From Micromonospora sp. Llam0 (lineage in GTDB: Bacteria; Actinomycetota; Actinomycetes; Mycobacteriales; Micromonosporaceae), in the NCBI RefSeq assembly GCF_003751085.1, contig NZ_RJJY01000001.1, positions 1 to 64,000 on the forward strand: a DNA stretch of 64,000 bases, written 5' to 3'. This document shows positions 1 through 64,000 of the stretch, piece after piece. The notes beneath the pieces are model-generated. The model made no database searches and was not told the DNA's origin. It was given only the letters and a program-made list of their open reading frames with translations. The position numbers and the translations under genes are program-made. The stretch's first letter is position 1. Every line of letters begins with the position of its first letter.

Positions 1-1664
1 ACGCGGGCTGTGGTCGCCCCGGCTTGTCGAGGTCGGCGAGCTTGCGGACCTGGGTGGGTTTCCACCGGGCCGCGTCGCTCGCACCACTCGCACTGTCCCG
101 CCGTGAGCCGGATGACCAGCTCTTTACGACGGGTGGTGATCGGGGCTGGTAGGCGGTCGTTGATGGCCGCCTTCTTCTGCCGTTTCAGGGGGATACCACC
201 GAACCTGGCGACCAGTGGTTTCCTGCCCGGCCGTGCCACGATGGCCTGGAAGCAGGTGCGCGGCCCGTGCGGTGTGACGATTTTGGCCTTGTACTTGCGG
301 GCCATCTTCATCACCGTCGAGCGATGCTTCGCAGCCAGGGTCTTGAGCATCGACGTTTCGGCGACCCACCGAAGCCGTTTCAGCTTCGACACGTCGCCGG
401 CGAGCAGGTAGTACTGAACCACGCCCCGGTACTCGGCGTCGTAGGTGCTGATGATGGCGTGGTCGTCCCAGCTCATCAACTCCTTGCGGCGCTCGGGTTG
501 ACCGCGTTCGAGGTAGGGGGCGATCTTGGCGGTGATCACCGTCCGGGGAACCCGCAGCCAGATGCTGCCGTTGACGCTGGGGCGGCACTGACTGTGTTGG
601 ACGGTGACCTCGTAGCCGAGGTATTGCGCAGCCTGGGTGCGGGCATGCGTGATCAAGGTCTTGTCCTGGCTCAGGTCCAGTTTGAGGTCGTCATGCAGGA
701 ACTGGGCCAGGCGTTGTTTGATCTGCTCGGCTTCGGCCTTGGGTCCGATGAACCCGAGGAGGTGGTCGTCTGCGTAACGGGAATATCGTAGCCGCCGGTA
801 TTCGGGATCATGAGTGTCCCATCCGGACATGCCACGTCGTTCCACACGCAGCCGGCGTGCCGCTATCCGATCGCCGCGCCGGTAAGCGCGTTTGATAGCG
901 GCCGATATCCTGTGGTAGGCAGGGTTGGGTGTTCTGCCAGCCCTTCGGGTGTACTGCGGGATGAGCACTGTCTCGACGAATCTGTCCAACCGATCCAAAT
1001 AGATGTTGGAAAGGATCGGTGATGCCACACCACCCTGCGGGGCGCCGCTGAGTGTTGCGTGATACTCCCAGTCCTCCAAGTACCCGGCTTGTAGCATCTG
1101 TTTGATGAGCCGGAGGAGCCGGTTATCGTGGATGTTTTCCGCCAGGATCGACAGCATGACCTCATGGTCAAGACTTCCGAAACAGTCGGCGATATCTCCC
1201 TCGATGAACCAGGTCGTCCCAGTCCAGGTGGTTGCCACTTCGTTTAGTGCGGTGTGGCAGCCACGGTTGGGACGGAAACCGTGTGAGCGATCGGAGAATC
1301 GCGGCTCGTAATACGCCTCCAACAGAAGGCGGACGACTTCGCCGACGAGTTTATCCGACCATGACGGTAGACCCAGGGGTCTCCGTTTTCCATTCTTTTT
1401 GGGAATGTAGACGCGTCGTGCTGGCTGGAATCGGTAGCGTTCGTGGCGCATCGCATCAATGATGCGGTCGATCTTGGCCAAAGACATCGCGTCGGCGGTT
1501 TCTCCGCAGGCCCCAGGCGTCATCGCTCCGTCGTTGGAGTAGATTCGGCCGTAGGCCAGTAGGTACAGGCTCGGGTTGAACAGTTGTCGGTACAGTTCGT
1601 TGCACGGCAGGCCACGCCTTCCGCGTTCACGTAGGACATTCAGCACCATTTCGGCGTTCTGCAT
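1..1664 (-). CDS. ltrA: Group II intron reverse transcriptase/maturase (partial, frameshifted near the edge)
   Basis: Reading from ATG at 1664 gives MQNAEMVLNVLRERG, typical of actinobacterial intron-encoded proteins. Reverse transcriptase landmarks follow in order: IPKKNGKRRPLGLP, the block SHGFRPNRGCHTAL, FIEGDIADCFGSLDH, SGAPQGGVASPILSNIYLD, and the catalytic RYADDHLLGF near 770. A maturase domain comes next, then the start of an HNH zinc-finger endonuclease domain (CEWCERRGPVETH). Just after this, near 50-60, the expected continuation QVRKLADLDKPGR lies one base out of frame, so the HNH domain appears frameshifted by an extra base in a run of C. The protein splices its host intron and copies it into DNA targets. 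The C-terminus is outside the window. Confidence 0.88.
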   Translation of the reverse strand, partial: MQNAEMVLNVLRERGRRGLPCNELYRQLFNPSLYLLAYGRIYSNDGAMTPGACGETADAMSLAKIDRIIDAMRHERYRFQPARRVYIPKKNGKRRPLGLPSWSDKLVGEVVRLLLEAYYEPRFSDRSHGFRPNRGCHTALNEVATTWTGTTWFIEGDIADCFGSLDHEVMLSILAENIHDNRLLRLIKQMLQAGYLEDWEYHATLSGAPQGGVASPILSNIYLDRLDRFVETVLIPQYTRRAGRTPNPAYHRISAAIKRAYRRGDRIAARRLRVERRGMSGWDTHDPEYRRLRYSRYADDHLLGFIGPKAEAEQIKQRLAQFLHDDLKLDLSQDKTLITHARTQAAQYLGYEVTVQHSQCRPSVNGSIWLRVPRTVITAKIAPYLERGQPERRKELMSWDDHAIISTYDAEYRGVVQYYLLAGDVSKLKRLRWVAETSMLKTLAAKHRSTVMKMARKYKAKIVTPHGPRTCFQAIVARPGRKPLVARFGGIPLKRQKKAAINDRLPAPITTRRKELVIRLTAGQCEWCERRGPVETHPGPQARRPRQAGATTAR

Positions 1665-2200
1665 TACGCATACCTCACGGTCGTTGAGTATCCAGCCACC
1701 TGGCCCCCTTCGCCCTGTGGACGGCCTTCCCGTCCTCCCTGGTCGGGCGTGACTCCGACGACTAATACGGGGCCTCTGTCACCATAGGGTTCGCACCCGA
1801 CAGGTGATCCCACGTTCGTCCCTGTCATACGTAATAGCGCGTTTTAGGTTCCCCACTCATTCCCTTGATCTCCCTCGCTGGGAGCCGTTCCACGCTCCGA
1901 AGGTTGCGCCGACCACCACATCATGTCGACGCAGAGCGTGACGCCGGTTGCAGACGCCTTTCCGGCGGGAGTCAGCCGCTTCACCTACCGGGAATTGGGG
2001 TTCAGGCAATCCAGCTTTAACCATGACGCGCGGGTCCCTCGTCGCCTCGTTTCATGCGTCTGAACACGAGCGGTGATTTCCTGGCATGCTACGGTTCCCT
2101 TCACTTTTCAGATCCAGGTGAGCCATTGGACCCAAGAATTTCCCTTCGAATTCTTCCCAACTGTGCTGGGGATATGACAGAGCGCCTCGTGGCGCAGTGT
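1..2200 (-). mobile_element. Group II intron, partial, inserted beside an IS1380 remnant
   Basis: The minus strand carries an intron-encoded reverse transcriptase preceded by several hundred bases of non-coding, structure-rich DNA (about 1665-2060), as expected for the 5' RNA domains of a group II intron. The intron runs off the left edge, so its 3' domains V and VI are not visible. Its 5' end could not be fixed. Similarity to the neighbouring transposase stops near 2200, so the boundary lies between about 2040 and 2200. It has the same orientation as the transposase remnant, which suggests insertion into that IS. Reverse transcriptase identity is certain; intron limits are inference. Confidence 0.7.
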
Positions 2201-2819
2201 GGTCGCTGACCGTGTTCGATCCGGCGTTGCCGGGGCGCAGCAGCATGGCCAGACTTTCCGCGGTGTTGGCGCACCACGCCCCGAGGGGGTGGTGTCCGTA
2301 GCCCTTCTTGAAGGTGGCGGCCGCGCCCTGCTTGTCACTGTGCGCGGTGATCAACGTGGCGTCCATGTCGATGACCACCCACCCGGTCAACGGTTTCCCG
2401 GCCACGGTCAGCCACGGAAATCCCTGCGGCCGGCGGGCGAGGAGGTCCCATACCCGGGCGCGGACCTTCGCCCGCGCGGTGGCGATCCGGCGTAACGCTG
2501 TCTCGTCCAGCCCGGCCAGAGCGCGGCGGACGGTCGATTCCGACGGCGGATCCGCGAACACCAGGGCCTGATGCGCCAACAGCCCGATATCGGACATGCT
2601 CGTCGCGCCGAGCACGATCGCGGTCGCCAGACAGACCAGCACCGTGCCCCGGTCCCACCACCCCGGCCCGCTCCCGCGCGGCAGGACCTTGTTCAACGCC
2701 GAGGTCAGACCGGTCCGGTCCGCGCACTGCCGCAGCAACACCGCGCCCGCGTGCCCGACCAGACCCTTGCCGCCCACGGCCACCCGCAACCGTGTGGCCC
2801 ATCCCGTACTCTTACTCAC
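2201..2819 (-). pseudogene. IS1380-family transposase, N-terminal fragment
   Basis: A GTG at 2819 opens a frame with the N-terminal half of an IS1380-type DDE transposase: GLTSALNKVLPRG, then VVIDMDATLITAHSDKQGA holding the first catalytic aspartates, then FKKGYGHHPLGAW and LRPGNAGSNTVSDHT. Similarity stops there. The same frame stays open to 2052, but that stretch does not resemble the rest of a transposase, and the usual length of over 400 residues is not reached. The second half, with the remaining catalytic residues, is missing, so the protein cannot be active. Intron insertion or a deletion is the likely cause. Confidence 0.75.
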
Positions 2820-3159
2820 CGGAAAGGTGCACCCGTTTCTGCTATGGATATGACTTCGACACTCACATCCTTGCAGGCCAGGTGCATCTTTCCCTTACCG
2901 GCCTCGATGACCTAATTCTCCCACTGACTGGGGGAGGCTGGGCACGGGGCGCTGGAGCACCGCAGTAGGTCTGTCTCGGCCACCGCCACCAGCCCTTGCC
3001 GCAACCGGCGCGTACCGCCACCAAGCCGCAATGCCACGTAGGGGTGTGTACAACTAACGGCGGATCTGCTGATCAAGGGAGATGCGCCAGATGACGACCG
3101 AGACCACCATCGAGCAGGAGGTCGAGGTTCGCGCGGCCGACCGGCACCACCGGCTTGAC
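2820..3159. other. Non-coding edge of the IS remnant with an orphan gene start
   Basis: No complete gene is seen here. The left part (2820-2950) is upstream DNA of the truncated transposase and includes the 12-mer CAGGTGCATCTT at 2879-2890, which recurs in the palindromes at 5102 and 29697. At the right, AAGGGAG (3075-3081) precedes an ATG at 3091 and a short acidic reading frame (MTTETTIEQEVEVRAADRHH) that runs into the antisense of the next gene. It could be the 5' stump of a gene lost by deletion; this is low-confidence inference. Confidence 0.4.
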
Positions 3160-3753
3160 TCAGCCGCTGTCCTTCGCTTTCGGGCGGGCGCGCAGGTGGG
3201 CGCGTTCGCCCTGCTGGCCGAAGAGGCTGAGGAACTCGACCGGCTCGTCATCGACCGCGCCGAACCAGTGCGGCACCCGGGTGTCGAACTCCGCCGCCTC
3301 GCCGGGGGAGAGGATCAGATCGTGCTCACCGAGCAGGACGCGCAGCCGCCCGTCGAGGACGTACAGCCATTCGTAGCCTTCGTGGGTCTTCAGCTCCGGC
3401 TCCCGGCGCGGGCTGCGTGCCGGGATGATCAGCTTGTACGCCTGGATACCACCGGCCCGTCGGCTCAGCGGCAGCAGGGTCATCCCGAAGCGGGTGACCG
3501 GCCGCAGGTGGATGCGCGGGTCGCCGGTCGGTGGCGCGTCAACCAGCTCGTCCAGGCTGACCCCATGGGCGCGGGCGAGGGGCAGCAACAGCTCCAGGGT
3601 GGGTCGGCGGGTGCCGGATTCCAGCCGGGACAGGGTGCTCACCGAGATGCCGGTGGCAGCCGACAGCTCCGCGAGGGTCGTCTCGCGCTGTTTGCGCAGC
3701 GCCCGCAGTCGGGGGCCGACCGAGTCGAGGGCATGGTCGAGGCCGTCGTCCAT
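3160..3753 (-). CDS. XRE-family regulator with C-terminal cupin domain
   Basis: The 197-residue protein has an N-terminal helix-turn-helix of the XRE/Cro type (residues about 13-67, with AELSAATGISVSTLSRLE as its recognition segment) and a C-terminal cupin barrel (about 115-190, including HEGYEWLYVLDGRLRVLLG and DTRVPHWFGA). This HTH-cupin architecture is common in transcriptional regulators that sense a small ligand through the barrel and control neighbouring metabolic or transport genes. No ligand can be read from the sequence. It is divergent from the small redox protein gene at 3877, so that 120-base interval is the obvious control region. Confidence 0.85.
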   Translation of the reverse strand: MDDGLDHALDSVGPRLRALRKQRETTLAELSAATGISVSTLSRLESGTRRPTLELLLPLARAHGVSLDELVDAPPTGDPRIHLRPVTRFGMTLLPLSRRAGGIQAYKLIIPARSPRREPELKTHEGYEWLYVLDGRLRVLLGEHDLILSPGEAAEFDTRVPHWFGAVDDEPVEFLSLFGQQGERAHLRARPKAKDSG

Positions 3754-3876
3754 ACCACCAGCTTGTCAGACCGGCAAAGGCGTTTGCCGGTACGGTGGCC
3801 CGGCCGACGGTGCCGTGCCGGACATGCCCGGCACCGACCTTGTCGACCCGGTGCCCGGCGCAGGCATACTCGGTTG

Positions 3877-4176
3877 GTGACCACTACCAAACAGCCACGG
3901 TTGGAGATCGAGTACTGCACGCAGTGCCGTTGGATGCTGCGCGCCGCGTGGACAGCTCAGGAGCTGCTCACCACATTCGCGCTGCGGCTCGGTGAGGTGG
4001 CGCTGGTGCCGGGCACCGGCGGGGTGTTCGAGGTCCGGCTGGACGGCGAGACGATCTGGTCGCGCGGGGAGAGCGGCTTCCCGGGAATCCCCGAGCTGAA
4101 AAGACTGGTACGGGACCGTATCGCGCCCGATCTCAGCCTCGGCCACACCGACCGGGCCCTGCCGCACGGGCTCTGA
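3877..4176 (+). CDS. SelT/SelW/SelH (Rdx) family redox protein
   Basis: A 99-residue protein starting at GTG 3877 carries EIEYCTQCRW near its N-terminus. Cysteines 14 and 17 form the CxxC redox motif of the SelW/Rdx thioredoxin-like fold, and the C-terminal block GFPGIPELKRLVRD matches the family. Animal members use selenocysteine, while bacterial ones like this use cysteine. The role is presumed thiol-based redox chemistry; the substrate is unknown. Longer reading is open upstream, but it is antisense to the XRE gene, and the GTG is where family similarity begins. Confidence 0.8.
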   Translation: MTTTKQPRLEIEYCTQCRWMLRAAWTAQELLTTFALRLGEVALVPGTGGVFEVRLDGETIWSRGESGFPGIPELKRLVRDRIAPDLSLGHTDRALPHGL

Positions 4177-4279
4177 TCCGCCGCTCGGCTGTGCACCGTA
4201 CGGCCACCGGTAGTCAACTCCTTGGATATCGACGTCGACCACAATACGCTGGTCGCCTCGGTCACCCAGGGAGTCTGTC

Positions 4280-5080
4280 TTGCGCCATTCCACCAGCCCG
4301 AACCGGACGGCGATCCGCAGCCGGAACTGGATCGCCGCCGCAGCGCTGTCCACTGTGCTGGTCGTCGCTCCCGCCACGGCCGCGCGGGCCGCGAACCTGC
4401 CCAACCTGCCCCAGTCCGCCGGCGGCTACGAGCTGACGTTCGCGCCGGCCTACGACTACGACGGCGACGGGTGCTACCCGGTCGCGGCGATCGCCCCCGA
4501 CGGCACCCTCAACGGCGGACTGAACACCACCGGGGCGGTCAACGGCAACTGCCGCGACCAGTCCGATCTCGACCGGACCCAGACGTACGCCAGGTCGAAG
4601 TGCAACAACGGCTGGTGCGCCATCGTGTATGCGAGTTACTTCGAGAAGGACCAGATTCTGCCGGGCTGCTGTGGTCACCGGCACGACTGGGAGCACGTCG
4701 TCTCCTGGGTGAACCAGGCGTCGGACCGGGTCGACTACGTGTCCCGCACGGTGCACGGTGAGGTGCAGACCTATCCGCGGTCCTCGGTGCGGTTCGACGG
4801 CACGCATCCAAAGGTCGTCTACCACAAGGAAGGCGCCTTCGGCTCGCACAACTTCCGGCTGGCGAACAGCAACGACGACCCACCGGAGAACCACTACGGC
4901 ACCTGGCGGTTTCCGCCGGTCGTCGACTGGAACGGCTGGCCCAGCGCCGCGCTGCGGGACCGGTTGATGACCGCCGACTTCGGCTCTGCCAGCATCAAGA
5001 TCACCGATCAGGACGACCGGTTTCGTAATCTGCTGAACCGGTCAAAACCGGCAGGTATCCCCTTCGACCCCTGGGCTTGA
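4280..5080 (+). CDS. Secreted NLP / NPP1-like necrosis-inducing protein
   Basis: A TTG start at 4280 follows CAGGGAG at 4267-4273. Residues 1-38 form a signal peptide (basic start, hydrophobic core, cleavage near AARAA). The mature protein contains the NLP hallmark heptapeptide GHRHDWE at about residues 132-138. In plant-pathogen NLPs these residues bind a divalent cation, and the proteins bind sphingolipids and permeabilise plant membranes. Paired cysteines (CNNGWC, GCCGH) and the C-terminal RFRNLLNRSKPAGIPFDPWA-like end also fit. Length, about 266 residues, is normal. The presence of an NLP suggests contact with plants or degradation of plant material, but activity in this organism is inference. 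Confidence 0.85.
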   Translation: MRHSTSPNRTAIRSRNWIAAAALSTVLVVAPATAARAANLPNLPQSAGGYELTFAPAYDYDGDGCYPVAAIAPDGTLNGGLNTTGAVNGNCRDQSDLDRTQTYARSKCNNGWCAIVYASYFEKDQILPGCCGHRHDWEHVVSWVNQASDRVDYVSRTVHGEVQTYPRSSVRFDGTHPKVVYHKEGAFGSHNFRLANSNDDPPENHYGTWRFPPVVDWNGWPSAALRDRLMTADFGSASIKITDQDDRFRNLLNRSKPAGIPFDPWA

Positions 5081-5101
5081 CCCATGATGTGTGCACTGGC
5101 T

Positions 5102-5139
5102 TGATGCCACAGGTGCATCTTGATGCACCTGTGGCATCA
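5102..5139. repeat. Perfect palindrome, copy 1 of a dispersed element
   Basis: TGATGCCACAGGTGCATC is followed after two bases (TT) by its exact reverse complement, giving an 18-bp stem. It sits 21 bases after the NLP stop codon. A near-identical element, with the same stem and loop AA, lies at 29697-29736, 24.6 kb away. It could act as a bidirectional terminator or be a REP-like element. Confidence 0.85.
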
Positions 5140-5220
5140 GTCTCGCCCAGATCAACCACTCCTCAGCCGGCTGCCCGACGGCTCTGGTGCGGCCCGGTCT
5201 CCCGCTCCGTCGCCAGTGGG

Positions 5221-5287
5221 CTCATCGAGGTGACGCTGACGCACGTTAAAACGCGGAAATAGCGTGCGTCAGCGTCACCTCGATGAG
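5221..5287. repeat. Perfect 25-bp inverted repeat with 17-base loop
   Basis: The arm at 5221-5245 (starting CTCATCGAGGTGACGC) is repeated exactly as its reverse complement at 5263-5287. The loop at 5246-5262 (TTAAAACGCGGAAATAG) is unusually AT-rich for this genome. Flanking base 5220/5288 extends the pairing. No gene overlaps it. No second copy was seen in this window. Confidence 0.85.
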
Positions 5288-5718
5288 CGTCAGGCTGCCC
5301 TTGGGCGCCAAGGGTGACGCTGTGCGCCGAACGTGCGCGGTTCCTGAGGCTCAGCCCGGCTGAGGCTCAGGCCGGCGCGGAATGATCCGGTGGGCGGGGT
5401 CGTTGTGCATGGTCGCGCCACGCAATCCGGCCCGCGGCCGCCGGGCGGCAGTCAGGCTCCGGCCCGGGCAGGCAGCCTGGTCGGTGGACTTGGTCGGCCC
5501 GGTCAGTGGGTGGGCCCGGTCGGGAATCGTCGGCGGGCCGGCGTGGTTGTACATGGTCACGGCGCGCAGCAGCGCCCCCGCGCCCCAGCCTGTGGGGCGT
5601 GCCGGAGCCGCGTCGAGCCGACATCGCACGTCTGACCCCCGTACCACCCGGATGACCGTTTACCGCACACCCGCCCGTGACGGGTGTGCCCCCTCGGCAA
5701 ACGGAAGGTGGACCCCCC
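5288..5718. other. Intergenic stretch without a convincing gene
   Basis: Several frames are open, as expected at this GC content, but none has a good ribosome binding site or family resemblance. Two related short blocks, GTCGTTGTGCATGGTCGCGCC near 5399 and GTGGTTGTACATGGTCACGGC near 5543, form an imperfect direct repeat about 145 bases apart. The right end is the 5' leader of the secreted protein gene at 5719. Confidence 0.4.
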
Positions 5719-6330
5719 ATGACCACGATCATCACCCGTACCCTGCGTACCAGCCTGCGTAACACCGCCCTGGGCATCGCCGGGCTGACCCTGGCCGGCG
5801 GCGCGATCGCCGCGCCCGCCCTGGCCGCCGAGCACGCCCCCACCGCCCTGGCCGCACCCGTGTCCGCCGCCGCCAGCAGTGGCGTGGACGCCGGCACGCT
5901 GACCCCGCACGGTGTGCAGGGTGAGCAGTCCCGGATCGACCTGTCCGGCGAGCAGACCGACAACGTCAAGGGCATCATCGCCGCGACGAAGAAGGCCGGC
6001 ATGGACGAGCGGGCCGCCGTGGTCGCCATCGCGACCGCCCTGCAGGAGTCGAAGCTGGAGAACCTGGGTCACCTGGGTGACCGTAACGACCACGACTCGC
6101 AGGGCCTGTTCCAGCAGCGTCCGTCGTCGGGTTGGGGCACGGTGGAGGAGATCACCGACGTGGAGTACTCCACCACCGCGTTCCTCGACGCCCTCAAGGC
6201 CGTCGACGGCTGGCAGGACATGCCGCTGACCGAGGCCGCCCAGGCGGTGCAGGTGTCGGCGTACCCGGACCACTACGCGCAGTGGGAGACTCAGGCCGCC
6301 GAGCTGGTCGCCCAGCACTGGAACAGCTGA
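5719..6330 (+). CDS. Secreted protein with lysozyme/transglycosylase-like fold
   Basis: ATG 5719 follows GGAAGGTGG with good spacing. Residues 1-34 are a signal peptide ending near ALAAEH. The mature 170-residue domain contains AAVVAIATALQESKLENL, then GDRNDHDSQGLFQQRPSSGW, an arrangement seen in actinobacterial cell-wall hydrolase-like proteins, where the glutamate in the LQESKL block is the candidate catalytic acid. It probably acts on peptidoglycan outside the membrane. A strong hairpin terminator follows within 30 bases, so it is likely monocistronic. Exact enzymatic activity is not established. Confidence 0.7.
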   Translation: MTTIITRTLRTSLRNTALGIAGLTLAGGAIAAPALAAEHAPTALAAPVSAAASSGVDAGTLTPHGVQGEQSRIDLSGEQTDNVKGIIAATKKAGMDERAAVVAIATALQESKLENLGHLGDRNDHDSQGLFQQRPSSGWGTVEEITDVEYSTTAFLDALKAVDGWQDMPLTEAAQAVQVSAYPDHYAQWETQAAELVAQHWNS

Positions 6331-6356
6331 CCCGAGACGCCCCAAGCTCAGCGCGA

Positions 6357-6387
6357 AGGGCCGGACCCGTACCCGGGGTCCGGCCCT
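6357..6387 (+). terminator. Rho-independent-type hairpin
   Basis: AGGGCCGGACCC pairs with GGGTCCGGCCCT around a 7-base loop (12-bp perfect stem), 26 bases after the stop of the secreted protein gene. There is no U-tract, as is common in actinobacteria. It may serve both convergent genes. Confidence 0.75.
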
Positions 6388-6428
6388 CACGCTGCGTCGG
6401 GCCCCGAGGCGCTGAGAATCGACCAGGA

Positions 6429-6935
6429 TCAGTCGGACAGTGACCGGCGGGCGGCGGCGACGACCTCCGGATCGGCGCAACCGGCCGCGTAGCCGGTGAT
6501 GCGTCGGCGGATGTCGCGGCCCAGCAGCCACAACCCGATCCGGTCGGCGACCGGGCGCAACGGTGCCGGCCGGCAGCGGAAGCTGTACCGCCAGGTCGCC
6601 ACCGTGTGACCGGGCTCGGACGCCGGGGCGAACCGCCAACCGCCGGCGAACATCTCGAAGAACCAGGGACCACGCACCATCTTCATGCCGACGTTGGTCG
6701 GCGGAGCGTACGAGACGTACTCGCTGATCATCGTCAGGCCGTGCCGGGACCGGGTGAAGGTACGGACGCCCTTGCCGGGACGGGTGGCCCCGTCGACGAA
6801 GTGCTGTGCCCGGATGAACGGGTCCCAACGGTGCCGGACCGGCGTGGTGGTCTGGGACACCGCGAAGGCGAGATCCGGCGGTACGGGGACGGTGACCACT
6901 GCTTCGACCACAGGCATCGGCCCATCATCCGCCAC
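6429..6935 (-). CDS. SRPBCC / polyketide cyclase-like protein
   Basis: This 168-residue protein begins VVEAVVTVPVPPDLAFAVSQ, the first strand and helix of the START/SRPBCC fold, and continues with PVRHRWDPFIRAQHF and later MKMVRGPWFFEMFAGGWRFA. Members bind hydrophobic ligands in a deep cavity and have diverse roles. No ligand or catalytic residue can be assigned. It lies just downstream of prfH on the same strand (6-base gap), so it may be co-transcribed with rtcB-prfH, which would be unusual. Confidence 0.65.
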   Translation of the reverse strand: MADDGPMPVVEAVVTVPVPPDLAFAVSQTTTPVRHRWDPFIRAQHFVDGATRPGKGVRTFTRSRHGLTMISEYVSYAPPTNVGMKMVRGPWFFEMFAGGWRFAPASEPGHTVATWRYSFRCRPAPLRPVADRIGLWLLGRDIRRRITGYAAGCADPEVVAAARRSLSD

Positions 6936-6941
6936 CGACGG

Positions 6942-7562
6942 TCAGGTGCGGCGCGGGCGCTCGATCCGAATGGGGTCGCCCCTCACCAGCGCGTCGTGCA
7001 TCCGCCAGCGGTCGGACTCCATCGCTTGCGAGGCCAGCAGGTCACCGTGTTCGAGCCGTTCACGCAGCAGTCGCAGGGCGATGCGACGGTTCAGTTGCGA
7101 TCGCCGTTCCGTGTCGACCACGACCACCAGCCCGGACGGGCGGTGGGTGGCCCGCACCGCCGTGCTGGCCTTGTTGCGGTGCTGGCCACCAGGCCCGCCG
7201 GTGCGGCAGGCGACGATGTCGACGTCCGCTTCCCGGAACACGGTCGGGATCGGGCCGACCTGGCACGGCTGGGCGGTGACGTACCAGTTCTTCCGGCCAT
7301 GCCCGGCCCGGTACGGGCTCGGTGCCTGCCAGCACAGGGTGCCAGTCCAAGAGGCGGCGAACTCCTCGGCTCCGCTGCCGTCGACGCGGACCAGCGCCGA
7401 CCGGTAGGTGCCTGGCCGGTCGCCGACGACGGTCCGGGTCCGGCGGGTGGTCAGCCGCTGAGCGGCAGCGTCGGCTTCCAACCGACGCAGCAGTTGGGCC
7501 ACGGCCCAGGCGCATTCCTGCGGACCACGCCCGGCGGACAGCAGCAGGGACGCGGTCGTCAC
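6942..7562 (-). CDS. prfH: Peptide chain release factor homologue PrfH
   Basis: Starting at GTG 7562, which overlaps the rtcB stop (GTGA), the 206-residue protein carries the release-factor GGQ motif in RTGGPGGQHRNKAS at about residue 122. It lacks the stop-codon recognition domain of RF1/RF2. Known work on PrfH shows that it releases nascent peptide from ribosomes whose 16S decoding centre has been cut, after which RtcB seals the break. Overlap with rtcB supports translational coupling. Longer upstream reading in this frame is antisense noise within rtcB. Confidence 0.9.
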   Translation of the reverse strand: MTTASLLLSAGRGPQECAWAVAQLLRRLEADAAAQRLTTRRTRTVVGDRPGTYRSALVRVDGSGAEEFAASWTGTLCWQAPSPYRAGHGRKNWYVTAQPCQVGPIPTVFREADVDIVACRTGGPGGQHRNKASTAVRATHRPSGLVVVVDTERRSQLNRRIALRLLRERLEHGDLLASQAMESDRWRMHDALVRGDPIRIERPRRT

Positions 7563-8695
7563 CGCTGGCCTCGGCCACGGTGACGCGGCCGCCGGTCCGG
7601 CCGGGTGCCGGTGCCGTTGTCGGCGGTCTTGTAGGTGACCAGCGGGACCGTGCTGGCCACCGGGGTGGCCAGGCGGTGGGCCACCAGGTCGGCGATGACC
7701 CGCTCGATGCGTTTGTACGCCGTCGGCGCCTCCTCGAACAGCAGTTGACGATCGCCGCACACCACCACCGAGCCGACCGGGGTACGGCGCAGCTCCGCCA
7801 CGGTGTGCTTGACCCGGCCTCGGCGCAGGGCATCGGCGCGGGACATCTTGCGGCCGGCGCCGTGCGCCACCGAGTAGTTGGCGTCCGGTCCGGCGTGCGC
7901 GGCGACCAGGTAGGAGGCGGTGCCACGGGTGCCGGCGACCAGGACGTCCCGGCCGTCGCCGGGGGCCGCCCCTTTACGGTGCAGGTACCTGCCGTCCCGG
8001 ATCTCGACCAGGTTGTGGCACTGGTCGACGATCGGTTCGGTGGGTGCGGCCCCGAGCGCGTGGGCGACCCGGGCGGCGAGTAGCCGCCGGTTCAGCGACC
8101 CCCAGCGTACGGCCTGGTCGTGCCGGGCCAGGTACTCGCCGGGATCGGCGGCCGGGCCGGCACCGTGCACGTCGGTGTGGGCGCGCAGGATCCGTTCGCC
8201 GAGACCACGGGAACCGCTGTGCACGACCAGCACGAGATCGCCGGTGGTTACGCCGAGCCGGCCGGCGTGCACGACATCGGCGACGGCGTCGACCCGGGCC
8301 AGCTCGACGAAGTGGTTGCCCCGGCCGACGGTGCCGAGGCCGTCGAGATGCCCGGCGGGTACGTCGCCGTCGGCAACCTCCCAGGCCGGATCGCCGTCGC
8401 CGATCCGTAGCGGGCGGTCCAGGTCGGGGAAGCGCGTGGCCAGCTTGGCAGCGACGGCCCGCTTCAGCGTGATCGGAAAGACCGCGATGCCGCACCCGAT
8501 GTCGGATCCCACCAGGTACGGGTACAGCACGGTTGATGTCATCGCGGCACCGATCGGGGCGCCTTTGCCGGGATGCAGGTCCGGCATTCCGGCGACGTGA
8601 ATCATGCCGGTGAGGGCGGCGACCTGGTGGCACTGGTCGAGGGCAGCTGACTCGATCCAGCTGTCCTGGGTGGCGAATATCTGCACAGTAGACAA
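7559..8695 (-). CDS. rtcB: RNA-splicing ligase RtcB, PrfH-associated type
   Basis: This 378-residue ligase joins 2',3'-cyclic phosphate or 3'-phosphate RNA ends to 5'-OH ends using GTP and manganese. Visible landmarks are GMPDLHPGKGAPIGAAM, the metal-binding cysteine in GSDIGCGIAVFP, GRGNHFVEL, HSGSRGLGERI, and the guanylylated histidine in NYSVAHGAGRKMSR. The length is shorter than classic RtcB (about 408) and fits the RtcB2 group paired with PrfH. The start is uncertain: TTG 8695 has only weak upstream purines, and GTG 8686 is possible. Together with prfH it forms a repair operon for ribosomes cut in the decoding centre. Confidence 0.9.
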   Translation of the reverse strand: MSTVQIFATQDSWIESAALDQCHQVAALTGMIHVAGMPDLHPGKGAPIGAAMTSTVLYPYLVGSDIGCGIAVFPITLKRAVAAKLATRFPDLDRPLRIGDGDPAWEVADGDVPAGHLDGLGTVGRGNHFVELARVDAVADVVHAGRLGVTTGDLVLVVHSGSRGLGERILRAHTDVHGAGPAADPGEYLARHDQAVRWGSLNRRLLAARVAHALGAAPTEPIVDQCHNLVEIRDGRYLHRKGAAPGDGRDVLVAGTRGTASYLVAAHAGPDANYSVAHGAGRKMSRADALRRGRVKHTVAELRRTPVGSVVVCGDRQLLFEEAPTAYKRIERVIADLVAHRLATPVASTVPLVTYKTADNGTGTRPDRRPRHRGRGQR

Positions 8696-8880
8696 AAGGA
8701 CGCTCTCTGCTCGGAGAAGGCATGGTCGGGCTGCGATGCGCGGCAGATGCTTCTCAGAACGTCATGATCGTGATGGTCGCGCAGCCGACCCGTGCGGGGC
8801 AACGCATTTTGCTCGAAGCCTGCTGCGGGGGACCGGCGGCACGCTGCGGGTCAGAACGACGCAGGTGAGGGCGACGCAGG

Positions 8881-9825
8881 TCAGAACAGGGTCAGCGGCT
8901 GTGCCGGGATCGGCTCGGGCAGCGGGTCGAGCTGCGGTAGCGCGGCCCGTACCTCGTCGTGGAAGCGGCGGGCCAGGGCCGGCGCGTCGGCGTTGTCCGG
9001 GGTGTGGATGAACACCGTCGGCGAGCGGCCCTGCCGCAGCCAGGCCACCGATGCCTCGACCCAGTGCCGCCAGCCGGCGACGGTCTGCTCGACGTCGTCG
9101 CGGCCGAGGTAGCGCACGATCGGCCGGTCGGTCAGTGTCCGGGTGCGCAGCGGGGCGCGGGGCTTCTTGACCCAGGCGTCGCGTTCGGCGTCGCTGGTCG
9201 GCTCGGCGGCGAAGAACGTCGTGGTGTCGAACGGCACCCACTCGGCGTCGACGTCGGTCAGTACCCCTTCGAGCAGCCGGGTCGCGGCCGGGTCGGTGAA
9301 GAACGCCGGGTGGCGGACCTCGACGGCGTACCGGTGGTCGCGGGGGAGTCGGCGCAGCAAGCGGGCCAGGGCGGGCACGTCGTCAGGGCCGAACGACGCC
9401 GGCAGTTGGGCCCAGACCGCATGGGTACGCGGCCCGAGCGGCGCGATCGCGTCGAGGAAGGCGTGCAACGGCTCGTCGGCGTCGGTGAGCCGGAGGTCGT
9501 GGGTGACGGTCCTCGGCAGTTTGAGTACGAAGCGGAAGTCGGGGTCGGTCTGCGCCGCCCAGGTGGCGACGGTCTCCCGGGTCGGGGTGGCGTAGAAGGT
9601 GGTGTTGCCTTCGACGGCGGTGCACCAGGCGGCATAGTGGCGCAGCCGTTCGGCCGGCGGTAGCGGGTGCGCGATCAGCCGCCCCTGCCAGGACTTGTGT
9701 GCCCACATCGCACAGCCAACGTGCAGCCGGGGTCTGCTTGGCGACGGGGAGGCGGTGTCGCTGCTCGGCACGGCGACAACGATAGAGCCACCCGGTTGGA
9801 GCGCTGGACTTAACGCCGTATTCAT
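8881..9825 (-). CDS. DUF72 family protein (YecE-like)
   Basis: The conserved DUF72 blocks are visible: HVGCAMWAHKSWQGRL, then AAWCTAVEGNTTFYATP, FVLKLPRTVTHDLRL, AVEVRHPAFF and VRYLGRDDVEQTVAGW. The family adopts a TIM-barrel-like fold and its biochemical role is unknown. ATG 9825 is the most upstream sensible start; the first 30 residues are low-complexity, so translation could begin downstream. The stop is followed by 55 bases before the rtcB leader. It is divergent from the secreted nuclease gene. Confidence 0.8.
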   Translation of the reverse strand: MNTALSPALQPGGSIVVAVPSSDTASPSPSRPRLHVGCAMWAHKSWQGRLIAHPLPPAERLRHYAAWCTAVEGNTTFYATPTRETVATWAAQTDPDFRFVLKLPRTVTHDLRLTDADEPLHAFLDAIAPLGPRTHAVWAQLPASFGPDDVPALARLLRRLPRDHRYAVEVRHPAFFTDPAATRLLEGVLTDVDAEWVPFDTTTFFAAEPTSDAERDAWVKKPRAPLRTRTLTDRPIVRYLGRDDVEQTVAGWRHWVEASVAWLRQGRSPTVFIHTPDNADAPALARRFHDEVRAALPQLDPLPEPIPAQPLTLF

Positions 9826-9834
9826 CGACCTGTT

Positions 9835-9863
9835 TTGATCAAGGTAATTGAGAGGCTTAGATT
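9835..9863 (+). promoter_or_regulatory. Putative sigma-70-type promoter for the HNH nuclease gene
   Basis: TTGATC (9835-9840) and TAGATT (9858-9863) are separated by 17 bases, 80 bases before the ATG at 9944. The elements match a housekeeping-type promoter reasonably. No experimental start is implied. Confidence 0.5.
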
Positions 9864-9943
9864 CCTGGTGTCGACCTGCCCGCCGTAACCCCAGGCCGGA
9901 GCACCCGACCCGGCCGCAGTGGGCAGCGACGCCAGGAGTCCCC

Positions 9944-10630
9944 ATGGCCCGCCGTGCCGTCAGTGCCCGACCCACAGTCAGAGCCCGACCCGCCATCGGT
10001 GTCCGCCGCGCCGTCAGCGCCGCCGTGGCCGCGACGGTCGTCGTCGTCGCCCTCACTCTGACCGCCGTCCCCGCCCAGGCCACCCCGCCCAACATCCCGT
10101 CCTACAGCACCGCGCTCAGCCGGCTGAACTCGCTGACCGTGGCCGCCGAGTCGCACCAGTCCAGCTACAGCCGGTCGCTGTTCCCGCACTGGATCACCAT
10201 CACCGGCAGCTGCAACACCCGGGAGCAGGTGCTCAAGCGCGACGGCAGCAACGTCGTGGTCAACAGCAGCTGCTACCCGACCTCCGGATCCTGGTACAGC
10301 CCGTTCGACGGGGCCACCTGGACGCAGGCGTCGGACGTCGACATCGACCACATGGTGCCGCTCGCCGAGGCGTGGCGTTCCGGCGCCTGGGCCTGGTCCA
10401 CGGCCCGGCGCCAGACGTACGCCAACGACCTCGGCGGGCCGGAGCTGTGGGCGGTCACCGACAACGTCAACCAGGCCAAGGGCGACAAGGACCCGGCCGA
10501 CTGGCAGCCGCCACTCGCCTCGTTCCGCTGCACCTACGCCCGGGCCTGGATTCAGGTGAAGTGGTACTACGACATGACAGTGGACAGCGCGGAGAAGTCC
10601 GCCCTGTCCGGCATGCTGGCCACCTGCTGA
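9944..10630 (+). CDS. Secreted HNH (DUF1524-like) nuclease
   Basis: ATG 9944 follows CAGGAG at the right distance. Residues 1-46 make a basic, hydrophobic signal peptide ending near VPAQA. The mature protein contains DVDIDHMVPLAEAWRSGA (the DH pair of the HNH/beta-beta-alpha-metal site) at about residues 131-147, followed by the pattern NVNQAKGDKDPADWQPP. That combination marks the actinobacterial secreted DUF1524/HNH family. Cysteines at SCNTREQ, SSCYPTS, FRCTYA and the C-terminal TC likely form disulfides. It probably degrades extracellular nucleic acid for nutrition or competition; the substrate is inferred. Confidence 0.85.
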   Translation: MARRAVSARPTVRARPAIGVRRAVSAAVAATVVVVALTLTAVPAQATPPNIPSYSTALSRLNSLTVAAESHQSSYSRSLFPHWITITGSCNTREQVLKRDGSNVVVNSSCYPTSGSWYSPFDGATWTQASDVDIDHMVPLAEAWRSGAWAWSTARRQTYANDLGGPELWAVTDNVNQAKGDKDPADWQPPLASFRCTYARAWIQVKWYYDMTVDSAEKSALSGMLATC

Positions 10631-10660
10631 CCCTGCGGGCGTGCTGGCCACCTGCTGACC
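10614..10660 (+). repeat. 19-bp tandem duplication spanning the nuclease stop codon
   Basis: TGCTGGCCACCTGCTGACC occurs at 10614-10632 and again at 10642-10660. The first copy contains the stop codon of the HNH nuclease gene, so the second repeats the last codons in non-coding DNA. This looks like a small recent slippage event. Confidence 0.8.
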
Positions 10661-10697
10661 TCACCGGCCGTCGGGCAGCCCGGCTACCCTGCCCCGC

Positions 10698-11336
10698 ATG
10701 AGTCTTGCGGTAACCGTCGGGATCACCACGGCACTGTCCGGCATCGACGACGAGGGGGCGGCGCGCAGCCGCGCCGCCCTCGACCAGTTGAGCGCCGCGC
10801 TGGCCGCCGAGGGCGTCAGCTGGCAGGAGCAGTACGCCGCAGCGGTGCCGTCGACCCGGCCGCACCTGCGCAGCCTGCCGACCAGCTGGCTGCACCAGCT
10901 GCGCCGGGTGCTGGCCCTGGTGGATCTGGACCGGCCGGTCACCCCGATCATCGACGTGAGTGGACTCACCGCCGACCGGGAGCTGATCGACGACCAGGCG
11001 TCCATGCTGGAGTCACACCTGCTGTGCCACTCCGACACCGCCGGTTACTACGTGCCGGCCGATTTCGGCGACCCGGTGTTCCTGCCGGCCGAGGCCGGGG
11101 TGGCCGGCGGCGGCATCGTCGGGTCGGGTCAGGCTCTGCTCGCCGAGCTGCGGCGCTGTGCTCCGGCGCTCGGAGTCCGGCTGGACCCGGCCGGGGAGCT
11201 GCCGGACACCGAGGCGGCCCGGCTGTTCGCGGTGCCCGACGGCACCGACTTCTCCGCCGAGACGCAGGCGTGGCTCACCCTGCACGAGGCGTGCCGGGCG
11301 AGCATCGCCTGCGGCCGGGCCATCGTGTTTCACTGA
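10698..11336 (+). CDS. Conserved hypothetical actinobacterial protein
   Basis: The 212-residue frame has consistent GC-rich third positions and no signal peptide. Family and function are not recognised. It contains a helical first half (AARSRAALDQLSAALAAEG), a central TPIIDVSGLTADRELIDDQ segment and a glycine-rich GVAGGGIVGSGQALLAEL region. It sits between the secreted nuclease and rocD, converging with rocD, and shows no operon link to either. It could be a small soluble enzyme or binding protein. Confidence 0.6.
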   Translation: MSLAVTVGITTALSGIDDEGAARSRAALDQLSAALAAEGVSWQEQYAAAVPSTRPHLRSLPTSWLHQLRRVLALVDLDRPVTPIIDVSGLTADRELIDDQASMLESHLLCHSDTAGYYVPADFGDPVFLPAEAGVAGGGIVGSGQALLAELRRCAPALGVRLDPAGELPDTEAARLFAVPDGTDFSAETQAWLTLHEACRASIACGRAIVFH

Positions 11337-11426
11337 CCCGGGCCGGGCCTGCTGACCCGGACAGTGCCTGCCTGGACGACCGGCCCCCGGCCGGGCGGCG
11401 CATCGCCCCCCGGACGGCCGGTGTGC

Positions 11427-12644
11427 TCAGCGCAGCACGTGGGAAAGCTGTTCGATGGCGAAGTCCACGTCGGCGTCGTCGACGACCAGCGGCGGGGCGA
11501 GCCGGATCGTCGCACCGTGGGTGTCCTTGGCCAGTACGCCCCGCTCGGCGAGCCGTTCGCAGGCCTGCCGACCGGTCGTCCGCCGCGGGTCCAGGTCCAG
11601 CCCGGCCCACAGCCCGCGGCCACGGACGGCGCGCAGCCGTCCCTCGGCGCGCAGCGCGTCGAGCCCCGCGTGCAGCCGGGTGCCCAGCTCCGCCGAGCGG
11701 CGCTGGTACTCGCCGGTGGCCAGCAGCCGGACCACCTCGGTGGCGACCGCGCAGGCGAGGGCGTTGCCGCCGAACGTCGAGCCGTGCTCGCCGGGGCGCA
11801 GCACCCCGAGCACCGGCCGGTCGGCGACCACCGCCGACACCGGCACGATGCCGCCGCCGAGTGCCTTGCCCAGGATGTACATGTCCGGCACCACGCCCTC
11901 GTGGTCGCAGGCGAACGTCGCCCCGGTACGGCCCAGCCCGGACTGGATCTCGTCGGCGAGCAACAGGACGTCGTTGCGGGTGCACAGGTCGCGTACCCCG
12001 GTCAGGTAGCCGTCCGGCGGCACCACCACGCCCTGCTCGCCCTGGATCGGCTCCAGCAGCACCGCGACGCAGGTCTCGTCGATCGCGTCGGCCAGCGCGG
12101 CGAGGTCGCCGTACGGCACGATCCGGAACCCCGGGGTGTACGGCCCGAAGTCGGCGCGGGCCTCGGCGTCGGTGGAGAAGCTGACGATCGTCGTGGTCCG
12201 GCCGTGGAAGTTGCCGTCGGCCACGACGATGGTGGCCTGCCCGTCCGGTACGCCCTTGACCTGGTAGCCCCACTTGCGGGCGACCTTGATCGCGGTCTCC
12301 ACCGCCTCGGCGCCGGTGTTCATCGGCAGCACCATGTCCTTGCCGCACAGTTCGGCCAGCTCCCGGCAGAAGTCGGCGAACCGGTCGTGGGTGAACGCCC
12401 GACTGGTCAGGGTGAGCCGGTCCAGTTGGGCGTGCGCGGCGGCGGTCAGGGTCGGATGCCGGTGGCCGAAGTTGAGCGCCGAGTAGCCGGCCAGGCAGTC
12501 CAGGTAGCGCCGCCCGTCGACGTCGGTGACCCAGGCGCCGGCGGCCTCGCTGATCACCACCGGCAAGGGGTGGTAGTTGTGCGCGGTCCAGCGTTCGGCG
12601 TCCCGTACCGCCCTCGGTGTCCGCAGCATCCCGTCGACGATCAT
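11427..12644 (-). CDS. rocD: Ornithine--oxo-acid aminotransferase
   Basis: A class-III PLP aminotransferase of 405 residues that converts ornithine and 2-oxoglutarate to glutamate semialdehyde and glutamate. It shows the family blocks HNYHPLPVVISEAAGAWV, MNTGAEAVETAIKVARKWGY, EPIQGEQGVVVPPDGYL, LLADEIQSGLGRTG and the PLP lysine in ILGKALGGGIVPVSAVVA. ATG 12644 overlaps the ddaH stop (ATGA), implying coupled translation. With ddaH upstream it forms an arginine/ornithine catabolic pair. Confidence 0.92.
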   Translation of the reverse strand: MIVDGMLRTPRAVRDAERWTAHNYHPLPVVISEAAGAWVTDVDGRRYLDCLAGYSALNFGHRHPTLTAAAHAQLDRLTLTSRAFTHDRFADFCRELAELCGKDMVLPMNTGAEAVETAIKVARKWGYQVKGVPDGQATIVVADGNFHGRTTTIVSFSTDAEARADFGPYTPGFRIVPYGDLAALADAIDETCVAVLLEPIQGEQGVVVPPDGYLTGVRDLCTRNDVLLLADEIQSGLGRTGATFACDHEGVVPDMYILGKALGGGIVPVSAVVADRPVLGVLRPGEHGSTFGGNALACAVATEVVRLLATGEYQRRSAELGTRLHAGLDALRAEGRLRAVRGRGLWAGLDLDPRRTTGRQACERLAERGVLAKDTHGATIRLAPPLVVDDADVDFAIEQLSHVLR

Positions 12645-13456
12645 CGGCTCGACCCCCTCAGCTCCAGGGTGCAGCACTTCGGGCCGCCGCCGGCCTTGCG
12701 CAGCTCGGACAGGTCGACCCCGATCGGGTGGTAGCCGCGTTCGCGCAGCGCCGCCGCCAGCCCGTCGGCCTGCACCGGCAGCACCACGTGCCGGCCGTCG
12801 CTGACCGCGTTGAGGCCGAACGCGGCGGCGTCGGCCAGGCTGGCCGTGACGGCGTCCGGGAACAGCCGGCGCAGCACCGCCTGACTGCCCGGGGAGAACG
12901 CCTCCGGCAGGTACGCGATGGTCTGCTCGTCGAGCACCGCGAGCGCGGTGTCCAGGTGGTAGAAGCACGGGTCGACCAGTTGCAGGGTGACCACGGGGCG
13001 GCCGAACACCTCCTGGGCGTGGGCGTGCGCGGCGTGCGAGGTGCGGAACCCGGTGCCGGCCAGCAGGTAGTCGCCGACCACCAGGAAGTCGCCTTCGCCT
13101 TCGTTGACGTGTTTGGCCTCGTGTACCGGGAAGCCGGCCTGTTCCAGCCAGTCGCGGTAGGCGGGCGCCTCGTCGGCCCGCTGCGGCTCGCGGAACTGCA
13201 CGGCCAGGGCCCGGCCGTCGATGACGGTGGCGCCGTTGGCGGCGAAGACCATGTCGGGCAGGCCGGGTAGTGGCTCGATCTCGTCGACCGTGTGGCCCAG
13301 TTCCAGGTACGTCCGGCGCAGCTGGTTCCATTGCGCGATCGCCAGCTCCCGGTCGACGTGGCGGGCCGGGTCCATCCACGGGTTGATCGCGTATTCCACG
13401 GCGAAGTACGTCGGCCGGCACATCAGGTACTGCCGGCGGGTGGCGTGCATCGTCAT
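12641..13456 (-). CDS. ddaH: Dimethylarginine dimethylaminohydrolase / amidinotransferase-family hydrolase
   Basis: A 271-residue member of the guanidino-modifying superfamily. It has LMCRPTYFAVEYAINPWM at the start, LPDMVFAANGATV, the NEGEGDFLVVGDYLLAGTG block with active-site acids, and the catalytic cysteine near the C-terminus in GGGPKCCTLEL. Such enzymes hydrolyse methylarginines to citrulline, or act on arginine itself. An AGGAG at 13465-13469 fixes the ATG at 13456. Its stop overlaps the rocD start, so the two are one operon feeding guanidino compounds toward glutamate. Substrate preference cannot be read from sequence. Confidence 0.85.
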   Translation of the reverse strand: MTMHATRRQYLMCRPTYFAVEYAINPWMDPARHVDRELAIAQWNQLRRTYLELGHTVDEIEPLPGLPDMVFAANGATVIDGRALAVQFREPQRADEAPAYRDWLEQAGFPVHEAKHVNEGEGDFLVVGDYLLAGTGFRTSHAAHAHAQEVFGRPVVTLQLVDPCFYHLDTALAVLDEQTIAYLPEAFSPGSQAVLRRLFPDAVTASLADAAAFGLNAVSDGRHVVLPVQADGLAAALRERGYHPIGVDLSELRKAGGGPKCCTLELRGSSR

Positions 13457-13626
13457 GCGGTTGGCTCCTGTGGGTCGAAGGCGCGCCCCGGCGGTGGCCG
13501 TGGGCTGGCGCTTGTTCTCCACGCTAAGGGCTGGTACCCGCAGAAACCATTGCCAGGAGTTGCTTCTAGCGGCGAATCGTTGCGTCATTGCCGAGTGTGA
13601 TATGCGCTTTGTTGCGTACGCATGCT

Positions 13627-13658
13627 TTCGGGGGGCGACCACGCTGTCGCCCCCCGAA
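13627..13658. terminator. Strong GC hairpin, probable terminator
   Basis: TTCGGGGGGCGAC pairs perfectly with GTCGCCCCCCGAA around a 6-base loop. It lies between the membrane-protein gene (stop 13765, transcribed toward it) and ddaH, so it probably ends the membrane-protein transcript before it reaches the ddaH leader. Confidence 0.6.
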
Positions 13659-13669
13659 GATGCGGTGCC

Positions 13670-13744
13670 CGGTGAACCACCGGTTCGGTCGGCCCTCGTG
13701 CGGTGAACCACCGCCGCCGGGCCCTGCGGGACGGTGAACCACCG
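13670..13744. repeat. Three small hairpin repeats at exact 31-bp spacing
   Basis: CGGTGAACCACCG begins at 13670, 13701 and 13732. Each copy is a mini-hairpin (CGGTG-AAC-CACCG), and the bases just outside also pair although they differ between copies (C/G, G/C, then GGGA/TCCC). The changes are compensatory. See findings. Confidence 0.85.
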
Positions 13745-13764
13745 TCCCGGGTCACGATTGCCCG

Positions 13765-14388
13765 TCAGAAGATTCCGACAAACTGTGAGTCAAGCCACTG
13801 CCGTACCTGCTGCACCATGTCGGTCTCGGTGGTCAGCCAGCTCAGCGCGCCGGTCAGTGCCAGGCTGCCGACGATCATCGTCCCGAGGGCGAGGACGCTG
13901 CCCATCAGCGCCTCGGTCCGGCCGGCGATGTGCCGGCGGGCCGTCGCCGAGATCCCGCCGAGGCCGGTGGCGAGGGCGAACACCCCGATCGCGACGCCGT
14001 ACGGTGCCAGTGGCCCGGAGAGCACGAACAGCGCGCCGGTGACCCCGGTGATCAGGCTGACCGTGGCCAGCAGGCTGGCCCGGGGCCGAGGGCCGGCCGG
14101 TGCCGGCGGGGGAGCCGGCCGGGGGTCACCGCCCTCCCGGGTGGGCGGCTCGGGGCGCGGTCCCGGCGGTGTCGGCCGGGTGGCCGGGTCGGTGACCCCG
14201 GCCCGCGTGTCGGCCGTTGCCGTGTCGGCTCGCGTGGTGTCGACCCGCCTGGTGTCGGCTCGCGTCGTGTCAGCCTCTGCGGTGTCGGCCGTGCCGGTCG
14301 CGGTCGCGGTGGTACCGCCGGTCGGTGGCGGGTCGTCCGCCGGCCTCGTCGGTTCCGTGCGCCGGGACAGCGAGGGAATCCTGACCAT
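13765..14388 (-). CDS. Membrane protein with Thr/Asp-rich cytoplasmic tail
   Basis: ATG 14388 follows AAGGAGG with a 6-7 base spacer. Residues 1-100 are polar and low-complexity, with DTTRADTRRVDTTRADTATA-type repeats and a proline-rich stretch. Residues about 103-190 hold two or three transmembrane helices (SLLATVSLITGVTGALFVLS, YGVAIGVFALATGLGGI, LGTMIVGSLALTGALSWL). The hydrophobic part resembles the DUF4190 class of small actinobacterial membrane proteins. Function is unknown. It is divergent from the MarR gene. Confidence 0.65.
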   Translation of the reverse strand: MVRIPSLSRRTEPTRPADDPPPTGGTTATATGTADTAEADTTRADTRRVDTTRADTATADTRAGVTDPATRPTPPGPRPEPPTREGGDPRPAPPPAPAGPRPRASLLATVSLITGVTGALFVLSGPLAPYGVAIGVFALATGLGGISATARRHIAGRTEALMGSVLALGTMIVGSLALTGALSWLTTETDMVQQVRQWLDSQFVGIF

Positions 14389-14551
14389 GACAGACCTCCT
14401 TATCGGTACGCCGGACCGCACCGCGGCTGGGCAGGGCCTCCGGCGGTTGTCGGCTTGCAGTACCCGGATGTCCGGTCCGCCACACCAGTCACGGTCAAGC
14501 GGGTGGCGATACCCTCGGACGGTCAGGTTCCGATCATGGGCGGGTGTAACG

Positions 14552-15055
14552 GTGACGGTGAGGCCAGCAGGACCGGAAGCGGATCACAGGACGCGCGGTC
14601 CCGACGATCCGCCGGAGCTCACGGACTACTTCCGTCAGCTGCTGTGGCAACGGCACATCGTCGGTCTCTGCCGCGCCGGGGCCGCGGCGACCCGCATCGG
14701 TGAGGCCGCCGCCGCGCGTACCGGCCGTAACCTGACCCAGTTCCTGGTGCTGGGCATGCTCGACGCCACCGGTCCCCGTTCCCAGCAGGAGCTCAGCGAC
14801 GGGCTACGGACCGACCGGACCACGATGGTCGGCACGGTCGACGCGCTGGAACGCGCCGGCCTGGTCACCCGGCAGCGCAATCCGACCAACCGGCGGGCGT
14901 ACATCGTCACCATCAGCCCGGCCGGCCGGGCGGCCCTTGCGACGATCTCGGCCGACGCGGCGACCCTTGAGGCCCGGTTCTTCGAGCGGCTCACCGCCGA
15001 CGAGCGGGACCAACTGGTCGGCCTGATCGGCAAGCTACTGATCGGTGCCGACTAG
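14552..15055 (+). CDS. MarR-family transcriptional regulator
   Basis: The winged helix-turn-helix core is clear: LTQFLVLGMLDATGPRSQQE, then LRTDRTTMVGTVDALERAG (recognition helix) and the wing RQRNPTNRRAYIVTISPAG. MarR proteins bind palindromic operators as dimers and are released by small phenolic or oxidised ligands. The start is uncertain; GTG 14552 or 14558 is the first in-frame start after upstream noise, and no strong binding site precedes them. The regulator may control itself and the divergent membrane-protein gene. It ends 12 bases before the glycosylase gene, so the two may be co-transcribed. Confidence 0.85.
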   Translation: MTVRPAGPEADHRTRGPDDPPELTDYFRQLLWQRHIVGLCRAGAAATRIGEAAAARTGRNLTQFLVLGMLDATGPRSQQELSDGLRTDRTTMVGTVDALERAGLVTRQRNPTNRRAYIVTISPAGRAALATISADAATLEARFFERLTADERDQLVGLIGKLLIGAD

Positions 15056-15066
15056 GCTCTGCTGCC

Positions 15067-15951
15067 ATGCCCGAAGGCCACACCATCCACCGGCTGGCCG
15101 CCCACCACCACGCCGTACTCGGCGGAGCGCAGGTCGTCGCGACCAGCCCGCAGGGTCGGTTCGCCGCTGGCGCCGCCCGGCTCACCGGCGCCACCCTCGC
15201 CGCCACCGAGGCGTACGGCAAGCACCTGCTGCACCACTACCGGGGCGGCCCGGGAGGCGGCATCCTGCACGTGCACCTGGGCCTCTACGGCACCGTCGCC
15301 GACGGGCCGGGACAGCCGCCGGCACCGGTCGGGCAGATCCGGCTGCGGCTGGTCGGCGGGCCGGCAGTGACAGCCGACGGACCGCCAGCCGACGGGCCGA
15401 CCGCGACAGCCGGCGCAACGGACCGACGGCACTGGCTGGACCTGCGCGGGCCGGCCGCCTGCGAACTGCTCACCGATGCGGAAGCCGACGCCCTGCGCGA
15501 CCGGCTCGGCGCCGACCCGCTGCGCGACGACGCCGACCCGGACACCGCCGGCGGCCGGATCCGGCGCAGCGCCCGGCCGCTCGGTGCGTTGCTGCTCGAC
15601 CAGACGATCGTCGCCGGGGTCGGCCTGGTCTACGCCACCGAGGTGCTGTTCCGGGCCGGGATCGCGCCGACCACACCCGGCCGACGGCTGACCGCCGACC
15701 AGTGGCAGCGGATCTGGGCCGACCTGGTCACCCTGATGCGGATCGGGGTGCGCCGGGGCCGGATCGACACCGTACGCGACGAGCACCTGCCGGAGGCGAT
15801 GGGCCGGGCACCGCGCAACGACCGGCACGGTGGTGAGGTGTACGTCTACCGACGCGCCGGCCAACCCTGCCTGTGCTGCGGCGATGCCGTCGCCGCCGGA
15901 GTGCTGGCCGCCCGGAACAGCTACTGGTGCCCGACCTGCCAGCCGGGCTGA
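15067..15951 (+). CDS. Fpg/Nei-family DNA glycosylase (Nei type)
   Basis: The catalytic N-terminus MPEGHTIHRLA (after Met removal, Pro1 as Schiff-base nucleophile with the following Glu) identifies the family. The helix-two-turn-helix segment follows (GALLLDQTIVAGVGLVYATEVLF). The C-terminal zinc finger is intact, with CLCCGD and WCPTC. The H in PEGHTIHRL and the overall length of 294 residues suit the actinobacterial Nei2 group, which removes oxidised pyrimidines and nicks the abasic site. A region at about 98-120 is an alanine/proline-rich insertion. Located 12 bases after the MarR gene. Confidence 0.88.
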   Translation: MPEGHTIHRLAAHHHAVLGGAQVVATSPQGRFAAGAARLTGATLAATEAYGKHLLHHYRGGPGGGILHVHLGLYGTVADGPGQPPAPVGQIRLRLVGGPAVTADGPPADGPTATAGATDRRHWLDLRGPAACELLTDAEADALRDRLGADPLRDDADPDTAGGRIRRSARPLGALLLDQTIVAGVGLVYATEVLFRAGIAPTTPGRRLTADQWQRIWADLVTLMRIGVRRGRIDTVRDEHLPEAMGRAPRNDRHGGEVYVYRRAGQPCLCCGDAVAAGVLAARNSYWCPTCQPG

Positions 15952-15961
15952 CCCGCCGCCG

Positions 15962-16606
15962 TCACCACCATTTGCGCTTCGGCGGCCGCACCACGACCGA
16001 TCCGAAGATCACGTTGCAGACCACCTGGATGATCGGGGCGCCGGGCCGGGGCGGTGCGGTCAGCTTCGACTTCTTGTCGCCGAACACCGCCGTGCCGGTC
16101 ATCCGGACGTCGACTCCTTCCGGCACGTACACGGTGACCGAGCCGAAGATGGCGGTCGCCTCGATAGTGGTCACCTGATGCTGGATCTGGGCGTCCTGCA
16201 GCTCGATCTTGCAGTCGCCGAAGACCGCCCGCGCCTCCACCCGGTCCGGTACCAGCCAGTGCCCCTTGCGTACCTCGTCACCGAAGATCGCCACCATCCG
16301 CTCCACCGGGGCGGGCAGTGTCGCACCGCCGCCCGGCACCGCCGGGTACGCCGTACCGCGCGCGGCCAGCGCACCCGGCCCGGCGGCGGCCGGCAGCCCG
16401 CCCGACGGGTCCGTCGGCAGGTCGGCGGTGAGCCGGGCCAGCTCACCCCGGGTCTTTGCCTGATGTGCCTCGGTGGCCCGGTCGGCGTACTCGTCGAGGG
16501 TCAGCCGGCCTTCCGCGGTCGCCTGGCCGAGCAGCTCCACCACCTGCTCCCGCTCGGCGTCCGAGACGCGCAGGTGATCGCCGCTGGGATGGGTCGCCGG
16601 GTCCAC
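15962..16606 (-). CDS. DUF1707 protein with LiaF-like C-terminal domain
   Basis: The N-terminal DUF1707 block (HLRVSDAEREQVVELLGQAT, LTLDEYADRATEAHQAKT) is followed by a linker and a C-terminal beta-helix-like domain with repeated AVFGD/AIFGS motifs (EARAVFGDCKIEL, TTIEATAIFGSVTVYVPEGV, MTGTAVFGDKKSKL, VVCNVIFGSVVV). The latter resembles the LiaF-type cell-wall-stress domain. There are no transmembrane helices. DUF1707 proteins are typical actinobacterial regulators or envelope proteins of unknown mechanism. It converges with the glycosylase gene, with only 10 bases between stops. Confidence 0.8.
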   Translation of the reverse strand: MDPATHPSGDHLRVSDAEREQVVELLGQATAEGRLTLDEYADRATEAHQAKTRGELARLTADLPTDPSGGLPAAAGPGALAARGTAYPAVPGGGATLPAPVERMVAIFGDEVRKGHWLVPDRVEARAVFGDCKIELQDAQIQHQVTTIEATAIFGSVTVYVPEGVDVRMTGTAVFGDKKSKLTAPPRPGAPIIQVVCNVIFGSVVVRPPKRKWW

Positions 16607-16714
16607 CCGCCAAGCCTAACGGCCACGCCCAACGGCAACCGCCGCCCGCCCGGTCCGGGTGGGCGCCTGCTCACGGGTTCTCGAGCGCCTTCCCCGGGGT
16701 TCTCGAGCGCTCGC

Positions 16715-18094
16715 TCACGGGGTCTCGGCGACGGCGTCGTTGGCCCGCCGGGCGGCGACCAGCACCGGATCCCAGACCGGCGAGTACGGCGGAGCGTAGC
16801 CCAGGTCGAGTGCGGTCATCTCGGCCACCGACATCCGGTTCCACACCGCGACGGACAGCACGTCGATCCGCTTCGCCGCCTCCGACGTGCCGACGATCTG
16901 CCCACCCAGCAGTTGCCCGGTGTGCTGCTCGGCGATCAGCTTGATGGTCATCGGGGCGGCCCCGGGGAAGTAGCCGGCCCGGTTGTTGGACTCCACGGTG
17001 GCGGTGACGTAGGCGTACCCGGCCTTCGCCGCCTCGCGTTCGAGCAGCCCGGTGCGGGCCACCTCCAGGTCACAGACCTTGGTGATCGCGGTGCCGATCA
17101 CCCCGGGGAAGGTGGCGTAGCTGCCGCCGATGTTGATCCCGGCCACCCGGCCCTGCTTGTTGGCGTGGGTGCCCAGCGGGATGTGCACCGGCTGGCCGCT
17201 GACCCGGTGGAAGGTCTCGACGCAGTCGCCGGCCGCCCACACGTCGGGCACCCCGACCACCCGCATCTGCAGATCGGTACGGACGCCGCCGGTGACGCCG
17301 ATCGGTAGGCCGGCCTGCTCGGCGAGCCCGGTGTTCGGCCGTACGCCCAGGCCCAGCACCACGACGTCGGCCGGCACCGCGCCGTCGTCGGTGAGCACCT
17401 CGCAGACCCGCCCGTCGCGTTCGTGCAGGCCGGTGACTGACACGCCGGTACGCACGTCGATGCCGAGCCCGTCCAGCGCCGAGCGGACCAGCGCCCCCAT
17501 GTCCGGGTCGACGGTAGACATCGGCTGTGGGCTGCGCTCCACCAGAGTGACCGCCAGCCCGCGCCGGATCAACGCCTCGGCCATCTCCACCCCGATGTAC
17601 CCGCCACCCACCACCACCGCCCGGCGCGGCATCGGTTCCTGATCGAGCCAGTCCCGCAGCGCCGCACCGTCGTCGAGGGTCTGCACCCCGAACACGCCGG
17701 AAGCGGCGTTGCCCGCCCACGTCGGCTGCGCCGGCGCCGCTCCGGTGGCGTACACCAGGGTGTCGAACGGCTCGCGGACCTCCCGCCCGCCGTCGTCGAA
17801 CGACGTGGCCACCACCTCCCGCGCGGCCAGGTCGATCCGGGTGACCTCGTGCCGGACGCGGACGTCGATGTGGTGGTCGCGGCGGAACGTCTCCGGGTCG
17901 CGGACGATCAGATCCTGCGGGTCGTCGACCAGGCCGGAGATCCAGTACGGGATCCCGCAGGCCGAGTACGAGGTGAACCGGCCCCGCTCGAACGCGACGA
18001 TGCTCAGCTCGTCGGGGCCGCGCAGCTGCCGGGCCTGGGACGCGGCCGACATGCCGGCCGCGTCACCACCGATCACCACCATCCGTTGCGCCAT
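16715..18094 (-). CDS. CoA-disulfide reductase-like FAD oxidoreductase
   Basis: A 459-residue two-dinucleotide-binding flavoprotein. FAD-binding RMVVIGGDAAGMSAASQARQ starts the chain, the redox-active cysteine is at about residue 46 in SYSACGIPY, and the NAD(P)H-binding GGGYIGVEMAEAL lies near 155-170. A DVWAAGDCVE motif for FAD and a C-terminal dimerisation domain (TGQLLGGQIVG, WNRMSVAEM) follow. The single-cysteine architecture is that of CoA-disulfide reductase, NADH oxidase and persulfide reductase relatives. No rhodanese domain is attached. The true electron acceptor is not decided by sequence. It ends the same-strand run with the ligase gene upstream. Confidence 0.85.
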   Translation of the reverse strand: MAQRMVVIGGDAAGMSAASQARQLRGPDELSIVAFERGRFTSYSACGIPYWISGLVDDPQDLIVRDPETFRRDHHIDVRVRHEVTRIDLAAREVVATSFDDGGREVREPFDTLVYATGAAPAQPTWAGNAASGVFGVQTLDDGAALRDWLDQEPMPRRAVVVGGGYIGVEMAEALIRRGLAVTLVERSPQPMSTVDPDMGALVRSALDGLGIDVRTGVSVTGLHERDGRVCEVLTDDGAVPADVVVLGLGVRPNTGLAEQAGLPIGVTGGVRTDLQMRVVGVPDVWAAGDCVETFHRVSGQPVHIPLGTHANKQGRVAGINIGGSYATFPGVIGTAITKVCDLEVARTGLLEREAAKAGYAYVTATVESNNRAGYFPGAAPMTIKLIAEQHTGQLLGGQIVGTSEAAKRIDVLSVAVWNRMSVAEMTALDLGYAPPYSPVWDPVLVAARRANDAVAETP

Positions 18095-18130
18095 CTCACA
18101 TCTTCTCCAGTCGGGTCCGGTCGGACCGGG

Positions 18131-19357
18131 TCAGCGGTCCGGCGGGCGGGCCGCCGGGCGGTCCGGCGGGGGGAGCTGCGGGGGAACGGTCACGTGCGGC
18201 GGCGCCGGGATGATCGACCGGCTGCGGGTCTGCGCGGCCAGGTAGTCGACCACGGCACTTAGGTCGCCGGTGCCGGCGTGCACGGCGCGCTGCCGGGCAG
18301 CCCCGGTGCCCCGTGCCCGCAGCCGGCCCAGCAGCGAGTTCACCAGCGCGACGTCGCCGTGCCGGTCGAGCTCGGGGCGGACGGTGTCGACCAGCCGGCG
18401 TAGCAGGTGCCAGCCGGGACGCAACGCGGGTGCCCCGGTGGTCAGGTCCACGGCCTGTCCCTCCAGCCCGTCGTGCGCGGCCCGCCAGTGGGCGGCGATC
18501 AGCACATGATGCTCCACGTCGACCGGTGGCTGGTCCTGTTCCACCGCAGTGAGCGCGGTGCCGACCAGACCGCGGACCAGCGCGGCGAGCAGGATCGTGT
18601 CGTCCAGGCTCGGGCAGACGTCGCCGATGCGGACCTCGACGGTGGGGTAGTGCGCCGACAGCCGGGCGTACCAGTGGAGCATCCCTTCGTCCAGGATGAG
18701 GCCGGCGGTGGTCAGGTCGTCGACCAGTGACCGATAGTGCTCGTACGAGCGTAACCGTGGGGCCGGGCCGACCGCCGGCCAACGCTGCCACATCACCGAC
18801 CGCCAACTGGCGTACCCGGTGTCGACGCCGTGGAACAACGGCGAGTTGGCGGTCGCCGCCTGCAGCACCGGCAGCCACGGGCGGAGGTGGTTGATCACCT
18901 GTACGCCGACCTGCTGGTCCGGTACCGCGACGTGCACGTGCAGCCCGCTGCTGCCCGGGCCGGGCAGCAGCATCCCGTACCGTTCGACGATCCGGTGGAA
19001 ACGTGGGTCGTCGACCACGTCGGGCTGTGGCCCGGCGACCGGTGCGGTGCCGACGGCGAGGAGCCGGACACCGGCCCGCTCGGCGGCGTCGGCGACCTCG
19101 GCGCGCAGCGTCCCGAGGGTACGCCGCAGCGCCCGTAGGTCCAGGCCGGGTGGACTGCCGATCTCGATCTGGCTGGTCTGGAACTCCCGCTGCACCTGCC
19201 CGCGCAGCTCCGGCGGGATCTCGGCGAGCACCGCCGCGACCGCCGGTGCGGCGGCACCGGACCGGCGGTCGACGAGCAGGAACTCCTCCTCCACGCCGAC
19301 GGTCAGCGAGTCGGGCCGGTGCCGGGCCGGCTCGGCGGCGACAGTACTGCTGGTCAT
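18131..19357 (-). CDS. YbdK-type carboxylate-amine ligase (GCS2 family)
   Basis: Blocks SLTVGVEEEFLLVDRRSG, EFQTSQIEIGSPPG, GLHVHVAVPD and HYPTVEVRIGDVCPSL match the glutamate-cysteine ligase family 2, in which the EEEF and HVHV residues bind ATP-magnesium and substrate. Actinobacterial members are weak glutamate-cysteine ligases or act on unknown carboxylates. Actinobacteria use mycothiol rather than glutathione, so a different product is likely. The C-terminus has a proline/arginine-rich tail. The next gene downstream starts 37 bases beyond its stop. Confidence 0.85.
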   Translation of the reverse strand: MTSSTVAAEPARHRPDSLTVGVEEEFLLVDRRSGAAAPAVAAVLAEIPPELRGQVQREFQTSQIEIGSPPGLDLRALRRTLGTLRAEVADAAERAGVRLLAVGTAPVAGPQPDVVDDPRFHRIVERYGMLLPGPGSSGLHVHVAVPDQQVGVQVINHLRPWLPVLQAATANSPLFHGVDTGYASWRSVMWQRWPAVGPAPRLRSYEHYRSLVDDLTTAGLILDEGMLHWYARLSAHYPTVEVRIGDVCPSLDDTILLAALVRGLVGTALTAVEQDQPPVDVEHHVLIAAHWRAAHDGLEGQAVDLTTGAPALRPGWHLLRRLVDTVRPELDRHGDVALVNSLLGRLRARGTGAARQRAVHAGTGDLSAVVDYLAAQTRSRSIIPAPPHVTVPPQLPPPDRPAARPPDR

Positions 19358-19453
19358 CGGGCCATCCTGCGCCTTTGGGTGACCCGGCGGTACGGCTTTG
19401 CGGTGCCGCCGGCCGCGCCGGTCGGCTCAGGGTTCGCGGGCGGGACGGTCGGC

Positions 19454-20242
19454 TCAGGGTTCGCGGCGGGGTGGCCGGGGCAGCGGCAGGTCGTGCCGAC
19501 CGGCGATCAACTCCTGGACCCGGATCTTGGCCAGGATGATCGGTTGCCGGTAGCGGCGCTCGCGGTCGGCGGACCTGGCCCGCCGCCACTCGGCCCAGCG
19601 GCTCTCGCCCCGGTAGAACCAGCGTGCCCAGGGCGCGTGCGGCCGGGCCAGCCGCAGCGCGCCGACGATCAGCAGGACGGGGAGGAACAACCCCAGCAGT
19701 CCGGTCCAGATCTTGCCCTTGAGCAGGGTGATCGCCGCCAGCGCCAGGTTGATCACGATGAGCGCGGCGCCAGCGAACTGTGCCGGGTCGGTCTCGCCGG
19801 TGAGGAACTCGTTGGCTCCCAGTGGTCGCAGGCCGAGCAGCAGCAGCCCGGAGACGGCGATCGCGACGAAGACCGCGTCGATGGAGGTGCGGCCGCGCTC
19901 CGACCAGTAGACGTCGCTCAGGTGCAGCAGCAGCGCGAACTCGTCGAGCACCAGTGCCGCGCCGACGCCGAACAGCGCGGCCGCCACCGCTCGCCAGGCG
20001 GTCGTCTCCACCGGGATCGCCAGCCCGGCGACCCCGGCGACCAGCATGAAGACCACCCCGAAGACGACGTGATGGATGTGCAGGTCGCCCCGGGTGACGT
20101 TGCCGGGCCACCAGCGCACCTGGGCCCGGATCATTCGGACCGAGAAGCGGATGAACGCGAAGCCGAGGACGACGCCGACGAAGAAACAGAACAGCGGTAG
20201 CCGGCCGGTCGAGACGATGGTCTGCTCGAACCAGCCGTTCAC
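19454..20242 (-). CDS. Conserved actinobacterial integral membrane protein
   Basis: This 262-residue protein has about six transmembrane helices (LPLFCFFVGVVLGFAFIRF, VVFGVVFMLVAGVAGLAI, AVAAALFGVGAALVLDEFAL, and others). A conserved motif in the first loop, GDLHIHHVVFG, contains histidines that could bind metal. The long cytoplasmic tail is basic (WAEWRRARSADRERRYRQP). Function is unknown. It precedes the ligase gene on the same strand with a 96-base gap containing a twice-repeated CGGTCGGCTCAGGGTTCGCG. Confidence 0.65.
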   Translation of the reverse strand: MNGWFEQTIVSTGRLPLFCFFVGVVLGFAFIRFSVRMIRAQVRWWPGNVTRGDLHIHHVVFGVVFMLVAGVAGLAIPVETTAWRAVAAALFGVGAALVLDEFALLLHLSDVYWSERGRTSIDAVFVAIAVSGLLLLGLRPLGANEFLTGETDPAQFAGAALIVINLALAAITLLKGKIWTGLLGLFLPVLLIVGALRLARPHAPWARWFYRGESRWAEWRRARSADRERRYRQPIILAKIRVQELIAGRHDLPLPRPPRREP

Positions 20243-20436
20243 CGGACTCCTCCATGCGGCATGCGCACCCTGTCCCCTTATCCACTGCTATGCAGGGGAT
20301 TTACCTGACTTTACGAGCTTCCCGGCCCGGCCGGACGGGTGTCTCCAAGGGTGCCGGTGGTCCGGTCGCCGCCCCAGCCGGGGCGGCCGGATGGGTTCAG
20401 AGCCAGTCTCCACGCCGGTTGCGACATCGACATCGG

Positions 20437-20481
20437 TTGACAAGTTCGGCCTGGAGACGTACAACTCCTGAGAGCGCTCTC
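20437..20481 (+). promoter_or_regulatory. GH16 promoter with LacI/CebR-type operator O1
   Basis: TTGACA (20437-20442) and TACAAC (20460-20465) are spaced 17 bases. The palindrome GAGAGCGCTCTC (20470-20481) lies where transcription should start. This matches the CebR/LacI-family operator core (GAGCGCTC). A repressor bound there would block the promoter. Confidence 0.75.
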
Positions 20482-20560
20482 CCAGAGTGAGTTGAGCGAT
20501 CCCCAACCGTCCCCATCAGTCCTGATGCTCCAAGACCGAAGATCGGCAGCCTCCCCGGAG

Positions 20561-20572
20561 AGAACGCTCTCA
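20561..20572 (+). promoter_or_regulatory. Second LacI/CebR-type operator O2 in the GH16 leader
   Basis: GAGAACGCTCTC differs from O1 by one base and lies 91 bases downstream of it, about 100 bases before the GH16 start. Two spaced sites would allow looping or a roadblock. Confidence 0.65.
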
Positions 20573-20672
20573 GCCGTCGACGGCATCTGCCCTGACCCGG
20601 ATCCAGAATCGGCGACCGGCCACCCCACCAGCAGGCCGCGACCGGCCTATACCCCCAGCAGAGAGGCCAGTG

Positions 20673-22091
20673 ATGAACTCACCCCCGCGACGCCCTCGTC
20701 GGCGCATCCGTACCCGGATCGTCGCTGCCGCAGCCGCGCTGACCGCGACCGCCGTCGTCGCCTCGGTCACCGCGCACGCCAACGCCGCGATCCCACCCAC
20801 CCCCAGCGGCTGGGACCTGGTCTGGAGCGACGACTTCACCGGCGCCGCCAACACCCTGCCCTCGTCGGCCAACTGGATCATCGACACCGGCACCAGCTAC
20901 CCCGGCGGCCCGCCGCAGTGGGGGACCGGCGAGATCCAGACCTACACCAACAGCACCGCCAACGTCCGGCACGACGGCAACGGCAACCTGCGGATCACCC
21001 CGATCCGCGACGGCGCCGGCAATTGGACCTCGGCCCGGATCGAGACGGTACGCAGCAACTTCAAGCCGCCATCTGGTGGCGTGATGGCGATCGAAGGCCG
21101 GATCCAGGTGCCGAACGTGACCGGGGCCGCCGCCGCCGGCTACTGGCCGGCGTTCTGGGCGCTCGGGTCGCCGTACCGGGGCAACTACCAGAACTGGCCG
21201 GCGATCGGCGAGTTCGACGTGATGGAGAACGTCAACGGACTCAACACCGTCTGGGGCGTACTGCACTGCGGCGTCGCCCCGGGCGGACCGTGCGACGAGT
21301 TCAACGGCATCGGCGGGTCCCGAGCCTGCCCCGGCGCCTCCTGCCAGTCGGCGTTCCACACCTACCGCTTCGAGTGGGACGCCAGCGCCAGCCCGCAGCA
21401 ACTGCGCTGGTACGTCGACGGGCAGCACTACCACACGGTCACCCAGGGGCAGATCCCCGAGCCGCACTGGTCCAACATGACCACCCACGCCGGCTACTTC
21501 ATCCTGCTCAACGTGGCGATGGGCGGTGCCTTCCCGAACGGCGTCGCCGGCTCCACCACGCCGACCGCGAACACCGTTTCCGGCGTACCGATGCTGGTCG
21601 ACTACGTGGCGGTCTACACCCGCGGCGGGTCGAACCCGCCGCCCACCACCCCACCGCCGCCGACCACGCCGCCGCCCGGCGGTGGGGTGAACGCGTACGC
21701 CGCGATCCAGGCCGAGTCGTTCAACGCCCACAACGGGGTCGGGACCGAGGCGTGCAGTGAGGGCGGGCAGAACATCGGCTGGCTGGCCAACGGCGACTGG
21801 GCCCGCTACGACAACGTCGACTTCGGCTCGACGCCGCCGCGTGACTTCGTCGCCCGGGTCGCCTCCGGCGCCGGAGCCGGGGTCAGCGGCCTGGTCCAGG
21901 TCCGCATCGGCAGCCCGACCGCCGCGCCGATCGGCAGCTTCGCCGTCGGTGACACCGGCGGCTGGCAGACCTGGCGTACGGTGCCCGGCAACGTCTCCGG
22001 GGTGACCGGCCGGCAGACGGTCTACCTGACCTTCAGCAGCGGCCAGCCGAACGACTTCGTCAACGTCAACTGGTTCCACTTCCGCCGCTGA
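20673..22091 (+). CDS. Secreted GH16 beta-glucanase with C-terminal CBM6
   Basis: ATG 20673 has GAGAGG 6 bases upstream; the GTG at 20670 is alternative. The signal peptide spans residues 1-38. A GH16 domain follows, with the catalytic signature GEFDVMEN at about residues 178-185 (the two glutamates are nucleophile and acid/base) and sugar-binding WSDDF, EIQTYTN and HTYRFEWD. A proline/threonine linker leads to a CBM6-type module (AYAAIQAESFNAHNGVGTE, NGDWARYDNVDFGST, VNWFHFRR). It should cleave beta-1,3 or beta-1,3-1,4 glucans such as laminarin or fungal wall glucan. Expression is probably under LacI-type control from the operators upstream. Confidence 0.92.
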   Translation: MNSPPRRPRRRIRTRIVAAAAALTATAVVASVTAHANAAIPPTPSGWDLVWSDDFTGAANTLPSSANWIIDTGTSYPGGPPQWGTGEIQTYTNSTANVRHDGNGNLRITPIRDGAGNWTSARIETVRSNFKPPSGGVMAIEGRIQVPNVTGAAAAGYWPAFWALGSPYRGNYQNWPAIGEFDVMENVNGLNTVWGVLHCGVAPGGPCDEFNGIGGSRACPGASCQSAFHTYRFEWDASASPQQLRWYVDGQHYHTVTQGQIPEPHWSNMTTHAGYFILLNVAMGGAFPNGVAGSTTPTANTVSGVPMLVDYVAVYTRGGSNPPPTTPPPPTTPPPGGGVNAYAAIQAESFNAHNGVGTEACSEGGQNIGWLANGDWARYDNVDFGSTPPRDFVARVASGAGAGVSGLVQVRIGSPTAAPIGSFAVGDTGGWQTWRTVPGNVSGVTGRQTVYLTFSSGQPNDFVNVNWFHFRR

Positions 22092-23196
22092 CCCCGACGG
22101 GGAGCCCGGCCGGTCGACCCGCTTCGGCGGGGCGAGCCGGGCTCCCCTGGACCGCGATGCTCGCGAGCGGCGAAGGGTTCAGCCTGGCGAAGCCTTCCTG
22201 CCGCTGGTAGGGGAAGTACGGGTAGGGGGCGGTACGGCTGCTGGCATGGTCGAGTCGGGCCGTCTGTTCGGGGGTGAGGGACCAGCCGACGGCACCGATG
22301 TTCTGCCGGAGTTGTTCCTCGTCGCGGGCGCCGATGATGACGGTGGCCACGGTGGGTCGTCGCAGCAGCCAGTTGACCGCGATCTGCGGCACTGCCCGAC
22401 CGGTCTCGCGGGACAGTTCCTCGAGGACGTCCACCACGCGGAACAGGTGCTCGTCGTCGACCGGCGGACCGTAGGTGGCGGTCGCGTGCAGCCGACTGGT
22501 GGGCGGTGGCGGCGTGTCGCGGCGGATCCGGCCGGTGAGTCGGCCCCAGCCGAGCGGGCTCCACACGACGGCTCCGACACCCTGGTCGAGGCCCAGGGGC
22601 AGGAGTTCCCACTCGTAGTCCCGACCGACGAGTGAGTAGTAGACCTGATGGGCCACGTACCGGCGGCGGTGGTCCCGGTCGGCTGCGGCGAGGGACTTCA
22701 TCAGTTGCCAGCCAGCGAAGTTGGAGACGCCGAGATAGCGGATCTTCCCGTCGCGTACCAGGTCGTCGAGGGTTGCGACGACCTCTTCGACGGGTGTCGC
22801 GGCGTCGAAGGCGTGCAGCTGGAACAGATCGATGTGGTCGGTGCCGAGCCGGCGCAGCGCCGCGTCGACCGACCGGATGAGCCGGGCGTGTGAGGTTCCC
22901 GCGTCGTTCGGTCCGTCGCCGGTCGGCAGGCCACTCTTGGTCGAGATCAGCACGGCGTCGCGCCGGCCCTTGATCGCCTGCCCCAGCACCTGTTCGGACG
23001 CGCCGTCGGAGTACACGTCCGCGGTGTCGAACATGGTCACCCCGGCGTCGAGGCAGATGTCGACGAGGCGTCGTGCCTCGCGGGCGTCCGTGTTGCCCCA
23101 GGCACCGAAGAGCGGTCCGGAGCCGCCGAAGGTGCCGGCTCCGAAACTGAGGGCGGGCACGGTGATCCCGGATGCTCCGAGTTGTCGGTATTCCAC
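22066..23196 (-). CDS. Aldo/keto reductase, with unusual C-terminal extension
   Basis: The reductase shows the family residues TMFDTADVYSDG (Asp and Tyr), STKSGL (Lys), the HIDLFQLHAFD block and GVSNFAGWQL, with an NADPH-site region VIIGARDEEQLRQNIGAV. The GTG at 23196 (VEYRQLGASGITVPAL) follows GGAGG with 8-base spacing and is preferred over the upstream ATG 23211, which has no binding site. The last 40 or so residues are glycine/proline-rich and are encoded through the GH16 terminator hairpin, overlapping the GH16 stop by 26 bases. It is divergent from a TetR gene that may regulate it. Confidence 0.82.
   Translation of the reverse strand: MEYRQLGASGITVPALSFGAGTFGGSGPLFGAWGNTDAREARRLVDICLDAGVTMFDTADVYSDGASEQVLGQAIKGRRDAVLISTKSGLPTGDGPNDAGTSHARLIRSVDAALRRLGTDHIDLFQLHAFDAATPVEEVVATLDDLVRDGKIRYLGVSNFAGWQLMKSLAAADRDHRRRYVAHQVYYSLVGRDYEWELLPLGLDQGVGAVVWSPLGWGRLTGRIRRDTPPPPTSRLHATATYGPPVDDEHLFRVVDVLEELSRETGRAVPQIAVNWLLRRPTVATVIIGARDEEQLRQNIGAVGWSLTPEQTARLDHASSRTAPYPYFPYQRQEGFARLNPSPLASIAVQGSPARPAEAGRPAGLPVGVSGGSGTS
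22100..22146. terminator. Terminator hairpin at the GH16/reductase convergence
   Basis: GGGAGCCCGGC pairs with GCCGGGCTCCC, and an inner CCGC-TTCG-GCGG hairpin sits in the loop. It follows the GH16 stop by 9 bases and lies inside the 3' coding end of the reductase. Confidence 0.75.
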
Positions 23197-23211
23197 GCTG
23201 GTGACCTCCAT

Positions 23212-23284
23212 TAAAGGGACTGTAGTTCCGTTAGTGTGCGCTAGATTAGCAGTCAGCCGCCGTTAAGGAAACTGGAGACCCGTT
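23212..23284. promoter_or_regulatory. Divergent control region between reductase and TetR
   Basis: The 70-base interval is markedly AT-rich compared with its surroundings. It contains GGGACTGTAGTTCC (23215-23228), an inverted repeat with one mismatch and a candidate TetR-family operator, plus CTAGATTAGCAG to its right. Assignment is by position and symmetry only. Confidence 0.45.
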
Positions 23285-23896
23285 ATGGCCGTCGGTGCGA
23301 TCCGACCCGGCGGGCGGACCGCCCGGGTCCGCGCCGCCGTGCTCCGAGCTGCCGGTGACGCGCTCGTCGAGCACGGCTTCGACCGCCTCGACCTCGCCGA
23401 CGTGGCGCGCCGTGCCGAGGTGGGCAAGACCACGGTCTACCGCCGCTGGGGCACGGTCGCCGGCCTGGTCGCCGACCTGCTGACCGACATGGCGGAGCAG
23501 TCGCTGCCGCGGGCCGATACCGGGTCGCTGATCGAGGACCTGCGGGCCAACGCCCGGCTCGTGCAGCGCACCCTGGCCGATCCGCGTCAGGGTGCACTCT
23601 TCCGGGCGGTCATCGTCGCCGCGACCTGCGACCCCCGCACCGCCGAGGCGCTGCACCGCTTCTACGCCGTCCGCATCGCCGAGTGGGCACCCTGCGTGGA
23701 GCAGGCCGTACGGCGGGCGGAACTGCCCCAGGGTACGGACGCCGCCGAGGTCATCCGCGCCGTCTCGGCGCCGCTGTACTACCGCCTGCTCGTCAGCGGA
23801 GACCCGGTCGACGAGGCCACGGCGGACCGGGCCGCCGAAGCGGCGGCGGCAGCCGCCCGCGCCGGCGTCTACGCGCCTGCCAGTGGTCTCGACTAG
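23285..23896 (+). CDS. TetR-family transcriptional regulator
   Basis: A 203-residue regulator with an N-terminal TetR HTH (VRAAVLRAAGDALVEHGF, then LADVARRAEVGKTTVYRRWG) and a helical C-terminal ligand domain (TetR_C-type: ALFRAVIVAATCDPRTAEAL, YYRLLVSGDPVDEATADRAA). GGAG precedes the ATG by 8 bases. Divergence from the aldo/keto reductase suggests that it represses that gene and itself, with release by a substrate or toxic aldehyde. The ligand is unknown. Confidence 0.88.
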   Translation: MAVGAIRPGGRTARVRAAVLRAAGDALVEHGFDRLDLADVARRAEVGKTTVYRRWGTVAGLVADLLTDMAEQSLPRADTGSLIEDLRANARLVQRTLADPRQGALFRAVIVAATCDPRTAEALHRFYAVRIAEWAPCVEQAVRRAELPQGTDAAEVIRAVSAPLYYRLLVSGDPVDEATADRAAEAAAAAARAGVYAPASGLD

Positions 23897-24158
23897 AAAC
23901 AGGTCGGCCCAACCGAAATCGGCGTGACGCGCCAACTGTGAACAGCCCGACGCCCGGGGTCGCAAGTGCGACATCGACGGAGTCGTCGAATTGACAGATA
24001 TTCCCTCCTGGATGGGTGCCACCAATTCCGCATACTATCTGCTCAGGGTTCCCTCAGAAATTCATCATGGTTTCGCGGAGTGCCGACGCAAATAGGCATC
24101 CATGCTGGATCTAATTCCACGACGGAAGAGACCGTCAATCTTCGAGGGGAACAGAATC

Positions 24159-25376
24159 ATGACCAAGACTGCCATCGGACGTTCGGCCGCAGGCGCCGTC
24201 CACCGCCGGAGCCGTGCCACCGCGCTGCTGGCCGCGTCGTTCGCCGGCTGCCTGCTCGGCGCCGGCCTCGGCGCCGGCGCCGCGCACGCCGCACCGCTGC
24301 CCGGCTGCGGCATGGCGGCGGTGTTCGACACCGAGATCCACTGGGGTAGCAGTTCCAATCCGTGGCACGGCGACGCCGATCTGCACCTGTTGCTGGACAA
24401 CCGGAAAACCATCATCGACGGCGAGACCGTCCCTGCGGGTACGCGGCTGACCTGGGCCGGCCCGAATGGCAATGCGGACATCACCTTTGGTGAGGACGGC
24501 ACGTTCACCGGCAGTGCCCGGTTCCCGGGTGAGGGTGGCGTCGGCTACCGGGGCACCCTCGCGGCGTCCACCCCGGTGGCCTGCGACGAGCCGGCGACCT
24601 ACGCCGCTGAGATCCGCTGGGGCAGCAGTTCCGACCCGTGGTACGGCGACGCCGAGACGACGATCATGGTGAAGAACCGGCGGACCATCGTGGATGCCGA
24701 GTCGGCTTCCACAGGCACGCAGTTGACCTGGACCGGCCCGAATGGCAATGCGGACATCACCTTCGGTGAGAACGGAATGTTCACCGGCAGTGCCCGGTTC
24801 CCGGGTGAAGGCGGTGTGGGCTACCGAGGCAGCCGCAAGGCGGTCTGTGACGTGGCGGTGTTCGACACCGAGATCCACTGGGGTAGCAGTTCCAATCCGT
24901 GGCACGGCGACGCCGATCTGCACCTGTTGCTGGACAACCGGAAAACCATCATCGACGGCGAGACCGTCCCTGCGGGTACGCGGCTGACCTGGGCCGGCCC
25001 GAATGGCAATGCGGACATCACCTTTGGTGAGGACGGCACGTTCACCGGCAGTGCCCGGTTCCCGGGTGAGGGTGGCGTCGGCTACCGGGGCACCCTCGCG
25101 GCGTCCACCCCGGTGATCTGCGACGACGCAGCGGTCTTCGCGACCGAGTCCCGGCTGTCCCCACTGCCGTGGACCGCGGACACCGACCTGACCGCGATGA
25201 TCAGCAACCGCCGGGTCATCGTCGACGACCGGACCATCCCGGCCGACACGACCCTGACCTGGACCGGCCCGCAGGGTGACGCCAACATCACCTTCCGGGC
25301 GGACCGCGACTTCGCCGGCACCGTCGAGTACCCGGGCACGCCCATCGAACTGCGCTACCGCGGCACCGCCCGCTGA
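24159..25376 (+). CDS. Secreted four-repeat protein resembling OAA-type lectins
   Basis: ATG 24159 follows GAGGGGAA. Residues 1-45 are a signal peptide ending GAAHA. The rest is four tandem units starting near residues 55, 147, 234 and 326 (periods 92, 87 and 92). Units 1-3 share EIHWGSSSNPWHGDADL at the start, then NRKTIIDGE, LTWAGPNGNADITFG, and end with FTGSARFPGEGGVGYRGTL. The WGsSxPW and GEGxxGyRGTL landmarks resemble the anti-HIV OAA lectin and myxobacterial MBHA family (WGGSSAPW, GEGPIGFRGTL), in which these and an Arg in the middle bind mannose. Unit 4 has lost both landmarks (RLSPLPW, YPGTPIELRYRGT). Units here are about 20 residues longer than in OAA. The relationship is by motif memory, not a search. 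Each of units 1-3 could bind a glycan outside the cell. Confidence 0.7.
   Translation: MTKTAIGRSAAGAVHRRSRATALLAASFAGCLLGAGLGAGAAHAAPLPGCGMAAVFDTEIHWGSSSNPWHGDADLHLLLDNRKTIIDGETVPAGTRLTWAGPNGNADITFGEDGTFTGSARFPGEGGVGYRGTLAASTPVACDEPATYAAEIRWGSSSDPWYGDAETTIMVKNRRTIVDAESASTGTQLTWTGPNGNADITFGENGMFTGSARFPGEGGVGYRGSRKAVCDVAVFDTEIHWGSSSNPWHGDADLHLLLDNRKTIIDGETVPAGTRLTWAGPNGNADITFGEDGTFTGSARFPGEGGVGYRGTLAASTPVICDDAAVFATESRLSPLPWTADTDLTAMISNRRVIVDDRTIPADTTLTWTGPQGDANITFRADRDFAGTVEYPGTPIELRYRGTAR
24317..24578 (+). repeat. 262-bp perfect direct repeat, copy A
   Basis: Identical base for base to 24854-25115 (offset 537 bp, 179 codons), inside lectin-like units 1 and 3. The intervening unit 2 is clearly diverged. 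Confidence 0.95.
24854..25115 (+). repeat. 262-bp perfect direct repeat, copy B
   Basis: Second copy of the 24317-24578 sequence. Synonymous sites are identical too, so the copies were homogenised recently. Confidence 0.95.
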
Positions 25377-25385
25377 CCCAACCCC

Positions 25386-25420
25386 GCCGGCCCCGTGGCA
25401 CCCGCTGCCACGGGGCCGGC
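25386..25420 (+). terminator. Terminator after the lectin-like gene
   Basis: GCCGGCCCCGTGGCA pairs perfectly with TGCCACGGGGCCGGC around CCCGC, 10 bases after the stop codon. Confidence 0.85.
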
Positions 25421-25459
25421 CTCGCGCCCGTACTCCCGGTCGGCTGGGATGCTTCGGGC

Positions 25460-25957
25460 ATGCCTTCCTACCCGCCGACGTTCGCCGACCAGGTCGTCAC
25501 CCAACCGCTGCGCGCTCAGTTCGAGGCGTTCCTCGACGAGCACCGCAGCGCACTCAACCGCTGTCTGGACGGGCTGACCGAGGAGCAGGCCCGCCGATCG
25601 TTGGTCGCCTCCCGGACCACGTTGCTGGGTCTGGTGAAGCACGCGACCTTCGTCGAGAAGGTCTGGTTCGACGAGGCCATGACGTGCCGGCCGCGTACGG
25701 AGCTCGGGCTGCCCGCGACGGCGGACGAGTCGTTCGTCCTCGCTGCCGACGACACGATCGCCAGCGTCCAACGCGCCCACCGCGAAGCCTGCGAAGCGTC
25801 CCGCCGGGCGACGTCGTCCCTGGAGCTGGACGACATCCTGCCCGGCAACCGGCGAGGTCCGCTTCCGCTGCGCTGGGTGTACCTGCACGTGCTGCGCGAG
25901 CTCGCCCAGCACTGTGGGCACGCGGACATCCTCCGCGAGCAACTCGCCGACGAGTAG
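25460..25957 (+). CDS. DinB-like DUF664 family protein
   Basis: A 165-residue four-helix-bundle protein. The DUF664/DinB pattern is visible in ALNRCLDGLTEEQARRSLVA, LGLVKHATFVEKVWFDEAM (first metal-binding His) and PLRWVYLHVLRELAQHCGHADILRE (paired His). Actinobacterial DUF664 proteins include mycothiol-dependent transferases and are often stress-linked, but no substrate can be assigned. It stands alone after a strong terminator. Confidence 0.8.
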   Translation: MPSYPPTFADQVVTQPLRAQFEAFLDEHRSALNRCLDGLTEEQARRSLVASRTTLLGLVKHATFVEKVWFDEAMTCRPRTELGLPATADESFVLAADDTIASVQRAHREACEASRRATSSLELDDILPGNRRGPLPLRWVYLHVLRELAQHCGHADILREQLADE

Positions 25958-26004
25958 TACGCGCCCACCGCCTCCGCCCACCGCCTCCGACCTCGGCCGA
26001 GGTG

Positions 26005-26033
26005 TTTACAAAACTGTTAAGAGTCTTAATAAT
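26005..26033 (+). promoter_or_regulatory. Chitinase promoter with palindrome in the spacer
   Basis: TTTACA (26005-26010) and AATAAT (26028-26033) are 17 bases apart. The spacer contains TTAAGAGTCTTAA (26017-26029), a perfect palindrome around a central G. The stretch is strikingly AT-rich. A repressor there would compete with RNA polymerase. Confidence 0.65.
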
Positions 26034-26065
26034 TGCCGCACTGGTGCTTCGAGGGAGGGATGTCG

Positions 26066-27478
26066 ATGAAACCCGTACGGATAGTCGCCCCGGTGCTGGC
26101 TGCGGTCCTCGCCGCCGCAGGGGTGATCTGGGCGGCCGGCCCGGCCCTGGCCGCCGGCCCCACCGCGACCTTCGTGAAAACCTCCGACTGGGGCAGCGGT
26201 TGGGAAGCCAAGGTCACCGTCGCCAACGGTGGCGCCACCGCCATCACCGCCTGGACCGTCGCCTTCGACCTGCCGGCCGGCACCACGGTCGGCACCTACT
26301 GGGACGCCCTGCTCAGCGTCTCCGGGCAGCGGTTCACCTTCACCAACCGCAGCTGGAACGGTCACCTCGCGCCAGGCGCGTCGGTCTCGTTCGGGTTCCT
26401 CGGTAGCGGGCCGGGCAGCCCGACCAACTGCACCCTCAACGGTGCGCCCTGCGGCGGCCAGCAGCCGCCGCCGACGACGACGGCCCCACCCCCCACCACG
26501 CCCCCGACTACCGCTCCGCCCACCACCACGCCGCCGACGACGGCCCCACCCCCCACCACGCCGCCGCCGACCGACGATGGGCTGCCGGAGCACTTTCTCA
26601 CCGGCTATTGGCACAACTTCGACAATCCGGCCGTCGAGCTGCGGCTTCGCGACGTGCCGGCCGAGTACGACCTGATCGCGGTCGCCTTCGCCGAGGCCAC
26701 CAGCACCCCCGGCGCGGTCAGCTTCGGCATCGACCCGGGGCTGTCCGCCTCGCTCGGCGGCTACACCGACGCTCAGTTCAAGGCTGACGTCGCCACCCTG
26801 CACCAGCGTGGCAAGAAGGTGATCATCTCGATCGGCGGGGAGACCGGCCGGGTCGCGGTCAGCGACCCCGCGTCCGCCGCCGCGCTCACCGACAGCCTGT
26901 ACCGGCTGATCCAGGACTACGGCTTCGACGGCGTCGACATCGACCTGGAGAACGGGCTCAACCCGACCTACATGGCGCAGGCGATGCGCGCGCTGCGCAG
27001 CCGGACCGGGCCAGGGCTGATCATCACGATGGCACCGCAGACCATCGACATGCAGTCACCGTCGGTGTCGTACTTCAAACTGGCGTTGGACATCCGAGAC
27101 ATCCTGACCGTGGTGCACACCCAGTTCTACAACTCCGGGTCGATGCTCGGCTGCGACCAGGCGTTCGCCTACAGCCAGGGCACGGTCAACTTTCTGACCG
27201 CGCTGGCCTGCCTGCAACTGGAATCGGGCCTGCGGCCCGACCAGGTGGCTCTCGGCCTGCCCGCCGGCCCGGGAGCGGCCGGCGGCGGCATCGTCGCCCC
27301 GACGATGGTCAACCAGGCCCTGGACTGCCTGGCCCGGGGCACCAGCTGCGGCAGTTTCCGGCCGCCTCGCACCTACCCCGGCATCCGGGGCGCGATGACC
27401 TGGTCGATCAACTGGGACGTGACCAACGGCAGCGGGTTCGCCCGTACCGTCAAGCCGCACCTGGCGACGCTGCCCTGA
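26066..27478 (+). CDS. Secreted GH18 chitinase with N-terminal CBM2
   Basis: GAGGGAGG (26051-26058) fits ATG 26066 better than ATG 26060. The signal peptide spans residues 1-30. A CBM2 domain follows (TATFVKTSDWGSGWEAKVTV, WTVAFDLPAGTTVG, FTNRSWNGHLAPGASVSFGF, CTLNGAPC), then a PTTT linker and a GH18 domain from about 170. The catalytic motif DGVDIDLE is at about residues 289-296, with the last Glu as proton donor. Substrate-assisted hydrolysis of chitin is expected, with CBM2 anchoring to chitin or cellulose. Together with the GH16 enzyme this suits digestion of fungal cell wall. Confidence 0.93.
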   Translation: MKPVRIVAPVLAAVLAAAGVIWAAGPALAAGPTATFVKTSDWGSGWEAKVTVANGGATAITAWTVAFDLPAGTTVGTYWDALLSVSGQRFTFTNRSWNGHLAPGASVSFGFLGSGPGSPTNCTLNGAPCGGQQPPPTTTAPPPTTPPTTAPPTTTPPTTAPPPTTPPPTDDGLPEHFLTGYWHNFDNPAVELRLRDVPAEYDLIAVAFAEATSTPGAVSFGIDPGLSASLGGYTDAQFKADVATLHQRGKKVIISIGGETGRVAVSDPASAAALTDSLYRLIQDYGFDGVDIDLENGLNPTYMAQAMRALRSRTGPGLIITMAPQTIDMQSPSVSYFKLALDIRDILTVVHTQFYNSGSMLGCDQAFAYSQGTVNFLTALACLQLESGLRPDQVALGLPAGPGAAGGGIVAPTMVNQALDCLARGTSCGSFRPPRTYPGIRGAMTWSINWDVTNGSGFARTVKPHLATLP

Positions 27479-27483
27479 CCGGC

Positions 27484-27515
27484 GGCCCCGGCCACCCGTG
27501 CGGGTGGCCGGGGCC
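27484..27515. terminator. Terminator at chitinase/copper ATPase convergence
   Basis: GGCCCCGGCCACCC pairs perfectly with GGGTGGCCGGGGCC around GTGC, 5 bases after the chitinase stop; it may serve both strands. Confidence 0.8.
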
Positions 27516-27540
27516 GGACGACCGGCCCGGCCACCCGCCG

Positions 27541-29619
27541 CTACCGCTCGTCCGGGGCGAGCTGCACCCGGCGGAGCAACTGCGCGTTGAGGGCGACCAC
27601 GATGGTGGACGCGGACATCAGGATCGCCCCGACCGCCGGGCTCAACGTCAGCCCGGCCCAGGCCAGCACGCCGGCGGCGAGCGGAATGGCGACGACGTTG
27701 TAGCCGGCGGCCCAGCCCAGGTTCTGCAGCATCTTGCGGTAGGAGGCCTTCGACAGCCGGATCACCCCGGTGACCCCGCGCGGGTCGGACGAGGCGAGAA
27801 CGACTCCGGCGGACTCGATCGCGACGTCGGTGCCGGCCCCGATCGCGATGCCGACGTCGGCACGGGCCAGCGCCGGGGCGTCGTTGACGCCGTCGCCGAC
27901 CATCGCCACGGTCAGCCCCCGGGCCTGCAGGTCCGCCACCGTCTTGTCCTTGTCGGCGGGCAGCACCTCGGCGAAGACCTCGTCCACGCCGGACCGGAAG
28001 CCGAGATCGGCGGCGACCGCCTCGGCGACCGGCCGGGCGTCTCCGGTGATCATCATGATCTTGTCGATGCCCTGTCTGCGCAGTTGGGCGATCGCCTGCC
28101 GGGCCTCGGGCCGGACCTCGTCGGCCAGCCCGATCGCGCCGAGCACCTCGGCGCGGCCGCCGTCGAGCCGCAGCAGATGCAGTACGGCGGCACCACGCTG
28201 CGACCAGCCCTCGGCCGTGGCGGTCAGCTCCGGCGGGACCCGGGCGTCGAGTTCGCCCAGCAGCGCCGGCCCGCCGACGGCATAGTGGGTGCCATCCACG
28301 TTCGCCTGCACACCCCGGCCGGTCAACGACCGGAAGTCCGTCGCGGCGCTCGTCGGACCGCGTCCGGTGGCGGCGGCCACGATGGCCCGGGCCAGTGGGT
28401 GCTCGCTGTCGGTTTCCACCGCCGCGGCCAGTCGCAGTACCTCGTCCTCGGTGTGCCCGGGGGCCGCCGCGACCCCGGTCACGGTGTGCGCGCCCCTGGT
28501 CAGGGTGCCGGTCTTGTCGAACAGCATCGCGTCGACGGTGCGCATCCGCTCCAGGGCCAGCCGGTTCTTGACCAGGATCCCGGCCTTGGCCGCCACGGCG
28601 GTGGACAACGCGATCACCAGGGGGATCGCCAGGCCCAGGGCGTGCGGGCAGGCGATCACCAGTACGGTGACCGTCCGTACTACGGAGTCGTCGAGGCTGC
28701 CGAACGCCCACCAGGCGGCGAAGGTCAGCACGGCGGCGGCCATCGCGACGTAGAACAGCAGGGCGGCGAACCGGTCGGCGAGCATCTGGGCCCGGCCGCT
28801 GGAGGCCTGGGCCTGTGCGACGAGGCGTTGGATGCCGGCCAGGGCGGTGTCCTCGCCGACGGCCTCGACCCGTACCCGGATCGCCGAGTCGGTCGCGACG
28901 GTGCCGGCCACCACCGGGTCACCGACGCGCCGGTGCACCGGCCGGGACTCTCCGGTGATCATCGACTCGTCCAACTCGGCTTCGCCGTCGGTGATCCGCC
29001 CGTCGGCGGGCATCCGGGCGCCGGAGCGCACCAGCACCAGATCGCCGGCCCGCAGGTCGGCCACCGTGACCCGCTGGACCTGCCCGTCGTCGGCCAACCG
29101 CTCCGCGTCGTCGGGCAGCAGCGCGGCCAGCGCGGAAAGCGCCCCCTGCGCCTGCCCGATCGCCTTCATCTCCTGCCAGTGACCGAGCAGCATGATGGTC
29201 ACCAGCGCCGCCAGCTCCCACCAGAAGTCCAGGTCGAAGGCGCCGAAGCTGGTGGCCAGCGAGGCCAGGTAGGCGACGGTGATGGCCATCGAGATCAGCA
29301 GCATCATGCCGGGCGCGCGGTCGCGGACCTCGCGTACCCCGCCGACCAGGAACGGCCAGCCGCCGTAGAAGAACACCACCGAGCCGAGTACCGGGCCGAC
29401 CAGGGACATACCGGGAAAGTCCAGCGAGTAGCCGAACCAGTCCATCACCATGTGACTGGTGACCACGACCGGCACGGTCAGCGCGAGACTCAGCCAGAAC
29501 TTGCGGCGGAACATCTCCGGGTCGTGCCCCGCGTGCTTGTCGTGGCCATCGTGCCCGCTATGGCCACCGTGCCCACCGTGGCCGGTGTGCTCGTCGTGTC
29601 GGGTTCCGTCCGTTTCCAC
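27541..29619 (-). CDS. copB: Heavy-metal P1B-type ATPase, CopB-like copper transporter
   Basis: A 692-residue ATPase. The N-terminus is His-rich (EHTGHGGHGGHSGHDGHDKH), a metal-binding feature of CopB. Eight transmembrane helices are expected, with the ion-selective CPH motif (VIACPHALGLAIP) in place of CPC. Phosphorylation is at DKTGTLT, with ESRP, SEHPLA and the hinge MVGDGVNDAPALA present. The CPH type exports copper or silver to protect the cytoplasm. The start is GTG 29619, which fits the overlapping promoter and operator; a leaderless mRNA is implied. The much longer open frame upstream is noise. Confidence 0.9.
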   Translation of the reverse strand: METDGTRHDEHTGHGGHGGHSGHDGHDKHAGHDPEMFRRKFWLSLALTVPVVVTSHMVMDWFGYSLDFPGMSLVGPVLGSVVFFYGGWPFLVGGVREVRDRAPGMMLLISMAITVAYLASLATSFGAFDLDFWWELAALVTIMLLGHWQEMKAIGQAQGALSALAALLPDDAERLADDGQVQRVTVADLRAGDLVLVRSGARMPADGRITDGEAELDESMITGESRPVHRRVGDPVVAGTVATDSAIRVRVEAVGEDTALAGIQRLVAQAQASSGRAQMLADRFAALLFYVAMAAAVLTFAAWWAFGSLDDSVVRTVTVLVIACPHALGLAIPLVIALSTAVAAKAGILVKNRLALERMRTVDAMLFDKTGTLTRGAHTVTGVAAAPGHTEDEVLRLAAAVETDSEHPLARAIVAAATGRGPTSAATDFRSLTGRGVQANVDGTHYAVGGPALLGELDARVPPELTATAEGWSQRGAAVLHLLRLDGGRAEVLGAIGLADEVRPEARQAIAQLRRQGIDKIMMITGDARPVAEAVAADLGFRSGVDEVFAEVLPADKDKTVADLQARGLTVAMVGDGVNDAPALARADVGIAIGAGTDVAIESAGVVLASSDPRGVTGVIRLSKASYRKMLQNLGWAAGYNVVAIPLAAGVLAWAGLTLSPAVGAILMSASTIVVALNAQLLRRVQLAPDER

Positions 29620-29653
29620 GCCGCCACAATACCCCCTAGGGGTATATCCGCAA
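29619..29653 (-). promoter_or_regulatory. CsoR-type copper operator within a leaderless promoter
   Basis: On the minus strand TTGCGG (29653-29648) and TATTGT (29631-29626) are 16 bases apart, with the GTG start 6 bases beyond the -10. The inverted repeat ATACCCCCTAGGGGTAT (29629-29645) fills the spacer. It matches the CsoR/RicR-type pattern of a GGGG/CCCC palindrome with TA flanks. CsoR would block initiation until copper binds. Confidence 0.8.
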
Positions 29654-29696
29654 GGGGTTCCGCGTGGCTCCGGGGAACCAAGGTGTCTCCGCGGGC

Positions 29697-29736
29697 TTGA
29701 TGCCACAGGTGCATCAAGATGCACCTGTGGCATCAA
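29697..29736. repeat. Perfect palindrome, copy 2 of a dispersed element
   Basis: TTGATGCCACAGGTGCATC is followed by AA and its reverse complement (19-bp stem). The first 19 bases of the stem are shared with 5102-5139; the loop differs (AA versus TT). It lies in the 5' upstream region of copB, between copB and the DedA gene. Confidence 0.85.
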
Positions 29737-29834
29737 ACTCAACAAGCACCCCAACTGAACGGGGTGACGCCGAGTCAGTTGGCTGGCGCGTGACGTCACC
29801 GCCAACAGCTCGCCGGCCGAACCGCCCCTGGCGT

Positions 29835-30503
29835 TCAGGGCGACGGTCGGCGGCCTGCCGCAGCCCGACGGCGGCGGCGCCGAACCTGGCCGACCACCCA
29901 GTAGACGACCAGTCCACCGAGGAGTACGAAGATCGCCACGTCGAACCAGCGGCTGTACCGCTCGACCTGCTGCCACTGTGAGCCGAGCGCGAACCCGGCG
30001 CCGACGAACAGCGCGTTCCACACCCCGCTGCCCAGCGTGGTGTAGGCGCTGAACTGGGTCAACGGCATCCGGTCGGCACCGGCCGGCACTGAGACCAGGC
30101 TCCGCACGATCGGCACCATCCGGCCGAACAGCACCGCCCACCGCCCGTACCGGTCGAACCACCGGTCGGCCTTGTCCAGGTCCTCCAGATCGACCAGCGG
30201 CACCTTGTCCAGCCAGCGTCGCAGCCGTGCCTCGCCGATCGCCGCACCCAGCCAGTAGAGCAGCAACGCGCCGGCCAGTGAGCCGAGCGTCGCCCCGACC
30301 CAGACCCCGACCAGGTTCACCCGGTCCTGACTGGCCAGGTAGCCGGCCATCGCCAGCACCACCTCGCTGGGGATCGGCGGGACGACGCTCTCCAGTGCCA
30401 CCAGCAGGCCGACCCCGAGCTCACCCAGCCGGGCTATGACGTCGGCGACCCAGCCGGTCAGCCCGCCGACCTGGTCCGGCGGGGTGTCGACGGTGACGGC
30501 CAT
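29835..30503 (-). CDS. DedA / SNARE-associated family membrane protein
   Basis: The 222-residue protein has the DedA signature: LVALESVVPPIPSEVVLAMAGYL near the start, LLLYWLGAAIGEARLRRWLD and FGRMVPIVRSLVSVPAG, and four to five transmembrane helices. The family is thought to be a flippase for undecaprenyl phosphate or other lipids, supporting envelope growth and pH tolerance. No fused domain is present. The strongly basic C-terminus ([15 protein letters not shown]) is cytoplasmic. Confidence 0.87.
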   Translation of the reverse strand: MAVTVDTPPDQVGGLTGWVADVIARLGELGVGLLVALESVVPPIPSEVVLAMAGYLASQDRVNLVGVWVGATLGSLAGALLLYWLGAAIGEARLRRWLDKVPLVDLEDLDKADRWFDRYGRWAVLFGRMVPIVRSLVSVPAGADRMPLTQFSAYTTLGSGVWNALFVGAGFALGSQWQQVERYSRWFDVAIFVLLGGLVVYWVVGQVRRRRRRAAAGRRPSP

Positions 30504-30575
30504 GGCGCTCCCTGCGTCGCGGTAAGCCCATCCGGTACCCGGCGGCCAGCGGCGCTACACCTGCTCGACGACCGG

Positions 30576-31604
30576 CTACGCCTCACCCGGGTCAACGACC
30601 GCCGGTGGTCGGCGACGTACAGAACTCTCCCGGACCTGCAGCTTGGTGGGCAGGGTGACGGTGGTCGCGGCCCGGTCAGGGTCGGCGATCCGCTCGATGA
30701 GCAACTGGGCGGCGGTCTCGCCCAACTGGTATGTCGGCTGGGTGACGGTGGTCAACGCGGGCCGTACCAGATGCGCCCACGGCAGGTCGTCGAAGCCGAC
30801 CACACCCATCTCCGCCGGCACCGTGATGCCCTGGTCGACCAGGCACTCCACCGCACCGACGGTCATCAGGTTGTTCGCCGCGAACAGCGCGTCCGGTCGC
30901 GGCCGCAGCCGCAGCAGCTCCATCATCGCGCGGTAGCCGCCGTCGGAGCGGAAATCGGCGTGGCGGACCAGATCCTCCTGGTACGGCTGCCCGGCATCGG
31001 TCAGTGCCCGCTGGTAGCCGCCCAGCCGTCGGCAGGCGGTCCAGACGCCACGTCGACCGGTGATGCAGGCGATCCGCCGGTAACCGGAGTCGAGCAGGTG
31101 CGCGGTGGCCAGCCGGGCGCCGTGCTCGTTGTCCACCAGCACGGTGTCGGTCCGGCCGCCGTGCAGTTGCCGGTCGACCACCACCACCGGCACCCGAGCG
31201 GCGGTGAGCTGCCCCAGGTCGGCGGTCGGCCCGGACGGGGCGATGATCACTCCGGCGACCTGTTCGGCGAGGACCGCGTTCAGGTAGCGGCTCTCCTTGG
31301 CCGGATCCTCGTCGGTGTTGCACAGCACGACCGAGTAGCCGGCCTGCTGGGCGAGGTCCTCGACGCCGCGGACCAGGGCGGTGAAGAACGGGTTGCCGAT
31401 GTCGCTGATCACCACCGCCCACAACGTGGTCCGGCTGCGGCGCAGGTTACGGGCCACCGCGTTGGGCCGGTAGTCCAGCTCGCGCATCGCTTGGCGGACC
31501 CGGTCCGCCAGCGCGGGATCCACGTTGGTGTGGCCGTTGACGACCCGGGAGACGGTAGCTGGGGAGACCTTCGCTTTCCGCGCAACGTCGTAGATCGTCG
31601 CCAT
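30576..31604 (-). CDS. LacI-family transcriptional regulator
   Basis: ATG 31604 opens ATIYDVARKAKVSPATVSRVV, the classical LacI helix-turn-helix, and the hinge helix follows (LRRSRTTLWAVV). The periplasmic-binding-like effector domain contains NPFFTALVRGVEDLAQQAGY, VAGVIIAPSGP and PDALFAANNLMTVGAVECL. The protein senses a sugar and represses sugar-use genes. The nearby operators at 20470, 20561 and 51451 are LacI-type boxes, so it is a candidate regulator of the glucanases. Those boxes also match CebR, which could lie elsewhere in the genome. Confidence 0.9.
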   Translation of the reverse strand: MATIYDVARKAKVSPATVSRVVNGHTNVDPALADRVRQAMRELDYRPNAVARNLRRSRTTLWAVVISDIGNPFFTALVRGVEDLAQQAGYSVVLCNTDEDPAKESRYLNAVLAEQVAGVIIAPSGPTADLGQLTAARVPVVVVDRQLHGGRTDTVLVDNEHGARLATAHLLDSGYRRIACITGRRGVWTACRRLGGYQRALTDAGQPYQEDLVRHADFRSDGGYRAMMELLRLRPRPDALFAANNLMTVGAVECLVDQGITVPAEMGVVGFDDLPWAHLVRPALTTVTQPTYQLGETAAQLLIERIADPDRAATTVTLPTKLQVRESSVRRRPPAVVDPGEA

Positions 31605-31851
31605 CGTTCATCGCCCTCTTCACTTGCTCCCGACCCGAGGGTGCCGGTCACGGAACCCGGGACGATAATTACAGACCGGGTACGGAGCGCGATGGTCCAC
31701 CAGGTCGGACATCCAGGACGTAACGCATACAGCCCGGCGCTGAGCTGCGACGCGGTGACCGTCCACTGTCGGGATACCGACACCCGTGATGATTCCACAC
31801 CGGACGCAGACCGGCCGGCGTCCGAACCAAGAGGTTGTGTCGGTGGCCGAA
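31605..31851. other. Intergenic region upstream of lacI
   Basis: Nothing beyond the lacI leader was recognised here. The stretch 31665-31685 (GACGATAATTACAGACC) is AT-rich and could hold the promoter. There is no LacI-type palindrome, so autoregulation is not evident. Confidence 0.35.
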
Positions 31852-32316
31852 CTACGCGGTCGGGTCGGTGGCCGGAGCGGCCGAGGCTCGGCTGCGGCGC
31901 AGCCACAGCAGCCCGATGACCGGCAGCACCAGCGGGATGTAGCCGTACCCGCTGCCGAAGCCCGACCAGACCGTCTCGTCCGGGAACGCCGCCGGCACCG
32001 CGAGACTCACCGCGCCGATGCCGAGTACGCCGACCAGCTCCACCGTGCAGCAGCCGTACGCGATCCGCCGGCCGACCGGGCCGTCGATGATCAGCCCGGC
32101 GGCCGCCACCAGGTACACCACTGCGGCGAAGGCGGAGAGCAGGTACGCCACCGGTGCCTCGCTGAACCGGGTGGCGATCTGCACACCGGCCCGGGACGAG
32201 GCGGCGATCGCGAACAGGATGTAGACGCCGATCAGCACCCGGCCCGGCCCGCTGCGGGTCCGCGCCGTCCGCCCGGTGCGCGCCGGTCGGCCATCCGTCG
32301 ACGTCGGGTCAGCCAC
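31852..32316 (-). CDS. Small integral membrane protein
   Basis: A 154-residue protein with four transmembrane helices (VLIGVYILFAIAASSRAGVQ, VAYLLSAFAAVVYLVAAAGL, CTVELVGVLGIGAVSLAVP, YIPLVLPVIGLLWLRRSR) and a polar N-terminus. The family is not recognised. Its start overlaps the stop of the upstream membrane-protein gene by 8 bases, so both are translated as a unit and may interact. Confidence 0.6.
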   Translation of the reverse strand: MADPTSTDGRPARTGRTARTRSGPGRVLIGVYILFAIAASSRAGVQIATRFSEAPVAYLLSAFAAVVYLVAAAGLIIDGPVGRRIAYGCCTVELVGVLGIGAVSLAVPAAFPDETVWSGFGSGYGYIPLVLPVIGLLWLRRSRASAAPATDPTA

Positions 32317-32677
32317 CGCCGACCGCCGTCCAGGTCTGCTGCAGCCGGACCACCAGCACCGGGATCACCAGGGCGAAGACGCCGACGGTCAACGAACCCC
32401 ACCGGGTCGGCTCCATCCGGCCCAGCACCCCCGCCACCGGCGGCAGGCTGAGCGTGGTGATCAGATAGCCGGCGAAGACCGGTGGTTCACCGGGACGCTC
32501 CCCGCCGATCAGCGCCACCACGGCTGCCACGGTCAGTGCGAGCAGGGCGACCTCGACCACCGCCAGCCCACCGTACTGGATCAGACCCGGCGGGCGGTCC
32601 AACGCCGCACAGAGCAGCGCCCAGCCGGCGACGGCCAGCGCGCCGACGATGACCACGGCGGCGATCGGCCCGTTCAC
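32309..32677 (-). CDS. Small integral membrane protein, partner of the overlapping gene
   Basis: A 122-residue protein with GTG start at 32677 and four predicted helices (IAAVVIVGALAVAGWALLCA, GLAVVEVALLALTVAAVVAL, YLITTLSLPPVAGVLG, SLTVGVFALVIPVLVVRL). No catalytic motif is seen. Overlap with the downstream gene suggests a two-component membrane complex of unknown function. Confidence 0.6.
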   Translation of the reverse strand: MNGPIAAVVIVGALAVAGWALLCAALDRPPGLIQYGGLAVVEVALLALTVAAVVALIGGERPGEPPVFAGYLITTLSLPPVAGVLGRMEPTRWGSLTVGVFALVIPVLVVRLQQTWTAVGGG

Positions 32678-32873
32678 CGCCGCGCCGCCGTCTCAGCTGC
32701 CACAGTCACGCCGAACACCCTACTCACCGGCTACCGCGACCCGTCGAGGTGCGTCCCGGCCGGCTCGCAGGGCGTTACCGGGCGACCCGATCCGCAGTGT
32801 CCGGACGGTGGCTCTCGGTATCAGCCGGAGTCTATAGTCAGTCCGGGACGGTCCGATCCACCCTGGGGAGGGT

Positions 32874-33560
32874 GTGGTGGTTGGCGTCGGCATCTGGGGC
32901 CTCCTGATCGCCAGCTGTCTCGTCCTGCTCGCCCTGCTCGCGCTGGCCGCGTTGGCCGCCCGTACGGCGGAGCACCCGGCCGACCGGCGGGCGTTGCGGG
33001 CCGAAGCCGACGAACTCGCCGCCGAGGCGCAGGCCATCGCCGCCGCGGCCGACACCGCCCGGACCGCCGCCGACCAGCTGCGCGACCGGGCGGCCGCCGC
33101 CGAGCAGGCCCGCGACGACGCCTGGCAGCGGCAGGAAACCGCCGGCCGGGCCTACCAACAGGCGTTGCTCGCCGACCAGGAGGACCGGCCGGCAGCCGTC
33201 GTCACCGGTGCGCCGCTGCCCGCCGAGCACGGGCGCGACGTCAGCAGGGCCGCGCTGACCGCCTACCGCCGGGGCGACATCTCAGTGCAGCAACTACGCG
33301 CGGTGTGGCGGCGGGCCGGCGGCGGGCCGCCGGCCCCGACGGCGGGAGACCGGCCTGACCGGGCCGTCGACCGGCACCGCGTCCGCGACCAGGCGGCCCG
33401 CCGGGAGTACGACGTGGTCGCCGCCGCCGCGCGACGGGCCGCGGAAGCGGCGTACGTCGCCGAGCTGAGCGCCGCCGCGCTGGCCGAGGAGGCGTCGGCG
33501 GCCGCCGTCGACGCCGAGGAGGCCCGCTACGTCGCGGACCGGGCCGAGCGGTCACACTGA
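32874..33560 (+). CDS. Membrane-anchored coiled-coil protein
   Basis: One N-terminal transmembrane helix (IWGLLIASCLVLLALLALAA) is followed by a long alanine/glutamate/arginine-rich region from about 30 to 225 that should form coiled coil, interrupted by a proline-rich patch near 160. Start is GTG 32874 or 32877 behind GGGGAGG. No domain is recognised. It is followed after 28 bases by the oxidoreductase gene and may be co-transcribed. The role could be envelope structural or scaffolding. Confidence 0.6.
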   Translation: MVVGVGIWGLLIASCLVLLALLALAALAARTAEHPADRRALRAEADELAAEAQAIAAAADTARTAADQLRDRAAAAEQARDDAWQRQETAGRAYQQALLADQEDRPAAVVTGAPLPAEHGRDVSRAALTAYRRGDISVQQLRAVWRRAGGGPPAPTAGDRPDRAVDRHRVRDQAARREYDVVAAAARRAAEAAYVAELSAAALAEEASAAAVDAEEARYVADRAERSH

Positions 33561-33588
33561 ACTCCGGTCGACGAAGGGAAACGCAGCC

Positions 33589-34509
33589 ATGGCATTGCGG
33601 TTCGGTCTGTTCGGCACCGGGCACTGGGCGGCCGAGACCCACGCGGCCGGGCTCGCCGCGCACCCCGGCGCGGAGCTGGTCGGGGTCTGGGGGCGGGACC
33701 GGGCGAAGGCCACGGCGCTGGCGCAGCGGTACGGCGTCGCACCGTACCCGGACGTGGACGCGTTGCTCGCCGACGTCGACGCGGTCGCCGTCGCCCTACC
33801 GCCCGATGTGCAGGCCCGGATCGCGGTCCGCGCCGCCGACGCCGGCCGGCACCTGCTGCTGGACAAGCCGCTGGCGCTGACCCTGCCGGACGCCGACCGG
33901 ATCGTCGCGGCGGTCACCCGGCGGGACGTCGCCTCGGTGGTCTTCTTCACCAGCCGGTTCAACCCATCCATGATCGACTTTCTGGCCCGGTCGGCCGACG
34001 GTGCCTGGCACGGTGCCCGGGGCGCGCTGTTCGCGGCGATCTCCGAGCCCGGCAACCCGTACGGCGCCTCGCCCTGGCGGCACACCTACGGCGGGCTGTG
34101 GGACATCGGCCCGCACGTGCTGTCGGTGGTGCTGCCGGTGCTCGGTCCGGTCGCCCGGGTCGCCGCGATGCCCGGCCCGGCCGGTGGGGTGCACCTGCTG
34201 CTGCGGCACACCGGCGGGGCCACCAGCACGCTGTCGCTCAACCTGGACGGCCCGGTGGCGGCGAAGACCTTCGACGTCACGTTCTTCGGCGAGCCCGGGA
34301 TCGTGCCGGTGCCGCACCGGGACGTGACCACCGGACAGGCGTTCCACTCGGCCGTCGACGCGCTGCTCGGGCAGGTCACCGCCGGGGCACCGGGACACCC
34401 CTGCGACGTACGGTTCGGCCGGCAGGTGGTGGCCGTGCTGGCCGCCGCCGACACCGCCCGGGCCGAGCAGCGCATCGTCGACGTACCGGCTGGAAAACCG
34501 GTCGCCTGA
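33589..34509 (+). CDS. Gfo/Idh/MocA-family NAD(P)-dependent oxidoreductase
   Basis: The Rossmann domain starts ALRFGLFGTGHWAAETHAAG with GxGxxA-like spacing, then AVAVALPPDVQARIAVRAAD and the EKP-type lysine in HLLLDKPLALTLPDADRI. The C-terminal alpha/beta domain includes a TYGGLWDIGPHVLSVVL block with the catalytic-region His. Family members oxidise or reduce sugars and inositols. The length of 306 is slightly short. The substrate is unknown; it may serve in sugar metabolism with the surrounding glycosidase genes. Confidence 0.82.
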   Translation: MALRFGLFGTGHWAAETHAAGLAAHPGAELVGVWGRDRAKATALAQRYGVAPYPDVDALLADVDAVAVALPPDVQARIAVRAADAGRHLLLDKPLALTLPDADRIVAAVTRRDVASVVFFTSRFNPSMIDFLARSADGAWHGARGALFAAISEPGNPYGASPWRHTYGGLWDIGPHVLSVVLPVLGPVARVAAMPGPAGGVHLLLRHTGGATSTLSLNLDGPVAAKTFDVTFFGEPGIVPVPHRDVTTGQAFHSAVDALLGQVTAGAPGHPCDVRFGRQVVAVLAAADTARAEQRIVDVPAGKPVA

Positions 34510-34537
34510 GTGCTGCCCGCCGGCTAGCCTGACCGGC

Positions 34538-35144
34538 GTGTCGACCACCTTCCAGGCGCTGACCCTGACCGGCGGTACGCCGGCCGGCCCCCGCCGCCGC
34601 TGGCGGCGACCGTACCCGTCGGGTCTACTCGCAGACCTTCCTGCGCGACCGGTCGGCCATCGACCGGGTGGTCCGAGCCGTACGGCCCACGCCCGGTGAA
34701 CTGACCATCGAGGTCGGTGCCGGCACCGGGCAGTTGACCCGGGTGCTCGCTCAGGCGCTCACCCGGGTCGACGGCCGTCTGCTGGCGTACGAGGTCGATC
34801 CGGACCTCACCGCGTACCTGGCCCGCCGGTGCGCCGACCTGCCGAACGTGACGCCGGTGCCCGGCGGCTTCCTGGCCGCCGAGCCACCGGCCGAGCCGTT
34901 CGCGGTGGTCGGCAACATCCCGTACGCCGCCACCGCCCCGATCGTGCGATGGTGCCTGCACGCGCCCCGGCTGCGCACCGCCACCCTGGTGACCCAACTG
35001 GAGTACGCCCGCAAACGCACCGGCGACTACGGCCGATGGAGTCTGCTCACCGTCCGTACCTGGCCCGAGTTCGAGTGGCTGCTGGCCGGCCGGCTGCCGC
35101 GGACCGCGTTCCGGCCGGTACCCGGGGTGGACGCCGGTGCCGTC
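34538..35144 (+). pseudogene. Erm-type 23S rRNA adenine methyltransferase, degraded
   Basis: From about 34605 the reading gives GDRTRRVYSQTFLRDRSAI, the N-terminal QxF motif of Erm proteins, then LTIEVGAGTGQLTRVLAQAL (SAM-binding motif I), LLAYEVDPDLTAYLARRC, and the catalytic NIPYAATAPIVRWCL. In this frame there is a stop at 34566 and no start codon before 34668. The only plausible start, GTG 34538 behind a TAGCCT -10 box, is in another frame, implying an early frameshift. The 3' end reaches only FRPVPGVDAG and then meets the stop of the next gene, losing the C-terminal RNA-binding part. It should be inactive as read. Confidence 0.75.
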
Positions 35145-36500
35145 TCAGGCGGTGGCCAGCGCCAGCCACTGGTGGCTGGCCACCTCGGCGCTGGGCGGCA
35201 CCAGCAGCCGGTCGAGTGTGCCCGGTGTCGCGGCCACCAGGTCCCACAGTGCGCCACCGGGCAGCCGGACCCGGGCCAGCGGGGTGCCCGCCGGATACGG
35301 CTGGCCCGGCACCACCAGCCAGCGATGCAGCCGCGCGGACCCGCCCGGGATGCTGAACGACAGCGGAACCATCCCGGTGGTCTCCGTCGACGCCCGGATG
35401 GTTCGCGGGCCGCTGCGCGGCAGCCACCGGGCCGCACCGTGCACGGTCGCCAGCTCCGGCTGCTCCACCTGACGCAGCGGGCGTTGGAAGGCGTCGTGCA
35501 CCGCCTGCGCCACGGCCGGCATCCGGGCCCCGCCGCCGACCAGCAGCACCGATCCGATGCTGGCCGGTGGCACCCCGACAGCGGCCAGCATCTGCCGGCA
35601 GCAGGCGATCGTGCGGTCCAGCAGCGGAGCCACCAGCTGCGCCAGGTCGGCCCGGGTCAGCCGGTACGCCGGAGTGTCCGGCAGCAGGAAGTCCTCCACC
35701 GCCGGGGTGTCACTGAGCTGGTGCTTGATCCGGTTCGCGAAGTCGGTGACCGCCATGCCGAGCCGCAACGTGGCCGGGGCGGACCGGCTGGCCGCGGCAC
35801 TGGCCAGCAGCGGCGCCAGCCACTGCTGCCCGTCGGCGTGGATCCGCCCGGCCAGCAGCGCGTCGATGTCCCGGCCGCCGCAGTCGTCGATCGCCGCGTG
35901 CCCGAGCACCTCGTGCCAGCGTTCGTCGATGCGCACCAGTGCGGTGTCGAAGGTGCCCCCGCCCAGGTCGTAGACCAGCACCAGCTCGCCGGCGACCGGC
36001 GGTGGGCCGGCGACCGGGGCGAACGCGGCCGCGACCGGCTCCGGCAGCAGCTCGACCGGGCCGAGACCGGCCGCTTCGGCCGCCGCGATCATCTGCGCGC
36101 GGCGCGGGTCGTCCGGGCCGTACGACGCCGGAACCGTCACCACCGTCCGGTGCACCGGGGCGCCGTACCGCCGCTCGGCCTCCGCCCGCAGCGCGGTCAG
36201 CACCGCCGCGACCTGCTCGATCGGCCGGAACCGGCGGTCGCCCAGCGCCACCGGCACGTCGGCGGCCATGCCGCGTTTGAACTCGGCGGCGAACGCGGTC
36301 GGCTCGGACCGTTTCCGCCGCTCCGCCAACGCGCCGACGATCATGCTCTGGCCGTCCCAGTGCACCGCTGACGGCCAGGTCGGCGCGCCGGTGACCGGGT
36401 CCGGAACCAGCTCGCCGGTTTCACCGGTGACCACCATCGCGGCGGAGGAGGAGGTGCCGAAGTCGACCACCAGGACGGGCTGGTCAGACATCCCAGACAT
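35145..36500 (-). CDS. Hsp70-like actin-fold ATPase
   Basis: The 451-residue chain begins PVLVVDFGTSSSAAMVV, the phosphate-1 loop of the Hsp70/actin fold, and carries ELVLVYDLGGGTFDTALV (phosphate-2) near residue 170 and the adenosine motif SVLLVGGGARMPAVAQAV near 317. The substrate-binding domain of DnaK is absent; instead about 90 residues of beta-rich sequence close the protein. GGAG precedes ATG 36500. It overlaps the upstream relative by 17 bases. Activity may be ATP-driven client binding, signalling or scaffolding; function is unknown. Confidence 0.8.
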   Translation of the reverse strand: MSGMSDQPVLVVDFGTSSSAAMVVTGETGELVPDPVTGAPTWPSAVHWDGQSMIVGALAERRKRSEPTAFAAEFKRGMAADVPVALGDRRFRPIEQVAAVLTALRAEAERRYGAPVHRTVVTVPASYGPDDPRRAQMIAAAEAAGLGPVELLPEPVAAAFAPVAGPPPVAGELVLVYDLGGGTFDTALVRIDERWHEVLGHAAIDDCGGRDIDALLAGRIHADGQQWLAPLLASAAASRSAPATLRLGMAVTDFANRIKHQLSDTPAVEDFLLPDTPAYRLTRADLAQLVAPLLDRTIACCRQMLAAVGVPPASIGSVLLVGGGARMPAVAQAVHDAFQRPLRQVEQPELATVHGAARWLPRSGPRTIRASTETTGMVPLSFSIPGGSARLHRWLVVPGQPYPAGTPLARVRLPGGALWDLVAATPGTLDRLLVPPSAEVASHQWLALATA

Positions 36501-38562
36501 CGATCAGGCTCCGCTCGTTGGACTCCCAGTTGGCCAGCAGGTGCCGGCTGTCGGCGCTGAACCCGACCCGGACCCGCTGCCCGGTGCCACCCAGCACCCG
36601 GAACAGCTCCTGCCCGGTCGAGGTGTCCTGCAGGACCACCGCGGCGATGCCGTCGAGCGCGTCGGCGACCGCCGCCCGCAGCTGCCCGTCGGCGCTGACC
36701 GCAGCCGTGCCGAACCCTTCCCGCCGGCTGTGCTCGGCGAACTCCGGCATCCGCTGCTGCCACCGGTCGTCGGTGATCCGGTCGATCTGGCTGCCGGTAC
36801 GCAGGTCCCACAGGGTCGTCACGGTGCGCCGGTACCGGCCTACCGCCTTCGCCCGGCCCTCGGCCGCCGCCCGCCACCCGGTCTCGTCGATCAGCACCCG
36901 GTACGGCTCGCCCGGGTCGCGGAACCGGGCGCTGAGCTTGCCGGTCTCGATGTCCCACACCGAGATGAACCCGTCCGTGGCCCAGGCCACCACCGCCAAC
37001 CGGCCGTCCGGGTCGACGAACACCCGGCCGGTCGGCTCCGCGCCGGCGGTGTGCTCCGGGCGGAACTCGGCGCGGACCGTGTCGTCGGCGATCGCCCGGA
37101 GCCGGACCAGCCGGGCCGCCGGGTCGCACTCCACCAGATGCTCGCGGTCCGGGGTGAGCAGCCAGCTCCCGGTGGACTCCAGGTGCCGCCGCCGGGGCGG
37201 CGGTTGGCGCTGCAGGGCCACCGCGTCCTTCGCGGTGGCCACCACCAGGACCGGGCCGACCAGGTCGCCCGGGTACGCCTGCTGGCCCAACTGCCGGCCG
37301 TGCTGGGCGGCGGTGAGCTCGAAGACCCGCTCGTCGGGGGTACGGATGTGGGCGAGCACCGCCCCGGCCGGATAGGGCTCGCCCGGCGGCACGCACCAGC
37401 GCAGCAGCCGGGCCCGACCGCCCGGAATCTCCCACGAGGTCGGCTCGGTGCGCCACCGCTGAGGCTCGGCGGTGACGGTGCGTCCGCTGGCGCCGGCCGC
37501 GAACCGGGCCGCGCCGCGCAGCACCGCCAGCTCCGGGTCCGGGCCGCAGCGCAGCGGCCCCGGCGACCCGGCGTCGATGATGCCGAGGCCGGACCGCAGC
37601 GTGGTGTGCACCGCCGGCAGGTAGGCGTTGCCGCCGGCGACGACCACCGCGGCCAGGTCGGCCGGTGCGGCGCCGACCGCGCCCAGCACACCCGCGGCGC
37701 CGTCCACCAGCCAGCGCAGCGCCGGTTCGGCGAACGCGTCCAGCCAGGCCCGGGTCAGCCGGTACGGCGGGGTGAGCGGGGTGAGGTGATCGACCACCTC
37801 GTCGGCGTCGACCAGCTGGTGCTTGAGCCGGCGGGCGAAATCGATCGCCTCGTGGTAGGCCCGCAGTCCGGCGTCGCCGGGTGCGGCGAGCATCGGCTCC
37901 AGCCAGGCCCGCCCCTCGGTCCGCAGGTCGTTGATGAGCAGCGCGTCGAGCTCTTGCCCGGCCGGGCTGGTCTGCTGAGCGAGCTGGACGGTGTGGCTGC
38001 CGTACACCTGCACCAGCGCGACGGTCCAGGTCGCGCCGAGGTCACAGACCAGTACCAGCCCGCCGGCCGGCAGGTTGTCGCCGGTCGTCGGGTCCAGCGC
38101 CGCCGCCACCGCGCTGTCGATCAGCTCCACGTCGCGGAACCCGGCGGCCGCACCGACGGCGAGCATCGCGTCCCGGCGGGGGTCGCCGGGCAGGTAGTCC
38201 GCCGGCACGGACAGGGTCAGCCGGTCGATCTGGCCGCCGTACAGCTGGCGCACCTCGTTGGCGACCACGGTGAGGTACGCGGTGAGCGCCTCGGCGCCGG
38301 TGACCTCACGGTGTTCCAGCCACATGGCGGCCTGGGCGTCGACGGCCCGGCGCGGCCCGTCGATGTACCGCCGCGGCATGGCCCGTTTACGTACCTCGGA
38401 CGGGGTGCCGACCAGGAATCCCTCGTCCGCCAGGCACACCGAGGACGGCCAGCTGGTTGCTCCGCTGGCCGGTTCCTTGACCAGGGTCGTCTGGTCTGCG
38501 ACGACCAGCGCCACCCGGGTGCCCGAGGCGCCGACATCGACCACCAGGATCGGCTCGGTCAT
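36484..38562 (-). CDS. Hsp70-like protein with C-terminal beta-propeller-like region
   Basis: Residues 1-360 form an Hsp70-type actin fold: ILVVDVGASGTRVALVV, LTLSVPADYLPGDPRRDAML, and AVVVAGGNAYLPAVHTTL. The phosphate-2 loop is degenerate (VCDLGATWTVALV lacks the DLGGGT residues), so ATP hydrolysis may be lost. Residues 400-692 contain several WD40-like blades (FISVWDIETGKLSARFRD, TVTTLWDLRTGSQIDRITD, SLIDVWDV). The gene overlaps its partner, which has the intact loops. The tandem suggests an active/pseudo-ATPase heterodimer with a protein-interaction platform. Not a characterised family. Confidence 0.75.
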   Translation of the reverse strand: MTEPILVVDVGASGTRVALVVADQTTLVKEPASGATSWPSSVCLADEGFLVGTPSEVRKRAMPRRYIDGPRRAVDAQAAMWLEHREVTGAEALTAYLTVVANEVRQLYGGQIDRLTLSVPADYLPGDPRRDAMLAVGAAAGFRDVELIDSAVAAALDPTTGDNLPAGGLVLVCDLGATWTVALVQVYGSHTVQLAQQTSPAGQELDALLINDLRTEGRAWLEPMLAAPGDAGLRAYHEAIDFARRLKHQLVDADEVVDHLTPLTPPYRLTRAWLDAFAEPALRWLVDGAAGVLGAVGAAPADLAAVVVAGGNAYLPAVHTTLRSGLGIIDAGSPGPLRCGPDPELAVLRGAARFAAGASGRTVTAEPQRWRTEPTSWEIPGGRARLLRWCVPPGEPYPAGAVLAHIRTPDERVFELTAAQHGRQLGQQAYPGDLVGPVLVVATAKDAVALQRQPPPRRRHLESTGSWLLTPDREHLVECDPAARLVRLRAIADDTVRAEFRPEHTAGAEPTGRVFVDPDGRLAVVAWATDGFISVWDIETGKLSARFRDPGEPYRVLIDETGWRAAAEGRAKAVGRYRRTVTTLWDLRTGSQIDRITDDRWQQRMPEFAEHSRREGFGTAAVSADGQLRAAVADALDGIAAVVLQDTSTGQELFRVLGGTGQRVRVGFSADSRHLLANWESNERSLIDVWDV

Positions 38563-38774
38563 GTTCCCGCCCTCACCACAGCAGTTCGGCGATTGATCGT
38601 CCTGAAAGTTCCGGGACAGTGTCCGTGAGTGCCGCCGTCACGTCCACCCTGGGCGATGTGCGCGGTACGCCACGGACAGGGGTGAACGTAACGGAAACTG
38701 GTCGCGTTGGTGGACCCGCCCCCGTGTGTTCGGTCACCAACCGCGATCGTCGCTGCTGGAGCCGCTAGACTCGG

Positions 38775-38882
38775 CGACTGCGAAGGGGAGTAGCTCCCAA
38801 CATCGCGGTCGACACACTGGTGCTGCGCACCCGGCCGCGGCGACCCGGCGGTACGTCGGGTGGGCGAGACCTTCGACCCAGG
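38775..38882 (+). ncRNA. yybP-ykoY manganese riboswitch
   Basis: GGGGAGTAGC (38785-38794) and GGGCGAGACCTTCGACCCA (38862-38880) are the two conserved internal loops of the yybP-ykoY aptamer. GAAGG at 38782-38786 pairs with CCTTC at 38870-38874. In known members manganese binds between the loops. The gene below encodes a GDT1/UPF0016 transporter, a family that exports manganese, which agrees. Confidence 0.85.
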
Positions 38883-38915
38883 CTGCAGCAGCCGGGTCGA
38901 GGTCCGCGTGCCACG

Positions 38916-38933
38916 ATCCGGCCCCGACCGGAT
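38916..38933 (+). promoter_or_regulatory. Hairpin beside the ribosome binding site
   Basis: ATCCGG-CCCCGA-CCGGAT forms a perfect 6-bp hairpin ending immediately before GAGAGG (38934-38939) and the ATG at 38944. It may form part of the riboswitch expression platform that controls access to the binding site. Confidence 0.5.
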
Positions 38934-38943
38934 GAGAGGCACC

Positions 38944-39534
38944 ATGGACGGCTTCCTTGCCGCGACCGTGATCAGCTTCGGCGTGATCTTCGTCGCCGAG
39001 CTGGGCGACAAGTCACAGCTGATGGCGTTGACCTTCGCCACCCGATTCAGGACCTGGCCGGTGCTGGTCGGCATCACCGCGGCCACCGCCGTCGTGCACC
39101 TGGTGTCGGTCGCCCTGGGGTACGGCCTCGGCGTGGCCCTGCCCACCGGCTGGATCGCGCTGGCCGCCGCGCTGGCGTTCATCGGGTTCGGCTTCTGGAC
39201 GCTGCGCGGCGACACCCTGACTGATGAGGAGTCCCGCCGGGCGCAGCGGACCACCAGGACGGCGGTGATCGCCGTGTTCACCGCCTTCTTCCTGGCTGAG
39301 CTGGGGGACAAGACGATGCTGGCCACGATCACGTTGGCCACCCGGCACGGCTGGTTCGGCACCTGGCTCGGCTCCACGCTCGGCATGGTCGCGGCCGACG
39401 CGCTGGCCATCGTGGTGGGCCGGCTGCTCGGCAGGCGGCTTCCCGAGCGGGTGATCGCGTACGGGGCGGCCGCGCTGTTCTTCGTGTTCGGCTGCTGGCT
39501 GCTGGTCGAGGCGGTCGTCGAACTGGCCGGCTGA
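38944..39534 (+). CDS. TMEM165/GDT1 (UPF0016) family cation transporter
   Basis: A 196-residue, six-helix protein with the family motif ExGDKS/T twice: VAELGDKSQLMALTFATR in the first half and FLAELGDKTMLATITLATR in the second. Bacterial relatives such as MneA export Mn2+, and eukaryotic GDT1 exchanges Ca2+ or Mn2+. The riboswitch upstream points to manganese. ATG 38944 is chosen because the longer frame from 38860 lies in the riboswitch. The regulator turns the gene on when manganese is high. Confidence 0.9.
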   Translation: MDGFLAATVISFGVIFVAELGDKSQLMALTFATRFRTWPVLVGITAATAVVHLVSVALGYGLGVALPTGWIALAAALAFIGFGFWTLRGDTLTDEESRRAQRTTRTAVIAVFTAFFLAELGDKTMLATITLATRHGWFGTWLGSTLGMVAADALAIVVGRLLGRRLPERVIAYGAAALFFVFGCWLLVEAVVELAG

Positions 39535-39651
39535 CCCGGTGCCCCGGCTGACCCTGCGCCCCTGCGCCCCGGCTGACCCGGCGCCCGTCGGCGTCGGCCG
39601 GGAGCACGGCAACACGCGTACCGACGGGCGGTCCTGGGTACCTTGAGTGGT

Positions 39652-40044
39652 ATGCAGCACTTCACGATCGCCACCGTCGCTGAGCAGAGCACCGATTTCC
39701 GTCGGGTGCTCTGGACGGGTGAGCACTCCCAGCTTGTAATCATGACCATTCCGCCGGGCGGCGAGATCGGCGAGGAGGTCCACGAGGACATCGACCAGAT
39801 CCTCACCTTCGTCAGCGGTGTCGGCGAAGCGCTGGTGGCCGGCGAGCGGCGGGCCGTCGCCGCCGGTGACCTGGTCGCCGTGCCGGCCGGCACCAAGCAC
39901 AACTTCGTCAACACCGGCCCCAACCCACTGGTGCTCTACACCGTCTACGGCCCGCCGGAGCACGCCGACGGTGCGGTACACCACACCAAGGAGGAGGCGG
40001 ACGCGGCGGAGGAGTCCGGCCAGGACGAGCCACCCACGTCGTGA
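39652..40044 (+). CDS. Cupin-domain protein
   Basis: The 130-residue single-domain cupin has HEDIDQILTFVSGVGEALV for the first motif and VPAGTKHNFVNTGPNPLVLY for the second, with candidate metal ligands His, Glu and His. The C-terminal tail is acidic (HTKEEADAAEESGQDEP). Similar proteins bind metals and small molecules or act as simple isomerases or dioxygenases. ATG 39652 is taken; TTG 39643 is possible. No operon partner is visible. Confidence 0.78.
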   Translation: MQHFTIATVAEQSTDFRRVLWTGEHSQLVIMTIPPGGEIGEEVHEDIDQILTFVSGVGEALVAGERRAVAAGDLVAVPAGTKHNFVNTGPNPLVLYTVYGPPEHADGAVHHTKEEADAAEESGQDEPPTS

Positions 40045-40089
40045 CGGCGGCCTCCGCCGTACGCCTCGGCTACCCGGTGGCGGGCCGGT

Positions 40090-40512
40090 TCAGCCCTCTG
40101 TCGCCCCGTTGAGCAGTGACGGATCGCGTCGGATCAGCTCCGCCAGGCGGGCCGCCGGACCGTCCTGGGCGGGTCGCCCGCGTGGCGGCCACTCCGGTGG
40201 ACGCCCGGCGGTCGGCACCCCGGGCGCCGCCGGGTCGCCGGACGGCGGGTTCGGCCCCGCCGCGGGCGTACCGCCGTCGACCGTCACCTGCACCCGGCCG
40301 TCCCGGTTGCCGACGGTGAGCTGCACGGCCTGACCGCCGTGGGTGAGGTGGACCGTCGCGGTCAACCCAGGGTGGCGCTCCACCACCTGCCGGACCGCCG
40401 CAGCGATCTCGTGCGCCGCCGACGCCGTCCGGTCGCTGCCCTGGCTGACCCGCTTCTGCAGCTGGTCGCGTCGGGCGAGCCGGGCGAGCGCGTCGTCCAG
40501 GTCACCACGCAT
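40090..40512 (-). CDS. YbaB/EbfC-like or conservon-associated small protein
   Basis: The 140-residue sequence has a helical N-terminus (DDALARLARRDQLQKRVSQG, THEIAAAVRQVVERHPGL-like), then ATVHLTHGGQAVQLTVGNRDG, resembling the YbaB fold, and a proline-rich tail. It lies 21 bases downstream of cvnD on the same strand and is probably the last gene of the conservon operon. Its function is not established; a nucleoid-binding or adaptor role is possible. Confidence 0.55.
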   Translation of the reverse strand: MRGDLDDALARLARRDQLQKRVSQGSDRTASAAHEIAAAVRQVVERHPGLTATVHLTHGGQAVQLTVGNRDGRVQVTVDGGTPAAGPNPPSGDPAAPGVPTAGRPPEWPPRGRPAQDGPAARLAELIRRDPSLLNGATEG

Positions 40513-40533
40513 CTGTCCTCCTCTGCTACCACC

Positions 40534-41169
40534 TCAGGATGGCTGACTCCGTACCGCTCGGTCCAGCGCCCGGTCCAGAACCACCAGCAGGGCGTCCCGG
40601 ACCGACAGCCGGTCGCGGGCGTCGTACGCGACGACCGGAACGGCCGGGCCGGTCGCCAACGCCCACCTGACCTCGTCAATGCTATGACCAAGGCGGCCGT
40701 TGAAGGTATTTACTCCCACCACGAACGGCAGCCCGGCCCGCTCGAAGTAGTCGACGGCGGGGTAGCAGTCGTCCAGGCGTGAGCTGTCCACCACGACGAG
40801 TGCACCCAACGCCCCCCGGGCCAGGTCGTCCCACATGAACCCGAAGCGGGTCTGGCCCGGGGTGCCGAACAGGTACAGCTTCAGACTCCGGTCGATCGTG
40901 ACACAGCCGAAGTCCATCGCGACTGTCGTGGTGGTCTTGCCGGACTCTGGGCCGGGGTCGTCGACCCCGACGGAGACGGCGGTCATCTCCGCCTCGGTGG
41001 TCAGCGGGACGATCTCGGAGATGGCCCCGACGGTGGTGGTCTTGCCGACCCCGAAGCCGCCCGCCACGACGATCTTGACCGGAATCGGCGCGGTCCGGGG
41101 TGCGGCGCGGTGCCGGGCTGTCGGGGGCGGTCCGGCGGTCGGACGGTCAGGAGATGGCACGTAGTCCAC
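40534..41169 (-). CDS. cvnD: Conservon GTPase-like protein CvnD
   Basis: The small GTPase/ATPase-like protein of actinobacterial conservons. The P-loop GGFGVGKTTTVGAIS lies near residues 36-50, with LYLFGTPGQTRFGFMWDD as the switch-II-like DTPGQ region and VVGVNTFNGRLG in place of NKxD. Homologues include MglA-related proteins and SCO conservon D. A proline-rich N-terminal arm precedes the domain. The start overlaps the cvnC stop by 23 bases. In known conservons, CvnA-D form a membrane-associated signalling complex resembling eukaryotic G-protein modules. Confidence 0.9.
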   Translation of the reverse strand: MDYVPSPDRPTAGPPPTARHRAAPRTAPIPVKIVVAGGFGVGKTTTVGAISEIVPLTTEAEMTAVSVGVDDPGPESGKTTTTVAMDFGCVTIDRSLKLYLFGTPGQTRFGFMWDDLARGALGALVVVDSSRLDDCYPAVDYFERAGLPFVVGVNTFNGRLGHSIDEVRWALATGPAVPVVAYDARDRLSVRDALLVVLDRALDRAVRSQPS

Positions 41170-41662
41170 GGATCACTCGCAGGATGGTGTCGGCATCGGC
41201 AGGGGCGTCGACGTCGGGTACGTGGACGTCGAGATGGGCGGAGGCGCGGAGGTCGCCGACGAGTACCCGGGTCACCCCCAGGTGCAGCCCCAGCCGGGCG
41301 GACAGTTCCGCGACGGAGATCGGGTCGGCGGCGAGCGCGATGATCGCCCGTAGTTCCGGGGCCAGGCCGGATACCGGAGGGCCGGGGTCGAACGGGTCCG
41401 GTATCCGGGCGGTCACCTGCGTCTCCAGGTTGATGTTCGGGTCCGCCCCGGTGACCCGGCCGGCGGTCAGCACGAACGGCCGCAGTGTCGTCGGCGTGGC
41501 GTCGCCGCCCGACCGGTCCGGCCCGCCGCTGTCGGATCCGCCGGCGCCGGGCGGACCCCCGCCCGCCGCCGGGGTGTCACCCGACGGCGGGGTACGCAGG
41601 TAGGGGCGGATCCGCGGCCGCGGATCGACCGGCTCGTCCGCCCCGTACGGCGGTCGGGTCAC
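41147..41662 (-). CDS. cvnC: Conservon DUF742 protein CvnC
   Basis: DUF742 is recognised from TLRPFVLTAGRVTG, PELRAIIALAADPISVAELS, and the winged-helix block LGLHLGVTRVLVGDLRAS. The N-terminus (residues 1-60) is glycine/proline-rich. The gene overlaps cvnB by 4 bases (ATGA) and cvnD by 23 bases. In conservons CvnC joins CvnA, CvnB and CvnD. Confidence 0.9.
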   Translation of the reverse strand: MTRPPYGADEPVDPRPRIRPYLRTPPSGDTPAAGGGPPGAGGSDSGGPDRSGGDATPTTLRPFVLTAGRVTGADPNINLETQVTARIPDPFDPGPPVSGLAPELRAIIALAADPISVAELSARLGLHLGVTRVLVGDLRASAHLDVHVPDVDAPADADTILRVIRGLRAIS

Positions 41663-42141
41663 GACTGGACGGAGTTCTTCAACTCGGCGATCAGCCGGGG
41701 AGTGAGCGGGCCACCGGCGCGCCCGGCGAACAGGGTCATCTCGTAGGCGACGGTGCCAAGGCTGGCCGAGCGGTCGGCGATCACCCCCAGCACCGACCCG
41801 GAGCTGATCGAACTGACCAGCAGGTAGCCATCGGCCATGTCCACCACCACCCGGTTCAGCGTGCCGAGTGAGTACCAGTTCGCCGCACCACCGGCCAGGC
41901 TGGTCATGCCGGACACCACCGCCGCCAGCCGCTCGGCGTTGGCCCGGTCCTGGATCGCGGACATGGCCATCAGCAGTCCGTCGGAGGATACCGCGATGGC
42001 TTCGCGGACACCGGCTGTGCTGGAGGTGAACGAGTCCAGCAGCCAGTTGAAGGTCTGCGCTTCGGCGCTCAGCGAGCCGTTGCCGTTGCCGGCCGGGGCC
42101 GTCGGGCGTTCTGCGGTGTCCGGCGTGTAGGGACTGTTCAT
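41659..42141 (-). CDS. cvnB: Conservon roadblock/LC7 protein CvnB
   Basis: A 160-residue roadblock/LC7 domain protein (FNWLLDSFTSSTAGVREAIA, SSDGLLMAMSAI, GTLNRVVVDMADGYLLVSSI, GVIADRSASLGTVAYEM). These proteins regulate MglA-type GTPases. ATG 42141 has GGAAGGAATC upstream. Just beyond it lies the remnant end of a TnpB element (42160-42184) and then the intact tnpB on the opposite strand, so cvnB is no longer directly joined to cvnA. Confidence 0.9.
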   Translation of the reverse strand: MNSPYTPDTAERPTAPAGNGNGSLSAEAQTFNWLLDSFTSSTAGVREAIAVSSDGLLMAMSAIQDRANAERLAAVVSGMTSLAGGAANWYSLGTLNRVVVDMADGYLLVSSISSGSVLGVIADRSASLGTVAYEMTLFAGRAGGPLTPRLIAELKNSVQS

Positions 42142-42159
42142 CGGATTCCTTCCGTGGAT

Positions 42160-42184
42160 ACTGCGGCCTTCAGGTCGGGGAGGA
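42160..42184 (+). repeat. Degenerate omega-RNA right-end remnant
   Basis: CCTTCAGGTCGGGGAGGA (42167-42184) matches 16 of 18 bases of CCTTTAGGGCGGGGAGGA at 43502-43519, the right end of the tnpB element. The upstream GGATACTGCGG resembles GGAATACCCGT there. It may be an older insertion's right end or a tandem duplicate. Confidence 0.6.
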
Positions 42185-42296
42185 AACGGAACTCCTGCGG
42201 AGCAGGGCAGGCAAAGCCGATCCGCCGCCGAGGCGGATCGGCGTCCACCCCACACGCCACCCCACGGCTCACGACCGAATCGCTAGACTGTGGACT

Positions 42297-43508
42297 GTGT
42301 CCAGGACCGTGAAGCGGGCGTTCAGGTACCGCTTCCACCCCACCCCGGAGCAGGCCGCCGAGCTCGCCCGGACGTTCGGCTGTGTCCGGCTGGTCTACAA
42401 CATGGCCCTGGCCGCCCGCAGCGAGGCGTGGACCCAACGCCAGCAACGGGTCACCTACAACGCCACCTCGGCGATGCTCACCGCGTGGAAGAAGACCGAC
42501 GACCTCGCGTTCCTCAACGACGTCTCCTGCGTCCCTCTGCAGCAGGCGCTGCGGCACCTGCAGACCGCGTTCACCAACTTCTGGGCGAAACGGGCCCGGT
42601 ACCCGACGTTCAAGTCGAGGAAGCGGTCGCGTCGGTCGGCGGAGTACACCGCCAGCGCGTTCCGGTGGCGCGACGGCCGGCTGACCCTGGCGAAGATGTC
42701 CGAACCGTTGGACATCGTCTGGTCCCGACCGTTGCCGGAGGGCGCGGCGCCGTCGACGGTGACCGTGTCGCAGGACCCGGCGGGCCGCTGGTTCGTCTCC
42801 CTGCTCTGCGACGACCGGATCGAACCGGCCCCGGCCACCACCGCCGTGGTGGGGGTCGACGCCGGCCTCGACAGCCTGTTCACCCTGTCCACCGGGGAGA
42901 AGATCCCCAACCCGAAGCACGAACGCCGCGACCGCGATCGGCTGGCCCGTGCCCAGCGGAACCTCGCACGCAAGGCCAAAGGTTCGGCGAACCGGGCCAA
43001 GGCCCGCCTGACGGTGGCCCGGGTTCATGCCCGGATCGCCGACCGCCGCCGCGATCACCTGCACAAGTTGACCACTCGGCTCGTTCGTGAAACCCAAACG
43101 ATCGTGATCGAGGACCTGACCGTCCGCACCATGATGGCCAACCACAGTCTGGCCCGCGCCGTCTCCGACGCGGGCTGGCGGCGGTTCCGCAGCATGCTGG
43201 GGTACAAGGCGGACTGGTACGGCCGGGACCTGGTGGTCGTGGACCGCTGGTTCCCGTCGACCCGACTGTGCTCCGCGTGTGGCGTACTGGCCGAGCGGAT
43301 GCCGTTGACGGTCCGGTCGTGGACCTGCCGGTGCGGGCAGGCCCACGACCGGGATGTCAACGCGGCCCGCAACATTCTCGCGGAGGGGCTCTCCGTGATT
43401 GCCTGTGGAGGCGGTGTAAGACCTCACCGGGAGTCCTCCTCTCGGACGGGGCGGTCGTCGGTGAAACAGGAACCCCCTGGGGCGACCCAGGGAATACCCG
43501 TCCTTTAG
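42297..43508 (+). CDS. tnpB: TnpB-family RNA-guided nuclease
   Basis: A 403-residue OrfB/TnpB. The N-terminal HTH (TVKRAFRYRFHPTPEQAAEL) and WED-type region lead to the RuvC residues: Asp in GVDAGLDSLF (about 187), Glu in IVIEDLTVRTMM (about 271), and Asp in HDRDVNAARNIL (about 350). The zinc ribbon CSAC...CRCG lies between them. All three catalytic acids are present, so the nuclease appears intact. Known TnpBs use an omega RNA from the element end to cut DNA next to a short motif. GTG 42297 follows TAGACT by 7 bases and could be leaderless. Transcription is opposite to the conservon. Confidence 0.9.
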   Translation: MSRTVKRAFRYRFHPTPEQAAELARTFGCVRLVYNMALAARSEAWTQRQQRVTYNATSAMLTAWKKTDDLAFLNDVSCVPLQQALRHLQTAFTNFWAKRARYPTFKSRKRSRRSAEYTASAFRWRDGRLTLAKMSEPLDIVWSRPLPEGAAPSTVTVSQDPAGRWFVSLLCDDRIEPAPATTAVVGVDAGLDSLFTLSTGEKIPNPKHERRDRDRLARAQRNLARKAKGSANRAKARLTVARVHARIADRRRDHLHKLTTRLVRETQTIVIEDLTVRTMMANHSLARAVSDAGWRRFRSMLGYKADWYGRDLVVVDRWFPSTRLCSACGVLAERMPLTVRSWTCRCGQAHDRDVNAARNILAEGLSVIACGGGVRPHRESSSRTGRSSVKQEPPGATQGIPVL

Positions 43509-43520
43509 GGCGGGGAGGAT
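43350..43520 (+). ncRNA. Putative omega RNA overlapping the tnpB 3' end
   Basis: In characterised TnpB elements the guide scaffold overlaps the 3' coding end and ends at the right boundary. Here the terminal hairpin CCCGTCC-TTTA-GGGCGGG (43497-43514) and CGGGGAGGATTG fit that position, and DNA beyond about 43526 (cvnA 3' end) would be the guide. Position is inferred from homologues. Confidence 0.5.
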
Positions 43521-43522
43521 TG

Positions 43523-46171
43523 TCAACCGTGCGTTCCTTTGCTGCCGTGCTGGAAGGTGGTGGTGATCTCGTTGAGCGCGCGTTGAACGCCCGTCTCGAA
43601 TTCGTCCAGGGACTCCTTGGCCTGCTGTGGGTCCGGTGGCCAGGGCTGGCGGTTGCCGGGGGATGCGCTGGCCGGCGGCGGGTCGGGCAGGCTCGCGCCG
43701 GGCACCCGCTGGGTGAGGCGGTCCGACCCGGCGACCGTCGAGTCCTGCGCCACCTCCCGCTGTGCCCGCCGTACCCCGGCCTCGAACTCCTCCAGCAGCG
43801 CTCGTGCGGCGACCGGGTCGGCCGGTGCGTCGCTGAGCGCCGCCGGTCCGCCGCCGACCGGGTGCTGGGCGCCGGGAACGCGTTGCCGCAGCGGCCCACG
43901 TCCGACCGGCTCGGCGGCCGGCGCCGCCGTTGGCTGGTCCGGCGCCCCGGCAGGTTCGACCGCCGTGCCGAACGCGTTCCACGGGGTGCCGGTGCCAAGT
44001 GACCGGGTGGCCCGCTGCACCGCCGACGAGTCGAAGCTGGCGCCGGAGCCGTCCGGTCCGCCGGTGCGGACGCTGGCCCGGGCGACGGTCCGGTCCGGAC
44101 GGAGCCCGCTGGCGCCCGTCGGCGTCGCGGCCGCCGGCCGGTCCCCGGGCGGGGTGTCCCCGGGCGGTCCGCCCGGTGCGGTGCCGATCAGCACCGCGTC
44201 GGCCGGGACCGTGCCGGGCAGCGGCGCGATGGTGGGCGCGATCGCTGGTGACCGGCCGGTGGAACCGGCGGCCACGGCCCGTCCGGGGGCGCCGGCGGCC
44301 GGCACGATCAGGTCCGGTCCCAGGTCGACCGTCACCGTGACCCCGCCGCCCGGCGTGGCGGTCAGCTCGACCGCCATCGCATGCCGGCGGGCGAGTCGGC
44401 CGACCACGAACAGTCCGAGGACCTCGGTCGGTACCAGGTCGAGCCGTTCCCGTCTGGTCAGCCGGGCGTTCTCCTCGGCCAGTCGCTCCGGGGACAGCCC
44501 GAGCCCACGGTCGATGACATTGACCCGCAGACCGTCGTCGAGCGGTCCGGCGGTCACGGTCACCCGGGTGTGCGGCGGCGAGAAGACGGTGCCGTTCTCC
44601 ATCAGCTCGGCCAGCAGCAGCACCAGATCGGCGATGACCGACGGTTGCAGGGCGTACCCGGCTGGTGCCTGCACGTCGACCCGGGTGTAGTCCTCGATCT
44701 CACCGAGAGCGAGCCGGATGACGTCGGAGACCGGCAGCGGGGCCATGTGCTCCTCGGCGCCGGTCGCGCCGGAGAGCACCACCAGGCTGCCGGCGTTGCG
44801 CCGCAGCCGGCTGGAGACGTGGTCGAGCCGGTAGAGATGCTGCAGCCGGTGCGGGTCGGTCTCCTCCCGCTCCAGCCGGTCGATGATCGCCAACTGGCGG
44901 CCCACCAGGTTCTGGGTCCGCCGTCCGACGTGGCCGAACATCTGCGCCACGTTGCGTCGGCTCGACACCTGCCGTTCGACGAGCCGGGCGGCGGTCTGCT
45001 GGACCCGCTCGAAGGCGCGGGCCAGGTCGCCGATCTCGTCGGTGGCGGTCACCTCGACCGGGTCGAGGCGCACCGGGTCGGGGCGTTCCGACTCGTCGTC
45101 GGCCACCCGTACCAGCTCCGCCTCGGCGAGCCGGGCGACACGGTCGGCCGAGAAGGTGAGCCTGGCCAGCGGCTGGGCGACCGACCGGGCCACGTACAGG
45201 CTCAACGCGACGACCACCAGCAGGACCAACAGCGCCCCGGCCACCACGCTGTACGCGGTGAGCAGGACCTGTTCCTGCCGTCGGGTCACGTCGACCGTGA
45301 CGTCGATGACGATCTTGCGCTCGACGAACCGGCCGAGGGCGATCAGTGACTCCAACGACGGGAACAACGTGGCCACGGACAGACCGGCCAGCACCTGCGC
45401 CGGGTCGACCGGGGAGCCGTCCTGCGTGCCGGCCTGTGACGCGTCGCTGAATCCGCTGCCGAGCCGCTGGTCGAGCGCCTCCTCGACCAGGCTGTAGAGG
45501 GCCACCTGGTCGGCGGTGGCGAAACGGCTGAACCGGGCGGCGTTCTCCTGAGTGGTGACCAGGCTCAGCGCGTACCGGGTGGCGGCCTGTGGGTCGCCGG
45601 ACCCGACCACCAGCAGCATGTGGGCCGCCCCGGCGCTGATCGCGGCGTCCAGCCGCAGCGCGGCGTCCAGTGCCACGATCTGGCGTCCCTCGGGGGTGGC
45701 GACGTCGGCCGAGTCGACCAACTTCAACCCGTCGAGCAGCCGCTCGATGAGATCGCCGTACGCGGTCATCACCTGATCGCTGTCGGCGGTGCGGTCGCGT
45801 ACCGCGGCCCGGGTCTCGGCCAGGCCGTCCACCGCGTCGACCGCCGCGGCCAGTTCGGCGTCGAGCTGGCCACCCAGCTCGGCCCGGATGTCGGCGATCC
45901 GGTCGGTGATGGCCGCCTCCTGCAACACCAGCCGGGACCGGTCCACACTGTCCAGCAGGTAGCCGATCGCCAGCAGACGTTCCTGCTGCAGGTCCTGGGC
46001 GAGCGAGCCGATCCGGCCACCGGTCTGCACGGCACGGACCGTGTCGGCGGCCCGGCCGGCCAGCGCGGCGCGGTCGATCACGATCGGCACCGCCAGGGCA
46101 GCGACCGCGATCAGCGGGATCATGACCAGCAGGGCCAGTTTTCCCCGGATCCGGAGCCTATCGAGCAGCAA
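43523..46171 (-). CDS. cvnA: Conservon sensor histidine-kinase-like protein CvnA
   Basis: The 882-residue protein begins with a hydrophobic helix (GKLALLVMIPLIAVAALAVP), a large extracellular NIT/nitrate-sensing-like helical domain, and a second transmembrane helix (VVAGALLVLLVVVALSLYV). HAMP-like, dimerisation (RRNVAQMFGHVGRRTQNLVG) and HATPase domains follow, with N box ELMENGTVFSPP and G1 DRGLGLSPERLA. It lacks a canonical phosphorylatable H-box. The C-terminal 250 residues are proline/glycine-rich. TTG 46171 is chosen since upstream sequence overlaps the next gene; the start is uncertain. Its stop codon lies at the tnpB element's edge. Confidence 0.82.
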   Translation of the reverse strand: MLLDRLRIRGKLALLVMIPLIAVAALAVPIVIDRAALAGRAADTVRAVQTGGRIGSLAQDLQQERLLAIGYLLDSVDRSRLVLQEAAITDRIADIRAELGGQLDAELAAAVDAVDGLAETRAAVRDRTADSDQVMTAYGDLIERLLDGLKLVDSADVATPEGRQIVALDAALRLDAAISAGAAHMLLVVGSGDPQAATRYALSLVTTQENAARFSRFATADQVALYSLVEEALDQRLGSGFSDASQAGTQDGSPVDPAQVLAGLSVATLFPSLESLIALGRFVERKIVIDVTVDVTRRQEQVLLTAYSVVAGALLVLLVVVALSLYVARSVAQPLARLTFSADRVARLAEAELVRVADDESERPDPVRLDPVEVTATDEIGDLARAFERVQQTAARLVERQVSSRRNVAQMFGHVGRRTQNLVGRQLAIIDRLEREETDPHRLQHLYRLDHVSSRLRRNAGSLVVLSGATGAEEHMAPLPVSDVIRLALGEIEDYTRVDVQAPAGYALQPSVIADLVLLLAELMENGTVFSPPHTRVTVTAGPLDDGLRVNVIDRGLGLSPERLAEENARLTRRERLDLVPTEVLGLFVVGRLARRHAMAVELTATPGGGVTVTVDLGPDLIVPAAGAPGRAVAAGSTGRSPAIAPTIAPLPGTVPADAVLIGTAPGGPPGDTPPGDRPAAATPTGASGLRPDRTVARASVRTGGPDGSGASFDSSAVQRATRSLGTGTPWNAFGTAVEPAGAPDQPTAAPAAEPVGRGPLRQRVPGAQHPVGGGPAALSDAPADPVAARALLEEFEAGVRRAQREVAQDSTVAGSDRLTQRVPGASLPDPPPASASPGNRQPWPPDPQQAKESLDEFETGVQRALNEITTTFQHGSKGTHG

Positions 46172-47438
46172 CGGTCGGCCCCCATCGTCCGGTGCCCGGG
46201 GCGGCGGTGCCGGCGGGCGCGCCGCCGTGCGCCGTCGGGTCGAGTTCCGGCCAGCGGTTCGGCTGGTCCGCCGGGTCCGGACGGGACTCGGCCGGTCCCG
46301 GCGGGTGGTCGGTCCCGGCATGGCCGGTCGGCCCGGCACCGGTGCGGCCGGCGGTCGACGTGGGCTGACCGAGGTAGGCGATGATCATCGGGGCTACGGC
46401 CAGGGCGAAGGCCACCACGAGGGCACCGACCGAGGCCCACTGGCCGCGTTGCAGGGCGCTGATCCGGTCGGCGATCAGACCGTCCAGTTCGGCGAGCATC
46501 GTGCCGGCGAGTTCGGCCGCCGCCACCTGGGCGTCGCCGCGGAGCCCGATGAGCGGACCCAGGTCGGGCAGCGTGCCCCCGCCGCCCGGTGCGGCGGATC
46601 CGCTGCCGGACACGACGTCCGCGGTGTTCACTGCGGCGGCGGCCGCGGCCAGGGTGTCCATGCTGCGCCGGAACCGGTCGACCTGGGTGAGCAGGTTGCT
46701 GCTCATCGTCCGGCTGTCGGTGCTCTCCACTGCGGCCTGGACGTTGTCGGCCAGGTCGCTGGCGGGGGATAGCACGTCGCCGGCCGCGCTGATCAGCTCG
46801 ACCAGCGCCAAGGGCCGGTCCTGTGCCGGCCGGGTCGGCAGCAGCACGGCGAGGTCCGCGAAGCGTCCGGTGGCGACGATCGCCTCCGGCAACTCCTCGG
46901 CCGCACCGTCCTGCAGGTGGTAGGCGTCGCCTTCCGGATCTCGGATCAGGTTCGAGCTCTCCCGGACCCGGTCGTACTGGGCCAACAGCAGGTCGGTGGC
47001 CTGGCGGTACGCGTCGAAGGCTTCGGCCGGCCGGCTGAACTGCCGGTCTGACAGGGCTTCCACGGTGGAGCGGAGCGTCGCCCACCGTTGCTGGGCCCGT
47101 AGTGACGCGCCGATCCGCTGGTCGACCTCGGTGACCGCGTCGAGGGCCCGAAGCAGCGCCTCGTCGTTGATCGGCTGACCAGCGACGGCCGCTGACTGCG
47201 CGTCGACCAGGGCCACGGTCAACTCGTTGAGCGCGCCGAGATATGCCACGCCCTCGCGCTCGCGTTCGGCGAAGGTGATGTCCGCCGAGGTGCCGCGCCA
47301 CAACTGCGTGAACAGCACGCAGACCGGTACGAGCATCAATACGGTGATGGCCGATCGGAGCAGCGCCCCGTCGAGCCATCGCTTCCGGCGCACGGCGTCC
47401 TGTGCGGGTCGCCGTGCGGCATTGTGTGCAGGTTGCAT
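46158..47438 (-). CDS. Membrane sensor protein upstream of cvnA
   Basis: ATG 47438 follows a run of G. A basic cytoplasmic start is followed by a transmembrane helix (SAITVLMLVPVCVLFTQLW), a helical extracellular domain of about 300 residues (EREREGVAYLGALNELTVAL, LRAQQRWATLRSTVEALSD, RESSNLIRDPEGDAYHLQD), a second helix (ASVGALVVAFALAVAPMIIA) and a proline-rich tail. The extracellular part resembles the sensing domains of bacterial chemoreceptors but no signalling domain is present. It overlaps cvnA by about 14 bases, so it probably forms a sensory complex with CvnA. Confidence 0.7.
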   Translation of the reverse strand: MQPAHNAARRPAQDAVRRKRWLDGALLRSAITVLMLVPVCVLFTQLWRGTSADITFAEREREGVAYLGALNELTVALVDAQSAAVAGQPINDEALLRALDAVTEVDQRIGASLRAQQRWATLRSTVEALSDRQFSRPAEAFDAYRQATDLLLAQYDRVRESSNLIRDPEGDAYHLQDGAAEELPEAIVATGRFADLAVLLPTRPAQDRPLALVELISAAGDVLSPASDLADNVQAAVESTDSRTMSSNLLTQVDRFRRSMDTLAAAAAAVNTADVVSGSGSAAPGGGGTLPDLGPLIGLRGDAQVAAAELAGTMLAELDGLIADRISALQRGQWASVGALVVAFALAVAPMIIAYLGQPTSTAGRTGAGPTGHAGTDHPPGPAESRPDPADQPNRWPELDPTAHGGAPAGTAAPGTGRWGPTVAAR

Positions 47439-47510
47439 CGCCCACCCCCCTGGCGGTAGCAGCGAATTACGGCGGACAGCGTCGAGTGCGCAGGATCGCG
47501 TCGTTCGTAC

Positions 47511-47551
47511 GGCCCGCCGGCAGGGAAAGATAGTTTCCCTGCCGGCGGGCC
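47511..47551. promoter_or_regulatory. 18-bp perfect hairpin in the conservon leader
   Basis: The arms GGCCCGCCGGCAGGGAAA and its reverse complement are separated by GATAG. It lies 73 bases upstream of the sensor gene start on the minus strand, between that start and the AT-rich region 47630-47720, where the promoter probably lies. It could be an attenuator for the operon or a terminator of the preceding gene. Confidence 0.65.
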
Positions 47552-47782
47552 GGAACCATCCGTGAGGCCGCCAGTCGCGCACCGTACGGTCGACTCGACC
47601 CCTTCGTGCGAAGGTGACTACGGGCAGTGAGAATCCGTCGTTCAGCAACCGTTTTCTGTCTGATATGTTGCTTATGTCGGAATCAACGGCATCTGCGGGT
47701 GGCCAACCGAATGGGTATTGGTATCGGGCAGACTGTCGGATCGGCGCTGGTCGACACGGCTTACCCTACTATCGGGTAACGG
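47552..47782. other. AT-rich intergenic region, probable conservon promoter
   Basis: The region 47630-47720 is distinctly less GC-rich than its surroundings (for example GTCTGATATGTTGCTTATGTCGG). A hairpin TTACCC...GGGTAA at 47761-47779 follows the glycosidase stop codon and may terminate it. No ORF here is convincing. Confidence 0.45.
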
Positions 47783-49189
47783 CTAATCGACCGGACCGCT
47801 GACCGGCGGAGCCTCCCCTTCGCCCAGCAGATCGAGCACCAGCGCCGCGGTCCAGCTGAATGCCGCCGAGCCGACCCCGTCGCCGGTCTCCGGGTGGAAA
47901 TACTCGTAGTAACCGGACCGGCGAACCAGCTCCAGCATTGCGTCACGCAGCGTTTCGGCCTGATCCAGATGGCCATGCTCACGAAGTCCCCGACGGAGCA
48001 GCCAGTTGATGTTGATCCACACCGGTCCGCGCCAGTAGCGCACCGGGTCGAAGTCGGCGGCGGACCGATCGTAGCTGGCCACCGGCATCGACGCCGACAG
48101 CCCGAACCGACTCGAACCGGCCGCCGCCACCAACGCCGCGACCCGGTCTGGCGGTAGGCCGGGCAGGATCAACGGGACCAGTCCGCTCACGCAGCGTGCC
48201 GGACTGAGCCGTCCGGTCCGGACATCCCGGGCGTGGTACATACCGGTCCGTGGGTTCCACAGTTGGTCGTCGAGCGCCCGGGTGATCCGCGCGGCCCGGT
48301 CCAGGTGGACCGCTGGATCGGCGCCGACCACGGCGGCGATCCGGGCGAGCGCGTGTTCGGCGGCGGCCAGCAACGCGTTGAAGGTCGGGCACTCGACCAC
48401 GAAGTCGTGGCGGGCGGCGAGGTCGTCGTCCCGGTAGCCGCCGTCGCGGTACCCGAGCGCCAGCGCGACGAACCGGGCGTAGTCCTCATCGGTCGGCCGG
48501 TGGGCCGCCGCGGCCACCCGGTTGTCATGCCGCTGCCGCCCGACGAGCACGCCGAGGTCGGCCGGTACGGCGGCCAGCGCCGCATCCCAGGCCGGGCTGT
48601 TGTCCAGGCCGGACTCCCACGGGTGCACGATGCTGGCCAGTCCGTTCCCGCCGGCGTCGCGACAGCTCGACAGGTAGTCCTGGGCGGCGACCAGCCGGGG
48701 GTAGAACCAGCGCAGCTCAGCTTCCGCCTGCGGCCCCGGTGCCCGTTGGTAGATCTCCCAGACCGCGAGGGCGTGGGCGGGTGGCTGGACGATGCCGGTG
48801 CCGTCCGGGTGCCCGGGACGACGCAGCGGCACCTGCCAGAACCCCGGTCCGGGGAAGTAGTCGCGTTCGGCGACGTCGGGGTCGAAGACGATGTGCGGGA
48901 CCCGTCCGTCCGGCCACTGCGCCAGGAACAGGCTGCGCAGGTCGTGCCAGGCCCGGTCGGGGTCGATCCGGGCCAGGCCGATCGCGATGAACGCCGCGTC
49001 CCAGCTCCACTGGTGCGGGTAGAGGGTGCGCGACGGCACGGTGTGGTTGCGCGACCAGTTGGCGTCGAGTACGGCTCTGGCCATGTGCCACAGGTCGGCG
49101 GGTGTGCGTTCGGTGAGTTGTCCGGCCGGCGGCCGGTCCACGACCGGGAGGCTCGCCATGGCCGTGTGGGCGGTGCTGATACTGCTCAT
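47783..49189 (-). CDS. GH63-like glycosidase (glucosylglycerate/mannosylglycerate hydrolase type)
   Basis: An (alpha/alpha)6-barrel type protein of 468 residues. Motifs: PHQWSWDAAFIAIGLARID, DYFPGPGFWQVPLRRPG, SIVHPWESGLDNSPAWDAAL with candidate catalytic acids, YWRGPVWININWLLRRGL, and YYEYFHPETGDGVGS. These are shared with mannosyl- and glucosylglycerate hydrolases of GH63. It is intracellular (no signal peptide), so it should recycle a compatible solute or trim short glycosides. ATG 49189 is chosen; ATG 49160 is possible. Divergent from an aldo/keto reductase. Confidence 0.8.
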   Translation of the reverse strand: MSSISTAHTAMASLPVVDRPPAGQLTERTPADLWHMARAVLDANWSRNHTVPSRTLYPHQWSWDAAFIAIGLARIDPDRAWHDLRSLFLAQWPDGRVPHIVFDPDVAERDYFPGPGFWQVPLRRPGHPDGTGIVQPPAHALAVWEIYQRAPGPQAEAELRWFYPRLVAAQDYLSSCRDAGGNGLASIVHPWESGLDNSPAWDAALAAVPADLGVLVGRQRHDNRVAAAAHRPTDEDYARFVALALGYRDGGYRDDDLAARHDFVVECPTFNALLAAAEHALARIAAVVGADPAVHLDRAARITRALDDQLWNPRTGMYHARDVRTGRLSPARCVSGLVPLILPGLPPDRVAALVAAAGSSRFGLSASMPVASYDRSAADFDPVRYWRGPVWININWLLRRGLREHGHLDQAETLRDAMLELVRRSGYYEYFHPETGDGVGSAAFSWTAALVLDLLGEGEAPPVSGPVD

Positions 49190-49325
49190 TCTTCCGTCCT
49201 GGTCAATCTCCTGCCGGGCCGTCGGCCAGGCAGGAACCACCGCCAGCGGTGGGGTGGTAACGACGAATGTACGCGCGGTGAACAGCATGTGCCCTTGTCG
49301 CCGACGGCGGTAGGGTCCGTCGGCT

Positions 49326-49347
49326 ACCGGACGATGAGTCGTCCGGT
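49326..49347. promoter_or_regulatory. Inverted repeat upstream of aldo/keto reductase
   Basis: ACCGGACGA-TGAG-TCGTCCGGT is a perfect 9-bp hairpin or palindrome, 40 bases before the start of the aldo/keto reductase. It could be an operator or leader structure. Confidence 0.45.
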
Positions 49348-49386
49348 CAAGGAATACGGGCAGGTCGAAGGGGGTAGGCGGGGAGG

Positions 49387-50172
49387 ATGGCGACGCATGG
49401 TGAGCAAGCTGTGGCGACTCTGCCGTCCGGGGCCGGGATGCCGCTGCTCGGGTTCGGCACCTGGCAGGCGTCGGGCGACGCCGGGTACCAGGCGGTCCGG
49501 GTGGCGTTGGACGCCGGCTACCGGCACGTCGATACCGCCACGATGTACGGCAACGAGGCCGAGGTCGGCCGGGCGATCAAGGACAGCGGAATCGCCCGGG
49601 ACGAGATCTTCGTCACCACCAAGCTGCCACCCGAGCGGGTCGGGCGGGAGGCGGAGACGCTGGCCGCGAGCCTGGCCGCGCTGGGCACCGAGTACGTCGA
49701 CCTGTGGCTGATCCACTGGCCACCGGGCGGTGGTGCCGGCGTGCCGACCTGGCGCGAGTTCGTCGCCCACCGGGACGCCGGTGCGGTCCGGACGATCGGT
49801 GTCTCCAACTACGGCCTCGACCAGATCGACGAACTGACCGAGCGGACCGGGGTGGTGCCGGCGGTCAACCAGGTGCCGTGGGCGCCGGCGATGCACGATC
49901 CGCGTACGGTGGCCGAGCACCGTGACCGCGGGGTGGTACTGGAGGGATACAGCCCGTTCAAGAACACCGACCTCGACGACCCGGTGCTGGCGCGGGTCGC
50001 CGCCGCCCACCAGGTGAGCCCAGCCCAGGTGGTGCTGCGCTGGCACGTCCAGCACGGCATCGTGGTGATTCCGAAGTCGGTCACGCCGGAGCGGATCCGT
50101 AGCAACGCCGACGTCTTCGGCTTCACCCTGTCCGCCGACGAGATGGCCGCGATCGACGCCCTGCGCGGCTGA
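49387..50172 (+). CDS. Aldo/keto reductase (AKR5-like)
   Basis: The catalytic tetrad is visible: Asp and Tyr in YRHVDTATMYGNEAEVG, Lys in VTTKLPPE and His in LWLIHWPPG. Then follow GVSNYGLDQIDEL, VPAVNQVPWAPAM, and the NADPH-binding VVIPKSVTPERIRSN near the C-terminus. A monomeric TIM-barrel enzyme that reduces aldehydes or keto-sugars using NADPH. GGGGAGG precedes ATG 49387. Not in the same family branch as the reductase at 22066. Confidence 0.88.
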   Translation: MATHGEQAVATLPSGAGMPLLGFGTWQASGDAGYQAVRVALDAGYRHVDTATMYGNEAEVGRAIKDSGIARDEIFVTTKLPPERVGREAETLAASLAALGTEYVDLWLIHWPPGGGAGVPTWREFVAHRDAGAVRTIGVSNYGLDQIDELTERTGVVPAVNQVPWAPAMHDPRTVAEHRDRGVVLEGYSPFKNTDLDDPVLARVAAAHQVSPAQVVLRWHVQHGIVVIPKSVTPERIRSNADVFGFTLSADEMAAIDALRG

Positions 50173-50279
50173 GGCCCACCACCGGCGGCCGGGCGGTAGG
50201 TCGCGGCGCTGTCCGGGGTCCCGGGCCCGGCCCGCGGTGGAGGCGTCACTCGCACCGCAGCCGGGCCCGGATCCGTGGA

Positions 50280-51404
50280 TCAGCCGGTGGTGCAGGTGGT
50301 GCCGTTGAGGGTGAAGCTGCTCGGTGAGGAGTAGCTACCGCTGTAGCTGGCCTGGTAACCGAACGAGGCGGTCGCCCCAGGGGCCAGCGTGCCGTTCCAG
50401 CCCACGTTCCGAGCGGTCACCGACGATCCGCTCTGGGTGACGGTGGCGTTCCACGAGTTGCCGACCGTCTGCCCGCCCGGCAGTTGATAGGCCAACGTCC
50501 AGCCGTTGAGGGTGCCGCCACCGGTGTTGGTGACGCGTACGTCTGCCGTGTAGCCGTTGTTCCAGGTGTTCGCCGTGTAGCTGACCCGGCACCCGCCGCC
50601 GCCCGGCGGCTGGCTGGTCGGCGGGGCGGTGGTCGGCGGGGCGCCGCCGGTGGAGACCGAGCCGGAGAAGGAGTTCACCCCGAGGCCGACGCCGCCGTTC
50701 CACGGCTCGAAGCCGGCCTGGACGCTGGTCAGATACCAGGAGTTGGTGATCTGTCCCCGGGCGCGGACGTCGGCGATGAAGTCGAGCACGTTGAAACTCC
50801 AACTGGTGATCGACGACGGGGCCAGGTAGGACACCACGTTGTTGGACCCGTTGCTGCCGGTCCAGACCTGCCAGTTGCGGCCGGCGACGGTGGCGTTGCC
50901 GACCGGGGAGCCGATCGGCTGGATGGAGCCCTGCCGGTGAAACCAGATCATGATCTCCATCTGGCTGACTCCGTTGGTACGCGGTGTCGGGTCGAGCCAG
51001 ATGTCGTACGACGCGTTGTACGTCCCGTTGCTGACGTAGCGGTAGTTGATGCTGGTCGGTGCGTTGCTGATCCGGCTCACCTGGATCGGTAGGTTGGTGC
51101 CGGGGGAGCAGTTGGTGTAGTGGCAGCCGTAGAAGATCGACGGGTACGACACCGGCGCGCCGTTGGTCGGCGAGCTGCCCTGCTGCGAGGTGACCGAGAA
51201 CCCGTTGTCGGTGACGTTGATGCACTGTTCGGCGGTGGTGCCCCAGCGGTTGTTCTGCACCACGTAGCGGCCCTGGATGGTGGTGCTGCCGTACTGTTCG
51301 CAGATCACCGTGTCGGCCTGGGCGGGCGTGGCGGCGACCACGGTGACGATGCCGCCGGTGAGCAGCAGGAGGGCTGCTGCGGCGGCGCGGATTGGACGTC
51401 TCAT
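50280..51404 (-). CDS. Secreted GH12 endoglucanase with C-terminal CBM2
   Basis: AGGAGCACG precedes ATG 51404. The signal peptide (1-31) ends PAQA. The GH12 domain shows ADTVICEQYGSTTIQGRYVV, WGTTAEQCINVTD, SQMEIMIWFHRQG (catalytic Glu) and WYLTSVQAGFEPWNGG (acid Glu), identical in plan to Streptomyces CelS2-type enzymes. A short PPTTAPPT linker leads to a CBM2 (CRVSYTANTWNNGYTADV, WNGTLAPGATASFGYQ, SFTLNGTTC). It cleaves cellulose or beta-glucan chains internally. The CebR-type operator 47 bases upstream indicates cello-oligosaccharide induction. Confidence 0.93.
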   Translation of the reverse strand: MRRPIRAAAAALLLLTGGIVTVVAATPAQADTVICEQYGSTTIQGRYVVQNNRWGTTAEQCINVTDNGFSVTSQQGSSPTNGAPVSYPSIFYGCHYTNCSPGTNLPIQVSRISNAPTSINYRYVSNGTYNASYDIWLDPTPRTNGVSQMEIMIWFHRQGSIQPIGSPVGNATVAGRNWQVWTGSNGSNNVVSYLAPSSITSWSFNVLDFIADVRARGQITNSWYLTSVQAGFEPWNGGVGLGVNSFSGSVSTGGAPPTTAPPTSQPPGGGGCRVSYTANTWNNGYTADVRVTNTGGGTLNGWTLAYQLPGGQTVGNSWNATVTQSGSSVTARNVGWNGTLAPGATASFGYQASYSGSYSSPSSFTLNGTTCTTG

Positions 51405-51450
51405 CGTGCTCCTTGTGTCCGTGAAGACGGCGGGTACGAACCAACGTCGC

Positions 51451-51462
51451 GGGAGCGCTCCC
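51451..51462 (-). promoter_or_regulatory. CebR/LacI-type operator of the GH12 gene
   Basis: GGGAGCGCTCCC is a perfect palindrome matching the CebR box core TGGGAGCGCTCCCA. It lies 47 bases upstream of the start codon, with TCTAGC (about 51465-51470) as a possible -10 just before it. Confidence 0.85.
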
Positions 51463-51497
51463 ATCACGCTAGAGCACATTGACATATGTGAAAAGAG

Positions 51498-52271
51498 TCA
51501 GTGGGCGATCAGCCCGCGGGCGGCGGCCACCTGGTCGGCGGCGGCCCGCAGCGCCTCGACCATCCGGGCCTCGCCGGTGGCGTCGATCCGGGTCGCCGGA
51601 ACGGACAGGCTGATCGCGTCGGCGGCCGGTCGGCGCAGTGGCATCGCCATCGCCAGGCAGACGATCCCCTCGGTGTTCTCTTCCCGGTCCACGGCCCAGC
51701 CCTGGGCGCGGACCTCGGCCAGCGCGGCGTGCAGGGCGGCCGGGTCGGTGATGGTACGCCGGGTCATCCGGCGCAACGGCCAGCTCAGCAGCTGGTCGAC
51801 GGTGTCGTCCGGATGTTCGGCGAGCAGCGCCTTGCCCAGCGCGGTGGCGTGCGCCGGCAGGTGCCGGCCGATCGCGCTGTACAGCCGCAGCGGGTGCACC
51901 GACTCGCGCTTGGCCAGGTAGACCACGTGCGGGCCGTCCAGCCGGCCGAGATGGACGGTCTCACCGAACTGCCCGGCCAGCGCGTCGAGCACGCCGTCCA
52001 GCAGGCTGACCGCGTTGTCGGCGGCCAGGTACGCCGCGCCCACCTGCAGCGCCCGTACGCCCAGGCCGAACCGGGTGCCGGTGGGATCGGTCTCCACCCA
52101 GCCGCGATGCGCCATCGTGCGCAGGATCCCGTGCAGGCTGCTCTTCGGGATCTGCAGGACCCGCGCCAGTTCGCCGAGGGACCGGCGGTCAGGGGTGGCT
52201 GCCAGCGCCTCCAGCACCTCCAACGTCCGGCCGGCGGACTTCACCGGCTGGAAACCCTCGTGCGCCGCCAT
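51498..52271 (-). CDS. IclR-family regulator, KdgR-type
   Basis: The N-terminal winged HTH (LGELARVLQIPKSSLHGILRTM) is followed by a GAF-like effector domain (DGVLDALAGQFGETVHLGRL, LPAHATALGKALLAEHPDD, AVDREENTEGIVCLAMAMP). ATG 52271 gives 257 residues. It is divergent from the KDPG aldolase gene, and a perfect palindrome overlaps the aldolase promoter, so it most likely represses the module with KDG or KDPG as effector. Family assignment is firm; effector is inferred. Confidence 0.88.
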   Translation of the reverse strand: MAAHEGFQPVKSAGRTLEVLEALAATPDRRSLGELARVLQIPKSSLHGILRTMAHRGWVETDPTGTRFGLGVRALQVGAAYLAADNAVSLLDGVLDALAGQFGETVHLGRLDGPHVVYLAKRESVHPLRLYSAIGRHLPAHATALGKALLAEHPDDTVDQLLSWPLRRMTRRTITDPAALHAALAEVRAQGWAVDREENTEGIVCLAMAMPLRRPAADAISLSVPATRIDATGEARMVEALRAAADQVAAARGLIAH

Positions 52272-52301
52272 GGCGGTCACTCTAGCCAGCGCCGCACCCG
52301 G

Positions 52302-52342
52302 TTGACAGCGATCTGCCACCGAGTATGGTCACGTACGTGACC
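52302..52342 (+). promoter_or_regulatory. Aldolase promoter with overlapping IclR operator
   Basis: TTGACA (52302-52307) and TATGGT (52324-52329), 16 bases apart, are close to consensus. The perfect palindrome GGTCACGTACGTGACC (52327-52342) overlaps the -10 box, the transcription start and the GTG start at 52337. An mRNA starting there would be leaderless. Confidence 0.75.
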
Positions 52343-53035
52343 GATGTTCATGATGCTGAACGCGATCCGGCCGGCCGCGAGGCCGACCAGGGCGCGCGCG
52401 ACGGCGGCGACGTCGTCGCGGTGATCGGTGCCGGGCGGATCCTTCCGGTGGTCGTCCTGGCCGATCCGGCAGGTGCCGCGCCACTGGCCGAGGCGCTGCT
52501 CGCCGGCGGGCTGCGTACCGCCGAAGTGACCTTCCGCACCCCGGCGGCGGCGGACGCCATCGCGGCGATGGCCGGGCACCCCGGCATGCTGGTCGGCGCC
52601 GGCACCGTGCTCACCGTCGAGCAGGTCGACCGGGCGGTCGACGCCGGTGCCCGGTTCGTGGTCAGCCCTGGCTTCGGACCCGCCGTCGTCCGCCGCTGCC
52701 AGGAGCTCGACCTGCCGGTCTTCCCCGGGGTGTCCAGCGCCACCGAGATCCAGATGGCCCTCGACGCCGGGCTGGACACGGTCAAGTTCTTCCCGGCCGA
52801 ACAGCTCGGCGGGGTGGGCATGGTGTCCGCGCTCGCCGCGCCGTTCCGGTCGGTGCGGTTCATCCCGACCGGCGGGGTGGGCCCCGGCAACGTCGCGGAC
52901 TACCTGGCCCACCCGGCGGTCCTCGCCGTCGGCGGCACCTGGATGGTCGCCCCCCGCCTGCTCGACGTCGGCGACTGGGCCGAGGTGACCCGGCTGACCG
53001 CCGCCGCGGTCGCCGCCGCCCGTGCCGCCGGCTGA
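52337..53035 (+). CDS. eda: KDPG/KHG aldolase
   Basis: A class-I aldolase of 232 residues that splits 2-keto-3-deoxy-6-phosphogluconate into pyruvate and glyceraldehyde 3-phosphate. The Schiff-base lysine is in TVKFFPAE (near residue 148), with AEVTFRTPAAADAI, MLVGAGTVLTVEQVD, FVVSPGF and FIPTGGVGPGNVADY. The GTG at 52337 is preferred over the ATG at 52325 because the latter lies inside the -10 box. The gene is followed by KDG kinase, so the two would degrade KDG from uronic acids or pectin. Confidence 0.92.
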   Translation: MTDVHDAERDPAGREADQGARDGGDVVAVIGAGRILPVVVLADPAGAAPLAEALLAGGLRTAEVTFRTPAAADAIAAMAGHPGMLVGAGTVLTVEQVDRAVDAGARFVVSPGFGPAVVRRCQELDLPVFPGVSSATEIQMALDAGLDTVKFFPAEQLGGVGMVSALAAPFRSVRFIPTGGVGPGNVADYLAHPAVLAVGGTWMVAPRLLDVGDWAEVTRLTAAAVAAARAAG

Positions 53036-53036
53036 C

Positions 53037-53085
53037 CGGTCCGACCCGGCATGGATCCGACCTCGACGAGGACCGGGTCCGACCG
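53037..53085 (+). promoter_or_regulatory. Intercistronic hairpin between eda and the kinase
   Basis: CGGTCCGACCCGG and CCGGGTCCGACCG pair with a single mismatch across a 23-base gap. It lies between stop 53035 and the kinase binding site (GAGGAG at 53092-53097). It may stabilise or attenuate the transcript. Confidence 0.4.
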
Positions 53086-53104
53086 TTGACTGAGGAGTCG
53101 TGAG

Positions 53105-54232
53105 ATGGTCGAACAGCACCCCGCCGACCGCGCCCCGCTGCGCCCCCGACCGGCTGCCGACTGCCGCTACGACCTGGTCTCGCTCGGCGAGGTCATGCTG
53201 CGGCTGGACCCGGGGGAGGGGCGGGTGCGCACCGCCCGCAGCTTCCGGGCCTGGGAGGGCGGCGGCGAGTACAACGTCGCGCGGGGCCTGCGCCGCTGCT
53301 TCGGCCTGCGTACCGCGGTCGTCACCGCGTTCGCCGACAACGAGGTCGGCCGCCTGCTGGAGGATCTGGTGCTGCAGGGCGGCGTCGACACCGCGTACGT
53401 GCGCTGGCTGCCGTACGACGGGATCGGCCGGACCGTCCGCAACGGGCTCAACTTCACCGAGCGCGGCTTCGGGGTGCGCGGCGCGGTCGGCACCTCCGAC
53501 CGGGGCAACAGCGCGGCCAGCCAGTTGCGCCCCGACGACGTCGACTGGGACCACCTGTTCGGCACCCTCGGCGTGCGTTGGCTGCATACCGGCGGCATCT
53601 ACGCGGCCCTGTCGCAGACCACGCCGGACACGATCGAGGCGGCGATGACGGCCGCCCGCCGGCACGGCACGATCATCTCCTACGACCTGAACTACCGGCC
53701 CAGCCTGTGGCAGGCGGTCGGTGGACAGTCCCGGGCGCAGGAGGTCAACCGGCGGCTGGCCGGCTACGTCGACGTCATGATCGGCAACGAGGAGGACTTC
53801 ACCGCGAGCCTCGGGTTCGCCGTGCCGGACACCGACGAGAGCCTCACCGAACTGGAGGTCGCCAACTTCCAGCGGATGATCACCGAGGTGACCGGGGCGT
53901 ACCCGAACTTCAAGGTGGTGGCGACGACGCTGCGTACGGTGCGTTCCGCGACAGTGAACGACTGGGGCGCGGTCGCCTGGTCGGCACCGACCGGTTTCGT
54001 GTCCGCCACCCACCGGCCGGGCCTGGTGATCCTGGACCGGGTCGGCGGCGGTGACAGCTTCGCGTCCGGCCTGGTCTACGGCCTGTTGGAGCTGGGTGAC
54101 CTGGCGGTCGCGGTGGAGTACGGTGCCGCGCACGGAGCGCTGGCGATGACCACCCCCGGGGACACCTCGACGGCCAGCCTCAAGGAGGTGGCGGCGCTCG
54201 CCGGTGGCGGCGGGGCGAGGGTGCGGCGCTGA
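53105..54232 (+). CDS. kdgK: PfkB-family sugar kinase, probable KDG kinase
   Basis: A ribokinase-fold protein: YDLVSLGEVMLRLDPGEG starts it, followed by the substrate-binding GGGEYNVARGLRRCFGL, RTVRNGLNFTERG, TIISYDLNYRPSLW and the catalytic GGGDSFASGLVYG near residue 316, where Asp is the general base. GAGGAG precedes ATG 53105. Length of 375 is slightly longer than usual. Being next to eda and IclR, it most likely phosphorylates 2-keto-3-deoxygluconate. Specificity is inferred from context. Confidence 0.88.
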   Translation: MVEQHPADRAPLRPRPAADCRYDLVSLGEVMLRLDPGEGRVRTARSFRAWEGGGEYNVARGLRRCFGLRTAVVTAFADNEVGRLLEDLVLQGGVDTAYVRWLPYDGIGRTVRNGLNFTERGFGVRGAVGTSDRGNSAASQLRPDDVDWDHLFGTLGVRWLHTGGIYAALSQTTPDTIEAAMTAARRHGTIISYDLNYRPSLWQAVGGQSRAQEVNRRLAGYVDVMIGNEEDFTASLGFAVPDTDESLTELEVANFQRMITEVTGAYPNFKVVATTLRTVRSATVNDWGAVAWSAPTGFVSATHRPGLVILDRVGGGDSFASGLVYGLLELGDLAVAVEYGAAHGALAMTTPGDTSTASLKEVAALAGGGGARVRR

Positions 54233-54410
54233 GGGCCCCGCCGGCACCGGTGAGCCGTTAAGATTTCCACCGGTGGATGTTGCCCGGCGCCGTGACGGGG
54301 CGGCTTTCGCACGGAGCGAACAGGGCGGGATGGGCCTATCGCGGGCAGTGTTGCCGGCAGTAGTCTCTTGGCTTCAATGAGTGTCTATTCCCCCGGAGGC
54401 GGCGCGGACC

Positions 54411-55526
54411 ATGGCTCAACCACCCGTGCGCGTGCTCATCGTCGGTGCCAGCGTCGCCGGGCTGGCCGTCGCCCGGGCGCTGCGGCTGGCCGGCATCCGG
54501 CCCGAGCTGGTGGAGAAGCTGGCCCCGACCGTCGTCGCCGGCGCCGGGATCTTCCTGCCCGGCAATGCCATTCGCGCGCTGCGTGAGCTTGGGCTGGACA
54601 ATCCGTTGCGCCCGCTCGGCGCGGTGATCCGGCGGCAGCGATTCCTCGACGCCACCGGCGCCGAGCTGTGCTCGGTCGATCTGGAACAGCTGTGGCAGGG
54701 GGTCGGGCAGTGTCGGGCGCTGCCCCGCGCGGACCTGCACCAGGTGCTGCTCACCGGCGCCGGCGGGGAGGTGCGGTACCACACCGAGGTGTGCGACGTG
54801 GAGGTTGGCGACGAGACCACCAAGGTCGCCTTCGGTGACGGCTCCTATGCCGAGTACGACCTGGTCGTCGGCGCGGACGGGCGCCGGTCGGCGGTCCGTC
54901 GACTGACCGAGATCGGCGGCGCGCCGCACCCGGTCGGCCAGATCGCCTACCGCAGCGTGGTCAGCGGCGGTCCGGAGATCACCGAGTGGACGGCACTGCT
55001 CGGGCAACGGTCCGGCATCGCGCTCGCCCCGATGGGCTACGGCCGGGTCTACCTCTACGCCGACGAGCCGCTGCCGGCCGGCTCCGCCCCGCCCGCCGAC
55101 CCGTTGGTCCGGCTCCGCCAACTCCTCGGCGACTACGGCGGGCCGGTGCCAGCGGTCCTCGACGCGGTGGAGAAGGTACAGGTGGCCGTCACCGACGAGG
55201 TGGAGCTGAGCGGCTGGTTCCGGGGCAACGTGGTGCTGGTCGGGGACGCCGCCCACGCCACCGCACCGACCCTGTCCCAGGGGGCGGCGATGGCGTTCGA
55301 GGACGCGCTGGTCCTGGCCGACGAGTTGCGTGCCGCGCCGTCGGTCGTCGAGGCGCTGGCCAGGTACGAGAGCCGGCGTCGGCCGCGTACCCAGTGGGTC
55401 CTGGACCGGACCCGGGACCGGGACCGGACCCGCGACGTCGCCCCGGTCCTGCGCGACCCGGTGCTGCGCGCCAAAGGCGGCACGATCTTCCAGGAGCACT
55501 ACCGGTTGCTCGTCGACCCGGTGTGA
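54411..55526 (+). CDS. FAD-dependent monooxygenase (PHBH-like)
   Basis: The dinucleotide motif [20 protein letters not shown] opens the protein, [16 protein letters not shown] is the DG motif and [20 protein letters not shown] is the GD motif that binds FAD. The family hydroxylates aromatics or polyketide intermediates with NAD(P)H and O2. ATG 54411 follows GGAGG with an 11-base spacer; the GTG at 54381 is alternative. No secondary-metabolite cluster surrounds it, so it may degrade aromatic compounds. The substrate is not predictable. Confidence 0.86.
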
Positions 55527-55680
55527 CTCGGCCACCCGGTGTGAGCCGTCCGGCAGCCCGCAGCGGGGCAGGCACCCGGCGTGCGGACCGGCGGTGAACG
55601 GGGACTATCCTGCCTGCGAGGCACGGCCAGCGGATCATCAACCCGGGCGCCGTGGGATTGACGAGAACCGGAGGCCATTC

Positions 55681-57441
55681 GTGACCACCGTCGCACCGAA
55701 GCCGATCGCCAGCCGGCCCTTCCCGGTCCGCAGGCCGGTCCGCGGCTCGGCCATGGCGCGGCTGCTGCGCACGACCGACGCGAAGCAGATCGGGATCATG
55801 TACATGATCACCGCCTTCGCGTTCTTCATGATCGGTGGTCTGATGGCCCTGATCATGCGTGCGGAGCTGGCCCAGCCGGGGATGCAGTTCGTCTCCCCGG
55901 AGCAGTACAACCAGCTGTTCACCATGCACGGCACGATCATGCTGTTGTTCTTCGCGACGCCGATCGTGTTCGCCTTCGCCAACTACGTTACGCCGATCCA
56001 GATCGGCGCACCGGATGTTTCCTTTCCTCGGCTGAACAGTTTCGCCTACTGGCTGTACCTGTTCGGTGGCACCTTGGCGATGGGTGGCTTCCTCACCCCG
56101 GGCGGCGCCGCCGACTTCGGCTGGTTCGCGTACACCCCGCTGAGTAGCGTCGAGCACTCCCCGGGTGTCGGCGCCAACATGTGGATCGTCGGCCTGGCGA
56201 TCTCCGGTCTGGGCACCATCCTCGGCGCGGTCAACATGATCACCACGATCCTGACCCTGCGCGCGCCGGGCATGACCATGTTCCGGATGCCGATCTTCAC
56301 CTGGAACATCCTGGTCACCAGCCTCCTGGTGATCATGGTCTTCCCGCTGTTGGCCGCCGCGCTGTTCGCGCTCGCCGCCGACCGGATGCTCGGTGCCCAC
56401 GTGTACGCGCCGGAGACCGGCGGGCCGTTGCTGTGGCAGCACCTGTTCTGGTTCTTCGGCCACCCCGAGGTGTACATCGTCGCGCTGCCGTTCTTCGGCA
56501 TCATCAGCGAGATCATCCCGGTCTTCTCCCGCAAGCCGATCTTCGGCTACAAGGGCCTGGTGGCCGCGACGATCGCGATCGCCGCGCTGTCGATGAGCGT
56601 CTGGGCGCACCACATGTTCGCCACCGGCGCGGTGCTGCTGCCCTTCTTCAGTTTCCTGAGCTTCCTGATCGCCGTGCCGACCGGCATGAAGTTCTTCAAC
56701 TGGATCGGCACCCTGTGGCGGGGGCAGATCAGCTTCGAGACGCCGATGCTCTGGTCGATCGGCTTCCTGGTCACCTTCCTCTTCGGCGGTCTGTCGGGTG
56801 TGCTGCTGGCCAGCCCGCCGATCGACTTCCACGTCTCGGACTCGTACTTCGTCGTCGCCCACTTCCACTACGTGCTGTTCGGCACGATCGTGTTCGCGGT
56901 GTTCGCCGGCATCTACTTCTGGTTCCCGAAGTTCACCGGTCGGATGCTCGACGAGCGGCTGGGCCGGGTGCACTTCTGGCTGACCTTCGTCGGCTTCCAC
57001 ACCACCTTCCTGGTGCAGCACTGGCTCGGTGCCGAAGGCTTCCCCCGCCGGTACGCCGACTACCAGGCGATCGACGGCTGGACCACGCTGAACATGATCT
57101 CCACGGTCGGCTCGTTCGTCACCGGCATCTCCACCCTGCCGTTCCTGTACAACGTGTGGAAGTCGTACAAGGCCGGGCCGCTGGTCGAGGTCGACGACCC
57201 GTGGGGCCACGGGAACTCGCTGGAGTGGGCGACGAGCTGCCCGCCGCCGCTGCGCAACTTCGACCGGATGCCCCGGATCCGCTCCGAGCGGCCGGCGTTC
57301 GACCTGAAGTTCCCGGAGCTGGCCGCCGGCCACCACTCGGTCGCCGGCCCGCCGGAGGGCGGTGCCAAGCCGCTGACCAGCGAGTCGGACGGCGGTGCCA
57401 CCTACCAGGAGGACACCGCCAGCAACATCGACCGGCGCTGA
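55681..57441 (+). CDS. ctaD: Cytochrome c oxidase subunit I
   Basis: The aa3-type terminal oxidase core, 586 residues with 12 transmembrane helices. Heme a and heme a3/CuB ligands are present in [27 protein letters not shown] (CuB His with cross-linked Tyr), WAHHMFATG (two CuB His) and [18 protein letters not shown] 55681 gives the expected cytoplasmic N-terminus. It oxidises cytochrome c within the actinobacterial bcc-aa3 supercomplex and pumps protons. The other subunits are not beside it. Upstream sequence is a long antisense-like open frame, ignored here. Confidence 0.97.
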
Positions 57442-57479
57442 CCCACGGGCGACGCTGACCGACTGACTCACACCGGCCT

Positions 57480-57520
57480 ACGACGCGGCCCCGGGCGGAA
57501 TGCGCCCGGGGCCGCGTCGT
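57480..57520. terminator. Terminator between ctaD and MFS genes
   Basis: ACGACGCGGCCCCGGGCG pairs perfectly with its reverse complement (18 bp) around GAATG, between the convergent ctaD and MFS genes. It should act in both directions. Confidence 0.9.
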
Positions 57521-57535
57521 GCCTCTGGGAGCCCG

Positions 57536-58732
57536 TCACCGCAGGGCCGGCACCCGGTCCGGCACCGCCCGGCGGCGCAACTGCATGGCGACCATCGGCA
57601 GCGCCAGCAGCAGCCCCGCCGCACCGATCGCCACGAAACCCCACGTCGGCGTACTGGCGTCGATCACCGCACCGGTCAGCGGCGCCCCGACGGCCATGCC
57701 CACGGTCAACGCCGAACCATGCAGGCCCATCGCCTCGCCGCGTACCGCCGCCGGGGCCAGCCGGGCGACCGCGTCGGACGTGGCGGCGATCGTCGGCGCG
57801 CAGAGCAGCCCGGCCGGGGCTAGGGCCAGGGCCAGGGTCCACCAGTGCCCGGCCCCGAGGCCGACCGGAATGGTGGCGACCGCCAGCGTCACCATCAACC
57901 CGACCGGCGGCACCGCACGCCGGGTGGCGCCGTAGGCGAACCCGCCGACCAGTGAGTACGCCCCCCAGCCGGCCAGCACGACGCTGGTCCAGGCCAACTG
58001 GTCGCTGTCCCGCAGCGCGGCGATCAACGCGACGTCGGTGCCGCCGAGCACCAGCGTCGACGCTGCGCCGACCGCGAGGACCCCGAGCAACTGCGGGGTC
58101 AGCCAGTCCCGCCGGGCGATCCGGACGCCAGCCCGCTCCGGCTCCTCATGCCGGGCGCGGATCGGCGGGTCGACGACGAACAGCGCCAGCCCGGCGGCGA
58201 CCAGGCCGGCGCCGACCGCGACCATCGCGATCCGAGGGGAGACCGAGGTGGCGAGCAGCACCGCCAGCGCCGGGCCGATCATGAAGGAGAGCTCGACCGA
58301 CATCGAATCCAGGGCGTACGCCGGACGCCGCTGCTCCGCCGGGACCAGGGCGGCCAGCGACTGCCGGATCACCGAGAACATCGGCAGGTTGAGCAGACCG
58401 GCGGCGACCGCGGCGACGAGCAACGCGGGGTACGGCAGCGCCTGCGCCACGGCCCAGAAGACGCCCTGGGCGGCGATCGAGACGGCCAGCACCGGACGTA
58501 GTCCGTGCCGGTCGACCAACCGGCCCAGCACCGGTGCGCCGATCGCGGCCCCGACGGTCAACGCGGTACCAGCCAGACCAGCCGCGCCGTACCCCCGGCC
58601 CAGTTCCAGCACGACGTACAGGGTCAGCGCCACTCCGGCGGCGGTGTTCGGCATCCGGGCCAGCACCGACAGGGCGAGCAGCCGGGCCACACCGGGCAGC
58701 GCGAGCGCCTGCCGGTAAGGAGTCAGGTTCAT
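57536..58732 (-). CDS. Major facilitator superfamily transporter
   Basis: Twelve transmembrane helices are predicted in 398 residues, with the MFS loop motif GAPVLGRLVDRHGLRPVLAV between helices 2 and 3 and VGAPLTGAVIDASTPTWGFV in the second half. It begins MNLTPYRQALALPGVARLLAL. The type resembles drug:proton or sugar-efflux antiporters. No substrate can be named. It ends near the strong ctaD terminator and has no neighbour on its strand within 100 bases. Confidence 0.85.
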   Translation of the reverse strand: MNLTPYRQALALPGVARLLALSVLARMPNTAAGVALTLYVVLELGRGYGAAGLAGTALTVGAAIGAPVLGRLVDRHGLRPVLAVSIAAQGVFWAVAQALPYPALLVAAVAAGLLNLPMFSVIRQSLAALVPAEQRRPAYALDSMSVELSFMIGPALAVLLATSVSPRIAMVAVGAGLVAAGLALFVVDPPIRARHEEPERAGVRIARRDWLTPQLLGVLAVGAASTLVLGGTDVALIAALRDSDQLAWTSVVLAGWGAYSLVGGFAYGATRRAVPPVGLMVTLAVATIPVGLGAGHWWTLALALAPAGLLCAPTIAATSDAVARLAPAAVRGEAMGLHGSALTVGMAVGAPLTGAVIDASTPTWGFVAIGAAGLLLALPMVAMQLRRRAVPDRVPALR

Positions 58733-58836
58733 CGGTCGGTGTTACCTCCGGCCGGCATCATGCCTGCCGGGTACGACGTCGGCCAACCGATATCCGCGCC
58801 GCCAGCCCGACATCCGGTCCGACCCCGGCCGGCGGG

Positions 58837-59421
58837 TCAGGCCGGACGCAGCACCGGGGAGCCGGTCAACGTCACCCCGGCGGCCCGCATCGCGTCCACC
58901 GCCACCTCGGTGGTGGCCCGGGCCACCCCGGCGGTCAGGTCGAGCAGCACGGTGGTGTCGAAGCCGGCCCGGGCGGCGTCCAGCGCGGTCGCCCGTACGC
59001 AGTGGTCGGTGGCGATGCCGACCACGTCGACCCCGGTGATCCCGCGTTCCCGCAGCCAGTCGGCCAGGTCGGTGCCGTCGTCCGTGCGGCCCTCGAAGCC
59101 CGAGTAGGCCGCCGCGTACTGGCCCTTACGGAAGACCGCCTCGATCCGATCGGTGGCCAGCCCGGGATGGAACTCGTCCCCGCCGGTGCCCACCACACAG
59201 TGCGCCGGCCAGGTGTCGACGAAGTCCGGCGGGTCGCCGAAGTGCGCGCCGGGGTCGACGTGGTAGTCCTTGGTCGCCACCACATGCCGCCACCGCCGCT
59301 GCGGTGCTTCGGCGACGGTCCGAGAGATCGCCGCCGCCACGTCGGTGCCGCCGCCCACCGCGAGTGAGCCGCCTTCACAGAAGTCGTTCTGTACGTCAAC
59401 GATGATCAGTGCCCGGTGCAT
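58837..59421 (-). CDS. pncA: Nicotinamidase / isochorismatase family, PncA
   Basis: ATG 59421 follows AGGAGG with a 9-base spacer. The catalytic triad is clear: Asp in IIVDVQNDFCEGG, Lys in VATKDYHVDPG and Cys in GIATDHCVRATALDA. It hydrolyses nicotinamide to nicotinic acid. Zinc-binding residues DPGAHFGD are present. 194 residues is normal. PncB, 79 bases upstream on the same strand, uses the product, so the two form an NAD salvage unit. Confidence 0.92.
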   Translation of the reverse strand: MHRALIIVDVQNDFCEGGSLAVGGGTDVAAAISRTVAEAPQRRWRHVVATKDYHVDPGAHFGDPPDFVDTWPAHCVVGTGGDEFHPGLATDRIEAVFRKGQYAAAYSGFEGRTDDGTDLADWLRERGITGVDVVGIATDHCVRATALDAARAGFDTTVLLDLTAGVARATTEVAVDAMRAAGVTLTGSPVLRPA

Positions 59422-59499
59422 GGTCGTCGTCCTCCTGCTTCTGACTTCTGAACGGGCGGTCACCGGCCGCTCCCGGTCGCGCCGGTCACGGCCAGGCGG

Positions 59500-60789
59500 T
59501 CACTGGTCGGCGGGCACGACGGTCACCGGAATGGCCGGATCTCCGGCGGACAGTTTCAGCCCTTCCCACGGTATCGAGATCAGGCAGCGACGCAGGTGCT
59601 CGCGGGACTCGTCGAGGGTCGGCCGGGCCAGCGCCTCGCCAGTGGCGACAAAGGACCGTTGCAGCACCCGGTCACCGTTGACCCGGTCCGGCACTCCCTG
59701 CGAGACGACGATCTCCTCGGTGGCGGTGCCGGTCGGCTTGTGCCGGCGTACCGCCACCTTCCGGCCCCCGACGGTGGCCTTGTTCTCGGAGCGCTTGACC
59801 ACCGGCCGGCCGTCGACCTCGACCAGCTTGTAGACCAGCCGGGCGGTCGGCGCGCCGGACCCGGTCACCACGGCGGTCCCGGCGCCGTACATGTCGACCG
59901 GCTCGGCGGCGAGCGAGGCGATCGAGTACTCGTCGAGATCACCGGAGACTATGATCTTGGTCTCGGTGGCGCCGAGCGAGTCGAGCAGTTCCCGGGACTG
60001 TTGCGCCAGGACCGACAGGTCACCGGAGTCGATCCGGATCGCCCGCAGGTCCGGTCCGGCGACCTCGATCGCGTTACGGATGCCCTGGCTGATGCTGTAG
60101 GTGTCGACCAGCAACGTGGTGTCCCGCCCGAGCGTGGCCACCTGGGACGCGAACGCGGCCCGTTCGTCGTCGTGCAACAGGGTGAACGCGTGCGCCGAGG
60201 TACCCGCCGTCGGGATGCCGTACCGGGCACCCGCCGCCAGGTTGGACGTGGCCGCGAAACCGGCCAGGTACGCGCTCCGGGCGGCCGCCACCGCCGCCTC
60301 CTCATGGGTGCGCCGCGAGCCCATCTCGATCACCGGCCGGCCGCGGGCCGCCGTCACCGCCCGCGCCGCCGCCGCCGCGATCGCGCAGTCGTGGTTCAGC
60401 ACCGACAGCACCAGGGTCTCCAACAGGACGCACTCGGCGAAGGTGCCGGAGACGGTGAGGATCGGCGAGTTCGGGAAGAACAACTCGCCCTCGGCGTACC
60501 CGTCGACGTCCCCGGTGAACCGGTAGTCGGTCAGCCACTGTGCGGTGTCGGCGTCGACCACCGCGCGGTCCCGCAGGTGACGGACGGTCTCCGCATCGAA
60601 GCGGAAGTCCCGGATCAGGTCGACCAGCCGGCCGGTGCCGGCGACCACACCGTACCGGCGGCCGGTCGGCAGCCGCCGGGCGAAGACCTCGAACACGCAG
60701 TGCCGGTGCGCGCTGCCGTCGGCCAACGCGGCGGCGAGCATGGTCAGCTCGTAGTGGTCGGTCAGCAGAGCGGGGCTTGAGCTGGTCAC
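59500..60789 (-). CDS. pncB: Nicotinate phosphoribosyltransferase
   Basis: This 429-residue enzyme converts nicotinic acid and PRPP to nicotinate mononucleotide. Recognised blocks: LLTDHYELTMLAAALADG at the start, EMGSRRTHEEAAVAAARSAY (phosphorylated His region), YGIPTAGTSAHAFTLLHDD, LRAIRIDSGDLSVLAQQSRE and IIVSGDLDEYSIASL. GTG 60789 overlaps the stop of the upstream LAL regulator gene (GTGA). pncA lies 79 bases beyond its stop, making pncB-pncA a salvage pair. Confidence 0.93.
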   Translation of the reverse strand: MTSSSPALLTDHYELTMLAAALADGSAHRHCVFEVFARRLPTGRRYGVVAGTGRLVDLIRDFRFDAETVRHLRDRAVVDADTAQWLTDYRFTGDVDGYAEGELFFPNSPILTVSGTFAECVLLETLVLSVLNHDCAIAAAAARAVTAARGRPVIEMGSRRTHEEAAVAAARSAYLAGFAATSNLAAGARYGIPTAGTSAHAFTLLHDDERAAFASQVATLGRDTTLLVDTYSISQGIRNAIEVAGPDLRAIRIDSGDLSVLAQQSRELLDSLGATETKIIVSGDLDEYSIASLAAEPVDMYGAGTAVVTGSGAPTARLVYKLVEVDGRPVVKRSENKATVGGRKVAVRRHKPTGTATEEIVVSQGVPDRVNGDRVLQRSFVATGEALARPTLDESREHLRRCLISIPWEGLKLSAGDPAIPVTVVPADQ

Positions 60790-63461
60790 CTGGCTACTGT
60801 ACGGCCGCCCGGCCGGCCCGGCCTGTCCCGGCCCGGTGGCCCCGGCTCGTCGGGCAGGGCGCGCACCGCCTCGGCCAGCTCGGCACGCCCGGTCACGCCG
60901 AGCTTGCCGTACGCCCGGTGCAGATGGTTCTCCACGGTGCGGGGCGACAGGAACAACCGCTGCGCTATCTCCCGGCTGGCCACGCCGGCCGCCGCCAGCT
61001 TCGCCACTTGTTGCTCCCGGCCGGTCAGGTTGGGCCGGCCGGCCAGCAACGCCGGGGTACGCACGTCGACGCACTGGCCGAGCGACCGGCCGAGCAGCAC
61101 GTTGGTCTGCCCGGTCACCGGCGAGCGGGCCAGCCGCTGCCGCCGTACCGCCATCGCGGCGGACTCGGCGGCGAACAGGTGCAGCCCGAGGCCGGCGAAG
61201 CCGCTGGCCGCGCGCAGCAGGGCACCGTACGGTCCGTTGGTGGCGCCCTGCGCCTGACGCAGGACCAGCGGCGGCAGCGGGCCCTCGACGACCTTGGCGA
61301 GCTCGGTCAGCCGGTCCACCGCCAGGTCGGCCCGGTCCAGCCGGACCAGGTCGTGCAGCACCATCACCTCGTGGCCGGCGAAACCATCGGTACGCAGCCG
61401 GGCCGCCAGCTCCCGCAGCATGCCGACCGCGCCGGTGACGTCCCCCTCGGCGACCGCCACCCAGCAGCGCGCCTGCTCCCGCCACGGGTACAGGATGGCC
61501 ATCCCGGGTGTCTGTGCCCGGTCCGAGTCGGCCATCGCCGCGGCGGCCTGGGCCGCCTCGCCACGCAGGGCGGCCGCGTGTGCGCGTTCGGCGTGGGCCA
61601 GCCCGGCGTACACCCGGCCGGTGGCCAGCGTGGCGCACGCCTGCAAGCTGTGTCGCAGCGCGTCGTCGAGCCGGCCGCGCAGCCGGGCGGCCTGCGCCCG
61701 GATCACCGACAGGTAACCGGACCCGAGCCGGAAGTCACCGGCGTCGGCCAGGTCGGCGAACTCCTCGGCGACGATCGCCTCGATCCCGGACAGGTCGCCG
61801 GCGAGCACCAGCCGGGTGCCGCGGGCGAGCTCCAGCGCCAGCTGCAGGTAGGGAAGCTCGGTACGCCAGTGCGGGGCGTCGGCCTCGACCCGGGCGATGG
61901 CCCGGCCGCTGCCGGTCAGGTCGCCCTGCGCGGCCTGCAGGTGGGCGATGGTGCACTGGGCCAGCCCGTGGGCGGCGTGACTGGCCGCCGGCCGGTCGAG
62001 TACGGCACGTGCCAGCCGCAACGCGGCGTCACACTCCAGCCGGTGCAACCGCATGATCGCCTCGAACGAGTCGACCCGGACCCGCTCGGCCGGGTCGGTC
62101 AGCTCGCGGGCACCGGCCGCCAGGTCCTCCAGCGTCGACTCGTTGCCGAGCCCCCAGTAGGCGACCAGTCCCAGCACCATCAACCAGCGGCTGCGTCGTT
62201 CGTCGGTGGTGACCTCGTCGCGGACCGCCTCGATGGTGGCCAGGGCCCGCTCCGGCTCGTCGCGGAACATCAGGATGGTCGCCCTCAGCTCGGCCGCGTC
62301 GAACCCCCCGCCGGCGTCGAACGCGCGGGCGGCCAGCCGGTCCGCCAGTGGGACGTCGTACCCGGCGAACGCCCGGCCGGCCGCGCTGAGCAGCATCGCC
62401 GGGTCGTCGGCGGTGTTCGACTCCAGCCGCCAGACGGCGACCCGCAGCAGATCCTCCCGGCGCCGTGCCCCGACTCCGTCCACGAGCGAGGCGAGCCGCG
62501 CCTGCAGCCGCTGCGCCCGGGTGACCGGGCACCGGCGGCGTACCACCTCGCCGTACAGCGGATGGGCCATGTGCACGTCCTGCCGGCGGTCGTCGACGTC
62601 GACCCGGATCAGCCCGCGTTCCTCGGCGGCCTCCACGTCGGCGTGCCGGCTGGTCCGCAGCAACAGCTGCAGCCCGATCGGCTGGCCGAACGCCACCAGC
62701 TCGACGACGCCGCGGACCGGCGGGCTGAGCCGGCCGATCCGGCTGTCGATCAGATCGGTCAGGCTCGGTGCCAGCTCCAGCCGGCCGGTCCACCGCCACA
62801 CCCCGTACGTCTGGGTCAGCTCCTGCCCGGACTGGGCGGCGATGACGAGCTCCCGCAGCAGCAGCGGATTTCCTTCGGACAGTCGCCACAGCCGTTCGGC
62901 CGACGTCGGGTCCAGCGGCCCACCGAGCAGCTCCATCAGCAGGCCGGTGCTGTCGACGACGTCCAGCGGCGCCAGCTGGTCGTGTACCACCAGATCGTCG
63001 GCCCACAGTGCCCGGATCGGCAGCGGCACCGGCTCGCCGCTGAGCAGCGTACCCAGCACAGTGGCGTGGCCGGAGCGGGCGATCAGGTTCGTCACCGCCG
63101 CCGAGGAGGGGTCGAGCAGGTGCGCGTCGTCGATGGCGAGCACGATCGGCCGGCCGGCGGCCCGCTGCCGCAGCGACTCGACGGCCCAGCGCAGCAGCGC
63201 CGACGGGGACAACCCGGGTGGCTGATCCGCCGGGAGTACCTGGGCGAGGCCGGCGAACGGCAGGCCGGCGGCGCTGACGCTGCCCGAGGCGAACCAGACC
63301 GCGTAGGTCTCGGTCGGCAGTCTACCTACGACTTCCCGTAGCAGTCGGCTCTTGCCGATCCCGGCGGAGCCACTGAGGATCAGGCCGCGACCGCCGTCGG
63401 TGGCGGCGGCGAACAGCCGGTCGAGCTCTTCGGACCGTCCCACGAAGCTCCACAGGCCCAT
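60786..63461 (-). CDS. LuxR-family ATP-binding regulator (LAL type)
   Basis: The 891-residue protein has an N-terminal AAA-type ATPase with Walker A GSAGIGKSRLL (residues 31-41) and Walker B IVLAIDDAHLLD, a long helical repeat region of TPR character, and a C-terminal LuxR HTH (LTGREQQVAKLAAAGVASRE, RTVENHLHRAYGKLGV). LAL proteins are large activators of sugar, antibiotic or other operons. It overlaps pncB by 4 bases, hence pncB-pncA would be co-transcribed with it and it may control them. The effector is unknown. Confidence 0.92.
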   Translation of the reverse strand: MGLWSFVGRSEELDRLFAAATDGGRGLILSGSAGIGKSRLLREVVGRLPTETYAVWFASGSVSAAGLPFAGLAQVLPADQPPGLSPSALLRWAVESLRQRAAGRPIVLAIDDAHLLDPSSAAVTNLIARSGHATVLGTLLSGEPVPLPIRALWADDLVVHDQLAPLDVVDSTGLLMELLGGPLDPTSAERLWRLSEGNPLLLRELVIAAQSGQELTQTYGVWRWTGRLELAPSLTDLIDSRIGRLSPPVRGVVELVAFGQPIGLQLLLRTSRHADVEAAEERGLIRVDVDDRRQDVHMAHPLYGEVVRRRCPVTRAQRLQARLASLVDGVGARRREDLLRVAVWRLESNTADDPAMLLSAAGRAFAGYDVPLADRLAARAFDAGGGFDAAELRATILMFRDEPERALATIEAVRDEVTTDERRSRWLMVLGLVAYWGLGNESTLEDLAAGARELTDPAERVRVDSFEAIMRLHRLECDAALRLARAVLDRPAASHAAHGLAQCTIAHLQAAQGDLTGSGRAIARVEADAPHWRTELPYLQLALELARGTRLVLAGDLSGIEAIVAEEFADLADAGDFRLGSGYLSVIRAQAARLRGRLDDALRHSLQACATLATGRVYAGLAHAERAHAAALRGEAAQAAAAMADSDRAQTPGMAILYPWREQARCWVAVAEGDVTGAVGMLRELAARLRTDGFAGHEVMVLHDLVRLDRADLAVDRLTELAKVVEGPLPPLVLRQAQGATNGPYGALLRAASGFAGLGLHLFAAESAAMAVRRQRLARSPVTGQTNVLLGRSLGQCVDVRTPALLAGRPNLTGREQQVAKLAAAGVASREIAQRLFLSPRTVENHLHRAYGKLGVTGRAELAEAVRALPDEPGPPGRDRPGRPGGRTVAR

Positions 63462-63634
63462 GGCAGGGGAGCATATAGAACAGTTGCCAAGGGGGAAGGG
63501 GCGGTCACGGATCGCAGTTGAGTATGAAGTGTTTGATCAGTTGAGTAGCGATGATCGTCGCTGTGTAAGTGATTGTGCACGTAGCGTCGGTGTATTGGTA
63601 TTTCGTGGCGATGACGCCCGAAGGAGCTCAGCTT

Positions 63635-64000
63635 GTGGAGTCCGTGACAACACCGTCGAATCGCCCGGCTGCCCGCGCCGCGGCCCGAGTGCCCCGGCAG
63701 CGTAGGCGGCCGCGCCGACCGGGTGACCTGGCCGTGGACCTGCCGATGGCCGCCCCGATGCCGCCGCCCCCGGCCGACGAACCGGTCGCGGCCGTCGTGG
63801 TCGGAGCCGCCGCCAACAGCCGCCGTGCCGTGCTGACCGCGTTTCTCGACGGTGAATCGCTGCCCGACCTGCGTCCGCCCGAGAGTTTCCTGGTCATCCG
63901 GCACGGTACGGTCGAGCGGATCGCGGCCTACCTGCCGGGCTGGTCGCAGCCGTGGATCGTCCCGGCGCGGTCGGCGCGGTCCGGTGCCGGCCTGGCCCTG
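63635..64000 (+). CDS. N-terminal part of a possible dynamin-like GTPase (partial)
   Basis: GTG 63635 follows AAGGAG with an 8-base spacer and the frame remains open to the window edge (122 codons). After a basic, proline-rich start comes VAAVVVGAAANSRRAVLTAF, in the place of a P-loop but lacking GKS/T, then DLRPPESFLVIRHGTVERIA. That order resembles the N-terminus of actinobacterial dynamin-like proteins with a degenerate P-loop. The assignment is weak because the domain is cut. It is divergent from the LAL gene. Confidence 0.4.
   Translation, partial: MESVTTPSNRPAARAAARVPRQRRRPRRPGDLAVDLPMAAPMPPPPADEPVAAVVVGAAANSRRAVLTAFLDGESLPDLRPPESFLVIRHGTVERIAAYLPGWSQPWIVPARSARSGAGLAL

What the first reader, a model, noticed from the sequence alone, without database searches (positions are those of the whole stretch)
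24159..25376. Actinobacterial four-unit secreted protein related to OAA/MBHA-type lectins
Units 1-3 carry WGSSSxPW and PGEGGVGYRG at the positions where OAA and MBHA lectins have WGGSSAPW and GEGPIGFRGTL, and a conserved Arg lies between them. Four units per chain also match MBHA. The units are longer by about 20 residues, with an added LTWxGPxGNAD strand pair, and the protein has a signal peptide. This suggests an undescribed secreted branch of the fold. Unit 4 has lost the predicted sugar-binding residues.
Basis: partly seen in the sequence, partly recalled or inferred. Interest (0 to 1): 0.78.

Follow-up and report, generated by a model that had tools for sequence, protein, structure and literature searches.

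The report
Secreted four-unit OAA-type lectin
An actinobacterium encodes a probably secreted, four-unit protein related to known mannose-binding lectins, in which each unit may build a sugar site on its own instead of sharing strands with a neighbour, and in which the fourth unit has lost key site residues.

Summary
In detail: 24159-25376 (+) encodes 405 residues with four tandem units. The OAA relation is right but already in Pfam (PF17882, E 1.8e-61). Units 1-3 keep the Trp, Arg and Glu named as site residues in PMC8166773; unit 4 keeps only Arg.

'Undescribed secreted branch' is half right. The longer unit (about 80 residues against ~66) marks a wider sub-branch with one, two or four units. 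Whole one-unit proteins occur in Streptomyces and Nonomuraea; two-unit ones with signal-like starts occur in Catenuloplanes and metagenomes.

New: in PTL, an OAA-family lectin, each sugar site is shared by two repeats. In the AlphaFold models one long unit spans OAA residues 2-133 over 73 aligned residues at 2.1-2.6 A, which suggests that each unit folds alone with its own site: three sites here. Support is moderate: the isolated unit has pLDDT 78.5 and unrelated barrels tie.

The gene lies in an accessory block of about 3.3 kb between GH16 and GH18 enzyme genes. A mannose-rich ligand is inferred, not tested.

The parts
24159..25376 (+). Coding sequence of the four-unit OAA-type lectin (405 aa)
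24159..24290 (+). Predicted signal peptide, residues 1-44 (AHA before the cut)
   Evidence: read from the sequence; residues 1-41 are under pLDDT 50 in the model; no dedicated program run
24306..24308 (+). Leader cysteine of unit 1 (Cys50); the others are Cys142 (24582-24584), Cys230 (24846-24848) and Cys321 (25119-25121): one before each unit
24321..24560 (+). Unit 1: W62, N81-R82, strand pair 96-110, E125; Trp, Arg and Glu present
24594..24836 (+). Unit 2: W154, R174, E217; Trp, Arg and Glu present
24858..25097 (+). Unit 3: 80-aa core identical to unit 1; Trp, Arg and Glu present
25137..25364 (+). Unit 4: profile match kept, Trp and Glu of the site replaced, Arg kept
22114..25413 (.). Accessory block (aldo/keto reductase 22066-23211 -, TetR-type regulator 23285-23896 +, lectin) missing between the flanking genes in the same-genus genome G308
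20670..22091 (+). Flanking GH16-type enzyme with CBM6 (context, not part of the lectin)
26033..27478 (+). Flanking GH18-type enzyme with CBM2 (context, not part of the lectin)

Best explanation
It is a secreted, multivalent lectin of the OAA superfamily in a 'long-unit' form. Shown: homology, unit structure, site residues in units 1-3 and their loss in unit 4, accessory gene block. Predicted by model: the added strand lets each ~82-residue unit fold on itself, so that Trp-Gly (start of the unit), Arg (middle) and Glu-Gly (end) of the same unit form one sugar site, where the solved OAA-type lectin PTL takes Trp from one repeat and Arg and Glu from the other. Inferred: after export the four units stand like beads, paired by disulfides between the one cysteine before each unit; three sites bind alpha-mannose-rich glycans (fungal or algal wall mannan, or host glycoproteins) by avidity, and unit 4 serves as a structural or adapted unit.
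Confidence: 0.6

Rival explanations
1. Ordinary MBHA-like arrangement: units 1+2 and 3+4 form two strand-sharing barrels, each site built from Trp of one unit and Arg and Glu of its partner. Loss in unit 4 would then spoil both sites of the second barrel, leaving two sites.
For: Two- and four-unit forms are common; the solved OAA-family lectin PTL builds its sites across repeats (PMC8166773); the isolated unit is poorly predicted around its Arg. A strand-exchanged dimer could also explain one-unit proteins.
Against: One unit of the full model is aligned to OAA from 2 to 133 over 73 residues, where a shared-strand model should match over two units; one-unit proteins exist.
Confidence: 0.3
2. 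A secreted structural or adhesive repeat protein that kept the fold but no longer binds mannose: WGS and GEGG replace the usual WGG and GEGP, and unit 4 lost its site.
For: Among the 68 rows both replacements occur only in the window protein, G306 and P0002; unit 4 lacks Trp and Glu in all three.
Against: The Trp, Arg and Glu side chains named for the site are kept in units 1-3; Gly12 and Pro125 contact the sugar by main chain only (PMC8166773). Overall dN 0.012 against dS 0.063 between the window gene and G306 suggests purifying selection on the whole gene.
Confidence: 0.15
3. The gene works with its neighbours as part of a fungal-wall-attack set (GH16 with CBM6, GH18 with CBM2), the lectin anchoring the cell or enzymes to mannan. 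Not exclusive of the best explanation.
For: Position between the two enzyme genes in the own genome and G306.
Against: The two enzyme genes stay where the lectin block is absent (G304, G305, G308). In Catenuloplanes I read no carbohydrate enzyme among the neighbours (no family search run there).
Confidence: 0.25

Closest known systems
OAA / OAAH lectins (OAA, PFA, PTL)
   Same: PF17882 domain; Trp-Gly, Arg and Glu-Gly site residues in units 1-3; one unit aligned to OAA at 2.1 A over 73 residues
   Different: unit cores of about 80 against ~66 residues, added strand pair, predicted self-contained unit with its own site, signal-like start, leader cysteines
MBHA, BOA and SfL-1 (four-repeat lectins)
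   Same: four units; top hits by sequence and by Foldseek
   Different: TM-scores of only 0.14-0.15, so the overall arrangement seems to differ; unit 4 site lost; the unit-length difference above
One-unit long-form PF17882 proteins (Streptomyces WP_326682866.1, Nonomuraea 86-aa ORF, metagenomic proteins such as P0017, P0020, P0026)
   Same: same long unit with Asn-Arg and the W-x-x-x-x-G strand pair
   Different: one unit; many with no evident signal peptide by eye; Tyr, Phe or Thr at the Trp place in some

Membership tests
[quoted passage not shown]
   204.8 bits against 20; four stretches
NCBIfam NF050073 LectinOAAFamily | score over the curated cut-off of 150 bits | tested here: not met
   55.2 bits
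Classical OAAH lectins | tandem repeats of about 66-67 residues (PMC8166773 abstract; PMC10655256 passage) | tested here: not met
   cores of about 80 residues; start-to-start spacing 276, 261 and 270 bases
Classical OAAH lectins | two or four repeats | tested here: met
   four
Classical OAAH lectins | site residues Trp, Arg, Glu plus main-chain Gly-Gly, Gly and Pro | tested here: inconclusive
   Trp, Arg and Glu met in units 1-3, only Arg in unit 4; the second Gly is Ser and the Pro is Gly in units 1-3
Classical OAAH lectins | ten-strand barrel from two repeats with sites across the repeats | tested here: inconclusive
   models suggest sites within one unit but no coordinates could be measured
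Classical OAAH lectins | binding to high-mannose glycans | not testable with these tools
   needs a binding assay

The most novel reading that the evidence does not exclude
The long-unit branch is a separate solution to the OAA sugar site: one extra strand turns the strand-sharing two-repeat barrel into a self-contained one-site unit of about 82 residues, which occurs alone in some bacteria or is strung in twos and fours, mostly with cysteine pairing, in exported proteins. This would be a topological step in lectin evolution (shared to autonomous site, or the reverse) visible in living sequences.
Probability: 0.5. Interest if true: 0.68.

Novelty: new variant of a known kind. Interest (0 to 1): 0.5.

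Why it matters
OAA lectins are studied as antiviral proteins (PMC8166773, abstract); their sites are coupled because two repeats share them. A natural ~82-residue unit carrying a whole site would be a smaller, freely countable module, and the one-, two- and four-unit series would let avidity be tested unit by unit. It also places the family among probably exported proteins of actinobacteria, on which the listings of my eight searches showed no paper.

Tried and rejected
Viral origin: two viral-contig scans found no relative, nor did a tblastn of one one-unit protein (P0026) against the phage records.

Other profile matches: Big_11 (20.1 bits, under its cut-off of 25), Rib and GspH and three NCBIfam models are all below their cut-offs and were set aside.

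Lipoprotein reading of Cys31 (FAGC): rejected from sequence, since the residue three before is Phe and the hydrophobic run goes on after it; not tested by program.

Upstream in-frame ATG at 24102: not preferred, as GAGGGGAA stands just before the ATG at 24159 (read).

Sigma-70 promoter scan of 23800-25600: none found, 0.1 expected; uninformative for this kind of genome.

Whether the four-unit forms of Solwaraspora and Plantactinospora arose apart: units cluster by species (window and G306 units 1-3 at 99/99; Plantactinospora's four units at 92/98), but the tree has few columns and many open forks, and units 1 and 3 are 99.2% alike within the window gene against about 97% between orthologues, so sequence exchange between units blurs this. 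Unit 4 sits on a very long branch (1.53).

Limits: each protein search scored only about 8000 candidates. Paper lists were capped: 30 of 48, 15 of 18, 10 of 1,501 mostly unrelated, 15 of 16; the library is open-licence only. Papers: PMC8166773 (start of abstract, passages, Results part 1 of 3); PMC11766507, PMC10655256 and PMC11962581 (passages only). In the site table I left out five proteins judged short-unit or of another architecture (P0037, P0039, P0043, P0044, P0045); 68 unit rows remained, some from fragments. L033 (G598) and the Embleya record were not looked into.

Full report
WHAT IS THERE. Window 24159-25376 (+) encodes 405 residues: a predicted signal peptide (to residue 44, read from sequence) and four tandem units. 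The six unit pairs score 154-444; the highest of 500 shuffles for any pair is 56. The 80-residue cores of units 1 and 3 are identical, and their DNA is 99.2% alike over 258 bases. This is far beyond chance.

KNOWN RELATION. Pfam PF17882 matches at 1.8e-61 with four stretches. NCBIfam's LectinOAAFamily matches at 55.2 bits, under its cut-off of 150. The six PDB sequences at E <= 0.02 are BOA, MBHA, two entries of OAA type, PTL and PFA (two are named only 'Lectin' in the table; I match them by entry code); the next hit is an antibody at 0.29. A unit profile adds SfL-1. By their lengths these have repeats of about 66 residues.

SITE RESIDUES. For PTL, PMC8166773 (passages) gives the sugar contacts as W10, R95 and E123 side chains and the main chain of G11, G12, G124 and P125, and a second site likewise with W77, R28 and E56. 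In the window, units 1-3 have W-G-S, N-R and G-E-G-G; unit 4 has lost Trp and Glu and keeps Asn-Arg. Over 68 long-unit rows (five proteins left out beforehand) Arg is present in 66 of 66 with a residue there, Glu in 63 of 66, and an aromatic (W 47, Y 6, F 4) at the Trp place in 57 of 65. The three rows without Glu are unit 4 of the window protein, G306 and P0002, so probably one inherited loss.

INDEPENDENT SUPPORT. If a unit folds alone, one-unit proteins should exist. They do: Streptomyces sp. NBC_01237 WP_326682866.1 is 84 residues and little but one unit; an 86-residue ORF in Nonomuraea gerenzanensis likewise; and by my reading, 18 of the 44 proteins have one near-complete long unit, of which P0017, P0020 and P0026 have a contig over 15 kb while many others lie on short contigs. 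A strand-exchanged dimer of single units would also explain them.

SECRETED BRANCH. PF17882 occurs in 26 of 354 genomes of the family, the own one included, and in 2 of 396 sampled from the phylum, one being the own genome. At the loci fetched for the other 23 I read a different architecture, three of them (L027-L029) as short or broken frames. Named relatives are Solwaraspora sp. WMMB762 (97%) and Plantactinospora sp. WMMB334 (47%), both four-unit; two-unit ones come from Catenuloplanes and from unnamed, mostly metagenomic records. Eleven of the 15 full-length multi-unit proteins, and Catenuloplanes, have one cysteine just before each unit; P0004, P0013, P0014 and P0018 do not. Disulfide pairing is inference.

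SETTING. The lectin follows an aldo/keto reductase and a TetR-type gene and precedes a gene of the mycothiol-S-transferase family; GH16 with CBM6 and GH18 with CBM2 flank these. G306 has the same order. In G304, G305 and G308 the fetched stretch has both enzyme genes but none of the three block genes; G309's stretch shows only the transferase-type gene; G307 keeps a TetR piece and no lectin there. Against G308 window 22114-25413 is missing cleanly; in G304 about 1.8 kb of other sequence stands in its place. The block is accessory, and I cannot say whether gained or lost. Between the window and G306 the whole gene shows dN 0.012 and dS 0.063; unit 4 alone has 1 synonymous and 3 other codon changes, too few to judge.

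MECHANISM. Most likely a secreted, three-site lectin on a four-unit chain, binding mannose-rich glycans by avidity. My odds: OAA-type homologue 0.97; glycan-binding 0.8; mannose-rich ligand 0.55; self-contained units 0.6.

VERDICT. The finding is real. Its headline, relation to OAA, was already in Pfam; the possible shift from shared to autonomous sugar site is what deserves a structure.

Noticed in passing
L007:298-1710 (+), and by eye similar loci such as L008, L010-L012, L014, L022-L024: A different architecture in the family: DM9 repeats, a middle region without a Pfam match at 0.001, and two C-terminal PF17882 units (Pfam run on L007 only); other loci (e.g. L009, L013, L015) show the middle region and units without the DM9 part. 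DM9 is, from memory, also linked to mannose binding, so these may be double lectins; a paper search for DM9 with Oscillatoria agardhii and lectin found none.
   Followed up: partly
window 24321-25097: Units 1 and 3 are more alike within the gene (99.2%) than either is to its orthologue in G306 (about 97%), a sign of sequence exchange between units.
   Followed up: partly
L048:8620-9326: In genome G307 the region is eroded: a TetR piece and a transferase piece remain, while GH16, lectin and GH18 genes were not found in the stretch.
   Followed up: no
P0016, P0017, P0020-P0022, P0024-P0026 (metagenomic): These one-unit long-form proteins carry a charged N-terminal stretch of about 40-50 residues with at least one Cys before the unit (read); function unknown.
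   Followed up: no
P0039 (metagenomic, 300 aa): A four-unit protein of the classical short-unit type with what looks by eye like a lipoprotein signal, so export is not confined to the long-unit branch.
   Followed up: no
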